DNA of 58,131 bases, from contig JADFDS010000013.1 in assembly GCA_018262715.1 (NCBI GenBank), positions 1-58,131 of the forward strand, in the 5' to 3' direction. How positions within the stretch are numbered: position 1 is the first letter of the stretch; each line of letters starts with the position of its first letter. The position numbers were made by a program, and so were the translations under genes. This document shows, piece after piece, positions 1 to 58,131 of this stretch. The DNA is from Bacteroidota bacterium. GTDB lineage: Bacteria; Bacteroidota; Bacteroidia; Bacteroidales; VadinHA17. Below the pieces are notes generated by a model that was not told where the DNA came from, ran no database searches, and saw only the letters and a program-made list of their open reading frames with translations.

Positions 1-77
1 ATTTCAATCTCAGTGGACCTACGACCCTCCCGACACTTGCGTGTCGGGACGCTCTGAACCAACTGAGCTAATCGCCC
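1..77 (-). repeat. tRNA-like unit, copy 2 (77 nt)
   Basis: Read on the minus strand, the unit begins like a tRNA: acceptor 5' strand GGGCGAT, then a D-arm GCTCAGTTGGTTCAGAGC. The anticodon arm is replaced by a perfect 9-bp stem (TCCCGACAC / GTGTCGGGA) capped by the GNRA-type tetraloop GCAA. GGGTCGTAGGTCC then resembles a variable loop and 5' T-stem, but the unit ends ACTGAGATTGAAAT instead of a T-stem 3' strand and an ATCGCCC acceptor strand. It therefore cannot fold as a complete tRNA. It is identical over 77 nt to the next unit. The window edge coincides with the unit edge. Confidence 0.75.
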
Positions 78-78
78 T

Positions 79-155
79 ATTTCAATCTCAGTGGACCTAC
101 GACCCTCCCGACACTTGCGTGTCGGGACGCTCTGAACCAACTGAGCTAATCGCCC
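79..155 (-). repeat. tRNA-like unit, copy 1 (77 nt)
   Basis: This is an exact copy of the unit at 1-77, separated from it by one base (period 78). It is the promoter-proximal copy, starting about a dozen bases downstream of the minus-strand TATATTTG element at 168-175, so a transcript from that promoter would begin with it. The structure is as in the other copy: tRNA 5' half, GNRA-capped 9-bp hairpin in place of the anticodon arm, no 3' acceptor strand. Confidence 0.75.
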
Positions 156-167
156 GGAAAGAGAGTG

Positions 168-197
168 CAAATATAAATTCAATTTTTTATTCCGCAA
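168..197 (-). promoter_or_regulatory. Bacteroidota-type promoter for the tRNA-like units
   Basis: On the minus strand TTG (197-195) is followed by a 19-nt spacer and TATATTTG (175-168), a perfect TAnnTTTG element. Transcription would start around position 160 and run off the left edge through both tRNA-like units. No gene is seen in the rest of 156-463. That stretch is AT-rich and holds only a weak plus-strand match (TTTA at 322-325, 17 nt, TAGCTTTT at 343-350) that could serve the operon starting at 464. Confidence 0.7.
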
Positions 198-463
198 TAG
201 CGGTTTTAAAAATAAAACACCCTTCCGGAACAAATCAAAATCGTCTTCGTACAACCATAGGGCCACACTGTGAATCATTTTATTAACCCTGTTAATTATA
301 CGCTTTACCCACATGATTCCGTTTATAGGAATATATTTATATTAGCTTTTGGTACTTTTTGACCATAAATGAGTTGCAATCCGGGGGTAAGTGCTTAAAG
401 ATTGCAGACTCAACTGTTTGATAAGTAGTTTGATATGTTGCCTGAACGCTGATCCTGACCGAT

Positions 464-3400
464 ATGAAACAAATACACCTGTCAACCCTGGTGCTTGCAC
501 TTCTTCTCGCCCTGCCTCCGCAGTCCGCCGATGCGCAGGTTGGCCCGGGCGGAGTAGGCACACTGACCAATACACAACTCTGGCTCAGGTCAGACAGCCT
601 GATTGCGATACAGCCTCTGTACTATGTCACCAGCTGGCTTGATCTTTCAGGCCATATGCGCGACTTCGGGGCGGTGATCATGGGCCAGACCGTGCCTACA
701 CTTTCGCTGAATACCATTAACGGTTATCCGGCTGTCACATTCTCTGATCAGGGCGGTGTCGGGGGCGATTTTCTGGGCTACAACGGATCCATCGGCATTT
801 CAGGATCAGACGGAGCCACAGTTGTGATCGTTGCCCGGAATACCACTGCTGCCGATGAGCAGAACGGAGGTCTGTACATGGGCCAGAAGAATGCCGGTGG
901 CATAAATGCAGTAAGAAGCTACGGACTTGAACATGCTGATGCTGTCAGATTCAACGGCCAGAACCAGGTCTTCAATGACGGGCATACGGCAGGCAACTGG
1001 AAAATAATCTACTATTCCAACCCTGCGGGGGCGTCTGTCTCTGCCTACGGTGCGTTTCTCAACGGTACTCAACTGACTGGTAACTCTGCCTCAGCCTTTG
1101 TTCCTTCACTTGTTTCCAACTTCGCTCTTGTGGGAGCAACCCAGATGAACGGCACCTATAACCCGGCCGGTTATTTCAACGGTGACATGACAGAGATAGC
1201 CGTCTTCTCAGGCCAGCTGAACGATGCTGAAAGGGTTGTGCTTCAGAATAACCTGGGCGCAAAATACCTGCTTCCGATAGCAGATGACCATTATGCCTGG
1301 GAAACAACCCATTCTCATGATGTGTCAGGTATTGCAGCTTTCAATGGCACTACCTTCACCAATGCCTGGTCAACAGGTATGCTTTCAGTTACTTCTCCTT
1401 CCGGCCTCAGTGAAGGCGAATACCTCTTTTTCGGACATAACAAAGCCGGAGCTAAGACATGGACAACCACAGAGGTGCCTGCTCCCGGTACTTACCGGCT
1501 GCCCAGGGAATGGCGGTTTGACGAGACTTCAGATGTCGGCACGGTGACAATCAGCGTCCCGGCATCCTCACTGCCGGTATTGCCATCAGGCTATGCGACA
1601 GTTGGCATACTTATCGATAATGACGGCGACTTCACTTCCGGAGCCACAATGTACCGCCCAACCCTGTCAGGAGGTAATTACACTCTTGACGTGAATATAA
1701 CTGACGGCCAGTACCTGACAATAATTGCATTCCGCCCGGAGGTGAATTTCACCGTGCCGGCAGGATCAGGACTTGAAAATGTTACTCCCGCAAGTGTACA
1801 GGTTTCCCTCAACTATCCTCACACGTCTGATGTCACCGTCAGCTATGCCGCAACCGGCGGAACTGCAACAGCAGGAACTGACTATACACTTGTTCCCGGT
1901 CCCGTGACAATTCCGGCAGGATCTCTTACTGCCACTTTTGCAATCAATGTCATAAATGATGCCATTGTTGAGCCTTCAGAAACAGTCATTACAGGTCTCT
2001 CCAATCCTTCCCCGGGGGTATCTGTAGGAATGCAGAACAGTCATACATACACCATCCTTAATGATGACACCGTTTACGCTGCATTTTCATCGGCCACTGC
2101 TTCAGGTCCTGAGGGTAATGGCCCCGCACCGGTCTCATCGCTCAGGATAGTGGTCAGCGGAGGAATTACCACCGTTCCGGGAAGTGTTATCGTGATAGTT
2201 TCAAACGGTACGGCCTCATCGGCCGACTGGTCTCAGACCGGCAATATGATTACCATACCTGCAGGCGATTATACAACACCGGTTTCATTGCCGATACCAG
2301 GAGCTGTCCTGACCATTCAGGGAGATCTCACGGTGGAACCTGATGAGACCGTTAACGTCAGCATGAATACATTTGTGACTGTTGCTGCAGGTCCTGTTGT
2401 CAGTTCCGTATACACCATACTCAACGATGATAACTCGACAGCAAGCGTCAATGCCGCAACAACAGTCATTCCTGAAGGCGGACCCGGTGCGGCAGGAACA
2501 GGCACCTTTGCATTTGCTTTCAGCAATCCTGTTTCAAATGCAAGGACAGTATCGTACACTGTGACCGGAACAGCAACATCCGGTACCGACTTTGTTGCCC
2601 TTCCGGGATCCTTTGTGATGCCTGCAGGCGCACTGTCATACAATCTTGTGCTGACTTCCGTTGCTGACCTGCTTATCGAGGGAGATGAAACTGTGAGGGT
2701 CACCATCACGGGAGTCTCAGGAGCTCCGGCGGTTACTGTTAACACCACACCGGCTGTTATTACAATCGATGATGATGACCTTCCTGTCATTCTGTTCTCC
2801 CCGGTAGCAGTAAACATGGCTGAAGGGTCAACGGCTACCATCGAGGTCTGGCTACAAAATGCGCCCGCCGGCCCGGTGACAATCAACGTCTCCACCATGA
2901 TGGCAGGGCTGCTGAATATCAGTCCGGCTTCACTTACATTCAATTCGTCGAATTTTTCCACTCACCAGGTGATTACCCTGCAGGCGATTGAGAATGCATT
3001 CCTGGGCGATCAGACTGACAATGTAATACTGGCAGTGAATGACGCTCTTTCGTTTGATCCCTTTGATCCCTTGCCTGATATTATTATTCCGGTCACCATT
3101 GTCAACAATGATGTAGCGTCTATAGTGGCTAATCCCACGAGTGTAATGGTTGCTGAAAACGGAACGGCAACCTTCACCGTTACTCTTTCAGCCGCACCTC
3201 CATCCGGCGACGTCGTGGTTGATCTGGTCAGCAATAACACCGGGGTAGCTACAATCAATATTGCACAGCTCACCTTCTCAGCGGCAAATTATAATGTTCC
3301 ACGGACCATCACTGTATCCGGCGTAAACAACAACACGGTGCCGGATGCATCAACCACTATCTCCCTTGCCGTAAACAATGCACTGTCATATGACGGGTAT

Positions 3401-6259
3401 GACGGAGTGACCGCCACCGTCAATGTCAACGTCACGAATGATGACCTGGCAGGGTTTACGGTCACGCCTCTCACGCTGACCATCAATGAGGGAGGCCCTG
3501 CCGGCCAGTTCACTGTTGTGCTGAATGCCCAGCCGCTGACTGACGTGGTTTTTAACCTCGTCAATGCTGCGCCGGTTAACGTCACCCATGTTTCGCAGGT
3601 GACCTTTACACCGGCGGACTGGAATGTGCCGGTTGTGGTTATGGTCACTGCAACAGAGGATCTCCTGGATGCTGACCGTACTGATGTCATTGCAGTCACA
3701 GTCAACCAGGCTTTGTCCGACAACAGCTTCGATGCACTGTCATCACAGAATGTCACCGTCAATATCGAAGACAATGATCCGCCGGTTATTACCGGTTGTC
3801 CGGGCAATTTATCGGTCAATACATCCCCGGGCGCATGTTCAGCCACAGTCAGCTGGACGCCTCCCGTGTCAACAGCACCTATGACATCCACCCACCTTCC
3901 GGGTTCGGTCTTTGCTTCAGGTGTGACTACTGTGACCTATACGTCGACGGATGCTGACGGAATGGTTTCGACCTGCAGTTTCACGGTAACCGTGACTGAT
4001 GCCGAAATGCCAGTTGTGAATTGCAAAAACATAACGGTTAATCTCGATGCTTCCGGTAATGCAACAATTGCCCCGTCAGACGTGTTGGTGTCCGCTCCCG
4101 CGGACAACTGCGCGATTGCCGGTGTCACGCTCAGCCGTTCAGCCTTCACCTGTGCAGACCTGGGACCTGTTACCGTAACGGTAACTGCAACTGACGCAAG
4201 CGGCAATGCGGCATCTTGCGATGCAGTCGTTACCATTGCAGATCCGTTTGTCACATCGCTGAATGCCGGTCCTGATGCGGAAATATGCACTACGCAACCG
4301 TCCTATACCATCACCGGGGCATCAGTCTCCAATATGACCCTGTCATGGAGCACATCGGGCAGTGGTACATTCAGTGACCCGGCAGCGCTCAATCCGGTTT
4401 ATACCAGAGGTGCAACCGATCTTACAGAGGTGACTCTGACACTGACCGGGACGAAGCTGAATGGGTGTCCTGAGACGCTGACTGACGCCATGACGCTGAC
4501 CTTTGCCGGGGTACCGGCAGCCGGTGCGGGAGCCGACAAGGACCTCTGCAGCGGAACCGCCACTGTTGCCCTTTCAGATGCAACGGCAACAAACGGAACG
4601 ATATCCTGGACCACATCGGGCAATGGTACCTTCAGTGATCCGTCCATTGTCACTCCGGTTTACACTTTCGGGAGTTCTGACACCGGCCCTGTCACTCTTA
4701 CCATGACGGTCACAAGCGCCTCATGCGGGACAGTGAGTGACAATCTTACAATAACCTTCACCCCTGAGCCTGTAGCAGAAGCCGGTCCGGGTGGATCAGT
4801 ATGCCGCACCGAGGCCGGATTCCAGGTAGCCGGTGCTTCCCATGCCGGAGGCACTGTGACATGGAGCACCAGCGGGAACGGCACCTTCAGTGACAATACT
4901 GCAGACAACCCCTACTATACATTCGGCACGGCGGACTATGCCTCAGGATCAGCAACCCTCACAATGACAGTTACAGGTGGCGGAACCTGCGGCACGGTAA
5001 CTTCTTCAGCCACTGTTGCAATCAACGCTCTTCCTGTGCCTGAGGTAACCAGCCAACAGCAGATTACCTGTAACGGTCTGACTGACGGCGCAGTGCAACT
5101 GGCCGGATCCGGCGGACTTGCTCCGTATACATACAGCATAAATGGAGGACCATTCCAGGCTTCCGGTGATTTCACAGGCCTGGCTGCAGGAACCTATGGG
5201 TTCGAAGTGATGGACGCCAATGGCTGCATTGCCGGAACCACTGTGGACATTACTGAACCAATGCCGTTCACGGCTGTGATTGACGGTACTGATGATGTAA
5301 CATGTCATGGCAGCTCTGACGGTGCAATCTACGCAACGCTGTCCGGAGGAACTGAACCTTACAGTATCAGCTGGGCCGGACCGGACGGATATACGGCTTC
5401 CACCGCAACCATTACCGGCCTGGAGGCAGGGACCTACACACTTACTGTCTCAGACAGATATAACTGCATAACACTCAGCTTTATAGAGGTGATTACCCAG
5501 CCTGATGCAATTAAGATCATCTCTGCTGATATTTCAGATAACAATGGTTACGGAGTTACCTGCCCCGGGTCTGCAGACGGTTCAATAACCGTGGTAGTTC
5601 AGGGAGGAACGCCTCCGCTTGTTCTGGAATGGACAGGTCCTGCCGGATTCACATCTGACCAACCTTCGATCTCCATGCTCGGTGCTGGCGAGTACATGCT
5701 GACAATTTCGGATGCGGCAGGGTGCATCCTCACTGCAGACTATACACTTACCGCGCCCGAAGCATTGGATATTTCGGCCGTAACGGCCGATGCCTCCTGT
5801 CCTGATACGCCTGACGGCGACATTGACCTCACGGTATCAGGCGGTTCGGGAACACTCGCCTTCCTCTGGAATGACGGTGCCACTGTTGCTGACAGGACAG
5901 ATATTCTGTCGGGAGACTATTCCGTCGATGTGACTGATGTCAGCGGATGCACCACAACCTTTGAGATCACCGTTGGGGTCAGGGGACTCGACTGTCTGAG
6001 GATATATGAGATAATAACACCAAACGGTGATGGCAGGAATGATACATGGCAGCTGCGCAATGCATGGCTCTACCCGGATGCCGAGGTCTTTGTTTATACC
6101 CGCTGGGGCAAGCTGGTCTATCACTCAGGGAATGCCACTGACGAATGGGACGGCACTTTCAACGGAGAGCTCCTCCCCAATGACTCTTACCACTATGTGA
6201 TTCACCTGAACGACGGCTCTGAGCCGCGGACGGGAATAATCTCGATCATAAGCAAGTAA
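464..6259 (+). CDS. Giant T9SS type B secreted adhesin-like protein (Calx-beta / HYR / SprB repeats)
   Basis: A 1931-residue surface or secreted protein. A signal peptide (about 1-24, ending SADAQ) is followed by a LamG/concanavalin-like region (about 30-275). About six Calx-beta-type repeats (about 425-1100) mostly end in a ...NDD motif. Then come an HYR domain and a related Cys-containing repeat (about 1104-1260), three PKD-like repeats with WSTSGxGTFSD cores (about 1266-1525) and four SprB-type repeats with TCxGxxDG openings (about 1526-1842). The C-terminus (about 1846-1931; ITPNGDGRND, RWGKLVY, WDGTFNG) is the gliding-motility/T9SS type B sorting domain. Type B cargo usually needs a PorP/SprF partner, which is encoded 20 bp downstream. 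The role is probably adhesion or surface coating; no catalytic domain is seen. The upstream promoter is uncertain. Confidence 0.9.
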   Translation: MKQIHLSTLVLALLLALPPQSADAQVGPGGVGTLTNTQLWLRSDSLIAIQPLYYVTSWLDLSGHMRDFGAVIMGQTVPTLSLNTINGYPAVTFSDQGGVGGDFLGYNGSIGISGSDGATVVIVARNTTAADEQNGGLYMGQKNAGGINAVRSYGLEHADAVRFNGQNQVFNDGHTAGNWKIIYYSNPAGASVSAYGAFLNGTQLTGNSASAFVPSLVSNFALVGATQMNGTYNPAGYFNGDMTEIAVFSGQLNDAERVVLQNNLGAKYLLPIADDHYAWETTHSHDVSGIAAFNGTTFTNAWSTGMLSVTSPSGLSEGEYLFFGHNKAGAKTWTTTEVPAPGTYRLPREWRFDETSDVGTVTISVPASSLPVLPSGYATVGILIDNDGDFTSGATMYRPTLSGGNYTLDVNITDGQYLTIIAFRPEVNFTVPAGSGLENVTPASVQVSLNYPHTSDVTVSYAATGGTATAGTDYTLVPGPVTIPAGSLTATFAINVINDAIVEPSETVITGLSNPSPGVSVGMQNSHTYTILNDDTVYAAFSSATASGPEGNGPAPVSSLRIVVSGGITTVPGSVIVIVSNGTASSADWSQTGNMITIPAGDYTTPVSLPIPGAVLTIQGDLTVEPDETVNVSMNTFVTVAAGPVVSSVYTILNDDNSTASVNAATTVIPEGGPGAAGTGTFAFAFSNPVSNARTVSYTVTGTATSGTDFVALPGSFVMPAGALSYNLVLTSVADLLIEGDETVRVTITGVSGAPAVTVNTTPAVITIDDDDLPVILFSPVAVNMAEGSTATIEVWLQNAPAGPVTINVSTMMAGLLNISPASLTFNSSNFSTHQVITLQAIENAFLGDQTDNVILAVNDALSFDPFDPLPDIIIPVTIVNNDVASIVANPTSVMVAENGTATFTVTLSAAPPSGDVVVDLVSNNTGVATINIAQLTFSAANYNVPRTITVSGVNNNTVPDASTTISLAVNNALSYDGYDGVTATVNVNVTNDDLAGFTVTPLTLTINEGGPAGQFTVVLNAQPLTDVVFNLVNAAPVNVTHVSQVTFTPADWNVPVVVMVTATEDLLDADRTDVIAVTVNQALSDNSFDALSSQNVTVNIEDNDPPVITGCPGNLSVNTSPGACSATVSWTPPVSTAPMTSTHLPGSVFASGVTTVTYTSTDADGMVSTCSFTVTVTDAEMPVVNCKNITVNLDASGNATIAPSDVLVSAPADNCAIAGVTLSRSAFTCADLGPVTVTVTATDASGNAASCDAVVTIADPFVTSLNAGPDAEICTTQPSYTITGASVSNMTLSWSTSGSGTFSDPAALNPVYTRGATDLTEVTLTLTGTKLNGCPETLTDAMTLTFAGVPAAGAGADKDLCSGTATVALSDATATNGTISWTTSGNGTFSDPSIVTPVYTFGSSDTGPVTLTMTVTSASCGTVSDNLTITFTPEPVAEAGPGGSVCRTEAGFQVAGASHAGGTVTWSTSGNGTFSDNTADNPYYTFGTADYASGSATLTMTVTGGGTCGTVTSSATVAINALPVPEVTSQQQITCNGLTDGAVQLAGSGGLAPYTYSINGGPFQASGDFTGLAAGTYGFEVMDANGCIAGTTVDITEPMPFTAVIDGTDDVTCHGSSDGAIYATLSGGTEPYSISWAGPDGYTASTATITGLEAGTYTLTVSDRYNCITLSFIEVITQPDAIKIISADISDNNGYGVTCPGSADGSITVVVQGGTPPLVLEWTGPAGFTSDQPSISMLGAGEYMLTISDAAGCILTADYTLTAPEALDISAVTADASCPDTPDGDIDLTVSGGSGTLAFLWNDGATVADRTDILSGDYSVDVTDVSGCTTTFEITVGVRGLDCLRIYEIITPNGDGRNDTWQLRNAWLYPDAEVFVYTRWGKLVYHSGNATDEWDGTFNGELLPNDSYHYVIHLNDGSEPRTGIISIISK

Positions 6260-6279
6260 CCAGATAACCGGAAGGAGAT

Positions 6280-7269
6280 ATGAAAATTTTAAAAATAGCA
6301 GCAGTGGTTGGCCTTCTGGCGGTTATGCCTGTCATCAGAGCGCAGCAGTTCCCGATGTACAGCCAGTACATGATGAACGGCTTCCTGCTTAACCCATCGT
6401 ATGCCGGAAGTGACTATTACACCACATTCGGCCTGACAGTCCGCGAGCAGTGGCTTAACCTCCCCCACGCGCCAAGCACCTACGCTGCAGCCTTTCAGAC
6501 CAGGTTGCTGAATGACAGTTACATCACGAAGTCGACTGCAGTCAGGAAGAAGATCAGCAGGCCCACCAAGGGTGGAAGGGTAGGAGTAGGAGGTTATCTC
6601 TTCTCAGATCATAACGGCATCATGCACAGGACAGGCATTCAGCTGGCATATGCGTATCATCTCCCCGTAGGGGATGAGCAACAGCTTTCTCTCGGGCTGT
6701 CACTCAGCGCATACCAGTATTTTGTTGATATCAGGGGGGCCGTGATGCCTGATGACGTGCAGGATGAGCTGCTGAACAACTATGATCAGGTGGTTTATAT
6801 CCCCGATGCCAATTTCGGGGTCAGTTATACCACAAGGAGATACTATGCAGGTTTTGCAATGACCAACCTTTTCAGGGGTACGCTGATGTTAGGCAATGGA
6901 GGTGAAAACAGCCGCTCCGAGCTTGGCCATTTCTTCCTGACCGGAGGTATGAGATTCTACCCCGGAGCCGACTGGATCATCGAACCGTCTGTTATGCTCA
7001 AGTCGTCGGACATGGTGTTCAAATCGTTCCAGGTTGACCTGACGGGAAGGGTTTATTACAAGGAGGATTACTGGCTTGGGCTCTCATACAGGACCGGCGA
7101 CGCGGTGATCATGATGGCCGGTGTGAAGGTTGACAGGTTCTACCTGGGTTATGCATTTGACTTTACTCTTTCAGAGATCCGCAGCTATACTTACGGGACA
7201 CATGAGCTGACCCTGCTTGCCCGCTTTGGAGACAACCCGAGGCGGTACAGGTGGATCAACAAATACTGA
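6280..7269 (+). CDS. PorP/SprF family T9SS-associated outer-membrane protein
   Basis: A 329-residue protein with a signal peptide ending near residue 21 (VIRAQQ). The hallmark PorP/SprF opening follows (QFPMYSQYMMNGFLLNPSYAG), then alternating beta-strand segments expected of an outer-membrane barrel. SprF of Flavobacterium is needed for secretion or anchoring of SprB, and SprF-like proteins are commonly paired with type B sorting-domain cargo. The gene starts 20 bp after the giant cargo gene, so I infer a dedicated partner. An AAGGAG sequence (6272-6277) lies only 2 bases from the ATG, too close for a classical ribosome binding site. The stop overlaps the next start (TGATG). Confidence 0.92.
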   Translation: MKILKIAAVVGLLAVMPVIRAQQFPMYSQYMMNGFLLNPSYAGSDYYTTFGLTVREQWLNLPHAPSTYAAAFQTRLLNDSYITKSTAVRKKISRPTKGGRVGVGGYLFSDHNGIMHRTGIQLAYAYHLPVGDEQQLSLGLSLSAYQYFVDIRGAVMPDDVQDELLNNYDQVVYIPDANFGVSYTTRRYYAGFAMTNLFRGTLMLGNGGENSRSELGHFFLTGGMRFYPGADWIIEPSVMLKSSDMVFKSFQVDLTGRVYYKEDYWLGLSYRTGDAVIMMAGVKVDRFYLGYAFDFTLSEIRSYTYGTHELTLLARFGDNPRRYRWINKY

Positions 7270-8687
7270 TGAGGTACGCCATACCATTCTTACTTATTGC
7301 CGCAGCCTGCATAAGCTGTGACCCGCTTGCCAATCCTGTCAGCGGCCGTCTGTCCTTCTCATCAGATACCATTTCATTTGACACCGTCTTTTCCGGATAT
7401 GGCTCGGCCACCCTTGAACTACGGGTCAAAAACCTTGAAGATGACCCTCTCCTTATTGACCGCATCTGGCTTGGCGGAGGCTCCGGTTCACCATTCAGGA
7501 TAAACATTGACGGCCAGCCTGCAACCGAGGCTCAAAACGTAACACTCGCCAGGGATGACAGCCTCTTCATCTTTGTCATTGTGACAATTGATCCGACAGG
7601 AGCTGACCTGCCTCTGGCCGTTACTGATTCTGTGAACTTTATTTCAGGAAGCCATTCCGGGAGAGTTATCCTTGAGGCCTGGGGTCAGGATGTACGGCTT
7701 GTTGACGAGGATATTCTTACCCCGGCGGTATGGACCGAGGGTAAGCCTTATGTGATCAGGGACCACTTGCTGGTTGACACCCTCGCGACCCTGACACTGG
7801 AACCGGGAACAAGAGTCTACATGCACCATGGGACTATGGTGACGGTGGCCGGATCACTCGTGGCGGCCGGTACGGCTGAAAAAAGAATAACAATTGCAAC
7901 TGACCGCCTGGAAAAGGAGTACAGGGATGTGCCAGGACGGTGGAAAGGGCTCAGGTTCCAAAGCTGCAGTCATGGTAATATACTGAATCATACTGACATA
8001 CGCAATGCTGAGATTGCAGTAAGAATTGATGGTCTGCCATCGTCAGTCCCTGATCTCAGCATGAACAGCACAACCCTGATGCACAACACTGTTGCCTCAC
8101 TTGCAGCCAAGCATGCGGATCTGTTTGCGGTCAACTCCCTTTTTGCCCATTCCGGTTTCAGTACTGTCTCACTGGCTGAAGGCGGCAGTTACGAGTTCAT
8201 CCATTGCACAATCAGCAACAGCTGGGAATACAGTTTCCGCTCTGAGCCGGCGCTTCTTATCAGACAGGGCACCGGGGTGATGGCGACCGTCTCGGTGATA
8301 AATTCAGTTGTCAGTGGGAGCCTGGGTGACGAGCTCATGATACAAGCTCCGGTATCGGCTGTTGCTGCTGCCTTCAGGGCTGACAGCTCACTAATAAAGG
8401 TTGACACCCTGGCTGCTGACTGGTATTCAACGGCTTTGTTCACGAGGGTGATCACCACCCGGCCTCCCCTTTTCATTGATGAGAATGCCTGGGATTTCAG
8501 GCCTGATACGCTCTCGCCCCTCCTTGACCGTGCCGGGAAGACTGAGATGAAGTTATGGCCGGCCGATATCAGAAACAAGCCGCGGCCAGCCTTCGATGGT
8601 CCCGATATAGGGGCGTTTGAGAGGCAGGGAGGAGAAAAGCGGAAAGAGGAAGAAACCGGCATGGCCGGCATGCGGGTCAGGCATTGA
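7269..8687 (+). CDS. Beta-helix lipoprotein of the T9SS surface operon
   Basis: The ATG at 7269 overlaps the TGA of the PorP/SprF gene (TGATG) and gives a clean lipoprotein signal (MRYAIPFLLIAAACISC, lipidation at Cys14 or Cys17). A start 18 bases upstream is also open but places extra residues before the signal. The 472-residue product has an Ig/ASPM-like beta domain (about 25-145; SFDTVFSGYGSATLELRVKN) and then a right-handed parallel beta-helix region (about 150-400; LEPGTRVYMHHG, W+G rung motifs). It closes with DIGAFERQG, a frequent end of such domains. Tight coupling suggests a surface-exposed companion of the giant protein. No catalytic motif is evident. Confidence 0.8.
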   Translation: MRYAIPFLLIAAACISCDPLANPVSGRLSFSSDTISFDTVFSGYGSATLELRVKNLEDDPLLIDRIWLGGGSGSPFRINIDGQPATEAQNVTLARDDSLFIFVIVTIDPTGADLPLAVTDSVNFISGSHSGRVILEAWGQDVRLVDEDILTPAVWTEGKPYVIRDHLLVDTLATLTLEPGTRVYMHHGTMVTVAGSLVAAGTAEKRITIATDRLEKEYRDVPGRWKGLRFQSCSHGNILNHTDIRNAEIAVRIDGLPSSVPDLSMNSTTLMHNTVASLAAKHADLFAVNSLFAHSGFSTVSLAEGGSYEFIHCTISNSWEYSFRSEPALLIRQGTGVMATVSVINSVVSGSLGDELMIQAPVSAVAAAFRADSSLIKVDTLAADWYSTALFTRVITTRPPLFIDENAWDFRPDTLSPLLDRAGKTEMKLWPADIRNKPRPAFDGPDIGAFERQGGEKRKEEETGMAGMRVRH

Positions 8688-8714
8688 CAAATCTGACTAT
8701 TAGCTGTATATTTG
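8684..8714 (+). promoter_or_regulatory. Promoter for the EEP-family gene
   Basis: TTG (8684-8686) and TATATTTG (8707-8714) are separated by 20 nt, a good Bacteroidota promoter. Transcription would begin near 8720. This rules out the upstream in-frame ATG at 8712 and supports translation from 8754. Confidence 0.7.
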
Positions 8715-8753
8715 TCCTGCTGCTATTTTAATCTGTGCTTTATTCATCGTGTG

Positions 8754-9743
8754 ATGAGGGTGACACTCTCAATTATGGCATTACTTGCAACGATGCTGTC
8801 GCAGGCATCCGGGCAGGATTTCACCGTGATGTTTTATAACGTCGAAAACCTGTTTGATACTGTCGATGATACCGCAAAGAATGATGAGGAGTTTCTCCCC
8901 GGGGGATCAAGGAGGTGGACAGCATCGAGGTACCACAGGAAGCTCAATGCTGTTGCGAGAGCTGTGGCAGTTGCCGGGGAGTGGGAACTCCCTTCCCTGG
9001 TTGGTCTCTGCGAGGTGGAAAACGGAGAGGTGCTGAGAGATCTTGCTTACGGTACTCTCCTCTCAGCCGGCAATTACGGAATTGCCCACAGGGAGTCACC
9101 CGACCCCAGGGGAATTGACCTGGCGCTTCTTTACCGGCGTGACTGTTTTTCAGTTGCACATACTGATGCATGGCTACCGGCAGATGCAGACAGCATGCCA
9201 GTACTGACGCGGAATATTCTCTATGTGAAGCTCACCGCAGGAGCTGACACGCTTCATATTGTTATCTGTCACCTGCCGTCGCGGAGAGGAGGCGTGCTGG
9301 CGGCAGGTGATCTGAGGGAAAGAATGGTCAGTCTGGCAGGCGCCGGGATTGACTCCATCATGAGCGCCTCAGGAGGGAGGGCAGCGGTAATAGTCATGGG
9401 CGACTTCAACACCTCTCCACGAGAGCCGTTCCTGGAAGGATTTGCCCGGGAGGCCGGTCTGGTCAACCTCTCGGCTGAGATGGCAGGGCAGGGCAGGGGC
9501 TCCTACAGGTACCATGGAACCTGGGAGATGATTGACCAGCTTCTTGTTTCAGTGCCGATGACAGACAGCACAGGGGTCTTTTATGCATTGCCCGGCAGTT
9601 TCCGTGTAGTGGATGCCCCCTTTCTCCTGACAGCTGACGAGACTTACCCGGGCAAAAAGCCCTACCCGACCTATGGGGGTTACAGGTATTCAGGAGGGTA
9701 TTCCGATCACCTTCCGGTGACTGTCAGGGTATCCGTAAGGTGA
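8754..9743 (+). CDS. Secreted endonuclease/exonuclease/phosphatase (EEP) family protein
   Basis: A 329-residue exported hydrolase. The start at 8754 gives a signal peptide (MRVTLSIMALLATMLSQASG); an earlier in-frame ATG at 8712 lies within the promoter. EEP-fold motifs appear in order: YNVENLFDT, CEVEN (metal-binding Glu), DLALLYRRD, VICHLPSRRGG, VMGDFNTSP and a final YSDHLPV with the catalytic Asp-His pair. The family includes DNases, phosphodiesterases and lipid phosphatases, so the substrate cannot be read from sequence. An extracellular nuclease or phosphoesterase is likely. It converges on the CCA-type gene with 3 bp between the stops. Confidence 0.88.
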   Translation: MRVTLSIMALLATMLSQASGQDFTVMFYNVENLFDTVDDTAKNDEEFLPGGSRRWTASRYHRKLNAVARAVAVAGEWELPSLVGLCEVENGEVLRDLAYGTLLSAGNYGIAHRESPDPRGIDLALLYRRDCFSVAHTDAWLPADADSMPVLTRNILYVKLTAGADTLHIVICHLPSRRGGVLAAGDLRERMVSLAGAGIDSIMSASGGRAAVIVMGDFNTSPREPFLEGFAREAGLVNLSAEMAGQGRGSYRYHGTWEMIDQLLVSVPMTDSTGVFYALPGSFRVVDAPFLLTADETYPGKKPYPTYGGYRYSGGYSDHLPVTVRVSVR

Positions 9744-9746
9744 CCT

Positions 9747-11159
9747 TCATGCCGGCTCCAGTCCCATCTCCCGTCCTTTACGGATCATGAATTCACGGGC
9801 GGCGTCGTGATCATTGGGTATGATGCCGTCGAGTATGGCCTCCTTGATGGCAGCTTTAATGACTCCCACCAGCGGGCCCGGAGGTATTTTGAATGTGGCA
9901 ATTATCTCTTCGCCATGGACCGGAGGCTGGAATGTCCGCACGGCATCTTTCTCCTCTATTTCCTTTAGTTTGCGGCGCACCAGCGCGAAGTTCTGACGAT
10001 GCTTCAGCACCTTCATCCTGTTGCCGGAGGTGATGTCGGCCTCGCATAGCAACATGAGATCGTCGATGTCCTCGCCTGCTTCGAAGAGGAGCCTTCTTAC
10101 GGCCGAGTCAGTTACTTCTTCCTGGACGAGTGAGATAGGTCTCAGGTGCAGGCCCACGAGCTTCTGCACATATTTCATCCTGTCATTGAGCGGAAGTCTG
10201 AGGCGTTTGAAGATTTCCGGGACCATCTTGGCCCCGATGAATTCATGTCCGTGAAACGTCCACCCCGTGCCCTGCACGAACTTCTTGGTGGCAGGCTTTG
10301 CCACATCGTGAAGAAGGGCTGCCCAGCGCAGCCACAGGTCCTCACTTTTCTCCGCCAGGTTGTCAAGAACTTTTATTGTATGGTGGAAGTTGTCCTTATG
10401 CCCTTTTCCTTCCTTGTCCTCAACACCCTTGAGCCTTGCAATCTCCGGCAGGATCAGTTCGAGCAGACCGGTTTGATCCAGCAGCAGAAAGCCGGCTGAC
10501 GGCCTGGCCGCAGCCATAATTTTGTTAAGCTCCGTTGTTATCCTTTCTCCTGAGACGATTTTGATCCTTTCCGTATTGCGGGCGATGGAGGCCAGTGTCT
10601 CTCCATCAATCCGAAAACCTAACTGGGCCGCGAACCTGACAGCCCTCATCATTCTGAGCGGATCATCGCTGAAAGTGGTGTCAGGGTCAAGCGGAGTGCG
10701 GATGATGCCGTTGCGTATGTCGTCAATCCCCCCGAACGGATCTAGTACTTCGCCCGGATTATCCCTGTTCAGGCTGATGGCAAGGGCATTGATTGTAAAG
10801 TCGCGCCTGTTCTGGTCGTCTTTAAGAGTCCCCGGCGTGACAGACGGCTTGCGGGAGTCGGCTGAGTATGACTCTTTCCTGGCGCCAACGAACTCGATAT
10901 CAGAGTTCCGGTACCTGAACATAGCCGTACCGAAGGTCTTGAATACAGTCACCTTAATGTTGCGGCTGATCTCACGGGCAACAGCGCGGGCCATAGCTGG
11001 CCCGTCGCCAAGAACCACAATGTCAATATCCCTGTCGGGGTTAACCCTGCCCATTATATGATCACGTACAAAACCGCCGATGACATACGCTTCCACGTTT
11101 TCTCTGTCAGCAACGCGGGCGACTATCTCAAAGATGGCGTCATCAGGGAAAATCTTCAT
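9747..11159 (-). CDS. cca: CCA tRNA nucleotidyltransferase / poly(A) polymerase family with HD domain
   Basis: A 470-residue class II nucleotidyltransferase. Motifs: GGFVRDHIMG (fold entry), DIDIVVLG (catalytic Asp pair), RRDFTINALA, DPFGGIDDI and DDPLRMMRAVRFA (basic ATP/CTP recognition region). A C-terminal HD phosphohydrolase domain follows (HHTIKVLDNL..., LLHDVAKPATKK). Its expected role is adding or repairing the 3' CCA of tRNAs. The tRNA-Met gene in this window encodes no CCA, which fits a need for this enzyme. Poly(A) polymerases share the fold, so the exact activity is inferred. Confidence 0.9.
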   Translation of the reverse strand: MKIFPDDAIFEIVARVADRENVEAYVIGGFVRDHIMGRVNPDRDIDIVVLGDGPAMARAVAREISRNIKVTVFKTFGTAMFRYRNSDIEFVGARKESYSADSRKPSVTPGTLKDDQNRRDFTINALAISLNRDNPGEVLDPFGGIDDIRNGIIRTPLDPDTTFSDDPLRMMRAVRFAAQLGFRIDGETLASIARNTERIKIVSGERITTELNKIMAAARPSAGFLLLDQTGLLELILPEIARLKGVEDKEGKGHKDNFHHTIKVLDNLAEKSEDLWLRWAALLHDVAKPATKKFVQGTGWTFHGHEFIGAKMVPEIFKRLRLPLNDRMKYVQKLVGLHLRPISLVQEEVTDSAVRRLLFEAGEDIDDLMLLCEADITSGNRMKVLKHRQNFALVRRKLKEIEEKDAVRTFQPPVHGEEIIATFKIPPGPLVGVIKAAIKEAILDGIIPNDHDAAREFMIRKGREMGLEPA

Positions 11160-11191
11160 AATACGTATGACATTATAGCCGAATCCGGTGA

Positions 11192-11199
11192 CAAAATTA
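11192..11199 (-). promoter_or_regulatory. -7 element for the cca gene
   Basis: On the minus strand TAATTTTG matches TAnnTTTG and lies about 33 nt upstream of the start codon. No good -33 TTTG is seen (TTC in the expected place). Confidence 0.5.
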
Positions 11200-11310
11200 C
11201 AATTTATACCCTAACTTGAAGAAAAATTGATCTCCTGAGCCTCCCGGCATGCCAATTGCAAGGACTGAACATTACCCGTAAAAATCTGTTAAACAATTAA
11301 AACAATAAAT

Positions 11311-11673
11311 ATGGCAGAACATTTGACAAAAGATACTTTTCTCGAGAAAGTATTCAATTATGAACAGAACAAGGAGTGGAAATACAGTGGCGACAAACCA
11401 TGTATTATTGACTTTTATGCCGACTGGTGCGGGCCATGCAAGATGGTTGCGCCCATCCTTGAGGAGCTTTCAAAGGAGTATGATGGCAAGCTTTATGTGT
11501 ATAAGATTGATACAGAGGCAGAACAGGAGCTTGCATCAGTATTCGGAATAAGGAGTATTCCCTCACTTTTGTTCGTTCCGATGGAGGGTCAGCCTCAGAT
11601 GGCAATGGGTGCCCTGCCCAAGGAAGTGTTTGAAAAAGCCTTCAAGGATATATTTGGAATAGAAAAAAACTAG
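11311..11673 (+). CDS. trxA: Thioredoxin
   Basis: A 120-residue cytosolic thioredoxin with FYADWCGPCKMVAPIL (catalytic CGPC pair) and the cis-proline loop RSIPSLLF. There is no signal peptide. It reduces protein disulfides using electrons from thioredoxin reductase, which is not encoded here. The short N-terminal extension relative to E. coli TrxA is common in Bacteroidota. It is divergent from cca and monocistronic, with a terminator downstream. Confidence 0.95.
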   Translation: MAEHLTKDTFLEKVFNYEQNKEWKYSGDKPCIIDFYADWCGPCKMVAPILEELSKEYDGKLYVYKIDTEAEQELASVFGIRSIPSLLFVPMEGQPQMAMGALPKEVFEKAFKDIFGIEKN

Positions 11674-11803
11674 TTTGTTAATAAATATTTTACTTTTTTC
11701 ACAGATTTGGAAAACAATTTCGTAACTTAATCGTTCTATTTACTGAAGGTAGTTTTCTAACAGAAGAGTTAGTTTTCTGGAATTTAGGTTAGGGTTTCGA
11801 GTT

Positions 11804-11827
11804 GAAGCCCCGCTGCGGCGGGGCTTC
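11804..11827 (+). terminator. Hairpin terminator after trxA
   Basis: The stem GAAGCCCCGC / GCGGGGCTTC (10 bp) is closed by the loop TGCG. It is followed by CTTGATTTT, a modest U-rich tail. It lies 130 bp after trxA and before the convergent xseB. Nothing else is seen in 11674-11882 apart from an AT-rich stretch directly after trxA. Confidence 0.65.
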
Positions 11828-11882
11828 CTTGATTTTATGCCCCCGGGAATGGCAGGGCAGAGCGGAGTGCCGGCCGCAGGAA

Positions 11883-12080
11883 TTACCTGAGTTCTTCCAT
11901 TATCCCGTCAATTTTTTCACCGGTTTCGCGCAGGCGGCGCCGGCATATCTTTATGAGTTCAGCGGCCTTCCTGACATCCTCTGACAATCTGTCGATATCA
12001 GGTTCACCTTCTTCGATATTTTTAAGTATCTGTTCAATACCATTCATGGCTTCATTGAACCCAATTTCTTTTTTTGCCAT
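11883..12080 (-). CDS. xseB: Exodeoxyribonuclease VII small subunit
   Basis: A 65-residue helical protein with the XseB pattern (FNEAMNGIEQILKNIEEGEPDIDRLSEDVRKA). The small subunit assembles around XseA to form exonuclease VII, which degrades single-stranded DNA from both ends. It begins 2 bp after the xseA stop, so it is co-transcribed and probably translationally coupled. Confidence 0.93.
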   Translation of the reverse strand: MAKKEIGFNEAMNGIEQILKNIEEGEPDIDRLSEDVRKAAELIKICRRRLRETGEKIDGIMEELR

Positions 12081-12082
12081 TG

Positions 12083-13339
12083 TTATTTCTTGTTGTTTAT
12101 CTGTTTAACAGTGCTCTTTACCGTACCCTTTTCAAAATGGGTGGTAATGTTGTCACCCTCCTCAAGCTCAGCGGCTGAACGTATTATGATGCTGTTCCTG
12201 GAGGTCAGCGTAAACCCTCTCTTTAGAACTCCTGCCGGGTCAAGGTGGCGCAGTGACTGCTCGAGTCTGCCGGTTTTGTCTACGGCCTTTTGAAGTACAT
12301 TCCTGGCCGAGCGGCGGAGTGTCTCGGTGTGGTATCCCAGTCTGTCATGGTTGACCCTGACAACCAGCCTTGCGGTGGCGGCAGTACGGTTCTGAAATGA
12401 TGAGAGTTGTTCACCGGCTGCATCGAGAGCCCCTGTTACCGCTGATGCCATATCGCCTGCCATGCTGATTATCCTGTTTTCACATTCAAGTGTTCTGTCG
12501 ACCAGGAATCCTGCTACGGCAGTGGGAGTCTTCAGGGCTTTCCATGCAACCATGTCAGTGACTGACTGGTCCTTTTCATGCCCGATGCCTGTCAGTACAG
12601 GCAGGGGGAACTGGGTCACATGAAATGCTATCGCATAGTTGTCAAACCAGCTCAGGTCAGTGGTGGATCCGCCTCCCCTTATTATTGCCACCGCGTCAAA
12701 TTTCCCTGTTTTCTCTGAAATTCTGTCAAGGGCTCCGATGACAGATGCCTCAGTTTCCTCACCCTGCATTACTGCCTCGAAAAGAGTGGCTTTAAAAACA
12801 TATCTGTAAGGATTGTTCAGCAGGTGATCGGCGAAGTCCTGGTACCCGGCAGCCTTTGATGAAGAGACAACGGCAATATTCCGCGGGTATAAGGCAAGGG
12901 GAAGCCCTGAGTTCATGGAGAGCACGCCTTCAGCGGTAAGCCTTCTTATTACCGCCTCACGGCGAAGCGCCATATCACCTGCGGTGTATGCAGGATCAAT
13001 GTCAGTAATGTTCAGGCTGAGTCCGTATAGCTCATGGTATTCCACTGTCGCCCTGAAGAGGATGGTTATCCCGGCGCGGAGGGGTATGCCGGTGCTGGCA
13101 TTGAAGAGCGTGTTGAGTGACCTGTATTTTGATACCCAGATGGTAGCTCTGACCCTGGAGGTGATTCTTCCGCCGGGTGTGTCGCTGCCGGTGAGTTCAA
13201 GGTAGCAGTGCCCTGCAGTATTGACCTTCATCTCGGCTATCTCGGCAACAACCCAGAATGCTTCCGGCAGGGCTTCGTATATCTTGTCGCGGACCAGCCC
13301 CAGCAGTTCTGTCAGTGATATTTTTGCATCGCGGTTCAC
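12083..13339 (-). CDS. xseA: Exodeoxyribonuclease VII large subunit
   Basis: A 418-residue catalytic subunit. An N-terminal OB-fold (about 15-110) is followed by the catalytic core with VVSSSKAAGYQDF, IIRGGGSTTDLSWFDN and TGIGHEKDQSVTDMVA, then a coiled-coil region and a C-terminal GDNITTHFEKGTVKSTV segment. The start is GTG: GTG at 13339-13337 overlaps the TGA of the upstream peptidase gene as GTGA. This indicates coupling of a DNA-repair pair to a secreted protease operon, which looks like operon packing rather than shared function. Confidence 0.93.
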   Translation of the reverse strand: MNRDAKISLTELLGLVRDKIYEALPEAFWVVAEIAEMKVNTAGHCYLELTGSDTPGGRITSRVRATIWVSKYRSLNTLFNASTGIPLRAGITILFRATVEYHELYGLSLNITDIDPAYTAGDMALRREAVIRRLTAEGVLSMNSGLPLALYPRNIAVVSSSKAAGYQDFADHLLNNPYRYVFKATLFEAVMQGEETEASVIGALDRISEKTGKFDAVAIIRGGGSTTDLSWFDNYAIAFHVTQFPLPVLTGIGHEKDQSVTDMVAWKALKTPTAVAGFLVDRTLECENRIISMAGDMASAVTGALDAAGEQLSSFQNRTAATARLVVRVNHDRLGYHTETLRRSARNVLQKAVDKTGRLEQSLRHLDPAGVLKRGFTLTSRNSIIIRSAAELEEGDNITTHFEKGTVKSTVKQINNKK

Positions 13340-14985
13340 CTGTCTGTGTGGATCATTTTAAAGACCTTTTTTCCCTGGTCTGTTACTGTTCTGACCAGGT
13401 AAATTCCCTCTGCAAGGCTGCGGAGTCCGTCAAGCCTGAATGAGCGTGCGGCAAAGGTCGGGAAGTGCTTTTCCAGCATCGTGGTGCCATTTGTTCCCGT
13501 TATGGTCACAGTCAGTGAACCCGGGGGCTCATGGAACCAGAAGAGTATCTCGTCAGTGAAAGGATTGGGGCCGGCGCTCATAATCACTTCGGGTCTGAAG
13601 GTGTGTTCCTCCTCGAGCAGCCTGAGTGTTTTCAGGAAGTCAGGCAATCCGTATCCGTAGAGTGAATCGGGCCTGGTGTACCTGTCGCTGCTCTCGTGGA
13701 GCGCATTGATAAGTTCAAGAGGTGAGGCATCCGGAACAGCCTGCATCAGTGAGGCTGAAAGACCGCTGATGACAGGGCATGAGAAAGATGTACCGCTGCC
13801 ACTGTGCCACTCTCCGGGCTCAAATTGAATGGGTATCAGAACACCCGGTGCCACCACGTCAGGTTTGACCTGGCCATCTGATGAGTAACCGGCCGATGAA
13901 AAGTCGGATATGGTGAGGTCGTAGTTCACCGCGCCCACGCACAGTACGCTATCGCCGTCAGAAGGGGCAATTATCCGGAGCCATACATTATTTCGTTCAT
14001 TTCCGGCACTGTTGACAACGAGTATCCCCTTTGAGAAGGCCATGTCAGCACCCCTGGTAATAAAAGGTCTGTCTCCGTCCATATCGCTGAACGAATAATC
14101 CATCGACGGATCGTCAAATTCAAAGTAACCGAGGGACGAGGTGATGATATCAGCTCCTGCGCTGTCAGCATATTCCGCGGCGGCAATCCAGTAATCTTCC
14201 TCCACGGGAAACTCGGAGAAATCATCTTCGGTGCGGAGAAGCATATAGTCTGCTCCCGGGGCAGTGCCGCTGATGATTCCCGGCAGTGATCCTGCAAGGA
14301 TTGAAAGCACTGATGTACCATGGGTGTGGTAATCATAAACAAAGCTGCTGCCGGTTATGAAATCACGGGTGGCGATTATACCGCCCCGCTTCCTTAGCGG
14401 TTCAAGGGCTTCAATTTTATCAGCATTGACGAATCCGGCATCAAGAACCGCAATGGTTATGTTGCGTCCTGTAAATCCTGATTCATGAAGCACATTTCCG
14501 TTGAGAGGAAGACGCGGGTCAAAGATTTCAGTGGTCGTGCGCAGTTCGGTTTTGCCGTATTTGCTGTAGTTCGTTTTGACAGGATCAACCGGATGCTTTA
14601 CCAGCTGAATGCTGTCGATAAAGGGATACTCCCCGGACATGTCAGTGTCTTTGGACCCGGTAGTGGTAAAGAGAGCGGTATTAAGCCATTTTGACGTGCA
14701 CCTTAACCTGAAGCCTTCCCCGGCAAGGGTCTGGATATGCTGACTGCTGACGGGGATGTCGCTTTCTGTAACCAGGGGGATGCCGTACTTTTCCCTCCTG
14801 GTGATTGCGGCAGGTGAAAGCAGTTCCTCAGGTGAGTATTCACTGATGCTGTTTGTCTTGTCGCTGAACCAGACCCGGTAAAACCACAGGTCGTCATAGC
14901 CGGGATATACCTGCTGAGCTTTCGCCGGTATGATGCCTGCGATAACAAAAAGCAACGGTGCAAGGGCAGCTGAGGCTCTGTTCAT
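13336..14985 (-). CDS. T9SS-secreted subtilisin-like (S8) serine peptidase
   Basis: A 549-residue exported protease. The signal peptide is residues 1-23 (ending IIPAKA). The catalytic triad is visible: Asp182 in AVLDAGF, His222 in HTHGTSV, Ser400 in GSGTSFSCP, with oxyanion Asn329 in NSAGNE. The C-terminal 75 residues (SAGPNPF..., GIYLVRT, GKKVFKMIH) form a T9SS type A sorting domain, so the product should be anchored at or released from the cell surface. It starts in an ATGA overlap with the preceding YwqK-like gene and ends in a GTGA overlap with xseA. Confidence 0.92.
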   Translation of the reverse strand: MNRASAALAPLLFVIAGIIPAKAQQVYPGYDDLWFYRVWFSDKTNSISEYSPEELLSPAAITRREKYGIPLVTESDIPVSSQHIQTLAGEGFRLRCTSKWLNTALFTTTGSKDTDMSGEYPFIDSIQLVKHPVDPVKTNYSKYGKTELRTTTEIFDPRLPLNGNVLHESGFTGRNITIAVLDAGFVNADKIEALEPLRKRGGIIATRDFITGSSFVYDYHTHGTSVLSILAGSLPGIISGTAPGADYMLLRTEDDFSEFPVEEDYWIAAAEYADSAGADIITSSLGYFEFDDPSMDYSFSDMDGDRPFITRGADMAFSKGILVVNSAGNERNNVWLRIIAPSDGDSVLCVGAVNYDLTISDFSSAGYSSDGQVKPDVVAPGVLIPIQFEPGEWHSGSGTSFSCPVISGLSASLMQAVPDASPLELINALHESSDRYTRPDSLYGYGLPDFLKTLRLLEEEHTFRPEVIMSAGPNPFTDEILFWFHEPPGSLTVTITGTNGTTMLEKHFPTFAARSFRLDGLRSLAEGIYLVRTVTDQGKKVFKMIHTDR

Positions 14986-15758
14986 TTTATTACTGATCCC
15001 GTGATGTCTGTCACCTCTATTTTTCCCTTGTTCTTTTCAAGATCATCGAGGAATTTCGTTTCCTGGTCTGCCAGTTTCGGGTCAGATGGGACGCCCTCCC
15101 TGTAGGTGATGATCTGTTTCAGGGCTCCATCTTCATTGAAAACCATCCAGTCGCCTGTCCTGTGATCCTCTTTATAGCGCCCTTCGTACTGCAGATTGCC
15201 GTTGGGGTGGTAGTAGGAGAAGGGGCCTTCAAGCCTGCCTGCCACGAATTCAGCTCTGAGGCATATTGCCCCGTCAGGGTAGTACTGCAGCCATTCTCCG
15301 GTGCGGTTGCCCATATCCCATGCCACCTTCTCTGCCAGGGTGCTGTCAGGGTAGAACTTTTGTGACAGTCCGTGCCTGGTATCGTTGTGATAATACTCCT
15401 CGCAGATAAGATAGTGCGGTTGGGTGGCCGACCAGAATTTCCAGAGTCCTTCCCTGGCACGTGCGACGTATTTGCCCTCCGCAGCCTTAAGCCCGCCGGG
15501 GTAGTAAAATACTGCAGATGCTTCATCTCTGCCTGGGGTGTATGTCAGTTCCGAAAGAAGCACCCCTTCTTCGGTATATCTTTTAAACAGTCCGACCGGT
15601 TTGTCATTCACGAAGGTACCCTCGTACATGATTTTGCCGTTGGGGTATTTTTTAACCCATGGGCCCTGTTTTTTCCCCGCGGCATCAGTCACATTCTGAG
15701 GCAGGACGGTTAAGGAGAGCAGCAGCAGTGAAAGTATGATAATTAATTTGTTTTCCAT
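14982..15758 (-). CDS. YwqK/MORN-like repeat protein
   Basis: A 258-residue exported protein (signal peptide about 1-20, SLTVLPQ) made of about seven repeats of the form G.W..YYPNG.....EG.F..... Examples are GPWVKKYPNGKIMYEGTF, GEWLQYYPDGAICLRAEF and GPFSYYHPNGNLQYEGRY. These are MORN-related motifs called YwqK-type antitoxin repeats in databases; in Bacteroidota such proteins are usually of unknown role, and I see no toxin beside it. It is the first gene of the operon that includes the S8 peptidase and xseAB. Confidence 0.8.
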   Translation of the reverse strand: MENKLIIILSLLLLSLTVLPQNVTDAAGKKQGPWVKKYPNGKIMYEGTFVNDKPVGLFKRYTEEGVLLSELTYTPGRDEASAVFYYPGGLKAAEGKYVARAREGLWKFWSATQPHYLICEEYYHNDTRHGLSQKFYPDSTLAEKVAWDMGNRTGEWLQYYPDGAICLRAEFVAGRLEGPFSYYHPNGNLQYEGRYKEDHRTGDWMVFNEDGALKQIITYREGVPSDPKLADQETKFLDDLEKNKGKIEVTDITGSVIK

Positions 15759-15775
15759 GGTTTACTTATCTGTTA

Positions 15776-15783
15776 CAAAGATA
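15776..15783 (-). promoter_or_regulatory. -7 element for the YwqK-S8-xseAB operon
   Basis: The minus strand reads TATCTTTG, a perfect TAnnTTTG, 17 bp upstream of the start codon at 15758. The -33 region is weak. It lies just downstream of the dnaK terminator, consistent with a separate transcription unit. Confidence 0.55.
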
Positions 15784-15828
15784 TAACCAAATAGTTCGCC
15801 CTGTTCGTATCCGGGGCACCAGAAAAAG

Positions 15829-15862
15829 GAAAGCCGCAGCAACTTTTGCTGCCGCGGCTTTC
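15829..15862 (-). terminator. dnaK intrinsic terminator
   Basis: The stem GAAAGCCGC / GCGGCTTTC (9 bp) has an inner AGCAA / TTGCT extension. On the minus strand it is followed by CTTTTTCT. It begins 21 bp after the dnaK stop. Confidence 0.85.
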
Positions 15863-15882
15863 ACTGATGGTTTATATAGTGA

Positions 15883-17808
15883 TTACTTGACTTCCTCGAA
15901 GTCGACGTCAGTTACCTGCTCGTCTCCGCCCTTGCCGCCGGTTGTTCCTCCGGTGGGGCCTGACTGCGGGCCTGCGTCAGGACCTGCCTGCGGGCCGGGA
16001 CCTCCCTGGGCCTGTTTGTACATATCCTCGGAGGCAGCCTGCCATGCGGCGTTGATCTCCGCAAGTGCACGGTCGATGGCCGTGATATCCCTGTTTTTAT
16101 GTGCTTCGCGAAGCTGGCCGAGGGCATTCTCGATGCGTCCCTTCTTGTCTGAAGGAATCTTGTCACCGTACTCCTTGATCTGTTTCTCAGTCTGGAAGAT
16201 CATGCTGTCAGCAGCGTTGACCTTGTCGGCCATTTCTCTTGCTGCCTTATCAGCCGCTTCGTTGGCCCTGGCCTCGTCACGCATACGGCGGATCTCATCC
16301 TCCTTAAGGCCAGATGAAGCCTCTATCCGTATCCTCTGTTCCCTTCCGGTGCCTTTATCCTTGGCCGAGACATGAAGAATGCCGTTGGCGTCTATGTCAA
16401 AGGTGACCTCGATCTGCGGGATTCCGCGCGGGGCAGGCGGGATGCCGTCGAGATGGAAGCGGCCGATGGTCTTGTTGCCGGCGGCCATCGGGCGTTCACC
16501 CTGCAGCACGTGTATCTCAACCGAAGGCTGGCTGTCGCTTGCCGTCGTGAATGTCTCGGTCTTGCGTGTGGGGATGGTGGTGTTTGATTCGATGAGTCTG
16601 GTCATCACACCGCCCATGGTCTCAATGCCAAGTGACAGCGGGGTGACGTCGAGAAGAAGCACATCCTTCACTTCCCCGGTGAGGACACCGCCCTGAATGG
16701 CAGCGCCCACTGCAACCACTTCGTCGGGATTGACACCCTTTGAAGGAGTCTTGCCGAAGAACTTCTCAACTATCTGCTGGATGGCAGGTATGCGGGTTGA
16801 ACCGCCGACGAGCAGCACCTCATCGATATCCGATGTCTTCATGCCGGCGTCATCAAGCGCCTTCTGGCAAGGACCGATGACTGCATTGATGAGCTTGTCG
16901 GTAAGCTTTTCAAACTGTGCCCTTGTAAGTGACTTTACCAGGTGTTTGGGAATACCGTTAACAGGCATTATATACGGGAGGTTGATCTCCGTGGTCGAGG
17001 TGCTTGAAAGCTCTATCTTGGCTTTCTCGGAAGCTTCCTTCAGTCTCTGGAGAGCCATCGGGTCTTTGCGGAGGTCAATTCCTTCCTCTCTCTGGAACTC
17101 ATCTGCAAGCCAGTCGATTATCAGGTGGTCAAAGTCATCACCGCCGAGGTGGGTATCACCGTTAGTCGACTTGACCTCGAAGACCCCGTCGCCGAGCTCA
17201 AGAATTGAGATATCGAATGTGCCGCCGCCAAGGTCGAACACTGCGATCTTAAGATCATGGGCCTTTTTGTCAAGGCCGTAGGCCAGTGACGCTGCCGTAG
17301 GCTCGTTGATGATACGCTTGACCTTCAGTCCTGCGATCTCACCGGCTTCCTTGGTAGCCTGGCGCTGTGAGTCGTTAAAGTATGCCGGAACGGTAATGAC
17401 AGCCTCAGTGACTTCCTGGCCGAGGTAATCCTCAGCGGTTTTCTTCATTTTCTGGAGCACGATAGCCGAGATCTCCTGCGGAGAATAGTTGCGGTCATCA
17501 ATCTTGACCCTCGGGGTGTTGTTGTCACCGCGGATGACCTCATAGGTCATCTTTTTCATCTCGTTGGTAACCTCGTCAAAACTTCTTCCCATGAAGCGTT
17601 TGATTGATGAAACGGTTTTACGCGGATTGGTGATTGCCTGCCTCTTGGCCGGGTCACCCACCTTGCGTTCACCGTTCTCAAGAAAAGCAACTACCGAAGG
17701 GGTAGTACGCTTGCCTTCACTGTTGGGTATTACCACAGGCTCGTTGCCTTCCATCACTGAAACGCAGGAGTTGGTGGTTCCCAGGTCAATACCGATAATT
17801 TTTCCCAT
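15883..17808 (-). CDS. dnaK: Molecular chaperone DnaK (Hsp70)
   Basis: A 641-residue Hsp70 of standard length. The ATPase domain starts [16 protein letters not shown], with [14 protein letters not shown], the adenosine-binding [11 protein letters not shown], and linker [16 protein letters not shown] near 390. The substrate-binding domain and helical lid follow, with a Gly/Pro/Gln-rich tail ending TDVDFEEVK (the EEVD-like end of bacterial DnaK). It folds nascent and stress-damaged proteins with DnaJ and GrpE, which are not encoded here. It has its own terminator. I see no CIRCE operator and no clear TAnnTTTG upstream, so heat-shock control cannot be judged. Confidence 0.98.
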
Positions 17809-18012
17809 TGTTATACTGATTTATATGCTAAGTTTCTTTTTAATACTCCTCAGAAGTGACAATGATTGTGCCATTGCCCTCAGGCCGGAGTTATTATGAA
17901 ATTATGTCATGGCAACGCGAATCCGCCGGCAGTCAAATATTTCACGTGAATGACAAAACGGCAGAACCGGCCAAAAGAATCTGGTTTAATGGCATTCAAC
18001 CTTCTTATTTTG

Positions 18013-18020
18013 TAGCTTTG
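18013..18020 (+). promoter_or_regulatory. -7 element for panB
   Basis: TAGCTTTG is a perfect TAnnTTTG element 24 bp upstream of the ATG at 18045. It predicts a leader of about 20 nt and excludes the far-upstream ATG at 17856. Confidence 0.6.
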
Positions 18021-18044
18021 CAGGTGACAATAAAATGCGAAGAG

Positions 18045-18860
18045 ATGTCAGTACAGAAGACCGTTAAGATAGTGACCACCCATGTGCTTTATGAGATGAA
18101 GCTGAAGGGTGAGAAGATATCGATGCTTACAGCATATGATTATTCAATGGCAAGGATACTCGACGAGGCAGGCATTGATGTGATCCTGGTGGGAGACTCA
18201 GCGTCAAATGTGATGGCAGGCTTTGACACAACATTGCCAATCACTCTTGACAACATGATTTATCATGCCGCTTCGGTGGTCAGGGGGGTTAAGCGAGCCC
18301 TGGTTGTGGTAGACCTGCCATTCGGCACCTACCAGGGTAATTCGCGCGAAGCGCTGGCTTCAGCCATAAGGATCATGAAGGAGACAGGCGCCAGTGCCGT
18401 GAAGCTGGAGGGCGGCCGTGAGATAGTGGAGTCGATTGAGCGGATCATGTCAGCGGGCATACCTGTGATGGGTCACCTGGGCCTGACGCCGCAGTCGATT
18501 CACAAGTTCGGCACCTACGTTGTCAGGGCCCGCGATGAGGAAGAGGCCAGGAAACTGAAGGAGGATGCAAAAATAATTGAAAAGGCAGGTTGTTTTGCCA
18601 TCGTGCTTGAGAAGATCCCTGCCGCACTGGCAGGTGAGGTGGCAGAGTCACTGAAGGTGCCGGTGATAGGGATTGGTGCCGGGCCGCAGGTAGACGGACA
18701 GGTACTGGTGCTGCATGACATGCTGGGCATCAATATGGAGTTTTCACCGAGATTCCTGAGGAGATACCATAATCTTTACGATGAGATCAAGGGGGCGGTA
18801 CACCATTATATCGCTGATGTGAGGTCAGGCAATTTTCCCAACGAGAAAGAACAGTATTAA
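18045..18860 (+). CDS. panB: 3-methyl-2-oxobutanoate hydroxymethyltransferase
   Basis: A 271-residue enzyme (family length about 265-280) when started at 18045; the open frame extends to 17856, but that start lies upstream of the promoter and adds 63 unconserved residues. It has the TIM-barrel motifs of Pan[26 protein letters not shown], metal-binding Asp in [30 protein letters not shown], and the catalytic Glu in LEKIPA. It transfers a one-carbon unit from 5,10-methylene-tetrahydrofolate to ketoisovalerate, the first step of pantothenate/CoA synthesis. PanC is not in the window. Confidence 0.96.
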
Positions 18861-18865
18861 AGGAT

Positions 18866-18886
18866 TTGCGAATTGCGAATTGCGAT
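18866..18886 (+). repeat. 7-bp tandem repeat (3 units)
   Basis: Three consecutive 7-mers, TTGCGAA, TTGCGAA and TTGCGAT, lie 5 bp after the panB stop. In the other register they read ATTTGCG-AATTGCG-AATTGCG. The same 7-mer family appears inverted at 22695-22729. Confidence 0.7.
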
Positions 18887-18925
18887 TTGAAGGCTAAAAG
18901 AATTTAAATAATCAGGAAGAAAAAG

Positions 18926-19612
18926 ATGCGAGAGGGATTTCCGGAAGTACTATACGAAGACAATCACATAATCATAGTCAACAAGCGTTCATCGGACCTG
19001 GTGCAGGGTGACGGCACAGGGGATGAGTCACTGGATAATATAGTAAGAGGATACATTAAGGAGAAATACGGCAAACCCGGGGATGTGTTCCTGGGTGTGG
19101 TGCACCGTCTTGACAGGCCGGTCAGCGGCTGTGTGGTCTACGCCCGCACGTCGAAGGCTCTCACCCGCCTCAGCGAGCTCTTCAGGACCCGTGATGTAAA
19201 GAAGAGTTACTGGGCCATTGTCACAGACCGGCCGCCCGCCGAAGAGGGTTCGCTTCAAAACTACCTGAAGAAGAATGAGAAGCAGAACAAGTCATATGTG
19301 TATGAAAAGGAGGTAAAGGGCTCTAAAAGCGCTGAACTATCGTATAAGATACTGTCACGTTCTGAGAGGTACTACCTGCTTGAGATCGATCTTCTCACCG
19401 GCAGGCACCATCAGATCAGGGCGCAGCTGGCTGCCGCGGGGTGCCCCGTCAGGGGAGACCTGAAATACGGTGCCAGGCGTTCCAACGAGGGTGGCGGCAT
19501 ATCTCTTCATTCCAGGCGAGTCTCTTTCATTCACCCGGTAAGGAATGAGGAGATAAATGTTGTGGCACCTTTGCCAGATGACCGCATCTGGAAGCTCTTT
19601 AAAAACGTCTGA
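18926..19612 (+). CDS. RluA-family 23S/tRNA pseudouridine synthase
   Basis: A 228-residue single-domain pseudouridine synthase without an S4 RNA-binding domain. The signature is VVHRLDRPVSG, in which the Asp of RLD is the catalytic nucleophile. LLTGRHHQIRAQLAAAGCPVRGDLKYGA and SLHSRRVSFIHPV also match the family. It isomerises specific uridines in rRNA or tRNA; the short S4-less form resembles RluA/TruC-type members, but the target cannot be assigned. A purine-rich AGGAAG sequence precedes the ATG. Confidence 0.92.
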   Translation: MREGFPEVLYEDNHIIIVNKRSSDLVQGDGTGDESLDNIVRGYIKEKYGKPGDVFLGVVHRLDRPVSGCVVYARTSKALTRLSELFRTRDVKKSYWAIVTDRPPAEEGSLQNYLKKNEKQNKSYVYEKEVKGSKSAELSYKILSRSERYYLLEIDLLTGRHHQIRAQLAAAGCPVRGDLKYGARRSNEGGGISLHSRRVSFIHPVRNEEINVVAPLPDDRIWKLFKNV

Positions 19613-19675
19613 TTAAAGATGGAATGGAGGGCTATGCCTCCCCGGTTAGAAAACATGCCCGGATACATAAAAGAT

Positions 19676-19702
19676 GAAGAGGCGCCTCTGCCGCGCCTCT
19701 TC
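19676..19702 (-). terminator. Hairpin between convergent genes
   Basis: The stem GAAGAGGCGC / GCGCCTCTTC (10 bp) has a 7-nt loop. On the minus strand it is followed by ATCTTTTATG. It probably terminates the small secreted-protein gene and could also stop transcripts from the pseudouridine synthase side. Confidence 0.65.
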
Positions 19703-19776
19703 CCAACTTAACCTAAAACTAACCTAAATCAACCACCTGATGATTGTCCGGGCCCTGGCGGGACCGTAAGAAATGC

Positions 19777-20241
19777 TCATTTCTTCATCAGTATCTTTTT
19801 TACCTCACTCAGTATCTTGTCAGCCTCATCTGCCTTTTCTTTGGGGGCTCTTATACTTACAACAACTCCATCCAGGGAAATGTTGTAAAAAACTCCTTCT
19901 TTTTCCTCCTGCATCCGGATCATGGCCCTGCCGGGCGCTGCTCCGGCAGCCTCCCCGCGTTCCGGAAAATCTGCTGTCGTGGCAGTCCATACCATCCTGC
20001 TCCCTTTACCGGGTTTCCGGATGATTCTTTTCCCTTCACCCGTTTCGATAATCAGGTTGCCACCCTCATACCGGATGGTGTCACCTTCAATTACTGCTGA
20101 GTCCTTTACTATACTGTCTTCTTCCACAGTGACCACAATCACCTTCTTCTCGACATTCTTTGTCTCCTGTGCGGATAGTGTAGTTGTTCCGGCAAAGATG
20201 GCTGCCACTATTCCTATAACCGTTGAGAGTGCTTTTGTCAT
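19777..20241 (-). CDS. Small secreted protein of unknown function
   Basis: A 154-residue protein with a clear signal peptide (about 1-24, ending TTLSAQ). I do not recognise a family. The mature part is charged and beta-rich (KKVIVVTVEEDSIV, GDTIRYEGGNLIIET), with a middle Ala/Gly-rich segment and an amphipathic C-terminal helix (APKEKADEADKILSEVKKI). It is transcribed divergently from the histidine kinase gene across a 132-bp region with promoters on both strands, so it may be a target or modulator of that two-component system (inference). Confidence 0.75.
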   Translation of the reverse strand: MTKALSTVIGIVAAIFAGTTTLSAQETKNVEKKVIVVTVEEDSIVKDSAVIEGDTIRYEGGNLIIETGEGKRIIRKPGKGSRMVWTATTADFPERGEAAGAAPGRAMIRMQEEKEGVFYNISLDGVVVSIRAPKEKADEADKILSEVKKILMKK

Positions 20242-20268
20242 TGCCTGTGTTTATTCTTTCTGACAGTA

Positions 20269-20276
20269 CAAAAATA
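20269..20276 (-). promoter_or_regulatory. -7 element for the small secreted protein
   Basis: On the minus strand TATTTTTG lies 28 bp upstream of the start at 20241. A weak TTTA is found 23 nt further upstream. It is back-to-back with the kinase promoter. Confidence 0.55.
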
Positions 20277-20340
20277 GCCCATATAATCCGGGGAGGGGTT
20301 AAAGTGAGGTTAAAACTGGTTAACAAAAAGTTAAAACGGA

Positions 20341-20369
20341 TTTCGACATTATTTATATGTATAATTTTG
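20341..20369 (+). promoter_or_regulatory. Promoter for the two-component operon
   Basis: TTTC (20341-20344), a 17-nt spacer and TAATTTTG (20362-20369). The predicted transcription start (about 20375) falls at the first ATG (20374). The mRNA would therefore be essentially leaderless, or use the second ATG at 20380. Confidence 0.5.
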
Positions 20370-20373
20370 CGCC

Positions 20374-21924
20374 ATGAACATGAGGAAATTCACCGGTCTG
20401 ATAGTGCTGATGGTGGTATCTGTGGTTGCTATCGTATGGGTTCAGGTGACATGGATCAGCAATTCGGTCAAGGCCCAGAACGAGCAGTTTGATTTCTTCG
20501 TGATCAACAGTCTTCGTAACACCGCGCACTCCATGGAGACAAACCGAAGAATGAATTTCCTCAATGAGATGTTCATCAGGGGATATTCGGCACTTCCTCA
20601 GACAATTGAGCGAACAGCTTCACAGGGTCTCACGACCGGAAGGTACTCCATCCAGAGCCAGATCACCTCCGACAGTGATTCCGTGGAAATAATCGTCTCT
20701 GAAAATGAGAACCCGCCGGTCAGGATGAAGGTTACCCGGCAGGAGGCCAGTGAAAAGATGGGCAGCAGCATTGTTGTGGGATCTGATGAATATATGCGTT
20801 GGATGCAGCAGCAGGCAATCGAGTTCCAGTCGATGAGCAACCAGCTGGCATCCGAGATGTTCGTCTGGGAAAGAAACAAGGAAATAAACAAGGAAGAGTT
20901 GCTTCAGACCCTGAAGGGTGAGCTGGCTGCCTCAGGCATCAATACGCCGTTTGAGTTTGCAGTCATCCGGAGTGACTCCATAATCGACGGAGTCTTTGAC
21001 AAGGCAAAAAGAAGAGATTTTCTCGATAGCCCGTACAGGGTCAGCCTGTTTACCCAGGGATTGTTCAGAAGAGGAGAATCGCTTTCCGTGGTCTTTCCCA
21101 GGAAGACTAACTATGTGCTTGGAACCATGGGGCTTATGCTTGGCGGATTTGGTCTTTTTCTCCTGATAATCCTCTCAACCTTTGCTCTGAGTCTATGGTT
21201 CATTATCAGACAAAAGAAGACCTCAGAAATGCAGGCTGACTTCATCAACAACATGACGCATGAGTTTAAAACGCCGATCGCCACTATCTCGCTGGCAGCG
21301 GATACCATTGCAAACAGCCGGGTTATAACTGATGAGAACAGGGTTCGTCATTTCATCAGCATGATCAAGAAGGAGAACTCCCGGATGAACAGGCAGGTGG
21401 AGTCTATTCTTCAGATAGCAACCCTTGACAAGCATGAGATGGATTTCAGATTTGCCCCGACCGATTTGCATGAAGTGATCCGCCAGGCCATCGACACCAT
21501 TGAGATCCAGGTGACCGACAGGGGAGGTGTGGTTCACCGGCATCTCGATGCGGAAAACAGCATTATTAACGGTGACACCGAACACCTGCGCAACCTGGTG
21601 CATAACCTGCTTGACAATGCCAACAAATACTCCGAGAAAGCGCCTGACATCACAGTGAATACAAGCAGCAATGACAGCGGAATTTTCCTTCAGGTGGCTG
21701 ACAGGGGCATAGGGATGAGCAAATCAGTGCAGAACCGGGTCTTCGAACGCTTTTACCGTGAAACTACAGGCAATATTCACAATGTCAAGGGCTTTGGGCT
21801 GGGACTCAACTATGTAAAAGCCATTACCGAAGCTCACGGGGGAACAGTCACCGTAGAAAGCGAACAGGGTGAAGGGAGTGTTTTTACAGTATTTTTACCA
21901 TTCAGCAATGAGACCAGGGCATGA
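20374..21924 (+). CDS. Sensor histidine kinase
   Basis: A 516-residue membrane kinase. TM1 is about 8-29 and a second TM about 251-275, enclosing a roughly 220-residue periplasmic sensor region with no recognised domain. The HisKA H-box is DFINNMTHEFKTPIATI with phospho-acceptor His296. The HATPase domain shows N-box NLLDNANKYS, G1 VADRGIGM, F-box RFYRE and G2 KGFGLGLNYV. It overlaps the response regulator gene by 4 bp (ATGA). The HK-RR pair is of the kind common in Bacteroidota, but its stimulus cannot be read. ATGs at 20374 and 20380 are both possible starts. Confidence 0.93.
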   Translation: MNMRKFTGLIVLMVVSVVAIVWVQVTWISNSVKAQNEQFDFFVINSLRNTAHSMETNRRMNFLNEMFIRGYSALPQTIERTASQGLTTGRYSIQSQITSDSDSVEIIVSENENPPVRMKVTRQEASEKMGSSIVVGSDEYMRWMQQQAIEFQSMSNQLASEMFVWERNKEINKEELLQTLKGELAASGINTPFEFAVIRSDSIIDGVFDKAKRRDFLDSPYRVSLFTQGLFRRGESLSVVFPRKTNYVLGTMGLMLGGFGLFLLIILSTFALSLWFIIRQKKTSEMQADFINNMTHEFKTPIATISLAADTIANSRVITDENRVRHFISMIKKENSRMNRQVESILQIATLDKHEMDFRFAPTDLHEVIRQAIDTIEIQVTDRGGVVHRHLDAENSIINGDTEHLRNLVHNLLDNANKYSEKAPDITVNTSSNDSGIFLQVADRGIGMSKSVQNRVFERFYRETTGNIHNVKGFGLGLNYVKAITEAHGGTVTVESEQGEGSVFTVFLPFSNETRA

Positions 21925-22613
21925 GCAGGAAAAACGCAAGGATATTTCTGGTTGAGGATGATATCAGTTTCGGATCGGTGCTGAAATCATATCTCGAGAT
22001 AAATGATTTCGAGGTAGACCTCGTCGATGACGGGAAAGCGGCAGTGGAGACATTCCGTAAGGGAGTTTATGATCTCTGCATACTTGACGTTATGCTGCCG
22101 CATGTGGATGGTTTCACAATTGCCTCGGAGATCAGGATCATGAATTCGGTCATCCCCATTATCTTCCTTACCGCTAAGAAGCTTAAGGAGGACCTGTTAA
22201 AGGGTTATGGCGTAGGGGCTGACGATTATATTACAAAACCGTTTGACACTGATATCCTGCTGTGCAAGATCAGGGCTATCATTGCGAGGAGGGACATTCA
22301 GGACGGAACGCGCGACATATATGAGATCGGTAAATATATTTTCAATTCGCGGTTGCGCACACTTACCCTGGGCGACCAGGAGCGGCAGCTGTCGCCCAAG
22401 GAGGGACAGTTGCTTGAAATGCTTGCCATTTCACCCAATGCCCTGGTCAGCAGGGAGGCAGCCCTGAGGAAGATATGGGGCGCCGATGATTATTTCACTG
22501 CCCGGAGCATGGATGTTTATGTCACCAAGCTCAGGAAATACCTGAGTGATGATCCGCAGATCCTCCTGAAGAACATTCATGGAAGCGGGTTTCAACTGGT
22601 TGTAGGAGAATAA
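21921..22613 (+). CDS. OmpR-family response regulator
   Basis: A 230-residue protein with a receiver domain (1-120; acidic pocket EDD near the N-terminus, phospho-acceptor Asp56 in CILDVMLPHVDG, conserved Thr/Lys in FLTAKK and YITKPFD). A C-terminal winged-helix trans_reg_c domain follows (LSPKEGQLLEMLAISPNALV, ARSMDVYVTKLRKYL, NIHGSGFQLVV). It is translationally coupled to the kinase. Its stop codon abuts a short-repeat array. Confidence 0.95.
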   Translation: MSRKNARIFLVEDDISFGSVLKSYLEINDFEVDLVDDGKAAVETFRKGVYDLCILDVMLPHVDGFTIASEIRIMNSVIPIIFLTAKKLKEDLLKGYGVGADDYITKPFDTDILLCKIRAIIARRDIQDGTRDIYEIGKYIFNSRLRTLTLGDQERQLSPKEGQLLEMLAISPNALVSREAALRKIWGADDYFTARSMDVYVTKLRKYLSDDPQILLKNIHGSGFQLVVGE

Positions 22614-22660
22614 AAGTCTGAAGGTCTGAAAGTCAAAAGGTCTGAAGGTCAGACGTCTAT
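22613..22660. repeat. 8-bp tandem array, AAGGTCTG family
   Basis: Starting at the last base of the response regulator stop, the units read AAAGTCTG, AAGGTCTG, AAAGTCAA, AAGGTCTG, AAGGTCAG and a degenerate sixth. AAGGTCTG is the reverse complement of CAGACCTT, the unit of the 22-copy array at 53806-53981. Confidence 0.75.
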
Positions 22661-22662
22661 GA

Positions 22663-22694
22663 TCTTGCTGTCTTGCAGTCCTGCAGTTTGTGAG
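22663..22694. repeat. 8-bp tandem array, TCTTGCAG family
   Basis: Four consecutive 8-mers: TCTTGCTG, TCTTGCAG, TCCTGCAG, TTTGTGAG (the last degenerate). The array sits between the AAGGTCTG array and the 7-bp array. Confidence 0.6.
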
Positions 22695-22729
22695 TGAAAA
22701 TCGACAATCGCAAATCTCAAATGGCAAAT
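22695..22729. repeat. 7-bp tandem array ending at the cdd stop
   Basis: Five 7-mers: TGAAAAT, CGACAAT, CGCAAAT, CTCAAAT, GGCAAAT. On the minus strand they read ATTTGCC-ATTTGAG-ATTTGCG and so on, the same family as 18866-18886. The array reaches the cytidine deaminase stop codon. Confidence 0.65.
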
Positions 22730-23220
22730 TATTTCCCAAGGTTTCTCCCGGTGAAACTGAGTGGCATCAGCCCCTGGCTGTTTTCAAGGACATAAATGGC
22801 TGATTTTCCTGCCAGGATGACCTTTATCGGGCTACTGCTCCTCTGTTCTTCCTCAATCAGCATTTGCCGGCAGTTGCCGCAAGGCGGTACCGGTTCCTCA
22901 GTCAGCGAGCCATCAGTCAGGGCAGCGATTGCTATCGCCACCACTTTCTTATCACTGAAATTGGCAACCGAATATGACAGTGCGGTTTTCTCTGCGCAAC
23001 TTCCTGAGGGGTAGGCGGCATTTTCAACATTGGCTCCCCTCACAATCTCTCCGCTGTCAAGAAGCAGGGCTGCTCCAACCATGAAATGCGAATAGGGAGA
23101 ATAAGCTCCCGATGCTGCCCTGACAGCCTCTCCAACAAGCGCCTTTTCCATTGCCGGCAACTCATCCTCGCTGTTGTATTCAAGGAAAGAGATAGTTGTT
23201 TCTCTCTTATTCATAGACAT
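22729..23220 (-). CDS. cdd: Cytidine deaminase
   Basis: A 163-residue zinc enzyme that converts cytidine/deoxycytidine to uridine/deoxyuridine in pyrimidine salvage. Motifs: SPYSHFMVGAALL, NVENAAYPSGSCAEKTA (zinc Cys plus catalytic Glu) and PCGNCRQML (two zinc Cys). The frame is open to 23274, but that start adds 18 unconserved residues beside the divergent promoter. I prefer the ATG at 23220 (or 23214). Confidence 0.93.
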   Translation of the reverse strand: MSMNKRETTISFLEYNSEDELPAMEKALVGEAVRAASGAYSPYSHFMVGAALLLDSGEIVRGANVENAAYPSGSCAEKTALSYSVANFSDKKVVAIAIAALTDGSLTEEPVPPCGNCRQMLIEEEQRSSSPIKVILAGKSAIYVLENSQGLMPLSFTGRNLGK

Positions 23221-23276
23221 TATCAGTGAATTACAGTGCCATAAATGTAATAATATTTTGACCTCCTGAGGCACAA

Positions 23277-23309
23277 TTTGTCAGGGCTGCCGACATTTTC
23301 TTATTTTTG
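23277..23309 (+). promoter_or_regulatory. Promoter for the LysM glucosaminidase gene
   Basis: TTTG (23277-23280), a 21-nt spacer and TATTTTTG (23302-23309). The ATG at 23324 follows a leader of about 8-10 nt. Confidence 0.65.
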
Positions 23310-23323
23310 CCAAAAGGCTTCGG

Positions 23324-24454
23324 ATGAAAAACCTGTTTTTATATATAGTTCTTGTATCTGTCCTGCTGTTTAGTTCCTGCAGCCCGGCAAGAAGGGCAGC
23401 CAGGAGCACGGTCTCCACAGGTCCGGCCTCGGAATATGCACGGGAGTATATCCTCAATTACAGCAATCTGGCTGTAAGCGAGATGAAACGATCCGGAGTA
23501 CCTGCCAGCATCACGCTGGCCCAGGGAATGCTGGAGTCGAACTACGGACGCAGCCGGCTGGCCACGCAGGGCAACAACCATTTTGGCATCAAGTGTCACA
23601 GCGACTGGTCGGGAAAAAGGATATATCACGATGACAATCGCAGGGGTGAGTGTTTCAGGTCTTACGCCTCACCCGAAGAGTCATACAGGGACCATTCTGA
23701 CTTTCTCGTGAATGGCTCGCGTTACCGCGACCTTTTCAAACTGGGCGCCACGGACTACAAAGGCTGGGCGCACGGATTGAAGAAGGCTGGTTATGCCACC
23801 GATCCGAAGTATCCCGAATTACTTATACGCAAGATCGAAGAGTATAGCCTGTGGGCATATGATACAGGAGGGACCTCGCCAATTGTTCCGCAGCAGGCAA
23901 CAGCCTCACAGCCGGTGAAAAGTGATACAGCTACTGCAGTGGCAATACCCGCAAGGACCACCGTGACATCCCGGCCGGCAGTGAAAGAAACCGGCACCGG
24001 ACAGGTGCAGCCGGTGGTGAAAGAGGCCGGCACCGGGCAGGTGCAGCCGGCGTCTGACAAAAAATCAACCGTAAGGGAAGAAGAGGAGCCGATCAAGGTG
24101 ATCAGCATCTCAACTGGAGAGAAGACGCTCGAGAACAACAATGTGGAATACATCATTGTCGGAGAGGGAGATACCTATGAATTGCTAGCTGAACGGCATC
24201 AGCTTCTTTCATGGGAGATAACCCGCTACAACGACCTCGCAGCAGGCGCGCCGCTGATACCCGGACAGGTGGTGTATCTTCAGCCCAAGCGCACCAGGGC
24301 GGCCCAGGGATTATCGGTTCATACGGTGGAAGCTGGTGAGACCATGTACAGCATCTCACAGAAATATGCCATTAAACTTTCGTCGCTGTATAAGATGAAC
24401 CTGATGGATGAGGGTACCGAATGCCGCCCGGGGCAGAAGCTCAGGTTAAGATAG
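23324..24454 (+). CDS. Glucosaminidase-LysM lipoprotein (peptidoglycan hydrolase)
   Basis: A 376-residue protein with lipoprotein signal LLFSSC (Cys19). The endo-beta-N-acetylglucosaminidase domain spans about 38-180, with catalytic Glu71 in TLAQGMLESNYGRS and the family motifs NNHFGIKCHSDW and FRSYASPEESYRDHSDFL. A low-complexity linker (about 190-260) contains a duplicated 12-residue unit (VKETGTGQVQPV / VKEAGTGQVQPA). Two C-terminal LysM modules follow (about 277-322 and 331-376, the second ending GQKLRLR). It should cut peptidoglycan glycan strands in the periplasm, for growth or daughter-cell separation. Confidence 0.93.
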   Translation: MKNLFLYIVLVSVLLFSSCSPARRAARSTVSTGPASEYAREYILNYSNLAVSEMKRSGVPASITLAQGMLESNYGRSRLATQGNNHFGIKCHSDWSGKRIYHDDNRRGECFRSYASPEESYRDHSDFLVNGSRYRDLFKLGATDYKGWAHGLKKAGYATDPKYPELLIRKIEEYSLWAYDTGGTSPIVPQQATASQPVKSDTATAVAIPARTTVTSRPAVKETGTGQVQPVVKEAGTGQVQPASDKKSTVREEEEPIKVISISTGEKTLENNNVEYIIVGEGDTYELLAERHQLLSWEITRYNDLAAGAPLIPGQVVYLQPKRTRAAQGLSVHTVEAGETMYSISQKYAIKLSSLYKMNLMDEGTECRPGQKLRLR

Positions 24455-24460
24455 CCAATG

Positions 24461-25420
24461 TCAGTCCATTTCCCATCCTGACGGATCGAAGCCCCGAAGG
24501 AACTCCGCAGCGCTCATCTTCTTTCGTCCCTCAGGGACGAGTGAAAGTATCTCGAGGGTACCCTGACCGCAGGCGACCATGAGCCTCGATTTCTCCTTCA
24601 CAATAAGCGTTCCGGGTATGTTGCCGGTGATGTCATTGCTGATGGTGCTGCCCAGTATTTTCAATCTGAGACCTGCGCTCTCCTTCCTGAGCATGGTGGT
24701 TGCACCCGGGCAGGGTGAAAGGCCTCTTACCAGGTTATGAATCTTTTCTGCCTTTTCTTCCCATCTGATAACAGTATCGGCAGGAAATATCTTTGGTGCC
24801 GCTTTCAGCTTTGCGTCATGTGTCTTTTTCTGGGGTACCGGTTTGAGACTTCTGGCAGCCAATCCCCTGGCAGTTTCAACCACAAGTGAGGCGCCCGTCA
24901 CCATGAGGCGGTCATGGAGGCTGCCTGCGGTCTCGTCAGGTGATATCCCTGTCTCCCTCGAGAGCAGGATCATGCCCGTATCTATCTCTTTGTCAATGAG
25001 GAATGTGGTAACGCCTGTTCTGGTCTCGCCGTTGATGATCGCATGGTTTATGGGTGCGGCGCCCCTGTACTGCGGAAGCAGCGAGGCATGAAGGTTGAAT
25101 GTCCCGAGCGGAGGCATGCTCCAAGCTTCCTTTGGAAGCATCCGGAAGGCCACCACCACAAAGAGATCAGCATTAATATCCCTCAGGGCGGAAATGAATT
25201 CCGGATCACGCAGTTTCTCAGGCTGAAAGAGTGCAAGCCTATGTTCCAGGGCATACTCTTTCACAGGGCTGAAGGTGATCTTGCGGCCGCGACCGGCAGG
25301 CCTGTCCGGAACAGTGACCACTGCAGCGATGTCAAACCCCGTTTCATGCAGGGCTTTCAGGCTCGCAACAGCAAACTCCGGCGTCCCCATGAATACTATG
25401 CGCAGCGTTGACTCAGTCAT
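24461..25420 (-). CDS. fmt: Methionyl-tRNA formyltransferase
   Basis: A 319-residue enzyme of usual length. [15 protein letters not shown] opens the formyl-THF-binding fold. [24 protein letters not shown] carries the catalytic Asn/His, and [15 protein letters not shown] the catalytic Asp. A C-terminal OB-like domain (RLKILG..., [12 protein letters not shown]) binds tRNA. It formylates the initiator Met-tRNA. The start overlaps the ribBA stop by 8 bp, so it is the distal gene of the operon from LptF/G. Confidence 0.97.
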
Positions 25421-26657
25421 TTTCGCCTTTTGTTGGTGTCTTGTAGCAAGTAATGCTGTGCCCCATTTTGGTGGCCTTGGTCTCCAGGTAAAACGAGTTG
25501 TACTGGTTGGGAGGAATGATCAGGGGTATGGTCTCGACAATTGAGATACCGTATCCTTCCAGTCCTGCCCGCTTTACCGGGTTGTTCGAGATAAGCCTGA
25601 CTTTTCCAAGCCCTATGCCCCTCATGATATTGGCTCCGATACCGTAGTCGCGTTCATCTTCACGGAAGCCCAGTTCGATATTTGCCTCAACCGTGTCGCG
25701 TCCCTGCTCCTGCAGTTTGTATGTCCGTATTTTGTTAATCAGGCCGATACCCCTTCCTTCCTGGCTGAGATATATAATTGCCCCTTTCCCTTCGGCTTCG
25801 ACCATCTGCATGGCCATATGAAGCTGCGGCCCGCAGTCACACCTCTTCGATGCAAAGATGTCACCGGTGAAGCATGAGGAATGCACGCGCACCAGGACAG
25901 GTTCATCCTTGGTCCAGTGCCCTTTTACCAGGGCGGCATGTTCAAGGCCGTTACTGACCTGCCTGAATGGGATGAAATCGAAGTCGCCATACTCGGTAGG
26001 CAGTTTGACCTGTTCTCCCATCTCCACTATCGATTCAATTCCGAGGCGGTACCGTATAAGGTCCCTGATTGAAATTATCCTGATGCCGAACTTGTCAGAC
26101 AGTTTGATCAGGTCAGGCAGACGTGCCATGGTTCCGTCCTCGTTCATTATCTCCACCAGTGCACCGCCCGGATTCAGCCCTGCGAGCCTGGTCAGGTCAA
26201 CGGCAGCCTCTGTGTGCCCTGCTCTCCGGAGAACGCCTTTGGTACGGGCCTTGAGGGGGAAAATATGCCCGGGCCTTCCAAGCTGGTAGGGTTTTGTGGA
26301 TGGATCTACCAGCGCCTTGATAGTAAGTGCCCTGTCTTTGGCCGATATGCCTGTAGTTGTCTCGGGACTGAGCAGGTCGACAGACACTGTGAACGGTGTT
26401 TCGTGAAGAGATGTATTGTGGCCTACCATCATGTTAAGCTCCAGTTCCTCGCATCTCTCTTCGGGTAGTGGCACGCAGATCAGACCGCGTCCGTGCGTTG
26501 CCATGAAATTCACTATCTCCGGTGTGATCAGTTCAGCCGCACAGATGAAATCACCTTCGTTCTCCCTGTCTTCATCATCCACGACAATAACCACCCGGCC
26601 TTCCCTGATCTCCCCGATGGCTTCATTGATTGTATTCAGCTTTGTCTCATCTGTCAT
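25413..26657 (-). CDS. ribBA: Bifunctional 3,4-dihydroxy-2-butanone-4-phosphate synthase / GTP cyclohydrolase II
   Basis: A 414-residue fusion for both entry steps of riboflavin synthesis. The RibB half (about 1-205) has [25 protein letters not shown] and [14 protein letters not shown]. The RibA half (about 210-410) has [20 protein letters not shown] (three zinc Cys), [11 protein letters not shown] and [15 protein letters not shown]. The ATG at 26657 begins 1 bp after the upstream glycosyltransferase stop; a longer frame to 26696 would overlap that gene. I see no FMN riboswitch, as expected inside an operon. Confidence 0.97.
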
Positions 26658-26658
26658 T

Positions 26659-27825
26659 TTAAACACGTTTGGTGGGTTCCCATATCCCGTTTTCAATCCC
26701 TATTACTACCTTCACAAACCCTGCTGTCAGCGCTGCATTCATTAACAGGAACTGAGTCACATAACGCTGAAGGAGCAGCTTTTTTCCCCTCCTGTCAAGC
26801 GCGATGTCAAGCGCTGACAAAATTATGAAAATCAGCTGAATTGCTGTAAGACAAAAATAGAAATCAGACCGGCCTGAAAGAATGACCGTTGTCATGAAAA
26901 ACAGCACCAGCAGCAGGGGGGTTAACCACCTCATTATCTTATGTGAAAGAAAAGCAAAGACAACCCCCGGTCTTCCTGAGATGAAGGGTCCGAATCGGAA
27001 CAGGTTCTGGAATGATCCGGCAGCAATCCTTGTCCGCCGGCGGAACTGCTCAATCATGTCAGGCTGGGTGTCTTCATAAACCACTGCTTCCGCGATGTTG
27101 AAAGCCCTGTAGTTCTGTTTCAGCACGGACAGGCCCACAAAGAGGTCATCAACCAGGGTGTTATCCGGCAGCCGGGGGAAGAGGCTCCGGCGCACCGCAT
27201 AGCAGCCTCCGTAAGGCCCGGGCATTGCTCCCCAGAGATTGCCCTCAGCTCTCTTCAGTGCTGTTTCAAAACGGCTGTACATGATCTCCTGCCGCGTTAT
27301 TCCCATGTCAGCAGCAGATAAAGTACGGACGGTGGCATCACATAATCCGGTACGCGGGTCCGCAAATCCATCTGCCATCTGTCTGACGACGGAAGGAGTG
27401 AACATCACATTGGCATCAGTTACAACCAGGATATCTCCTTTTGCCTTCGAGGCGAGTTCGTTGAGCATGGCTGCCTTTCCTTTTCTTTCAGCGTTGATGA
27501 TGAGCTGAATATGCGGGTTAGTGGCTGCCACAGCGGTTATAACGGCGCCGGTGCCATCGTCAGAACCGTCTGAACCAATAATGAAGTCCAGCTTTTCGGC
27601 CGGATATTCCGAGGCCAGCATGCTGCGAATCTTTTTTTCTGCCACTTCCTTCTCGTTATGCAGCGACATCACCACGGTTACTGTTGGAAGGGATGCTGAG
27701 ACCACGGCCGGGGAAGGTGCCCGCCTCTTCTTTACGTTTGCTGCCAGGATTACTGCTGCCGGATAGATGAGATAGGACCATGCCAGCAATGCAGCTGTGA
27801 TAACCAGGATTGTTTCAGCTGCCAT
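26659..27825 (-). CDS. Membrane glycosyltransferase family 2
   Basis: A 388-residue GT-A enzyme. An N-terminal TM (about 3-28) precedes the catalytic domain with [33 protein letters not shown] (DxD-like) and [22 protein letters not shown] occupies the usual (Q/R)xxRW position, and two or three C-terminal TM helices follow (about 290-375). Such enzymes build polysaccharide or glycolipid at the inner membrane. It overlaps the upstream GT4 gene by 11 bp. Acceptor and sugar are unknown. Confidence 0.87.
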
Positions 27826-29026
27826 ATTTCAGCTTTTTGTAGAATTCAAGCAGTCGTGCCGTGACGGAGGCGTTATCATATCTCTCCTTTACCAGGCTTA
27901 AGGCTGCCCTCCCTGTTGAGGCCCTCAGGCCGGGATTTTCAAGCATCCTGATAATGGCAGCGGTGAATGACGCCGGGTCTGAGGCAACTGCCAGTTCCCG
28001 GCCGTTTTCCACGGGCAGTCCGGCCACAGCCGCAGGGGTGGCTACCACAGGCCTTCCTGTGCTCATGGCCTCAATGATTTTTATCCTGATGCCGCTTCCT
28101 GCAAAGAGCGGGGCTACCATCACATGGTTTGAAGCTATGAATTCCAGGGCGTTGTCCGGTTCTCCCTCGTTAAAAATATTGTGCCCGGAGGGCAGGAAGG
28201 CCCCCTTGCTAAGTCCTTTTCCGGCAATATGCAGGGTGGCTGAAGGGATCTTTCTTATGACTCCGGGCCACACTTCGGAAATGAACCAATTTATTCCGTC
28301 TGCATTGGGTTGCCAGTTCATCGCACCGATGAATCCAACGCGCGGGCTTTCCGGTGGAGGCTCCGGGAGCATAAGAGCTTCGTTTGTTCCGGTCTCCGAA
28401 AGGAACACCGGTTTATTTCCGGCCACTGATCTGAACCAGGCGGCGTCAGACTCGCTGATGGGCACCACGGCGTCAAACTGCCCCGCTGCCTTTGTTTCTG
28501 TCTTCTTCAGCCTCCGTGAGAGGACGGACAGGTAATATTTACGGAGTGGACTGCAGGCTGTGGCGGCCATCATTTCCCTGATCGTATGTTCGAGGTTATG
28601 AGCCCTGAGGACCACAGGGGAGGTGGTCAGGTTTCTGATCTCGTTCAGGTAGAGGGTAAGGGGCAGGCCTTCACAATGGATTATGTCGAAATGACTTCCG
28701 GTGAGTATGCTGCGAAGTGTTTTGGAGTATTCCGCTGACCTGAACCTTGCGAGGTCATAAGGTTCACCGGAGAAGAGCAGGTTCAGGATCATCGGGAGAG
28801 GCCTGATCGCTGTATTTACCGGAACAGTGAAGTAATCGATGAGATAATCCGGTTTCGCGCCGAAGGCGGAAATTCCGGAAGTCAGGTGCTTTTCTGTCAC
28901 CATTGAAAGCACCGTCACGTCTGCTCCGGTGGCAGAGAGGCCTCTGACACAGTGAACTGATGCCACCGTTCCGCCGTCATGCACCGGCCAAAGGGGTCTA
29001 GGCGCCAGTACCAGTATCTTCATCAT
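27815..29026 (-). CDS. Glycosyltransferase family 4 (group 1)
   Basis: A 403-residue GT-B glycosyltransferase. The N-terminal domain begins MKILVLAPRPLWPVHDGGTV (glycine loop). The C-terminal domain has VGFIGAMNWQPNADGINWF and a sugar-nucleotide motif APLFAGSGIRIKIIEAMSTG (EX7E-like). It is probably part of LPS or exopolysaccharide synthesis. It overlaps the LptF/G gene by 29 bp, so polysaccharide assembly and lipid export are transcribed together. Confidence 0.88.
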   Translation of the reverse strand: MMKILVLAPRPLWPVHDGGTVASVHCVRGLSATGADVTVLSMVTEKHLTSGISAFGAKPDYLIDYFTVPVNTAIRPLPMILNLLFSGEPYDLARFRSAEYSKTLRSILTGSHFDIIHCEGLPLTLYLNEIRNLTTSPVVLRAHNLEHTIREMMAATACSPLRKYYLSVLSRRLKKTETKAAGQFDAVVPISESDAAWFRSVAGNKPVFLSETGTNEALMLPEPPPESPRVGFIGAMNWQPNADGINWFISEVWPGVIRKIPSATLHIAGKGLSKGAFLPSGHNIFNEGEPDNALEFIASNHVMVAPLFAGSGIRIKIIEAMSTGRPVVATPAAVAGLPVENGRELAVASDPASFTAAIIRMLENPGLRASTGRAALSLVKERYDNASVTARLLEFYKKLKYGS

Positions 29027-30497
29027 CCTTTTCGGGCTTAATGCCGGTAAGGAAGGCTCCTATCTTCCTGAAGAAGAGGATATAAGTTTCGGCATTCATT
29101 ATGGCCGCATCGGTAGTGGCCTTATAGGTCAGGAATGCGCCTATCGGGAGAAGGATAATAGTGGAGGCAAGCATGCCCAGGGGTATGCTTATAATCAGTT
29201 CCTTGGCAAACTTCTCACCGGAGAGGGTGATCACATAGTAAATTACGAAGAAGAGTACGGAGATCACTGCAGGGGTTCCTAGGCCGCCTTTCCGGATGAT
29301 AGCTCCCAGGGGTGCCCCGATAAAGAAGAAAACCAGGCAGGCAAAGGGAAGGGTAAATCTCTTGTACCTTTCAGCTTCGTATTTGCGGAGGTTTTTTGCT
29401 TCCGCCACGAGAGCCTCGCTCTTTTCGATCATGAATGAGGTGCCCTCCCGGGCGAAGCTCAGTGCTCTGCTGATGGTGGTGCCCCTGTCGTTGTAGCTCA
29501 GGGTGTCGAAAGCAGCCCGAGCATTGAACTTCTGTGTCTTCCATGGAGCAAGGGAATCTTCTACGTGTTTTACACCAGGTAAGCTGAAATGTGAGGTTGT
29601 GAGGAGCCTTGTCTGGTTGAACTCCGAGTAGTAGGCATCGGTCCTTGACCTGAACCTGGTGGAGAGTGAGTCAATAAAGTATGTAAGGTCAGCGGTATTC
29701 AGCATCGCGTAGTTGGAGCGGTAGATATCCATCCCTGACCGGTTCAGGCCGAAACCTTCCAGTTCCACCACCATTGTCTGTTCGGTGAACCTGTCACGTC
29801 TGAAGGGGTATTTTCGTTTCTCCTGCGGGACATTTTTCTCTTCTATATCCTTGTATACATGTCCGTTATACAGCGTCAGTATGAGGCCGCTTTCGTCGGC
29901 TGTCACATTCATGTAACCGCTGTCTGCATAAATGACCGCAGTGTTTCCTATTCCGTCCCTGTGGTCATAGACGTAGATCCCGTCGAGGCGGTTAGTTTCG
30001 GGGTCCTTGTCGGTTATCTTGATGCTGAAGCCGTCGATGCCATTATAGAAGGTTCCTGCCTGGATATTGAGTTCTGGCCGCATACGGCGAATGTCAGTCA
30101 GCAGTGTCCTTGCTTTCCGTGTTGAGATGGGAAGGATGTAATCAGCGAACAGGAATGATCCGATTGCGAGGAGGGAGGAGAAGACAAAGATAGGCATCAT
30201 GATTCTCTGGAGAGGCACGCCGGAAGATTTAAGGGCTGTCAGTTCGAGGAACTCGCCGAGGTTGCCGAAAGTCATCAGAGAGGCAAGGAGTATTGCCAGC
30301 GGGAGTGACAGGGGAACGAATGTAAGTGAGAACTGGAAGAGTAGTTCGCCGAGGACCTTGAGTTCAAGGCCTTTTCCGGCGAGGTCATCGACATACATCC
30401 AGAGGAACTGGAGAATGAAGATAATGAGCACGATGAAGAATGTCAGGACCAGCGGTCCGATAAACGATCTTATCATAAACAGATCGATCTTCTTCAT
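28998..30497 (-). CDS. LptF/LptG family lipopolysaccharide export permease
   Basis: A 499-residue YjgP/YjgQ-family membrane protein. Three N-terminal TM helices (about 12-125) include GNLGEFLELTALKSSGVPLQRIM, the coupling segment of this family. A large periplasmic beta-jellyroll region (about 130-360) and three C-terminal TM helices (about 375-475; FACLVFFFIGAPLGAIIRKGG) follow. LptF and LptG with the LptB ATPase extract LPS from the inner membrane; only one permease is present here. It is the first gene of a five-gene operon that continues through GT4, GT2, ribBA and fmt. Confidence 0.92.
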   Translation of the reverse strand: MKKIDLFMIRSFIGPLVLTFFIVLIIFILQFLWMYVDDLAGKGLELKVLGELLFQFSLTFVPLSLPLAILLASLMTFGNLGEFLELTALKSSGVPLQRIMMPIFVFSSLLAIGSFLFADYILPISTRKARTLLTDIRRMRPELNIQAGTFYNGIDGFSIKITDKDPETNRLDGIYVYDHRDGIGNTAVIYADSGYMNVTADESGLILTLYNGHVYKDIEEKNVPQEKRKYPFRRDRFTEQTMVVELEGFGLNRSGMDIYRSNYAMLNTADLTYFIDSLSTRFRSRTDAYYSEFNQTRLLTTSHFSLPGVKHVEDSLAPWKTQKFNARAAFDTLSYNDRGTTISRALSFAREGTSFMIEKSEALVAEAKNLRKYEAERYKRFTLPFACLVFFFIGAPLGAIIRKGGLGTPAVISVLFFVIYYVITLSGEKFAKELIISIPLGMLASTIILLPIGAFLTYKATTDAAIMNAETYILFFRKIGAFLTGIKPEKDDEDTGTGA

Positions 30498-30513
30498 TGT
30501 CTCGGGTGTGGTG

Positions 30514-30545
30514 CAAACGTACGTTATTTTTGAGAAAGATGCAAA
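30514..30545 (-). promoter_or_regulatory. Promoter for the lptF/G-GT4-GT2-ribBA-fmt operon
   Basis: On the minus strand TTTG (30545-30542), a 20-nt spacer and TACGTTTG (30521-30514) form a near-ideal Bacteroidota promoter. It lies between the START-like gene stop and the LptF/G start at 30497. Confidence 0.7.
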
Positions 30546-30551
30546 GCTCTC

Positions 30552-30938
30552 TCACTCGGTGACGCCGAGGACTTTTTTCAGGTATGAGATCTGGGTGTCC
30601 CAGAGGTCTCTGGCATCTTCGATTTCATCCTCTTCTGCATGGTCGGTAATGATAAGTGCAGTATCATTGGTGAGTTCATGGATAATTATTCTGAATTCGA
30701 AGAAGTTTGATTCGGTGTCGGCGAAGTCGAGCCAGTCGAATCTGACGGCTTTATTTTCCCTTGCGTAGATGAGCCGGGCTCTTGCCTCTGTCTTATCCCA
30801 GTGGAAGGTGAAGACATCGCCGTCGACAGTGACATTGTCAGCGAACCATTCTGACAGTCCTTCCGGGGTGCTCAGCCTGTCGTAAAGAACTCTTACCGGT
30901 GTATTCAGGGTGTATTCAATTTCAAATCTGGCTCTCAT
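30552..30938 (-). CDS. START-like / SRPBCC domain protein
   Basis: A 128-residue cytosolic protein of the helix-grip (SRPBCC/AHSA1-like) fold: FEIEYTLNTPVRVLYDRLSTPEGLSEWFADNV at the start, alternating strands, then a C-terminal helix (ARDLWDTQISYLKKVLG). In Bacteroidota this short form is widespread and annotated as START-like; its ligand is unknown. It is just upstream of the LptF/G operon and divergent from the tRNA locus. Confidence 0.85.
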   Translation of the reverse strand: MRARFEIEYTLNTPVRVLYDRLSTPEGLSEWFADNVTVDGDVFTFHWDKTEARARLIYARENKAVRFDWLDFADTESNFFEFRIIIHELTNDTALIITDHAEEDEIEDARDLWDTQISYLKKVLGVTE

Positions 30939-30989
30939 TTCAGGGAAGGACTGTCATGCAATATAAAAATAATAGATGAAAAGAAAAAG

Positions 30990-31023
30990 TTTGTTCGGCA
31001 AAATGAAAAAATATTTATATTTG
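30990..31023 (+). promoter_or_regulatory. Promoter for the tRNA-Met locus
   Basis: TTTG (30990-30993), a 22-nt spacer and TATATTTG (31016-31023). The -7 element is identical to the one before the tRNA-like units at the left edge. Transcription from about 31029 would place both tRNA-like units (31061-31221) in the leader of the tRNA-Met transcript. Confidence 0.7.
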
Positions 31024-31060
31024 CAGCCTTGAAAAACCCGCCTTTTAGCGGTAAGAAATC

Positions 31061-31126
31061 TCAGATGGTCAGAGCGTCCCGCATCCGACATCAGGAGGAT
31101 CGGGAAGGTTGAGAGTTCAGTGAAAT
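31061..31126 (+). repeat. tRNA-like unit A (66 nt) in the tRNA-Met leader
   Basis: The unit opens with a D-arm-like TCAGATGGTCAGAGCG, matching the downstream tRNA-Met D-arm. Then comes a long imperfect hairpin in the anticodon-arm position (TCCCG-C-ATCC ... GGAT-CGGGA), GGTTGAGAGTTC like a 5' T-arm, and an end in AGTGAAAT without a 3' T-strand or acceptor strand. It is identical to unit B at 61 of 66 positions. A small CCGC/GCGG hairpin precedes it. Confidence 0.7.
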
Positions 31127-31155
31127 AGTTATATGGCGACCCCGACAGGTCGGGG

Positions 31156-31221
31156 TCAGATGGTCAGAGCGTCCCGTATCCGACTTCAGGAGGATCGGGA
31201 AGGTCGAGAGTTCATTAAAAT
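31156..31221 (+). repeat. tRNA-like unit B (66 nt) in the tRNA-Met leader
   Basis: Same architecture as unit A, 95 nt downstream. It ends TTCATTAAAAT, 4 nt before the true tRNA begins. It is preceded by GGCGA (the same acceptor start as tRNA-Met) and a perfect CCCCGAC-AG-GTCGGGG inverted repeat (31140-31155). The five differences from unit A lie in the hairpin and the 3' tail. Confidence 0.7.
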
Positions 31222-31225
31222 ATTT

Positions 31226-31299
31226 GGCGAGATAGCTCAGATGGTTAGAGCGCATGATTCATAATCATGAGGTCCCGAGTTCAATTCTCGGTCTCGCTA
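31226..31299 (+). tRNA. tRNA-Met (anticodon CAT), elongator type
   Basis: A complete cloverleaf. Acceptor GGCGAGA / TCTCGCT (one G-T pair at position 1-72). D-arm GCTCAGATGGTTAGAGC. Anticodon stem CATGA / TCATG with loop TTCATAA and anticodon CAT. T-arm CCGAG-TTCAATT-CTCGG. Discriminator A. No CCA is encoded. The paired G1 start and D-arm differ from the initiator tRNA (1-72 mismatch), so an elongator tRNA is likely. A lysidine-modified Ile tRNA also has CAT, but the anticodon stem and variable loop resemble elongator Met. Confidence 0.93.
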
Positions 31300-31314
31300 C
31301 AACGGAAAGCACCG
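31299..31314. repeat. 16-bp inverted repeat, left arm
   Basis: ACAACGGAAAGCACCG begins at the discriminator base of the tRNA. Its exact reverse complement lies at 31423-31438. The arms enclose the tRNA terminator and 108 bp in total. Confidence 0.7.
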
Positions 31315-31340
31315 GTAATCTGCAGAAGGCAGATTACCGG
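31312..31340 (+). terminator. Terminator of the tRNA-Met transcript
   Basis: The stem CCGGTAATCTGC / GCAGATTACCGG (12 bp) is closed by AGAAG and followed by CCTTTTTGTTTT. Confidence 0.88.
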
Positions 31341-31422
31341 CCTTTTTGTTTTATGACTGAGCTGAAAACTTGTTTTCGGGCGACAGAATAAAACGAAAAG
31401 GCCATGGCAGCGCTTTGCGTTG

Positions 31423-31438
31423 CGGTGCTTTCCGTTGT
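31423..31438. repeat. 16-bp inverted repeat, right arm
   Basis: CGGTGCTTTCCGTTGT is the exact reverse complement of 31299-31314. It lies beyond the terminator. Confidence 0.7.
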
Positions 31439-31452
31439 TAAGCCCCCTTCCT

Positions 31453-31489
31453 GAGAATCACGACCCGCCGGCAGCGGGTCGTAATTCTC
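31453..31489. repeat. Long hairpin overlapping a tRNA 3'-end copy
   Basis: GAGAAT-c-ACGACCCGC, loop CGGCA, GCGGGTCGT-a-ATTCTC: a 15-bp imperfect stem. Its 3' arm overlaps the duplicated tRNA 3' end that follows. Confidence 0.6.
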
Positions 31490-31500
31490 TCTCTCGCTAC
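31483..31500 (+). repeat. Duplicated 3' end of tRNA-Met
   Basis: AATTCTCTCTCTCGCTAC matches the tRNA 3' end at 31283-31300 (AATTCTCGGTCTCGCTAC) at 16 of 18 positions, exactly 200 bp downstream. It forms a direct repeat around the inverted-repeat segment, like an attachment-site duplication or the remnant of a second tRNA copy. Confidence 0.65.
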
Positions 31501-31504
31501 AGAC

Positions 31505-31534
31505 AGTCCGGTCTTTACAGATCGGACTTTTTTT
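31505..31534 (+). terminator. Second terminator at the tRNA locus
   Basis: The stem AGTCCG / CGGACT, with an inner TCT/AGA pairing, is followed by a run of seven T. It lies directly after the duplicated tRNA 3' end and 13 bp before the GIY-YIG gene. Confidence 0.75.
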
Positions 31535-31547
31535 GTAAATTAGTTTT

Positions 31548-31796
31548 GTGAAATATTATGTCTATATCATTTACAGTCAGTTAAAGAACCGTTATTATAC
31601 CGGTTATTCCAGCGACCCGGCAGAACGGCTCATTGAACACAATCTTGGAGCTACGCCTTCAACAAGACCCGGCAGGCCATGGACATTAATCTATACTGAA
31701 GAATTCGAGGACAAGACCGCAGCCATCAGGCGTGAAAATGAGATCAAGAAGATGAAAAGCCGTAAGTACGTTGAAAGGCTTGCAGGCATCAATTGA
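31548..31796 (+). CDS. Solitary GIY-YIG nuclease-superfamily protein
   Basis: An 82-residue UPF0213-type protein made of the GIY-YIG core alone: YYVYIIYSQLKNRYYTGYSS (YVY...YTG version of the motif), then ERLIEHNLG, TPSTRPGRPWTLIYTEEF and a C-terminal helix AAIRRENEIKKMKSRKYVERL with the conserved Arg/Glu. The only in-frame start is GTG at 31548. Such single-domain proteins are abundant in Bacteroidota, often beside RNA genes; biochemical roles are mostly unproven. A TAgtTTTG element (31541-31548) ends at the GTG and would make a leaderless message. A weak CCGCC/GGCGG hairpin follows (31827-31843). Confidence 0.88.
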   Translation: MKYYVYIIYSQLKNRYYTGYSSDPAERLIEHNLGATPSTRPGRPWTLIYTEEFEDKTAAIRRENEIKKMKSRKYVERLAGIN

Positions 31797-31975
31797 CTGT
31801 CAGTTGGTATTCCTGGGAAAATCTAACCGCCGGCATCGGGCGGCAATTTTGCCTGGATGAAGAGAGTCCCCGTTATTTTTTTCTGATATAGTTTGAAGGA
31901 GTTAAGAAAAGTTAGTAAATTTAACTGTAGTAAAATTGTTCCGACTCCGACCATTCACTAAAACTATCCTTCCAA

Positions 31976-33295
31976 ATGAAAAAGCTGCTCTTCGCATCAG
32001 TGATGCTGATCATGTTGTGTGCATCGTTTCTTACGGCACAGAAAAAGGTAATCTTCAGTGCCACACCGTCTGACGCGGGAATCTATCTTGAAAAAAACAA
32101 TGAATTCACCCTTCTGGGACAGGGATCCTATGAACTGAAAATAGGGTCAGATGAGGTTTATACCATAAAGATATGGAAGGAGGGATTCGAGCCTTTTGTG
32201 AAATCCTACACCAGGACGAACAATGGGACACTGACAGAGAATGTTGAACTCCAAAACCGGGTGGTGAAAGTCGTGGCCTCTCCCAATACCACCGAGGTTT
32301 ATGCTGATAATGTTTATGTTGGCAAGGGAGGGGAGGAGCTTGAGGTTGTGGTACGGTATAACAACATGGTCAATCTGGAGGTCAGGGGAGAGGGGTATCA
32401 GACTGTAAGGCGCTCGTATTATAACATGGAAAATACAGAGATCCCGCCGCTGAAGGAGAACATTGAGCTGGCAGAAAGACTTGTAAAGATTCTGGCCAGC
32501 CCTCCCGGATGCCTTATATCTGTTGACGGGAAGCCTGTCGGAGAGACCTCGGCCGAGGTTGTTGTCCCCAAAGGATCATGCATAACGCTCAAGGTGGTCA
32601 AGGATGGGTATGCCCCCTTTGAAAAGTCATATTGCAACAAGCCCGAAGTAGCCCTTCCGCCGATATCCGAGGAAATTATTCTGAAGGACAGAATCGTGCA
32701 AATAAATACCACTCCCGAGGATGCAGCTATCAGGGTTGATGGCAGGGCAGTGGGTAAAGGGAACTATTCGTTGCTGGTAAAACGTGATCAGTGTGCTGAG
32801 ATCGAGGTGATGAAAGACGGCTTTGACACAAACAAGAAGTCATATTGCAACAAGGCAAACATGAGTGAACCCCCGGTAACGGATCACATCAGGCTTGCCG
32901 AGGATGAGGCGTGGCTTTCATCAATCAGAAGCGATCAGGCCAATGTCAACTTTTCAATACCTGTTAATTCCAGCCTTGGTAATGATGCTGCATGGAAAAT
33001 TATCGGACAGATTGTTATGGAGAAGTTCGATGTGATCGAAATCAGTGATCCAGTTACGGGTTACCTGAGGACTGCGTGGAATGTGAAGCTTTTCGGGAAC
33101 GGTAAGACCATCCGGACCCGTTGCATAGTTAAGCTGGGAAATTCGAATCCATTGCGTTACGTGATCAAGATCGTCAGCGAGGAGAGTATTGTTCCGGGCA
33201 CCAGTGTGAAGGAAGACGAAAACTTCAAGGAATGGGACAGGATACTGAATACCTATAAAGACATAATAGGAGAAATTCAGGCGAGAATCAGCTGA
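31976..33295 (+). CDS. Secreted PEGA-like repeat protein
   Basis: A 439-residue protein with a signal peptide (1-21, ending FLTAQ). It has four consecutive PEGA-like beta repeats of about 75 residues (about 22-310). Each has a VxxxxxPxxAxIxVDGxxVGxG-type core followed by DGYxxxxKSYxN; repeats three and four share KSYCNK, giving paired Cys. A C-terminal domain (about 315-439; GNDAAWKIIGQIVMEKFDVIEISD) resembles small lipoprotein-type folds but I cannot name it. PEGA domains occur in surface and S-layer-associated proteins. It is probably a periplasmic or outer-membrane surface protein, with no clear promoter or partner. Confidence 0.75.
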   Translation: MKKLLFASVMLIMLCASFLTAQKKVIFSATPSDAGIYLEKNNEFTLLGQGSYELKIGSDEVYTIKIWKEGFEPFVKSYTRTNNGTLTENVELQNRVVKVVASPNTTEVYADNVYVGKGGEELEVVVRYNNMVNLEVRGEGYQTVRRSYYNMENTEIPPLKENIELAERLVKILASPPGCLISVDGKPVGETSAEVVVPKGSCITLKVVKDGYAPFEKSYCNKPEVALPPISEEIILKDRIVQINTTPEDAAIRVDGRAVGKGNYSLLVKRDQCAEIEVMKDGFDTNKKSYCNKANMSEPPVTDHIRLAEDEAWLSSIRSDQANVNFSIPVNSSLGNDAAWKIIGQIVMEKFDVIEISDPVTGYLRTAWNVKLFGNGKTIRTRCIVKLGNSNPLRYVIKIVSEESIVPGTSVKEDENFKEWDRILNTYKDIIGEIQARIS

Positions 33296-33328
33296 GATCC
33301 GGTGTGGCAATCCCGTATCTCTCCGGTA

Positions 33329-33844
33329 CTAAAAAATAATCTTAATCCCCGCTGTCACGGGAGTGATGGCAATTGTCAGGCTTGGACCAGATGCAATACC
33401 GGCAGACGAATGTGAATTATAGAGGTTAATTGACCTGACAAACTGGGCATTGCCTTTAAGCAGGAAGGGAATGCCCGCCAGTGCCATGCCGCAACCTATC
33501 AGAAAAGGACCTGTGTTGGCGCCGGATACATCAAGGCTGCCACTGTTAAGTGTCTCAAGATCATTAAGGGTGCTGATCAGTGAGGATGCTCCTATCACCA
33601 GACAACCACCGCCAAGGAGACCGAGACCAATACCGGAATTCCTGGATGATTTTTTCAATTCATCGGCTGATCCAGTATAGCCTGACAGAACGGTTCGTAT
33701 TTCCTTCCGGTCAAGACGCTGGCCGTTCTGAAAATACTGGATGGCCAACCCCTTTTTCTCAGTGGTTATCGGACCTGGTTGCTGCGCTGCGGCCGACATG
33801 CACGAAATGGTGCAGATTACGGCAATTATGACACTTCTTATCAT
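33329..33844 (-). CDS. Small exported protein of unknown function
   Basis: A 171-residue protein with a signal peptide (about 1-20, SCMSAAAQ). Two Gly-rich hydrophobic segments (about 72-90 IGLGLLGGGCLVIGASSLI; about 112-128 PFLIGCGMALAGIPFLL) look like membrane helices or a helical hairpin. The C-terminus is strand-like and ends in Phe (ITPVTAGIKIIF), as in outer-membrane proteins. No family recognised. It converges on the PEGA-like gene. Confidence 0.65.
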   Translation of the reverse strand: MIRSVIIAVICTISCMSAAAQQPGPITTEKKGLAIQYFQNGQRLDRKEIRTVLSGYTGSADELKKSSRNSGIGLGLLGGGCLVIGASSLISTLNDLETLNSGSLDVSGANTGPFLIGCGMALAGIPFLLKGNAQFVRSINLYNSHSSAGIASGPSLTIAITPVTAGIKIIF

Positions 33845-34091
33845 ACGGATTCGTTTTTAAAACATTGATAACAGGTATTATTTATGACGAAAAGTTAGGT
33901 AATATTATTAAATATTTAATATATTAGCCTGAAAACAAAATAATATTAATCCTGAGCTGTTTTTGGCAGGGCCGGAGAGAAAGAGTTTAATTATTAGCTG
34001 AAGTGTTCAGGTGAAGTTTCTCCTGAACCTGGTTTAATGCGGAGTAAACAAAAAGCTATAGTCCTTTTCAAATAACTAAAATGTCAGCAGG

Positions 34092-34535
34092 ATGAGAACA
34101 AAGAATTATTTAATTGGCCTTGTCATTGGGGTGTTGATCTTCTCTGTTTCAACTCTGGAAACCAATGCTCAGAGTCAGTATGCCGCTTGGCGTGACCGCA
34201 GTGATGAGCTGCCCGGGATGATCAGTGACGGTGAAATGTTGCTGATTGCGGGTGGAGCAGTACTGGTTATCGGAGGTGTGATAACATATATTATTATCAA
34301 AAAGAAGCAGGACAACAAGCTTGAGGCAATGTTGCCCGACTGCTGTGGTATGACAGGAACTGAAAGGATTGTTTCTGGCCGGACACAGGGCAGCTCACTT
34401 GGATCACTTTACAATGACATCTCCAGGGCCACGGACCAGGCATCAGTGCTGATCTTCTCAAGGCTGGACAAGATACCTAATCCGGGTCAGGGACAGAACA
34501 ATGTTCTTTCAATGGGGGTATTGATTAAGTTTTAG
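34092..34535 (+). CDS. Small membrane/exported protein of unknown function
   Basis: A 147-residue protein with a signal peptide or TM (about 8-27, ending TNAQS), a second TM at about 50-69 followed by KKKQ, and a soluble tail containing a CC pair (PDCCGM). The last residues (NNVLSMGVLIKF) are strand-like and end in Phe, as in the neighbouring 171-residue protein. No family recognised. Nothing clear is seen in the AT-rich 33845-34091 upstream. Confidence 0.6.
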   Translation: MRTKNYLIGLVIGVLIFSVSTLETNAQSQYAAWRDRSDELPGMISDGEMLLIAGGAVLVIGGVITYIIIKKKQDNKLEAMLPDCCGMTGTERIVSGRTQGSSLGSLYNDISRATDQASVLIFSRLDKIPNPGQGQNNVLSMGVLIKF

Positions 34536-34577
34536 CGGTTATTTGGATAGGACTGGGTGCATCTCTGTAAAAAAAAA

Positions 34578-34596
34578 GACGCCCGTTCAGGGCGTC
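34578..34596 (-). terminator. Terminator of the TPR protein gene
   Basis: The stem GACGCCC / GGGCGTC (7 bp) has loop GTTCA. On the minus strand it is followed by nine consecutive T. Confidence 0.88.
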
Positions 34597-34627
34597 CTAT
34601 GGAATTCCGATACAAAGATCAGGCTAA

Positions 34628-35602
34628 CTATTGACATTTGAGGTTTGTCCTCTGTGCCTTTGCTGCCTCTGCAAACGGACCGTAGAGTGCATTCTTGAAT
34701 GACTCGCATGCGGCAGCGGTGTCACCCTTGCCCACCTGTGCAACGGCGAGCTGATAATAGAACATTGCCTTGGCTTCTGCGTCACCTGTCTCCAGATCCA
34801 GCCCTTTCTGTGCATACTCGGCACCTTCGGTGAAGCTGTTTTTCTTGTTATAGACATCGGCAAAGAAATAGAACATGGTCTTGTCGTCACCATACTTTGC
34901 TGCTCTGTTCAGCAGAGCCAGCGCTTCGTCGAGTTTATTGGCACTGTTGGCTTTTGATCCTGCTGCGCGAAAATACTCAAGTGCGGCGCCTTTAGCCTGT
35001 ACGGCCTTGTCGGCATCCTTCGCGGGATCAAGCTTAGCCAGGAACTGGTCGATGGTCTGCTCGAAGAGATCAGCCTCATCACGGTTCTTATAAATAAGAG
35101 CCTTGTTATAAATAGAGGCAATGTGATCAGGATTCAGCGTCAGCACACTGTCAAATGCGAGCATCGCATTGTCATAGTCATCGGCAGAGAAGAATTCGGT
35201 TGCCATCTTGTAGTAACCGTTGACAAGGATCTTTTTTGAATTCTCTCCGTGGGTTTTGCTCCCGTACTTTTCAGCCATGGCACCTGCAAGTTTCGAGGCT
35301 GCGATTATCTCGGCAGCAGGTTTCTTTTCGTTGTAAGCAGTGGCAGCAAGCTTATAGTATAGTCCGGGTAGTACCTGTACGGCCTTCTGTTTCAGATCAT
35401 TGGTAGTTTCACCAACCTTGTCGGACAGTTCAATCACCTTCTCGAAAGCAGTTATCGCTGTCGGAACATCAGTCTGGATCGCCTTGGCGCCTTCATTGTA
35501 AACTGCTATAACCTCATTACGGTCCTGTGCATTCAGGCCGGAGGCAAAGAATGCTGAAAAAGCCAGCACACAAGCTATTGAACATAAAAGTTTCATCTTC
35601 AT
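34628..35602 (-). CDS. Exported tetratricopeptide-repeat protein
   Basis: A 324-residue protein with a signal peptide (1-25, ending GLNAQ). It has about six TPR-like helical pairs, clearest in YNEGAKAIQTDVPTAITAFEKVI, DDYDNAMLAFDSVLTLNPDHIASIYNKALIY, LDEALALLNRAAKYGDD and AMFYYQLAVAQVGKGDTAAACESFKNAL. TPR arrays bind partner proteins; this one should act in the periplasm or at the outer membrane. It is monocistronic, with its own terminator. The 35603-35838 gap upstream is AT-rich without a recognised element. Confidence 0.85.
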   Translation of the reverse strand: MKMKLLCSIACVLAFSAFFASGLNAQDRNEVIAVYNEGAKAIQTDVPTAITAFEKVIELSDKVGETTNDLKQKAVQVLPGLYYKLAATAYNEKKPAAEIIAASKLAGAMAEKYGSKTHGENSKKILVNGYYKMATEFFSADDYDNAMLAFDSVLTLNPDHIASIYNKALIYKNRDEADLFEQTIDQFLAKLDPAKDADKAVQAKGAALEYFRAAGSKANSANKLDEALALLNRAAKYGDDKTMFYFFADVYNKKNSFTEGAEYAQKGLDLETGDAEAKAMFYYQLAVAQVGKGDTAAACESFKNALYGPFAEAAKAQRTNLKCQ

Positions 35603-35838
35603 TTTCAGTTTATTTTACGAATTATCAAAAATCAGGCCTTTTATTAGCCCGTAAATATAAAAAATATGATGAATTATTCAGGATACATGTAAAATTCACA
35701 ATAAAAAAACGGATCGTGAAGATTGAAATTTACGGATTGCAGCGTAAAACCGGTCATGTGAAGAAACAGTTTGAACTCAATGTTAAATAAACATCCGGAA
35801 TAAAATGTATTTTTAAACCTCTCAAAAATCTGCGGGAC

Positions 35839-37041
35839 ATGCCAGAAAGCTTCGGGAAAAAGCCTGAAAAAGGAAATGTGGTCAGGGTTGCATGGGCGGC
35901 TCACAGAGGTGCTCCGGCATCGACTGCTGCTGAAGCGGAAATGCAGATACGGCATTTTTTGGCGCCTGATGATTTTATAATAACCGGCACCCGCCCTGAC
36001 ATAATTCTTTTCATGAGCGGCGGATCGGAGAGAAGGGCCATTGAACTGGCAGATCAGGGGAAGCCTGTGCTGCTGCTGAGCATTTGTGGCAACAACGCCT
36101 ATGCTTCAGCCACCGAGGTGATGGCATGGATGGTGAACAACAACAGGATGGCCATTTTATCCGACCTGTCCGAGGCGGCAGAGTCAGGCCTTTTAAACCG
36201 GTGGTGCAGGCTGGCAGGCGCATGGGAGAGGCTTGACGGAGCCAGGGCAGGATTGATAGGTGCCGTCTCCGAATGGCTGGTGGCTTCCGGTGTTTCCGCA
36301 CAAACCTTACTGAGCAGATTCGGGATCAGCCTGACAGAAATTCCGTGGTCCGGATCGCCTGATTACACTTCATCACAGCCTGACCAGGCCCTGATGAACA
36401 GGTTCGGGGGCCATAGCCCTGAGGGTCTTGATGAGGCTGCGAGGGTGCTGACACTCCTCCGGAAGGTAATAGATGAGAACCGCCTGGATGCCGTTGGTGT
36501 TGAGTGCTTCAGCCTGGTGCAGGAGCGGAAGGTTACGGCCTGCCTCGCCCTGGCTCAGCTTAACACAGAAGGAACCGTGGCAGCCTGCGAAGGAGACCTT
36601 GCATCGATGGCCGGCATGATGGCCGGGAAGGCCCTGACCGGACGCGTTCCATGGATGGCCAACACTACCCGCCTGACCGGAAAATCAGTGATTCTTTCAC
36701 ACTGTACCGCACCATTCGATCTTGTGAGTGATGTGCAGTTGCTGTCTCACTACGAGACGAGATTGTCACTTGCTGTGGATGGCAAAATCAGAGAAACTGA
36801 GGTAACCTTATTCCGGTTCTCGGACATGCTTGACAGGGCTTTTGTAGCCGATGGCAGAATTATCAGCCATCCGAGGATCGCAAATGCCTGCCGCACTCAG
36901 GTGGAGACAGAGATTGACAAAAAAGCCCTGCAATTGCTGAAGGAGAAACCTCTGGGCAATCATTTGCTATTGCTCCCCGGCAATCATTCAGATTTCCTGC
37001 GACTTGCATGCAGGTACAAAGGGATTGAAACAATAAGTTAG
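35839..37041 (+). CDS. L-fucose/L-arabinose isomerase-fold protein
   Basis: A 400-residue cytosolic protein. The C-terminal half carries the fucose/arabinose-isomerase-like signature: GVECFSLVQERKVTACLALAQLN, EGTVAACEGDLASM (metal-ligand-like Glu and Asp), GRVPWMANTTR, VILSHCTAP and a terminal LLLLPGNHSDFLRLAC (GNH). The N-terminal half is a Rossmann-like domain with a DIILFMSGGSERRA segment. These related uncharacterised proteins may not be sugar isomerases. The following LsrG-like and Fe-ADH genes suggest a small-carbonyl or sugar-fragment pathway (inference). Confidence 0.7.
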   Translation: MPESFGKKPEKGNVVRVAWAAHRGAPASTAAEAEMQIRHFLAPDDFIITGTRPDIILFMSGGSERRAIELADQGKPVLLLSICGNNAYASATEVMAWMVNNNRMAILSDLSEAAESGLLNRWCRLAGAWERLDGARAGLIGAVSEWLVASGVSAQTLLSRFGISLTEIPWSGSPDYTSSQPDQALMNRFGGHSPEGLDEAARVLTLLRKVIDENRLDAVGVECFSLVQERKVTACLALAQLNTEGTVAACEGDLASMAGMMAGKALTGRVPWMANTTRLTGKSVILSHCTAPFDLVSDVQLLSHYETRLSLAVDGKIRETEVTLFRFSDMLDRAFVADGRIISHPRIANACRTQVETEIDKKALQLLKEKPLGNHLLLLPGNHSDFLRLACRYKGIETIS

Positions 37042-37097
37042 CTGGTCTTATGGAACATATGTTCCTGTGAGTTGGATATTAATATGGGAGAATAAAT

Positions 37098-37406
37098 ATG
37101 ATAGTCACATGCGTTCACGTTCATGTAGTCCCTGAAAGAGTAGCTGATTTCAAGGATGCCCTTAAATTAAACTACCTTGGGACGGTGGGTGAGCCCGGCA
37201 ACATCAGGTTTGATGTGTTGCAGCAGGCCGATGATCCTTGCTGGTTCATGATCTACGAGGTCTTTGAATCAGAGGAGGCTGTCAGGCATCATAAGGAGAC
37301 TCCGCATTATCTCCGGTGGAGGGATAAGGTGGAGCAGTGGATGGCCGAACCACGAAAGGGCATAAAATACAACATTCTTGAACCTTCAGACAGGTCGTTG
37401 TGGTGA
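37098..37406 (+). CDS. LsrG-like antibiotic biosynthesis monooxygenase (ABM) domain protein
   Basis: A 102-residue dimeric ferredoxin-like ABM fold. It resembles LsrG, the phospho-AI-2 (P-HPD) isomerase, across most of its length: YLGTVGEPGNIRFDVLQQADDPCWFMIYEVFESEEAVRHHKETPHYLRW, with the His/Arg/Tyr pattern of that family. LsrG acts on a C5 diketone phosphate. No other lsr genes are visible, so a related small-dicarbonyl isomerase or oxygenase is a safer call. The stop overlaps the GTG start of the Fe-ADH gene. Confidence 0.82.
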   Translation: MIVTCVHVHVVPERVADFKDALKLNYLGTVGEPGNIRFDVLQQADDPCWFMIYEVFESEEAVRHHKETPHYLRWRDKVEQWMAEPRKGIKYNILEPSDRSLW

Positions 37407-38608
37407 AACCGTTCAGGCTTGCCAGGATCCCTCAGGTTTTGTTCAGAAGCGGTGCAATCAGTGACCTGCCGGACATTACCAAAGGCTATGGTAGAAACAC
37501 TGTCCTGGTCACCGGGGCCAGGTCATTTGTATCATCCCGCCGCGCTGACCGCCTGTTTGAGCAGCTCAGGGCCGGGGGACTAAATGTCTATCATGTAACT
37601 GTCGCCGGGGAACCGTCGCCTGAGCTGGTTGACGATGCTGTCAGCCGGTTGAAGGGAGCCGGTATCTCACTCGTTGTGAGCATAGGCGGGGGCAGCGTCA
37701 TGGATGCCGGGAAAGCCATATCGGCCATGATGACAACTGACGGGTCAGTTACTGACTACCTTGAGGTGGTCGGCAGCCGTGAACACCCCGGGACAAAAGT
37801 CCCGTTCATTGCAGTTCCGACAACCTCGGGTACCGGCAGCGAGGCCACGAAAAATGCGGTCATTTCGCAGGTGGGGGAAGAGGGCTTCAAGCGCTCGCTG
37901 CGTCATGACAATTTTGTGCCTGACCTGGTGATCATTGATCCGGAACTTACCCTTGAATGCCCGCCCGACATAACTGCTGCTGCGGGGATGGACTGTTTTA
38001 CACAGCTTACGGAGGCATATCTTTCCGATAAGGGCAGCCCCATAACCGATGCCCTTGCCATTGAGGGGCTGAAGGCGGTCAGCCGGTCGCTCCTGAGATC
38101 ATATACAAACGGTGATGATATTGAGGCAAGGTCCGGTATGTCATATGCAGCCCTTTTGTCCGGCATCTGCCTGGCCAATGCAGGGCTGGGGGCAGTTCAC
38201 GGACTGGCCGGAACCATCGGAGCGCTTTTCAATATTCCGCACGGCGCAGTCTGCGGCACCCTTATGGCTGCCGCCAATGATTTGAATGTGAGTGAGCTGC
38301 TCAAAATAATCCGGTACGGTTCCTCCACGGGAGACATTGCAGTCACAAACGCAAATACAGCTCTTGGAAAATACTCAGCCCTGGGCAGGATTTTCGCGGA
38401 CGCCACCGGGAAGAGTGACAGCTATTACATCGGTTTTTTCATAGACTATCTGCATGCAATCACCTACAGGTTTAACCTGCCACGGCTGGGCAGCTACGGC
38501 CTGGTATACAGTGACCTGGAGGCAATAAGTTCACAGTCAGACGTGAAAAACAATCCTGTGAGACTCTCCTCTGCCCGGTTACTTGAGATACTTGGACAGA
38601 GGCTGTAA
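37403..38608 (+). CDS. Iron-containing alcohol dehydrogenase
   Basis: A 401-residue group III metal-dependent ADH. NAD(P) loop GGGSVMDAGKAISA, PTTSGTGSEATKNAVIS, and metal ligands Asp in AGMDCFTQLTEAYLS and His in GAVHGLAGTIGALFNIPHGAVCG. The start is GTG; 37403 gives a GTGA overlap with the LsrG-like gene (37400 is also GTG). The family reduces aldehydes such as lactaldehyde or butanal or oxidises small alcohols. Its pairing with a fucose-isomerase-fold protein recalls FucI/FucO, but no kinase or aldolase is nearby. Confidence 0.9.
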   Translation: MKPFRLARIPQVLFRSGAISDLPDITKGYGRNTVLVTGARSFVSSRRADRLFEQLRAGGLNVYHVTVAGEPSPELVDDAVSRLKGAGISLVVSIGGGSVMDAGKAISAMMTTDGSVTDYLEVVGSREHPGTKVPFIAVPTTSGTGSEATKNAVISQVGEEGFKRSLRHDNFVPDLVIIDPELTLECPPDITAAAGMDCFTQLTEAYLSDKGSPITDALAIEGLKAVSRSLLRSYTNGDDIEARSGMSYAALLSGICLANAGLGAVHGLAGTIGALFNIPHGAVCGTLMAAANDLNVSELLKIIRYGSSTGDIAVTNANTALGKYSALGRIFADATGKSDSYYIGFFIDYLHAITYRFNLPRLGSYGLVYSDLEAISSQSDVKNNPVRLSSARLLEILGQRL

Positions 38609-38740
38609 CAGCGAATACGTGTGTCTTGCAGACAAGGCTGTGCCTGCAGGTACCGTCCCGGCATAATTTTATAGTTCTATGCAGCGGGAATGCCTGGCCA
38701 GCGTCTTTACCAAGAGAATAAAAGATAAACCCGACCTGCA

Positions 38741-41161
38741 ATGTTAAGGAATCTGATCAAGTACAGCGTACGCTCTTTCAAGCGTCAGAGGTCATATATA
38801 ATCATAAATATACTGGGCCTTTCAATAGGGATAGCATGCAGTCTGCTCATTGCAATTTTTGTACTTAACGAAGCAAGTTATGATAAGTACAATGAGAAGA
38901 AGGACAGAATTTTCAGGCTCGTACTTAACGGTAAGATAGGCGGTCAGGAGATTGTTGGCGCATTCACTCCATCAGTCATGGGTCCTACAATGGCTGAGGA
39001 ATTCCCCGAGGTGGAGGATTTTCTCCGGATGACCGGTTCGGGTCCGACAGTTGTTGAATACGATGCGCATATTTTTACAGAAGACAATCTCATACAGGCA
39101 GATTCATCATTTCTTGACTTTTTTACAATTCCGGTTATCACGGGAGACCCTGACCAGATGCTTAACGCCCCTCACAAGGCTGTCCTGACAGAGTCAACTG
39201 CAAAAAAGATTTTCGGTGAGGAATCTCCGATTGACAAGGCGTTGAAGATCGGTTCTGATTCTGTCCGTTATATAGTCACGGGAGTTATTGGTGATATTCC
39301 TGAGAATTCCCATTTTGATGCAAACATTATAACCTCTTTCATGACGAATCCCCGGTCAAAGGCACCTGACTGGATGAGTAACAGCTTCAGTACCTACCTT
39401 CTTCTCAATCCCAATGCAAGTGCTTCGGCTGTTGAGACGAAGATCACGGATTTACTTGTCAAGTATGTTGGTCCTGAGCTGCAAAAATACATGGGAATAA
39501 CTATTGACGAGTTCATTGGCCAGGGCAACAGATACGAGTATTTCCTTCAAAACCTGGAGGAGATACATCTTGATCCCTCCGTACAGCAGGAATTCAAGGC
39601 GGCCAGTGACCCGAAGTATCTGATTATCTTCGGAAGCGTTGCAATATTAATCGTGCTTGTTGCAGCAGTTAATTTTATGAACCTGTCCACCGCCCAGGCT
39701 TCGAGGAGAGCCAAGGAAGTAGGAATCAAAAAAGTAGGAGGATCGACGCGGGGAATGCTTGTCACCCAGTTCCTGGCGGAATCTTTTATTCTTTCATTCG
39801 TATCACTGTTGCTCGCGCTTGTAATTATCAAGCTAAGCCTGCCATATTTCAGCAATCTCCTGGGAACGCAGATGGAGCTTAAGCTGCTGTCCTGCTGGTA
39901 TACAATACCGGCGATGCTGCTGTTCACGGTTGTGGTTGCACTGCTTGCCGGCAGCTATCCCGCCATGTTCCTTTCTTCATTCAATCCGTACGAGGTTCTC
40001 AAGGGAAGCATCTCCGGCAGCATGAAGAACGGCAGGATGAGGAGGGTTCTTGTCGTATTCCAGTTCGCGGTCTCAATATTACTTATAGTCGGAACAGTTG
40101 TGATGTACAGGCAGATTAACTTTATGCTCAACAAAGACGTAGGTTTCAACAAGGAACAGCTGATTGTTATTGAAAGGGCACATGTGCTGGGACCGCGCTG
40201 GAAGGCATTCAAGGATGCAGCCAGGGAGATCCCGGGCGTTGTGAATATCGCAAGTTCAACAGCTGTTCCGGGCAGGAACAACAATAACAACGGTTACCTT
40301 ATTGAGGGGAGGAACGACGAGTCATTCCTGATGGTAACCAACTGGGTTGACCCTGATTACCTTGATACTTACGGTATGAAGATTGCCTCAGGCAGGTTCT
40401 TCAGTGAAGCCTTCACGACAGACAGTGAGGCATGCCTTGTTAACGAAAGTGCTGTAAGAGAGTTCGGACTGGAGCAACCTGATCAGACACGGATCATCAG
40501 ACCGGGCGATGAAGGCGACCAGCTTCACATGCCGGTAATCGGGGTTGTAAAGAACTTTAACCATGAATCCCTGCGAAATCCGATCCAGCCATATGTCTTC
40601 TGCTTCAAAGGAGACAATCAGTCGTGGGGCTACCTGACTGTCAGGCTGGAGGCACAGAATTATTCAGCTACTATAGCTGGTATTGAAAATCTCTGGAAAG
40701 AGTTCACAGCCAATAATCCTTTGCAATATTATTTTGTTGACGATGACTTTGAAAATATGTACAGGCAGGAGAAACAGAATGCACAGATGGCAGTCATCTT
40801 CTCGATTCTGGCCCTGTTCATAGCAGCCCTGGGTCTTTTCGGACTGACCTCATATACAGTCGAACAACGCACCAAGGAGATCGGGGTCAGAAAGGCTATG
40901 GGATCTTCAGTGGCAGGAATCTATGTCGTGATATCGAGGGAGGTTATCATACTGGTCTCCATATCAGCCCTCCTGGCATGGCCTCTGATATGGTACTTTG
41001 CCGGAAAATGGCTTGAAAGCTTCCACTACAGGATTGAACTGGGAGTGCCTGTACTGCTGGCCGGGTTTGTCGTTGCACTTGTAATAGCGCTGATGACTAT
41101 CAGCTACCGTATAATCAGGGCTGCCAGGGTCAATCCTGCACAGTCACTGAAGTATGAGTAA
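38741..41161 (+). CDS. MacB/FtsX-type ABC transporter permease
   Basis: An 806-residue permease with two MacB-like modules. TM1 (about 20-42) precedes periplasmic MacB_PCD domain 1. An FtsX core with three TMs (about 290-415; FMNLSTAQASRRAKEVGIKKVGGSTRGMLVTQFLAES) follows. TM5 (about 430-455) precedes a second periplasmic domain, and a second FtsX core lies near the end (about 685-800; LTSYTVEQRTKEIGVRKAMGSS). There is no ATPase domain. The MacB-type ATPase at 43144 could serve it. A weak sigma-54-like TGGCCA-N5-TTTAC lies just upstream (38697-38711), probably chance. Confidence 0.93.
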   Translation: MLRNLIKYSVRSFKRQRSYIIINILGLSIGIACSLLIAIFVLNEASYDKYNEKKDRIFRLVLNGKIGGQEIVGAFTPSVMGPTMAEEFPEVEDFLRMTGSGPTVVEYDAHIFTEDNLIQADSSFLDFFTIPVITGDPDQMLNAPHKAVLTESTAKKIFGEESPIDKALKIGSDSVRYIVTGVIGDIPENSHFDANIITSFMTNPRSKAPDWMSNSFSTYLLLNPNASASAVETKITDLLVKYVGPELQKYMGITIDEFIGQGNRYEYFLQNLEEIHLDPSVQQEFKAASDPKYLIIFGSVAILIVLVAAVNFMNLSTAQASRRAKEVGIKKVGGSTRGMLVTQFLAESFILSFVSLLLALVIIKLSLPYFSNLLGTQMELKLLSCWYTIPAMLLFTVVVALLAGSYPAMFLSSFNPYEVLKGSISGSMKNGRMRRVLVVFQFAVSILLIVGTVVMYRQINFMLNKDVGFNKEQLIVIERAHVLGPRWKAFKDAAREIPGVVNIASSTAVPGRNNNNNGYLIEGRNDESFLMVTNWVDPDYLDTYGMKIASGRFFSEAFTTDSEACLVNESAVREFGLEQPDQTRIIRPGDEGDQLHMPVIGVVKNFNHESLRNPIQPYVFCFKGDNQSWGYLTVRLEAQNYSATIAGIENLWKEFTANNPLQYYFVDDDFENMYRQEKQNAQMAVIFSILALFIAALGLFGLTSYTVEQRTKEIGVRKAMGSSVAGIYVVISREVIILVSISALLAWPLIWYFAGKWLESFHYRIELGVPVLLAGFVVALVIALMTISYRIIRAARVNPAQSLKYE

Positions 41162-41189
41162 ATGAAATCGTGCGGGGGATAATCCGCAA

Positions 41190-41498
41190 TCAGTACATCC
41201 TGTTGATCAGCTTCCCGATCTCATCCCTCTCCCTGAGAGGGAATGAGTGGTTTCGGCCGTCTCTTGTAACTATCTGCAAACCTCTGGCTGCAAATATCCC
41301 CTTGCCATAGAATATGACTTCCAGGATATTGTCGAATAATATCTCAAAATTGAATTTCTCTGTCTCATCTGAGAGGGTTTTGAAATATATCCTCTGGTTT
41401 GTAAGAATAAGTTTACCGTTGATCTTAATGTTTTCAATCAGCTGATTTGTATCACCTGCCTTGATCACAACTTCATTGGGGTATAGTTTAACTGTCAT
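41190..41498 (-). CDS. GRAM/PH-like domain protein
   Basis: A 102-residue cytosolic protein: a single GRAM/PH-like beta domain (NGKLILTNQRIYFKTLSDETEKFNFEILFDNILEV) with a C-terminal helix (ERDEIGKLINRMY). GRAM domains bind membranes or lipids; the bacterial short form is of unknown role. It sits convergent to the permease gene and divergent from the NtrC-type regulator. Confidence 0.75.
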   Translation of the reverse strand: MTVKLYPNEVVIKAGDTNQLIENIKINGKLILTNQRIYFKTLSDETEKFNFEILFDNILEVIFYGKGIFAARGLQIVTRDGRNHSFPLRERDEIGKLINRMY

Positions 41499-41678
41499 AG
41501 CGCCCTGGTTTTTCAGTTTTGTCTGTCAGTCCGTCCGGTCAGGCTGACATACAAAAGACTCAGGCAAAGCCGCGGATGCTGCATGCAGTAACCCGGTGGC
41601 AGTTCATTTTCTCCTGAAAAAATGTCCATTAAATTGACACATTCCCGAATATGTGCCGTCTTTAGAGAAACCGCATCC

Positions 41679-43043
41679 ATGGTAAACGGTAAAATACTCA
41701 TAGTTGACAGGGATAAAGACTCACTCCGGGCAATGGTGAGGACCCTGCAGGGCGAATTTGAAAAGGTTATCCCTGTTCAGTCTGCTGACCGTATCCGGGA
41801 CACTTTCCGGCAGACGGAGGTTGATGTTGTACTGCTGGATTCAAACTTCAAATCATCAGTACACAACGGAAATGAGGGACTTTTCTGGATGAGAGAGGTT
41901 CTTAACCATGACAGGAATATAAGTGTAGTGATAGTTACCTCCTCAGATGAAAGTGACCTTCCAGTAAGGGCAATCAGGGAAGGGGCCTTTGATTTCCTTC
42001 GCAAGCCCTGGGAGGAGGCAAGGCTGCTTGCAACTGTGAATGCAGCATGGCAGCTCAGGCATTCGAAGCTGGAAGCATCATCACTCAGGAAGGATAATAT
42101 CCAGTTGAAGGAGGTTATAAACAGCGGGAGTGAGAAGATAATCAGGGGTGCTTCGCCAACGATGATAAGGGTAATGGACACCGTGAAGAAGGTTGCCGCC
42201 ACCGATGCCAATGTCCTTATAACAGGAGAGAATGGGACGGGTAAAGAGTTGGTTGCCAAAGAGATACACAGATTGTCAGGACGGTCCGGGGAGTTGATGG
42301 TCAGTGTAGACATGGGGTCAGTCACTGAGTCACTCATTGAGAGTGAACTCTTTGGCCATGTAAGAGGTTCTTTCACAGATGCCAGGGAGGAGAGGGTAGG
42401 GAAGTTCGAAGCCGCCAACCACAGCACCCTGTTCCTGGATGAGATAGGAAATCTGTCACTTCAGGCCCAGTCAAAGATTCTGCGGGTGTTGCAGTCCCGC
42501 TCTGTCTGCAGGGTCGGATCCAACCGGCAGATCAAAGTTGACATTAGGCTTATCACCGCAACGAACTGTGATATAATGAAGATGGTAAAAGAGGGTCGCT
42601 TTCGCGAGGATCTACTTTACCGGATCAATACTATAATGATTGAGGTTCCTCCATTGCGTGACAGGGTTGATGATATTCCAATCCTGGCGAAGCATTTTCT
42701 GCGCAACTACAGCTCCAGGTATGGCAGGGGCAATATGAGGATCAGCATTCAGGGCCTTGAAAAGCTGACTACCCACGACTGGCCTGGCAATGTAAGAGAG
42801 TTGCAGCATGCAATTGAAAAAGCTGTTATACTTAGCGACTCTCCTGTGCTCAAACCGTCTGATTTTATTTTCACCCCCTCTCCTGCAAGGTCATCCCATG
42901 CAGAGATGACGCTGGAGGAGATGGAGAAAAGATTCATTGCTGAGAGCCTGAGGAGGCACAACGGTAACATAACCGCAACAGCCGGTAAACTGGGTATAAC
43001 AAGGCAGACGCTCTATAACAAGATGAATTCCTACGGGTTGTAG
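41679..43043 (+). CDS. Orphan NtrC-family response regulator (sigma-54 activator)
   Basis: A 454-residue enhancer-binding protein; the ATG at 41679 gives a proper receiver start (MVNGKILIVDRDKDS), while the frame is open to 41622. Receiver 1-120 has phospho-acceptor Asp54 in VVLLDSNF and a Lys in FLRKPWE. The AAA+ domain (about 150-380) has Walker A GENGTGKE, Walker B LFLDEIG and arginine fingers in LYRINTIMIEVPPLRDR. The sigma-54 contact loop reads GSFTDA (residues 230-235) instead of GAFTGA; GAFTDA-like loops are frequent in Bacteroidota. A Fis-type helix-turn-helix ends the protein (NITATAGKLGITRQTLYNKM). No histidine kinase is adjacent. The likely target is the export locus downstream. 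Confidence 0.92.
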   Translation: MVNGKILIVDRDKDSLRAMVRTLQGEFEKVIPVQSADRIRDTFRQTEVDVVLLDSNFKSSVHNGNEGLFWMREVLNHDRNISVVIVTSSDESDLPVRAIREGAFDFLRKPWEEARLLATVNAAWQLRHSKLEASSLRKDNIQLKEVINSGSEKIIRGASPTMIRVMDTVKKVAATDANVLITGENGTGKELVAKEIHRLSGRSGELMVSVDMGSVTESLIESELFGHVRGSFTDAREERVGKFEAANHSTLFLDEIGNLSLQAQSKILRVLQSRSVCRVGSNRQIKVDIRLITATNCDIMKMVKEGRFREDLLYRINTIMIEVPPLRDRVDDIPILAKHFLRNYSSRYGRGNMRISIQGLEKLTTHDWPGNVRELQHAIEKAVILSDSPVLKPSDFIFTPSPARSSHAEMTLEEMEKRFIAESLRRHNGNITATAGKLGITRQTLYNKMNSYGL

Positions 43044-43046
43044 TGA

Positions 43047-43060
43047 GCCGGACCTCCGGC
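43047..43060. terminator. Short hairpin after the NtrC-type gene
   Basis: GCCGG-ACCT-CCGGC lies 3 bp past the stop codon. It has no T-run, so its terminator role is weak. Nothing else was recognised in 43044-43143, between convergent genes. Confidence 0.35.
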
Positions 43061-43143
43061 ACACTGGCCCATGGATCCTCTGTTCCTCATGCTCTCAGGA
43101 TCCAGGGCTAAAAGGCTCCCGGCCGGAATGAGCAGATTCCAGT

Positions 43144-43809
43144 CTAAACAGTAACCACCTGTCCGTCAAACAGATTTACAATCCTGTGGGCATAGCCCGC
43201 ATCCCTGTCAGAGTGTGTCACCATTATGATTGTCGTACCTTCCTTGTTCAGTTCGGATAAGAGGTTAATAACCTCAATACCGTTTTTTGAATCCAGGTTG
43301 CCCGTAGGCTCATCCGCCAGGATCAGCCGGGGGTTGGCAACCACAGCCCTTGCAATTGCCACCCTCTGCTGCTGGCCTCCCGACAGCTGCTGCGGAAAGT
43401 GTTTGGCACGGTGAGTGATCTTCATTCTTTCAAGCGCATCCTCAACCTTCTTTTTCCTCTCGCCGGTCTTCATCTTCAGATAGATCAGCGGTAATTCGAC
43501 ATTCTCCCAGACATTCAGTTCGTCTATCAGGTTAAAGCTCTGGAAGACAAACCCGATGTTTCCCTTCCTGAAGATTGTACGGTCACGCTCGCGCAGGTTT
43601 GCCACCTCCGTTCCGTTAAATAGATAGCTTCCGGATGTGGGATTGTCAAGCAGACCAAGGATATTCAGAAGAGTTGATTTGCCGCATCCGGAAGGACCCA
43701 TAACGGCCACATATTCACCCTCTTTCACTTCCAGGCAGACTTTGTTGAGCGCTGTCGTCTCCACCTCTTCCGTACGGAAGACCTTTGTCAAATCATTTGT
43801 CTTTATCAT
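43144..43809 (-). CDS. MacB/LolD-type ABC transporter ATP-binding protein
   Basis: A 221-residue ATPase. Walker [14 protein letters not shown]-loop [22 protein letters not shown], signature [14 protein letters not shown], Walker [14 protein letters not shown] and H-loop MVTHSDRD. Its length and [22 protein letters not shown] opening match the MacB/LolD group, which powers mechanotransmission-type permeases rather than transport through the membrane. It is the last gene of TolC-adaptor-ATPase and probably serves the FtsX permeases at 38741 and 46721. Confidence 0.95.
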
Positions 43810-43826
43810 GATTTTAATATTGGTTA

Positions 43827-45107
43827 TTATTTGCTGTTTTTAAATACCAGTTTTTCATTATTCCCGAAGGTCTCATATCCTGAGATTATGACCTTTTCTC
43901 CCGGCTGCAGTCCTTCAAGGACCTCATAGTACTTTGGATTTTTTCTTCCTGTTGAGATATCTCTCCGGGTTGCATATGATTCTGAAGGATCAACGACGTA
44001 TATCCACTGCCCTCCGGTTTCCTGGAAGAAGCCGCCAATAGGTACAAGTATGGCTGTTTTGGGTTGTCCCAGCTGAAGACTTGTATAATAGGTCTGGCCG
44101 GTACGGATGTTCCCCGGCACAGTGTCAGTGAACACCATATCTATCTTAAAGGTTCCGTTTCGCACTTCGGGGTACACCCTGCGCACCGTCAGGTTAAAGG
44201 CATTGCCCTGCCTGTCGAGGGTTGCTGTGAGACCGGTACGGATTCTGTCAATATAGTGTTCATCTATCTGGGCGGTCACCTTAAAGGATGTAAGCACATT
44301 GATCTGGCCCATATTTGAGCCCCTGGAGATTGACTGACCGATTTCGGGCACAAGCAATCCAAGCTGGCCGTCAACAGTTGCCCGCACATTCAGGTTCTCC
44401 ATCCGGTCCCTGACAAGCGCCAGGTTTTTACGCATGTTATCGAGGTTATTCTTCAGGTTGTCAACCTGAACCGAGCGGAAGACCGAATCCTGTTTCTGCC
44501 TTTCAACGAAAAGCTCCTCTGACTGAATTGCCATGTCCAGATCCTCCTTTGAGCGGATGAACTCCTCCACAGAGATGAGGCTGTCATGCATAAGCATCCG
44601 GTTCTGGTCGTAGTTCCTTTTCTTTCTCTCGATGTCGTACTTTAGATTCAGCAGTTCGCGCTTGATCTGCAATCTGTCCTGCTCCATGGCTATCTGTGTG
44701 TTTCTCAGGAAGTTTTCCTTTTCAGCCAGTTGTGCCTCGCTGTCGAGTATGTTCAGATAAAGGTCAGGGTTTGAGAGTTTCAGGATGATGTCTCCCTCAC
44801 TGACCATTGATCCCTCTTCTATGAGTATTTCCTCGACGCGGCCCCCTTCCTGTGCATCGAGGAATATCGTGCTGATTGGTTCCACAGTGCCGGGAACGGT
44901 TATGTAATCATTGAATACGTTCTCCGTAACGGTCTCAATTATAAGCTTATCCTTCTCCACCCTGAAGGTTGAGGTTCGTTTTGCGAAGAATGCCATATAC
45001 ATAAGCACTATGAATGCTATGGCACCGGCAATCCACGCGATGTGTTTTCCCCTTATGCCCTTCTTCTTCTCAATGGGTTTGTCCATTCTTTCAAGCGGCT
45101 TGTCCAT
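43827..45107 (-). CDS. HlyD/MacA-family periplasmic adaptor
   Basis: A 426-residue membrane-fusion protein. A charged N-terminus with a duplicated MDKPLER/MDKPIEK leads to one TM (about 25-43). Then a biotinyl-lipoyl domain (TVPGTVEPISTIFLDAQEGGRVEEI..., SEGDIILKLSN), a long coiled-coil hairpin (about 115-230), and beta-barrel and membrane-proximal domains (QTYYTSLQLGQPKTAILVPIGGFF, EVLEGLQPGEKVIISGY). It bridges the inner-membrane permease and TolC. It starts 17 bp after the TolC-like gene. Confidence 0.93.
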   Translation of the reverse strand: MDKPLERMDKPIEKKKGIRGKHIAWIAGAIAFIVLMYMAFFAKRTSTFRVEKDKLIIETVTENVFNDYITVPGTVEPISTIFLDAQEGGRVEEILIEEGSMVSEGDIILKLSNPDLYLNILDSEAQLAEKENFLRNTQIAMEQDRLQIKRELLNLKYDIERKKRNYDQNRMLMHDSLISVEEFIRSKEDLDMAIQSEELFVERQKQDSVFRSVQVDNLKNNLDNMRKNLALVRDRMENLNVRATVDGQLGLLVPEIGQSISRGSNMGQINVLTSFKVTAQIDEHYIDRIRTGLTATLDRQGNAFNLTVRRVYPEVRNGTFKIDMVFTDTVPGNIRTGQTYYTSLQLGQPKTAILVPIGGFFQETGGQWIYVVDPSESYATRRDISTGRKNPKYYEVLEGLQPGEKVIISGYETFGNNEKLVFKNSK

Positions 45108-45124
45108 TCTGTTTTATTTTGAGT

Positions 45125-46477
45125 TTAGTTTATTGCAGGATTTTCATACTCACCTGTCAGGAAGAACCGGATGGTCAGTTCACGTATCACCAGTTGCAGT
45201 TTGGTCCTGAGAGCCTCTGTCTCCGCCGAGAACAGGGTAGTTCTGGCAGCAGAGTAATCAGTAACGTCTACAAGTCCCGATTCAAACTTCTTTTCAACGG
45301 CATTGTAAGACTTCCTGTTGAATTCCAGGTTGGCTTCAGCAGCGAGGTACTCCTGCTTTCCGCGATTGTAACTCAGACAGGCATTTTCTATCTCAGTATA
45401 GAGGTTGTTCTTCTCCAGTTCGAGCCGGAGTTCAGTGTCACTCTTGCGGATCCTTGCCAGTTTGATATTCCTGGTGGCGGAATACCTGTTGAATATGGGG
45501 ATATTCAGCGAGAGGTACACAGCCTGGCTGTTGTTGTTCTTCAGCTGGCTGGCAAAGGAGGCCTGATCTTCCGTATTCTCACCAAGCACCTTATAGTAAC
45601 CTGTATAGATGGCTCCTCCTGCAGAGAGGCCGGGAGCCAGCTGACCCTTAGCCGCAGCAAGCTGTCTTTCCGCTGCTTCGAGTTCGTACTCTATGGCCCT
45701 GAGCCTGGGGAGAACACGGGCTGCCACATTGTATACGCTGTCTGTTTCGTATCCGGTATTGCTGATCATTATCAAATCAAGGTCAGGGAGTTGAATGTCA
45801 AACTCCACACCTGACTGCAACTGAAGCATTTGTTTCAGCTGTGTCACCGCCTGGCTGGCGTTGTTCCGGGCTATTGTCCAGGTAAGCCTGTCGCCTGACG
45901 CCTGGCTCTCCATTTCATATTTCTTTGAAACCGATTCTTTTCCGGTCTCCACCATCCTTGTGATCCTGAAAAGCTGTCTCTCCGACAGCTCCATCTGCAT
46001 CTTCGCGGCTGCCTCCAGCCCTTTGGCGTAGGTGACCTGGTAATACTGCCCCATAATATCAACTATAAGTGTATTGCGGGCAACCTTTTCCGACTCCAGC
46101 CCTGCCTTCAGCATGAATTTGCCTGCGGCGATTGTGTTCAGGGTTGTGAACCCGTTGAAGAGTTCAACCGACGAGTTCAGGGAGTATGAGTTGCTGACAT
46201 TCTGCTTGAATGTGATCAGGTTGGTTACAGGGTCTATTGATCTCCCGAATCCTACCCTTGCATCGGAGCCCAGGTTGAGATCGGGAAGCAGATCCATCTT
46301 TGACTTTGTCAGGTTCACAGCCGCAGTCTCAGTAAGTAAAACCTGTCTCTGCAGCCCTGCATTATTCTCAAGTGCATAGGTTATGCAGTCACTCAGAGTC
46401 CATTTTGTTTCCTGGGCACTCAGTTCCCGGGGAAAAAAAGCTGCCATAACCAAAGCCATGCATATCAGATACTTCAT
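45125..46477 (-). CDS. TolC-family outer-membrane channel protein
   Basis: A 450-residue outer-membrane efflux protein: signal peptide (1-21, ELSAQ), then two long OEP repeats with the expected helical hairpins (NAGLQRQVLLTETAAVNLTKSKMDLLPDLNLG; ELEAAERQLAAAKGQLAPGLSAGGAIYTGYY). It closes with a helix ending in the FLTGEY motif common in Bacteroidota TolC-like proteins. It is the first gene of the minus-strand tripartite export operon, preceded by the possible sigma-54 site and 22-bp repeats. Confidence 0.93.
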   Translation of the reverse strand: MKYLICMALVMAAFFPRELSAQETKWTLSDCITYALENNAGLQRQVLLTETAAVNLTKSKMDLLPDLNLGSDARVGFGRSIDPVTNLITFKQNVSNSYSLNSSVELFNGFTTLNTIAAGKFMLKAGLESEKVARNTLIVDIMGQYYQVTYAKGLEAAAKMQMELSERQLFRITRMVETGKESVSKKYEMESQASGDRLTWTIARNNASQAVTQLKQMLQLQSGVEFDIQLPDLDLIMISNTGYETDSVYNVAARVLPRLRAIEYELEAAERQLAAAKGQLAPGLSAGGAIYTGYYKVLGENTEDQASFASQLKNNNSQAVYLSLNIPIFNRYSATRNIKLARIRKSDTELRLELEKNNLYTEIENACLSYNRGKQEYLAAEANLEFNRKSYNAVEKKFESGLVDVTDYSAARTTLFSAETEALRTKLQLVIRELTIRFFLTGEYENPAIN

Positions 46478-46503
46478 CTCAGTCCAAATTTTCGATGTTT
46501 TTA

Positions 46504-46519
46504 ATCAAAGAGTGTGCCG
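46504..46519 (-). promoter_or_regulatory. Candidate sigma-54 promoter for the tolC-macA-macB-like operon
   Basis: On the minus strand CGGCAC-ACTCT-TTGAT resembles TGGCAC-N5-TTGCA: GG and TTG are at the right spacing, with A in place of the usual C after TTG. The start would be about 46493, 16 bp before the ATG. No TAnnTTTG element is seen for this operon. The call rests on the match plus the upstream repeats and the nearby NtrC-type gene. Confidence 0.45.
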
Positions 46520-46566
46520 CACTCGTAATAGGCATATAATCAATAAGATGTAATTGCTGCTATTGT

Positions 46567-46610
46567 GGAAAGTGTAAAATAATCATACGGAGAGTGTAAA
46601 AGAATCATAC
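46567..46610. promoter_or_regulatory. Tandem 22-bp direct repeats, candidate activator-binding sites
   Basis: Two abutting 22-mers, 46567-46588 and 46589-46610, share 20 of 22 positions. The common core is GTGTAAAA followed by AATCATAC, with a weak GTGT/ATAC dyad. The 22-bp period is two helical turns, so proteins would bind the same face. They lie about 75-117 bp upstream of the inferred sigma-54 start for the minus-strand operon, a typical enhancer distance, and 111 bp before the plus-strand permease. Confidence 0.6.
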
Positions 46611-46720
46611 AATTCACCGGTTTTGGCAGGGTTAATATTCTGTTAATCAAGTAATAAATTGAAATTCTAAAGCATCCGGTTATTCCATTAGGTTTATTTT
46701 TATGACTAAAACAGAAAAGT

Positions 46721-49090
46721 ATGATCAGGAACCTTATCAAGACAGCTGTCAGGCACATTCTGAAACACCCCGGCTATAGTTTTCTTAATGTTCTCGGGCT
46801 GACGCTCGGCATTACAAGCGCGCTTTTTCTTCTGATATATGTCTCGGATGAGGTGAGTTATGACCGTTATCACGAGAAGGCCGACAGGATATACCGTGTT
46901 TCATCGAGGATAACGGAGACTGATGATCAGTTCACATGGATTGTTGCCCAGATACCCTTCGGGCCCCAGGTAGCGCAGGATTACCCCGAGGTGGAGGCAT
47001 ATGTCAGGTTCTTCAATATGCCTCGTGCACTTTATGAATACGAAGACAAGGAGTTTGTTGAGGAGGACTTTTTCTATGCTGACTCAGCCCTGTTTGATAT
47101 TTTTACGTACAGGGTGATTCGCGGAGACGCCCGGAGAGCGCTCCTGGAACCGAACAAGATTGTCCTTACGGAAACAGTTGCCGCGAGGTATTTCGGGGAC
47201 GGTGATCCGGTCGGCAGGACGCTTACTTCCGGTAACTCTGCATACGAGGTCACAGGGGTGATAGAAGATGTTCCTTCCAATTCCCACTTCAGGTTTGGAG
47301 CCCTCGCATCAAGAACAAATCTGCCGGAGCAGATTGGTTCATGGGGCAACTTCGGGGTGTTTACATATCTTCTTTTCCCGGAAGGGCTTGATGTCAAGGC
47401 TTTTGAAGAAAAGATGCAGGGGATGTATGCTGCGTATATGGAACCAATCTTCGGGCCGGTGAATGTCAAGGTTGAATACCTTCTCGAGCCGATCAGGGAG
47501 ATTCATCTGTACTCGACCAAGGAGGGAGAGCCGGAACCCACAGGAAGCATCACATATGTCTATATATTTGCAATTGTGGCAATCTTCCTTGTACTGATTG
47601 CCGCAATGAACTACATGAACCTTTCAACTGCCCGTTCATCCGGCCGGGCACGTGAGGTCGGCTTGAGAAAAGTTGTCGGATCACGCCGGGGCCCGCTGGT
47701 TTTGCAGTTTCTTTCCGAATCGGTCATATTCACAGTTTTGTCACTCGCAATAAGCATTATCCTGCTTATGGCGCTCCTTCCCAAATTGAATCTCCTGGCC
47801 GGAAAATCCTTTGACAGCAATGTAATATTCAGCCCCGTGGTACTGTTGGGCATGCTCGGAGTAGTATTGCTTGTCGGATTTATCGGCGGAAGCTACCCTG
47901 CATTCTTCCTCTCAAGGTTCAGCCCGGTTACCGTGCTCAAGGGAGAGCTTACCCACGGCACAGCAGGAAGTTTGTTTCGTAAAATACTGGTTGTTATTCA
48001 GTTTGCAGTTTCTGTAATAATGATAGTATGTACTCTGGTTGTTTTCAGGCAACTCAATTACCTGAAGAACATGGACCAGGGGTTTGATCAGAAAAATGTT
48101 CTCAGCCTTGACCTGAACGGACCGATGGCCATGAAATACCCTGTCCTGAAACAGGCCCTGCTGGAAAATCCCAACGTATTGTATGTGTCCTCCACATCCA
48201 CCCGGCTGGGAGAGGGCTCAGGAAAGCTCCTCTTTGACGTCGAAACCGACCAGGGCATGGTTCAGCGTGGAATTAACTTTGCAATTGCCGATCATGATTT
48301 TGTTGAAGCATTGGGAATTAAGATGGTACAGGGTCGGGATTTTCAGAAGGATATGCCTTCTGATACACTGACCGGGGTCATAGTGAATGAAACATTCGTC
48401 AGGCGAATGGGATGGGATGAACCGATAGGCAAGAAGGTTGAAGCTGGCGACGAGAACACGCTGAGAGCCAGGGTGGTGGGTGTAATGAAGGATTATCATC
48501 AGACAGGAATGTACAATGAGATTGAATCTCTGCTTCTGGCTTACCGGACTCTTAACAACATAGTCTATATAAAGGTCAGTGATGAGAATGTCGAACAGGC
48601 TCTCAGCCATATTGAATCGAGCTGGAAGGAGGTTTTCCCGGACCAGCCATACAGTTACACGTTCCTCTCAGAGCGGTTCAACAGGCAGTTTGAGTCTGAT
48701 GAAAAGCGAGGCCTGATCTTTACCCTGTTCACGGTACTGGCAATCCTGATTGCCTGTCTTGGCCTCTTTGGCCTGGCTTCATACACCGTGGAACAGCGAA
48801 CCAGGGAGATAGGCATCCGAAAGGTCTTCGGTGCAAATGAAGGCACGATATTGAAGCTTGTGACAAGGGATTTCATCATCCTGTCGCTGATCTCAATAGT
48901 CATTGCTTTTCCCGTTGCCTGGTATTTCATGAGCAAATGGCTGGAGAATTATGTCTATAAAAGCAGTATGGGTCCGGTGGTATTCATCCTGGCAGGCGTG
49001 CTGACTCTTGTGATAACCTTTGCCACAATCAGCTACAAGGCATACCAGGCATCAGTATCAAATCCGGCCGAAGCAATTAGTACTGTATAG
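46721..49090 (+). CDS. MacB/FtsX-type ABC transporter permease
   Basis: A 789-residue permease with the same two-module plan as the one at 38741: TM1 (about 20-40), MacB_PCD domain, FtsX core (NYMNLSTARSSGRAREVGLRKVVGSRRGPLVLQFLSES), a central TM, a second periplasmic domain and a terminal FtsX core (LASYTVEQRTREIGIRKVFGANEG). No ATPase domain. It is divergent from the TolC-adaptor-ATPase operon across the 22-bp repeats and probably shares its ATPase. Confidence 0.93.
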   Translation: MIRNLIKTAVRHILKHPGYSFLNVLGLTLGITSALFLLIYVSDEVSYDRYHEKADRIYRVSSRITETDDQFTWIVAQIPFGPQVAQDYPEVEAYVRFFNMPRALYEYEDKEFVEEDFFYADSALFDIFTYRVIRGDARRALLEPNKIVLTETVAARYFGDGDPVGRTLTSGNSAYEVTGVIEDVPSNSHFRFGALASRTNLPEQIGSWGNFGVFTYLLFPEGLDVKAFEEKMQGMYAAYMEPIFGPVNVKVEYLLEPIREIHLYSTKEGEPEPTGSITYVYIFAIVAIFLVLIAAMNYMNLSTARSSGRAREVGLRKVVGSRRGPLVLQFLSESVIFTVLSLAISIILLMALLPKLNLLAGKSFDSNVIFSPVVLLGMLGVVLLVGFIGGSYPAFFLSRFSPVTVLKGELTHGTAGSLFRKILVVIQFAVSVIMIVCTLVVFRQLNYLKNMDQGFDQKNVLSLDLNGPMAMKYPVLKQALLENPNVLYVSSTSTRLGEGSGKLLFDVETDQGMVQRGINFAIADHDFVEALGIKMVQGRDFQKDMPSDTLTGVIVNETFVRRMGWDEPIGKKVEAGDENTLRARVVGVMKDYHQTGMYNEIESLLLAYRTLNNIVYIKVSDENVEQALSHIESSWKEVFPDQPYSYTFLSERFNRQFESDEKRGLIFTLFTVLAILIACLGLFGLASYTVEQRTREIGIRKVFGANEGTILKLVTRDFIILSLISIVIAFPVAWYFMSKWLENYVYKSSMGPVVFILAGVLTLVITFATISYKAYQASVSNPAEAISTV

Positions 49091-49184
49091 AAATAATCTC
49101 GTAACATATAATGCAATTGGAAAATTTTCCTGTTGGTGCCGGAGTAAGACAGGGCAATTAAGCCGGAGATTATATTATATCACT

Positions 49185-49655
49185 ATGGTTGATGAGGCTC
49201 CTGAAAAAAGATTCATCCTTGATGTACACCTTGGAAGGCTGGCAAAATATCTAAGGCTGTGTGGCTTTGATTCTCTCTTCAGTGCCTTTTTTAATGACCG
49301 GGAGATAATTGAAGAGGCTGTAAGGGAGAGCCGGGTGATACTCACCCGTGACCGCCTGCTGCTGAAGAATGCAACTGCTGCAACAGGGTACCTTGTGAAG
49401 TCGCAATACCACGAAGAGCAGCTCCGGGAGGTATTCGAAGCGCTCAGGCTCAGAGAGCATGTCAGGCTCTTTTCAAGGTGCATAACCTGCAACGCAGTGC
49501 TGGAAGAAGTAAAGAAGGAGGAAATAGCCGACAGGCTTCTTGCTGACACAAAAAAATATTTCTCCGTTTTCAGGCGGTGTCCCGGCTGTGACAGGATTTA
49601 CTGGGAAGGCTCGCATTATGACAACATGAAGAAGAGCCTTGCATCACTGCTTTAA
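49185..49655 (+). CDS. Mut7-C RNase-domain protein
   Basis: A 156-residue protein; the ATG at 49185 opens the conserved region (KRFILDVHLGRLAKYLRLCGFD), while the longer frame from 49020 overlaps the permease gene. It has the Mut7-C pattern: a PIN-like half with LTRDRLLLK and a zinc ribbon with two Cys pairs (SRCITCNAVL, RRCPGCDRIYWEGSHY). Named after the Mut-7 exonuclease C-terminus, the domain is predicted to be an RNase; function in bacteria is unproven. Confidence 0.88.
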   Translation: MVDEAPEKRFILDVHLGRLAKYLRLCGFDSLFSAFFNDREIIEEAVRESRVILTRDRLLLKNATAATGYLVKSQYHEEQLREVFEALRLREHVRLFSRCITCNAVLEEVKKEEIADRLLADTKKYFSVFRRCPGCDRIYWEGSHYDNMKKSLASLL

Positions 49656-49706
49656 ACCGTAGTGCCGGTTCAGGCATAATATTTAGGTACAATCAGTTAA
49701 AATTAA

Positions 49707-49714
49707 TATTTTTG
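49707..49714 (+). promoter_or_regulatory. -7 element for the P-type ATPase gene
   Basis: TATTTTTG is a perfect TAnnTTTG; TTTA (49682-49685) is 21 nt upstream. It predicts a leader of about 115 nt that includes a GTCCGG/CCGGAC hairpin (49728-49746). Confidence 0.55.
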
Positions 49715-49834
49715 GTGCCTTGATTTAGTCCGGCCAATGCCCGGACCGACGTTTAGGACAATATCTGCTGTGAGGGCGGCGGATGATGCCGGTCGTAGGA
49801 GGGATTCAACAACAGAAATTATCTGAAAAGACAA

Positions 49835-52510
49835 ATGACAGAAGCGTACAGACAAGAAGCCGCTGACCTTATCAGGGAACTCGGCGCCAACGAATCATCA
49901 GGGCTGACCACGGCAGAAGTAAAGAAGAGGCAGGAGCAGTACGGCTTCAACCAGCTGGAGTCAAAATCGAAAAAGAGTTTTCTTCGGATGTTTCTGGAGC
50001 AGTTCAGGAGCTTCATGATAATTGTCCTCCTTATCGCAGCGGCCATCTCAGGAGTTGTCGGAGTAATGGAAGGAGAGGGACTTCTCGATACATATATCAT
50101 ACTTGGCATTCTGCTTGTCAATGCACTTATCGGGGCTGTCCAGGAGAAGAAGGCTGAAACCTCGCTGGAGGCTTTGAAGGAGCTTGCATCGCCTCTGTCG
50201 AAGGTGCTTCGCGATGGTGCCATCTCGGAGGTGAACACCAGGGAACTGGTGCCGGGTGACATTGTCATCCTTGAAACCGGGGCAGTGATCCCGGCTGACA
50301 TCAGGCTGACGGAGGCCATAAACCTCAAGATACAGGAATCATCGCTCACCGGCGAGAGTGTCCCTGTTGACAAGGTCACCAATGCATTGACCGGAGATGA
50401 TATCCCTCTGGGTGACAGGAAGAATATGGCCTTTTCGAGCGGCATGGTCACCTATGGCCGCGGCAGGGGAGTTGTTGCAGCCACGGGCATGCATACGGAG
50501 GTTGGCAAGATAGCTGACATGCTTCAGCATGCCGGTGAGACTGAAACTCCTATGAGTAAACGGCTTAACCAGCTTGGACGACTGCTTGGAATCGTAGCCC
50601 TTTCAATATGCGCTGTCATATTTGTGGTAGGTGTTCTCTATGGTAATTCGGTGATCAGCATGTTCATGACTGCAGTGAGCCTGGCTGTTGCGGCCATCCC
50701 CGAAGGGCTGCCGGCAGTGTCGACCATTGTCCTTGCAATGGGTGTTCAGCGGATGGTAAAGCGTAATGCCATAATAAGAACGCTTCCTTCCGTTGAGACA
50801 CTGGGCAGTGCAACCGTAATCTGTTCTGACAAGACCGGGACGCTGACACAGAACAGGATGACGGTTGTAGAAGCATATGTCAATCACAAGCATGATCTGA
50901 TTAACAGGAGTGCTCCCGGAAGCGTACTGAATGATGAAGAGAACAGACTGCTTTCAATATCAGTCCTCTGTGCTGACGCTACGATGAAAGTCAACCAGGA
51001 CGGAAAGTTTACCTTCACCGGTGATCCCACGGAGACAGCCCTGCTTGATTTCGGGGTGCTCTACAATGTTTACAAGGATGAGCTTGAGAAGTCATTTCCA
51101 AGGGTGGCTGAGATTCCGTTTGACTCCGAGCGGAAGAGGATGACCACCGTCAACAGGATGGGAGAGAAGGAGACGAGGGTGAATGTCAAGGGAGGTCTTG
51201 ACGAGGTGCTGAACGTTTGTGACAAGATCGTCATTAAGGGAGAAGTCAGGTCCATTGAGAAGGATGATATTGAGAAGATCCGCGAAGCCAATGAAAGTAT
51301 GGCCAATTCAGCGCTCAGGGTACTTGCTATGGCCTATAAGGATTATCACGAGGCGCCGCAGCAGGTGACAATAGGTCAGATAGAGAACGGACTGATCTTC
51401 ATTGGATTGCTGGGTATGATTGACCCGGCGAGACCGGAGGTGGTTGATGCTGTTGCCAGGTGCAATACAGCCGGTATCCGTCCGGTGATGATCACGGGTG
51501 ACCATAAGAGCACTGCACTTGCCATTGCACGTGAGATTGGCATTTACCGCGAGGGTGATGTGGCAATCACCGGCACAGAGCTGGAGAAACTCAGTGATGA
51601 GGAGCTGGAAAAATCGGTGTGCCGTTTCTCAGTCTATGCGAGGGTGGCCCCGGAACACAAGGTGCGGATAGTCAAGGCATGGCAGAGTCACAGTGAGGTG
51701 GTGGCGATGACCGGCGACGGCGTGAATGACGCACCGGCGCTAAAGCAGGCAGATATTGGCGCTGCCATGGGTATAGTCGGAACTGATGTCGCCAAAGGGG
51801 CAGCAGACATGATACTCACCGATGACAACTTTGCCACAATCGTCTCTGCCGTTGAGGAGGGACGAAGGATATATGACAATATTCTCAAGGTCATCCAGTA
51901 CCTTCTCTCAACAAATGTCGGAGAGATTTTCCTCATCCTGGTCACTTCGGTATTCAATATGGGGATGCCGCTGCTGCCGATACATATTCTGTGGATAAAC
52001 CTTGTTACCGACAGCCTGCCGGCGCTTGCCCTGAGTGTCGATCCGCCTGAGAAGGGGATAATGAACCGCAAGCCGCGCAACACCATGAAGGGATTCATGA
52101 CCAGAGGGATGGTGTGGCGTGTGCTCTACCAGGGACTGATGATAGGTTGTATTCCGCTGGTTTCCTATATCCTCGGCAAGCATGACGGTGGTGAGGTCCT
52201 GGGCCGCACCATGGCATTTGCAACGCTGATGTTCGCACAGCTGGTGCATGTACGTAACCTGCACTCCAATGAGAAGTCGTCATTCCTGTTCAATCCGTTA
52301 AGAAACAAGGCGTTGATCGGGGCAATATTTGTATCTGCCATGATCGGGCTGATAGTTCTGCTCGTGCCGCCGGTACGTGAGGCCTTCAGCCTGGCGGTAA
52401 TGGACCGTGAGCACTGGATAATTGTAATCCTTATGGCGCTGGCACCAATACCCGTTGTTGAGTTGTTCAAAATGTTCAGAATCAACGGTGTGAAGCCAGA
52501 CAAAGATTAA
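49835..52510 (+). CDS. Calcium-type (P2A) cation-transporting P-type ATPase
   Basis: An 891-residue ion pump. The cation_ATPase_N domain is followed by TMs, actuator LTGESVPV, the phosphorylation site SDKTGTLTQNRMT with Asp332, hinge MITGDHKSTALAIA and TGDGVNDAPALKQADIG. The TM4 motif PEGLPAVS and TM6 LWINLVTDSLPALALSVDP are typical of SERCA/PMR1-like Ca2+ pumps. It should export Ca2+ (or Mn2+) from the cytosol. Its long leader could be regulatory, but I recognise no riboswitch. The MFS gene follows 26 bp downstream. Confidence 0.95.
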   Translation: MTEAYRQEAADLIRELGANESSGLTTAEVKKRQEQYGFNQLESKSKKSFLRMFLEQFRSFMIIVLLIAAAISGVVGVMEGEGLLDTYIILGILLVNALIGAVQEKKAETSLEALKELASPLSKVLRDGAISEVNTRELVPGDIVILETGAVIPADIRLTEAINLKIQESSLTGESVPVDKVTNALTGDDIPLGDRKNMAFSSGMVTYGRGRGVVAATGMHTEVGKIADMLQHAGETETPMSKRLNQLGRLLGIVALSICAVIFVVGVLYGNSVISMFMTAVSLAVAAIPEGLPAVSTIVLAMGVQRMVKRNAIIRTLPSVETLGSATVICSDKTGTLTQNRMTVVEAYVNHKHDLINRSAPGSVLNDEENRLLSISVLCADATMKVNQDGKFTFTGDPTETALLDFGVLYNVYKDELEKSFPRVAEIPFDSERKRMTTVNRMGEKETRVNVKGGLDEVLNVCDKIVIKGEVRSIEKDDIEKIREANESMANSALRVLAMAYKDYHEAPQQVTIGQIENGLIFIGLLGMIDPARPEVVDAVARCNTAGIRPVMITGDHKSTALAIAREIGIYREGDVAITGTELEKLSDEELEKSVCRFSVYARVAPEHKVRIVKAWQSHSEVVAMTGDGVNDAPALKQADIGAAMGIVGTDVAKGAADMILTDDNFATIVSAVEEGRRIYDNILKVIQYLLSTNVGEIFLILVTSVFNMGMPLLPIHILWINLVTDSLPALALSVDPPEKGIMNRKPRNTMKGFMTRGMVWRVLYQGLMIGCIPLVSYILGKHDGGEVLGRTMAFATLMFAQLVHVRNLHSNEKSSFLFNPLRNKALIGAIFVSAMIGLIVLLVPPVREAFSLAVMDREHWIIVILMALAPIPVVELFKMFRINGVKPDKD

Positions 52511-52536
52511 AGCCGCAGGTGCGGACTTAAGATGAC

Positions 52537-53781
52537 ATGACAGGCGAGGGCAAACAGGATTCCGGGTCCGGAAGGGTGTTGCACGAATCCAGGATATTCG
52601 GGTTCGAAAGAAATATTCTTTTTACAGGCATGACCAGTTTTCTTACGGACACATCCGTCAAGATGATTTATTCGGTCATGCCGATGTTTCTAATGTCCAT
52701 TGGCGCTTCCAAGGCAAGTCTTGGACTGATTGAAGGAGTCGCCGAGAGCACGGCTTCTCTAATCAAGGCGCTGTCTGGTTTCTGGAGTGACAGGTTAGGC
52801 AGGAACAAGCCCTTCATGCTGGTCGGTTACGCCATCTCTGCAATCGTTCTTCCGCTGTATGCCTTTGTCATATCACCGATGCAGGTTCTGATTCTCAGGT
52901 TTGCCGAGAGATTTGGCAAGGGCATTCGCACGGCTCCCCGTGACAGCCTTATTGCTGCGTCTGTCACCAATAATGAGACAGGCAAAGGATTCGGTTTGCA
53001 GAAGGCGATGGACAACAGCGGCGCCATCGCAGGACCACTCATAGCATTTGCTGTCCTCAGCCTGTTCCCGGACAACTACCGGCTCATTTTCCTGATTGCC
53101 GGGATACCCGCCATTGCCGGGATTTTTGTCATAATATTCGGGATAAAGGAGGTGAAAAAGAATAAGACTGAGCTTCTGCAGAAGTTCCGCTTCAGGGATT
53201 ATCCGAAACGGTACTGGTTCTTTCTTGCCATCATCTTTGTTTTTACTCTCGGAAACTCGACTGATGCCCTGCTGCTCGTCAAAGCCAATGAGGCTGGGAT
53301 AAAGGTCGCTTTCATACCTTTGGTTTATCTTATAACCAATCTCGTGTCAGTTGTTGCTGCCATACCCGCCGGATCGCTATCCGACAGGATCGGGAAAGAG
53401 AGGCTGCTGGTAGCGGGGTTCCTGATTTACGCGGTGGTCTATCTCTTTTTCGGCATGAATGTGGGTGAGGGCGCTCTTTTTGTGCTCTTTGCACTTTACG
53501 GGTTATATTCGGCAGCTACTGACGGCATACAGAAGGCCTTTGTGGCTGATGTGGCAGACGCCAACAAGAAAGGGACTGCCCTTGGCATTTACAATGCCAT
53601 GCTCGGGATAACCCTTCTTCCTGCAAGCCTTATTGCGGGCATACTGTATGACAGGGTCAATTCATCCGTCCCTTTCATATTTGGCGCTGCCATGGCGTTA
53701 CTCGCCGCCATCCTGATGGCAGTCTACATGTTTACAGGCAGAAAGCACCCGGCAACAGACAGCAGACAACAATGTTTATAG
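52537..53781 (+). CDS. MFS transporter
   Basis: A 414-residue, 12-TM major facilitator. It has the characteristic LIEGVAESTASLIKALSGFWSDRLGRNKPFMLVG loop 2-3 motif and RFAERFGKGIRTAPRDSLIAAS, a signature of one bacterial MFS subgroup of unknown substrate. A second LSDRIGKERLLVAGF motif lies in the C-half. It is probably co-transcribed with the Ca2+-type ATPase. Convergent with the EamA gene across the 8-bp repeat array. Confidence 0.92.
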   Translation: MTGEGKQDSGSGRVLHESRIFGFERNILFTGMTSFLTDTSVKMIYSVMPMFLMSIGASKASLGLIEGVAESTASLIKALSGFWSDRLGRNKPFMLVGYAISAIVLPLYAFVISPMQVLILRFAERFGKGIRTAPRDSLIAASVTNNETGKGFGLQKAMDNSGAIAGPLIAFAVLSLFPDNYRLIFLIAGIPAIAGIFVIIFGIKEVKKNKTELLQKFRFRDYPKRYWFFLAIIFVFTLGNSTDALLLVKANEAGIKVAFIPLVYLITNLVSVVAAIPAGSLSDRIGKERLLVAGFLIYAVVYLFFGMNVGEGALFVLFALYGLYSAATDGIQKAFVADVADANKKGTALGIYNAMLGITLLPASLIAGILYDRVNSSVPFIFGAAMALLAAILMAVYMFTGRKHPATDSRQQCL

Positions 53782-53805
53782 CAGATAATCAATAATATAG
53801 GTTGC

Positions 53806-53981
53806 CAGACCCTCAGACCCTCAGACCCTCAGACCTTCAGACCCTCAGACCTTCAGACCCTCAGACCTTCAGACCTTCAGACCCTCAGACCTTCAGACCC
53901 TCAGACCCTCAGACCCTCAGACCCTCAGACCCTCAGACCTTCAGACCTTCAGACCTTCAGACCTTCAGACCCTCAGACCCT
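53806..53981. repeat. 22-copy 8-bp tandem array CAGACCYT
   Basis: Exactly 22 units of CAGACC(C/T)T over 176 bp, with no other substitution. The seventh base follows the order C C C T C T C T T C T C C C C C T T T T C C. It ends at the stop codon of the EamA gene on the minus strand and starts 24 bp after the MFS stop. It reads through as an 8-residue repeat in one frame, but this is not a gene. Confidence 0.95.
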
Positions 53982-54924
53982 ATTTAGCCATCGGTCCTGC
54001 GGGCACCTCTTCGATCTTCCGTTCACGCCTTGCAGTGAAACCGAAGAACCAGATCAGTGAGAGCGATATGATCACCATGCCGGTAACGGTCACCCAGTCG
54101 GCATTCTCTCCCGGAACTATGATCCAGCTCAGGATTGCACCGAAGACCGGAATGATAAATTTCCAGAGGTTCAGCTCGCTGACCCTGACCTCGGGACGCT
54201 TGAGAAGTACATACCATTTGGAGAAGGTAAAGGCTGACATGAATGCAAGCCAGATAAGCACCAGCCAGTAGTTCAGCGGGAAGTCCGGTTTCGCCGGCAC
54301 ATCCTCAAACAGGAATGAAATCCCGAACATGATGGCTCCTCCGGTGAAGAGAGAGAATGAACTCAGCACCAGTGGATTCATGTTTTTGCCGTTCTTTGAG
54401 ACGAGGACGTTGCTTGTTGCGGTTGAGATATTGGCGATGAAGATCATTATTATTCCAGCTATCTCGCCCGGCAGGCCGAAATGGAATCCCTGGCGGCCGG
54501 CGCTGACGAGTGCTATGCCGGCCAGGCCAAGAATGATGGTTATTACCTTGGCTCGGGTGAACCGCTCCTCCCGGATCATTATCCGTGATACTATTGCTGT
54601 CACAAAGGGCTGTGACCCTACAATAACCGCACCCAGGGCGCCAGGCACGCGATCCATCCCTATGTAAAACAGGATGTAGTTGATCAGTGTCTGCAGTATG
54701 GTAACCCATATTGCCAGGCTGCGGTTATCCCTGATCATCCTGATGTACTCCCGGGGCCTTACCGTGAACGGCAGGATCATGAGTCCCGAGAGAATAAACC
54801 TGGTTCCCGCGAAGTGAAGCGGTGTTGAATATTGCAGTCCTACCTTAATAAAGGGATAAGCGGTTGACCACATCAGGCATGTTATGATTGCCCAGATGAT
54901 GGTGTTGGTATGGCGGTCAGTCAT
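53980..54924 (-). CDS. EamA/DMT-family transporter
   Basis: A 314-residue, 10-TM drug/metabolite transporter with two EamA repeats (GTRFILSGLMILPF; VIVGSQPFVTAIVSR; the second half has WKFIIPVFGAILSWIIVPGE). The ATG at 54924 gives the usual short N-terminus before TM1 (IIWAIITCLMWSTAYPFIKVGL); the frame extends to 54945. The stop codon TAG overlaps the last repeat unit. It lies 33 bp after the S9 peptidase gene, so the two are probably one operon. Confidence 0.9.
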   Translation of the reverse strand: MTDRHTNTIIWAIITCLMWSTAYPFIKVGLQYSTPLHFAGTRFILSGLMILPFTVRPREYIRMIRDNRSLAIWVTILQTLINYILFYIGMDRVPGALGAVIVGSQPFVTAIVSRIMIREERFTRAKVITIILGLAGIALVSAGRQGFHFGLPGEIAGIIMIFIANISTATSNVLVSKNGKNMNPLVLSSFSLFTGGAIMFGISFLFEDVPAKPDFPLNYWLVLIWLAFMSAFTFSKWYVLLKRPEVRVSELNLWKFIIPVFGAILSWIIVPGENADWVTVTGMVIISLSLIWFFGFTARRERKIEEVPAGPMAK

Positions 54925-54957
54925 CCGGATCAGATAAGACTGCAAATATCGTTTTTA

Positions 54958-57222
54958 TTATTTTTCCTTCTTATTCCAGTCCGGTGGTTTTACTCCAAGC
55001 AGGTTTTCTACGAAGAAATCCATCCTGCGGCGTTCGCCATAGACGCCACCACTGCTGTGCTGCATGCCCGGCACCAGCAGGTAGTCAAAGTCTTTCCCTG
55101 CCTTGATAAGAGCGTTGACAAGCTGCGTGGTTGAGGCAGGGTCAACGTTATTGTCCATCTCGCCATTGATCAGCAGCAGCTTCCCTTTCAGCAGGTGAGC
55201 GTTCTCAACATTCGACGACTCGATATAACTCTGGTCAACCGGCCATCCCATCCACTGTTCATTCCACCATATCTTGTCCATTCTGTTGTCATGACAGCCG
55301 CATGATGAAACCGCGACATCATAGAATTCAGGGTGGAAGAGGAGGGCTCCGGTTGAGTTCTGTCCGCCTGCCGAGGTCCCGTATATACCCACCCGTTCAA
55401 TGTCAATGTAAGGGTATTTGTCTGCTGCGGCTTTCATCCAGAGGATCCTGTCAGGAAAACCGGCATCCTTAATGTTCTTCCATGCCACATCATGAAATTT
55501 CTTCGACCTGTTTGATGTTCCCATGCCATCAATCTGCACCACAATGAAACCCAGTTCAGCCAGTGAGTTCATGTTGCTGAACGTGGGTCGGAACGACTTC
55601 GGGACGAAGCTGCTATGGGGTCCGGCATAAATATTCTCGATAACCGGATATTTCCGCGACGGATCGAAGTTGAGCGGCCTGATGATTATTCCCCAGATGT
55701 CTGTTACCCCGTCACGCCCTTTGGCGGTGAACACCTCAGGGTACTGCCATCCTGTGGCCATCAGATCCTTTACATCAGCTTCGGCCAGTCTCATCACCTC
55801 GCTGCCGTCTGCCATGCTTCGCACCACTGAGACAGGTGGCATGTCAACCCGTGACCAGGTGTCAACGAAGTACTTTCCGTTGTCCGAAAAGACAGCCTCA
55901 TGGTTCCCGTCAGCAGGGGTAAGATGGGTCAGCTCCGTACCGTCAAACCCGATCCGGTAATAATGAATCAGATATGGATCTCCCTTCTCGCGACCGGAAG
56001 CCATGAAGATTATGCTGCGCTCCTTCTCGTCAACGCTGACGACTCCGCGCACAAGCCATTCTCCCTTGGTTATCTGGTTCTTCACCCTGCCGGTGTTGCC
56101 GTCATAGAGCCAGAGATGGTTCCATCCGTCCCGCTCTGAAGCCCATATTATCTCACCGGTTCCCTTAACGTCATACCTGTAGCGTTTCCCGCTGTAATCG
56201 ATGAAGGTAGGCGACTGTTCATCAATTATCACGCTCATCTTCCCGGTAGCTGCATCGATCCTCATCACCCTGTAGACCTGGTGTCCGCGTTTGTTGTATT
56301 CAAAAGTAAGGGAGTTGCCAAGAGAGTCCCAGCGGAACTCTTCGAGACTGTACTGGTTGAGGATCATTGACTCGTCAACGGTGATGTGATTCTTTCCGGC
56401 AACATCAAATATCTGCGGGAAGAACTGGGGAACGGCATCGCCAGGTTTCGGATATTCCCGGGAATAATATTTCGGCTGGAGCTGACCTTCGGGTGACGAC
56501 TCCACATAAGAAATCATGTGTTTCTCGGCAGGAATAACAAGGTATGCCATGATTTTTTTCGAATCAGGCGACCAGTATACCGATGCTGAATAATATTTGC
56601 CTATCCCGCCGTCATGGCTTAGCTGGTACTCTTTCTTATCCTTCAGCATCCTTATCCAGAGGTTGTAGTCACGGATAAATGCCGTCATGTTTTTGTCTGG
56701 CGAGGTGTCAGGCCTTCCGATCAGCTCATTTCGGAAGCCCCACGGCCACCTGTCGTCTCCGCCCCACGTAAAAGGTCTCCTGGCTTCACGCTCCCTGGTG
56801 ACGGTGTATTTTTTCAGGTCACATTTGTACACTGCTCCGGAATACTCGAAGGTCATGGATTTCAGGTCATCTGCCATTACCAGGTTCCTTATCGGGAGAT
56901 CGGTGGCTCTGACTGTATCATGTGTGATCTTCGCAAGGGCGTCAGCCAGCTTCACGGCATCAAATGCCTTTTTACTGGTTTTTTTAAGAGCGTCAGCAAG
57001 GATAAAATCCTTCCCTGCCGGGGATCTGTCCTCAAAGATCAGCATATCGGTCTTGCCTACCCAGGCAGGCCTGATGTCATTGTGCAATACCTTTCCGGAG
57101 AGCTCCCTGCCAACACTGTTCGCCCTCTCATAATCCTTTTCGGTCCCCTGAGCCCTGCCCGGAAGAATAACCGTACCGGCAAGCAGAAAAGATAAGAAAC
57201 CGCAGATAAAAGTTCTGTTCAT
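54958..57222 (-). CDS. S9 (DPP4-type) serine peptidase, exported
   Basis: A 754-residue enzyme: signal peptide (1-24, VILPGRAQ), a beta-propeller DPPIV_N region (about 80-500) with repeated W-containing blades (DGWNHLWLYDGNTG), and an alpha/beta-hydrolase domain (about 520-750). Catalytic Ser617 is in GTSAGGQNS, Asp in NGEMDNNVDPAST, His in PGMQHSSGG. Family members remove N-terminal dipeptides or cut short peptides in the periplasm. The N-terminal Glu pair used by DPP4 for dipeptide amines is not obvious, so exact specificity is open. Confidence 0.93.
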   Translation of the reverse strand: MNRTFICGFLSFLLAGTVILPGRAQGTEKDYERANSVGRELSGKVLHNDIRPAWVGKTDMLIFEDRSPAGKDFILADALKKTSKKAFDAVKLADALAKITHDTVRATDLPIRNLVMADDLKSMTFEYSGAVYKCDLKKYTVTREREARRPFTWGGDDRWPWGFRNELIGRPDTSPDKNMTAFIRDYNLWIRMLKDKKEYQLSHDGGIGKYYSASVYWSPDSKKIMAYLVIPAEKHMISYVESSPEGQLQPKYYSREYPKPGDAVPQFFPQIFDVAGKNHITVDESMILNQYSLEEFRWDSLGNSLTFEYNKRGHQVYRVMRIDAATGKMSVIIDEQSPTFIDYSGKRYRYDVKGTGEIIWASERDGWNHLWLYDGNTGRVKNQITKGEWLVRGVVSVDEKERSIIFMASGREKGDPYLIHYYRIGFDGTELTHLTPADGNHEAVFSDNGKYFVDTWSRVDMPPVSVVRSMADGSEVMRLAEADVKDLMATGWQYPEVFTAKGRDGVTDIWGIIIRPLNFDPSRKYPVIENIYAGPHSSFVPKSFRPTFSNMNSLAELGFIVVQIDGMGTSNRSKKFHDVAWKNIKDAGFPDRILWMKAAADKYPYIDIERVGIYGTSAGGQNSTGALLFHPEFYDVAVSSCGCHDNRMDKIWWNEQWMGWPVDQSYIESSNVENAHLLKGKLLLINGEMDNNVDPASTTQLVNALIKAGKDFDYLLVPGMQHSSGGVYGERRRMDFFVENLLGVKPPDWNKKEK

Positions 57223-57357
57223 TGCCCGACTCTTTTAATTTTATGCATAGTTAGGATAAATTGCATGTATATTGAACACTTGTCGATTCTTTTATGGTTT
57301 ATTTTACCGCGCTTTTACATTTTTTAGATGTTCCAGGATCAAGGAGGTATAGAGGTT

Positions 57358-58131
57358 ATGGTAATTGAGGATTTTTTATCCCGGCAGTTGCGGGAAGCAG
57401 GAGTAAGGAGGTTCTTCGGGATACCGGGCGGGCCTTCTATACCGTATATGGAGGCATTCAGGAAGGCAGGGATAGAGTTTATCCTTACCAGCCACGAAGC
57501 TTCAGCTGCGGTAATGGCAGATGTCACGGCCAGGCTCACCGGTGTCACGGGTGTGTGTCATGCCACCTTCGGGCCGGGAGCGGTAAATCTTGCGTCGGGG
57601 GTGGGCGGGGCGTTGCTCGACCGTTCCCCATTGATTGCCCTGACGAGCGAGATGCCTGAGGCATGGCTGGGGCGTACGGCTCAGATGAACATCGATCAGC
57701 AGGCTCTGTTTCGTCCGCTGACAAAGGAAACCTTCAGACTCACTGCAGATAATGCAGGAGAGATCATCATCCGGAGTCTTGAACTGGCAAATGAGGAGTA
57801 CCCGGGACCGGTGCACCTGGGGTTGCCCTCTGATTTGGCAGGCAGTGTTGCCAGACCGGATTCGAACGTTTCAGGGTCTGCGGGAACTCCCGGGCATAAT
57901 CCTGCGGGAGGAAACAGTGAAGCCAGGGCGGGAGTCCTGATTGCTTCATCGCGAAGGCCACTGATTGCCGTCGGCCTGACTGCCATGAGAACGGTTGCCG
58001 GACGCTCACTGATCAGATTCCTGGAAGATCACAAAGTTCCGGTAGTGGTTACGCCGATGGCAAAGGGAGTCATCACATATGATCATCCATCCTGTGCCGG
58101 AGTCCTGTTCCATGCGCTGAGTGACCGGCTT
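57358..58131 (+). CDS. Thiamine-diphosphate-dependent enzyme, N-terminal part (truncated by window end)
   Basis: 258 codons with no stop before the window end. The TPP-binding PYR domain is clear: FFGIPGGPSIPYMEAF, catalytic Glu in TSHEASAAVMADVTARLTG, HATFGPGAVNLASGVGGALLDRSPLIALTSE. The start of the central domain follows (SSRRPLIAVGLTAMRTVAGRSL). This matches the acetolactate synthase / pyruvate-decarboxylase-like family; the reaction cannot be assigned without the C-terminal PP domain. ATG 57358 is preceded by AAGGAGG (57341-57347, 10-nt spacer), one of the few good ribosome binding sites here; an ATG at 57328 is also in frame. Confidence 0.88.
   Translation, partial: MVIEDFLSRQLREAGVRRFFGIPGGPSIPYMEAFRKAGIEFILTSHEASAAVMADVTARLTGVTGVCHATFGPGAVNLASGVGGALLDRSPLIALTSEMPEAWLGRTAQMNIDQQALFRPLTKETFRLTADNAGEIIIRSLELANEEYPGPVHLGLPSDLAGSVARPDSNVSGSAGTPGHNPAGGNSEARAGVLIASSRRPLIAVGLTAMRTVAGRSLIRFLEDHKVPVVVTPMAKGVITYDHPSCAGVLFHALSDRL

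Follow-up and report, generated by a model that had tools for sequence, protein, structure and literature searches.

Palindrome-scarred copies of tRNA genes beside small GIY-YIG genes in Bacteroidota and Patescibacteria, probably left by homing-type elements

Mobile endonuclease genes that carry part of the gene they invade have been described in fungal mitochondria. These so-called mORFs supply a new end for the host gene along with the endonuclease gene, so that the native end stays behind in a displaced position; gene hybrids of this kind involve atp6 of Allomyces and atp6, atp9, cox2 and nad3 of Glomus sp., the atp9 one being of the GIY-YIG type (PMC3630166). In T-even phages, SegB, a free-standing GIY-YIG homing endonuclease, adjoins tRNA genes and drives the tandem amplification of tRNA–nuclease segments (PMC13096335). 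In CPR bacteria, insertion sequences with homing endonucleases are located in rRNA genes (PMC11270868).

The locus described here surrounds a tRNA-Met(CAT) gene of a Bacteroidota bacterium. It lies in a window of 58,131 nucleotides, the whole stretch of DNA that was analysed, which is one entire contig (JADFDS010000013.1 of assembly GCA_018262715.1). Two tRNA-like units precede the tRNA, and a small stand-alone GIY-YIG gene follows it. In our reading, the units are copies of tRNA-Met that have been displaced and scarred by a palindrome, and a homing-type element built around the small stand-alone GIY-YIG endonuclease probably left them there. The mORF-like layout of such loci, combined with the tie of SegB to tRNA genes, leads us to read the units as the displaced tRNA parts of GIY-YIG homing-type elements. 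As in mORFs, an endonuclease gene is combined with a complete gene and the displaced end of the same gene; the differences from the mORFs described are that the gene invaded is a tRNA gene of a bacterium, that an intact copy of the complete gene persists and that a palindrome replaces a set segment of the displaced part (PMC3630166). Tandem tRNA–ORF repeats at two of our loci (L105 and L122; L and G numbers denote loci and genomes) resemble SegB-driven amplification, although SegB acts in phage genomes and the main text of that paper contains neither ‘palindrom’ nor ‘truncated tRNA’ (PMC13096335). The CPR insertions are a further case in Patescibacteria of homing endonucleases associated with conserved RNA genes, but they are in rRNA, mostly of the LAGLIDADG type and in some cases classed as group I introns; the term ‘tRNA’ is absent from the main text (PMC11270868). 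REP elements and GTAG/CGTC-tagged palindromes, of 20–40 bp, are likewise short and dispersed, whereas the palindrome here has a set place in a tRNA copy and no constant tag, and it occurs in a genome without a RAYT (PMC3733652). Among the open-licence literature matches listed, no title dealt, for bacterial chromosomes, with GIY-YIG elements nested at tRNAs or with tRNA copies scarred by palindromes. Rickettsia palindromic elements are palindromes inserted within genes and are longer than those described here; we know of no tie between them and tRNA duplication or a nuclease.

Table 1. Features of the tRNA-Met(CAT) locus and of the left-edge array, in positions of the window.
Feature	Position	Strand	Details and basis
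Left-edge broken tRNA copy 2	1..78	-	5′ part GGGCGATTAGCTCAGTTGGTT; palindrome 28-49; reaches contig end
Left-edge broken copy 1, same tRNA as copy 2	79..156	-	Palindrome 106-127
TATATTTG box	31017..31024	+	Read from sequence; TTTG at 30991-30994
Broken tRNA-Met copy 1 (unit 1)	31054..31134	+	tRNA positions 5-27; hairpin 31077-31105; positions 45-58; tail 31120-31134; self-comparison, alignment with tRNA
Broken tRNA-Met copy 2 (unit 2)	31135..31225	+	GGCGA; palindrome 31138-31157; tRNA positions 12-27; hairpin 31172-31200; positions 45-58; AT-rich tail; self-comparison, palindrome search, alignment with tRNA
Intact tRNA-Met(CAT)	31226..31300	+	ARAGORN, Rfam
Terminator 31312-31340 and surrounding repeat	31299..31438	+	Enclosed by perfect 16-nt inverted repeat 31299-31314 / 31423-31438
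Broken tRNA-Met copy 3	31453..31501	+	Palindrome 31453-31489, then tRNA 3′ end (positions 58-76)
Second terminator	31505..31528	+	Immediately ahead of GIY-YIG ORF
Stand-alone GIY-YIG nuclease ORF	31548..31796	+	82 aa, GTG start

The locus (Table 1) opens with the TATATTTG box and TTTG, which we take to be a Bacteroidota-type promoter. Between this box and the tRNA, the sequence-only reading of this DNA had described two near-identical tRNA-like units without an acceptor 3′ strand, and our comparison agrees: the units are 91% identical over 70 nt (31061–31130 versus 31156–31225). Both follow the letters of tRNA-Met to position 27 (D arm), continue with a 29-nt TCCCG...CGGGA hairpin, resume with positions 45–58 (the variable loop and the 5′ T-arm strand, where unit 1 matches fewer letters) and finish with an AT-rich tail that extends to the next tRNA start. 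In both, the anticodon arm (tRNA positions 28–44) is swapped for the palindromic hairpin and the 3′ part of the tRNA, with the acceptor 3′ strand, is lost. Unit 2 opens with the GGCGA of tRNA-Met itself (31135–31139), after which comes a second palindrome; this start of unit 2, the downstream copy 3 and the GIY-YIG ORF add to what the earlier reading had listed. Local alignment to the intact tRNA-Met gave scores of 31 (31054–31076), 27 (31156–31171) and 28 (31483–31501), compared with a top score of 26 in 200 shuffles of 30901–32200; the third of these segments is the tRNA 3′ end of copy 3, preceded by a 16-nt inverted repeat that is 94% complementary. The earlier reading had also seen the same layout in the units at the left edge of the window. 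The 13-mer TCAGAGCGTCCCG occurs four times in the 3.15 Mb assembly, always within the tRNA-Met units and the left-edge units and thus exclusively in these two arrays (reversed control, 0). Chance duplication was rejected on the basis of this 13-mer and the shuffled-alignment controls. The units do not score as tRNAs: in the window, ARAGORN calls one tRNA here and the gathering score of Rfam RF00005 is reached only by 31226–31299. At the gathering threshold, Rfam matches nothing but tRNA in the window, that is no T-box, other known leader RNA or intron, and a known leader RNA was rejected for this reason.

The nuclease gene is free-standing, forming an ORF of its own behind a terminator and lying in neither an intron nor an intein. 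Its product matches PF01541 (E = 1.8e-17, 63.8 bits, cut-off 22.6), and Y6, Y17, G19, R27, H31 and E63, presumably the catalytic positions, are invariant across eight tRNA-associated GIY-YIG proteins. The order of parts in the window is atypical, with a broken 3′ copy preceding the ORF and no significant copy behind it, which suggests two layered events.

Some further features were seen around the tRNA and the ORF. The stretch 31797–31860, 3′ of the ORF, contains TCAGTTGGT and a CCGCC...GGCGG palindrome and may be a decayed tRNA copy with a non-significant alignment score. The perfect 16-nt arms at 31299–31438 resemble terminator-flank repeats at L016, L025, L027, L030 and L034. By eye, several tRNA terminators are trailed by an apparent inverted partial copy of the terminator, with approximately 100 nt between the two; these inverted copies may represent another type of insertion into the 3′ flanks of tRNAs.

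Broken copies are not confined to tRNA-Met in this genome. When each tRNA was scored against its own 350-nt flanks, 7 of the 37 tRNAs had partial copies of their own. At a score of at least 28, own flanks gave 8 of 74 and the cross-isotype background 22 of 2548; eight tRNAs scored, of which the Ile match is really the adjacent Ala unit, leaving the seven counted, and the downstream Met copy scores 26 there. Upstream units occur at Val(cac) (two), Cys (four), Ala(tgc) (one) and Met (two), and downstream copies at Lys(ctt), Lys(ttt), Gly(ccc) and Met. A second tRNA-Val locus (L068, contig 8, ~52560–52910) is made up of three tandem units and a dead tRNA-Val, in which two palindromes replace the anticodon arm and a third is located in the T loop; ARAGORN calls no tRNA in the 2.5 kb stretch analysed there. 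The left end of the window breaks within the left-edge array, which lacks its tRNA there, and a search of the assembly turned up no tRNA carrying the 5′ part of these units. Only a single small GIY-YIG ORF is present in the genome, and six of the seven copy-bearing tRNAs have no GIY-YIG nearby. The argument of the sequence-only reading that independent loci with one layout speak against chance is strengthened by the seven tRNAs, the dead Val locus and the left-edge array, and also by other genomes and phyla. It had proposed looking for similar leaders at other tRNAs of the genome and its relatives; these are present, and the observation stands.

Of 393 genomes of the order, 8 contain a pattern consisting of a D arm and a TCCGCC palindrome, and the reversed control matched nowhere in those 8. 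The matches inspected fall into 11 loci (two being the same place in G215) and are broken tRNA copies, several of them in tandem. An intact tRNA (Val, Gly or Met) adjoins 10 of the 11, the remaining locus (L075) being at a contig end, and the number of unit copies per tRNA ranges from 1 to 4. A scan of named genomes gave, among the matches listed, 116 stretches, of which 40 have a cognate intact tRNA; a GIY-YIG ORF lies beside 18 of these 40 unit-bearing tRNAs versus 0 of the 76 stretches without a cognate tRNA, many of which resemble chance matches in coding DNA. Counted in the 76 are six loci that are tRNA-like and failed the cognate-tRNA test (L136, L138, L147, L171, L179 and L208). The 40, again among the matches listed, include members of Bacteroidales, Prolixibacteraceae, Cyclobacteriaceae, Flammeovirgaceae, Longitalea, Shapirobacteria, Doudnabacteria and Lloydbacteria and, with a weaker match, Cloacimonadota. 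The samples overlap, in that L166, L182 and L185 are loci of G294, G112 and G086.

The association between GIY-YIG genes and tRNAs was surveyed in 40 genomes of the order, which hold 72 distinct stand-alone GIY-YIG ORFs (open frame <220 aa; identical copies counted once). Thirty-five of the 72 lie at most 600 nt from a same-strand tRNA, where we estimate that approximately 0.6 would by chance (40 tRNAs per 3.5 Mb); small GIY-YIG ORFs adjoin tRNAs far more often than chance allows. The other 37 are not near a tRNA, some of them being at contig ends. For long GIY-YIG ORFs (456–662 aa), none of 25 loci had a tRNA within 600 nt. A partial copy of the neighbouring tRNA, defined as a copy within 1 kb whose score is 24 or more and exceeds that of every one of 40 shuffles, accompanies 30 of the 35 tRNA-side ORFs. 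In 22 of the 35 the ORF separates the copy and the intact tRNA, giving the layout of complete gene, ORF and displaced end that the window’s own locus does not have; eight lack a copy across the ORF and five lack any copy. The survey combines two samples. Ten genomes, mostly chosen for their units (8 with unit matches and two further members of the window’s family), contributed 30 ORFs, with 19 near a tRNA, 16 with a copy and 9 with a copy across. Thirty genomes, hand-picked from those of the order that lack matches to the D-arm/TCCGCC pattern, contributed 42 ORFs, with 16 near a tRNA, 14 with a copy and 13 with a copy across.

The position of the copy depends on the side on which the intact tRNA stands. 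Where the intact tRNA is 3′ of the ORF (six cases), the copy is a 5′ part ahead of the ORF and ends at position 21 or 22 in four of the six. Where it is 5′ of the ORF (29 cases), the copy is downstream of the tRNA in 20 and upstream in 12, 8 of the 12 having both, and is absent in 5. The Patescibacteria tRNA-Lys loci L154, L163, L170 and L235 consist of tRNA positions 1–23, a palindrome, the remaining anticodon arm, a GIY-YIG frame from ATG to stop and the intact tRNA-Lys; at L154 and L235 the open frame extends into the tRNA. Units without an ORF correspond to the 5′ half of the ORF-bearing form, with an AT-rich tail standing where the ORF would. Several tRNA-side GIY-YIG ORFs are decayed and carry internal stops. 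No phage vehicle emerged: tblastn gave only GIY-YIG matches below 60% identity, in 21 phage records, and a scan of viral contigs found no relative. Separately, tandem GIY-YIG ORF copies were seen at L252, L296, L300 and L168, with a tRNA beside the last three and none within 600 nt of L252. At L102 and L110, upstream Pro fragments carry long composite palindromes instead of the simple 16-nt one, just before the GIY-YIG ORF.

A tree of 77 GIY-YIG domains (81 columns), in which most forks are weakly supported, shows clustering by neighbouring tRNA. The isotype labels require 21 changes on the tree, compared with a shuffled mean of 42.1 and with 0 of 200 shuffles as low (‘no tRNA’ counted as a label). 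Val, Met and Lys labels each cluster (0 of 500 shuffles as low), whereas Arg labels do not (5 changes, shuffled mean 4.9). One branch with a support of 97 unites 23 tRNA-associated sequences (Lys 7, Met 7, Val 7 and Arg 2), and another with a support of 99 contains 12 sequences without any tRNA neighbour. The protein encoded in the window is placed without support. L193 is labelled by its nearest upstream tRNA, Arg, though its broken copy is Lys; L300_2308 is labelled ‘none’ owing to distance, and other rows with this label may be at contig ends.

The palindromes themselves are widespread. TCCGCCN{2,6}GGCGGA occurs at 37 places in this genome, often away from tRNAs, whereas the reversed pattern occurs at 1. 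At L058–L060, L065–L067 and L071, TCCGCC palindromes lie within simple intergenic repeats (cgcaaat, ggtctgaag and agtctgagactgc), several of them in a longer form, TCCCGnATCCGCC..GGCGGATCGGGA.

Within tRNA copies, the place of the palindrome is nearly constant. Junctions, given as the last tRNA position before the palindrome and the first after it, were mapped in 59 broken copies with a TCCGCC palindrome. The Val junction is 24/35 in 12 of the 13 copies with position 24, one copy resuming at 53; Gly(ccc) has 22/33 in 11 of 12 and 21/32 in one; and Lys has 23/32 in 14 of 15 and 24/33 in one. Met has 38/49 in eight, 36/47 in two and one copy at 22 without a resume point. Smaller groups are Asn (25/36, two copies), Gly(gcc) (29/41, two) and Arg(tct) (23/35 and 39/49, one each), and the remaining Val rows are 45/53 and a chance-like 11. 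A probable chance row (L198) is kept in the 59, and L090, L134, L136, L152, L186, L219 and L303 are off or outside the main junctions. The swapped segment varies by isotype and, for Arg(tct), also between a Cloacimonadota MAG (23/35; L134, where only 16 of 20 letters match the tRNA) and a Bacteroidia MAG (39/49). As the Val, Gly and Met junctions of known origin are all from Bacteroidota, and those of Lys mostly from Patescibacteria (with two further bacteria), the constancy is shown within these groups and not for a single isotype across distant phyla.

Copies with other palindromes (21 rows) extend this picture. The Asn junction is again 25/36 and is therefore identical with two different palindromes. 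An exact swap of the anticodon arm (26–28 / 44–46) is found in Ala, Thr, Val(tac) and the Met of G112, and the units of the window are of the same type. In Arg(acg/ccg) the palindrome is purely inserted, at 22/23. Junctions are 38/51 in Asp and 49/61 in a different Asn lineage, with single ones at L303 (12/18) and L276 (49/56); the Gly(gcc) row of L141 was left out, since it resembles the tRNA’s own anticodon arm and has no palindrome. The two bases preceding the palindrome are AG in 29, GA in 15, TA in 11, AA in 3 and GC in 1 of the 59 copies. In most copies, 8–11 nt of the tRNA are replaced rather than simply interrupted, and the copies compared differ by whole exchanged palindromes. Since the place hardly varies and the palindromes can be exchanged, position seems to matter more than the letters of the palindrome.

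These junctions bear on a different explanation, in which pieces of tRNA were duplicated locally in tandem, dispersed palindromes were inserted into them and the GIY-YIG genes are separate passengers that favour tRNA neighbourhoods. The dispersal of the TCCGCC palindrome in the genome would fit this account, as would the fact that most unit-bearing tRNAs here, and 22 of the 40 in named genomes (among the matches listed), have no GIY-YIG. However, random insertion would scatter, and the junctions are near-constant for an isotype across Bacteroidota families and several Patescibacteria groups, with different palindromes. The copy across the ORF in 22 of 35 cases and the identity of the ORF-less unit with the 5′ half of the ORF-bearing form also tell against it, and we regard such a combination of separate events as unlikely.

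The orthologous tRNA-Met locus could be located in four family relatives by means of the adjacent START_2 gene. In G294, G358 and G212, the TATATTTG box stands immediately ahead of tRNA-Met and the site is empty of units, whereas G112 has one unit of the same anatomy, in which the hairpin is different and the tail reads TTCATTAAAATA. Since G112 belongs to the same genus as G294, units come and go. Two genera have similar TTCATTAAAATA tails, and this likeness could reflect a function of the tail itself. In the comparison of the five genomes, which bears on whether the intact tRNA is the incoming copy and the displaced part the native one, the tRNA-derived letters of the unit read as about equally distant from their own tRNA and from the tRNAs of the relatives. 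A GIY-YIG gene is found at the START_2/tRNA-Met locus in one of the five (this one), within ~1 kb behind the tRNA.

The sequence-only reading had interpreted the units as a family of tRNA leaders that adopt the sequence of their neighbour. Recurring units at tRNAs are indeed found, but adoption of a sequence is not supported: they are broken copies of the adjacent tRNA. A leader family is also disfavoured by the occurrence of units downstream of tRNAs and by the hairpin, which is an exchangeable palindrome and not one leader-specific fold; their absence from three of the four orthologous loci means that the units are not an obligatory leader. A functional transcribed leader under selection, for example an attenuator or an aid to 5′ processing, would still account for the location of the units between promoter and tRNA, for their folding z-scores (-1.87 for unit 1, -2.95 for unit 2, and -4.84 and -3.66 for the left-edge units) and for a hairpin frame and tail that are alike in G112 and here despite START_2 proteins only 62% identical. 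It fits poorly with units missing at those three loci and found by one pattern in only 8 of the 393 genomes surveyed in the order, with a variable copy number and with the same scars 3′ of tRNAs and around nuclease genes, so that we consider it quite improbable.

Two mobile-element explanations fare worse. REP-type palindromes carried into tRNA copies by a RAYT/Y1 transposase would agree with short dispersed palindromes inside and outside tRNA copies, and Y1 transposases are encoded in 7 of 8 genomes searched; but Y1_Tnp (PF01797) has 0 matches in this 98% complete genome, the bases before the palindrome vary and tRNA letters are mostly replaced, making this origin very unlikely. Duplicated att sites left by a tRNA-using tyrosine integrase, as remnants of integrative elements, are hardly credible: the downstream copies of tRNA 3′ ends (Lys, Gly and Met) do resemble att repeats, but 5′ parts are copied too, the copies lie tens to hundreds of bases off, arms are swapped for palindromes, the copies recur as tandem units of about 45–95 nt, and no integrase was recognized among the ORFs listed at 27000–35000 (three checked by Pfam). 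A decoy for anticodon nucleases was also considered; copies with mapped junctions mostly have no intact anticodon arm.

Returning to the homing-type element, it would sit in or beside a tRNA gene, with the endonuclease gene between the intact tRNA and a broken copy of it. It may take two forms: either a 5′ fragment with a palindrome, the ORF and the intact tRNA, or the intact tRNA with its terminator, the ORF and a 3′ fragment with a palindrome, which a second copy of the terminator follows in several cases. Copies without an ORF would represent this module with the ORF replaced by an AT-rich tail, and would build the tandem arrays. For its spread we infer a cycle of DNA cleavage and homing in which the palindrome has a role. 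The nuclease would cut the tRNA gene of an allele without the element, repair of the cut would copy the element in, and the accompanying tRNA copy would restore a complete tRNA. The displaced half would be tolerated only once its recognition segment had been swapped for a palindrome. Later, the ORF may be lost, and arrays may grow or shrink through recombination between the repeated tRNA parts. One finding that we count against homing is that the intact tRNA retains the very segment for which the broken copies have a palindrome; as a guess, the intact tRNA in the element is spared because the recognition site reaches into its flanks. More tentatively, and at somewhat less than even chances, the system may constitute a natural cleave-and-rescue drive, in which isotype-specific GIY-YIG enzymes of Bacteroidota and Patescibacteria cut a tRNA gene and bring its replacement, the palindrome protects the leftover half and tandem ghosts remain.

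The near-constant junction of each isotype predicts the place that the nuclease recognizes, which makes the idea directly testable. For genome annotation, such arrays can cause contig breaks and missing tRNAs. If the homing-type element exists as proposed, one selfish mechanism would lie behind both the tRNA-like repeats and the small tRNA-side GIY-YIG genes of many uncultured bacteria, and bacterial chromosomes would join fungal mitochondria and phages as a setting for homing with gene rescue.
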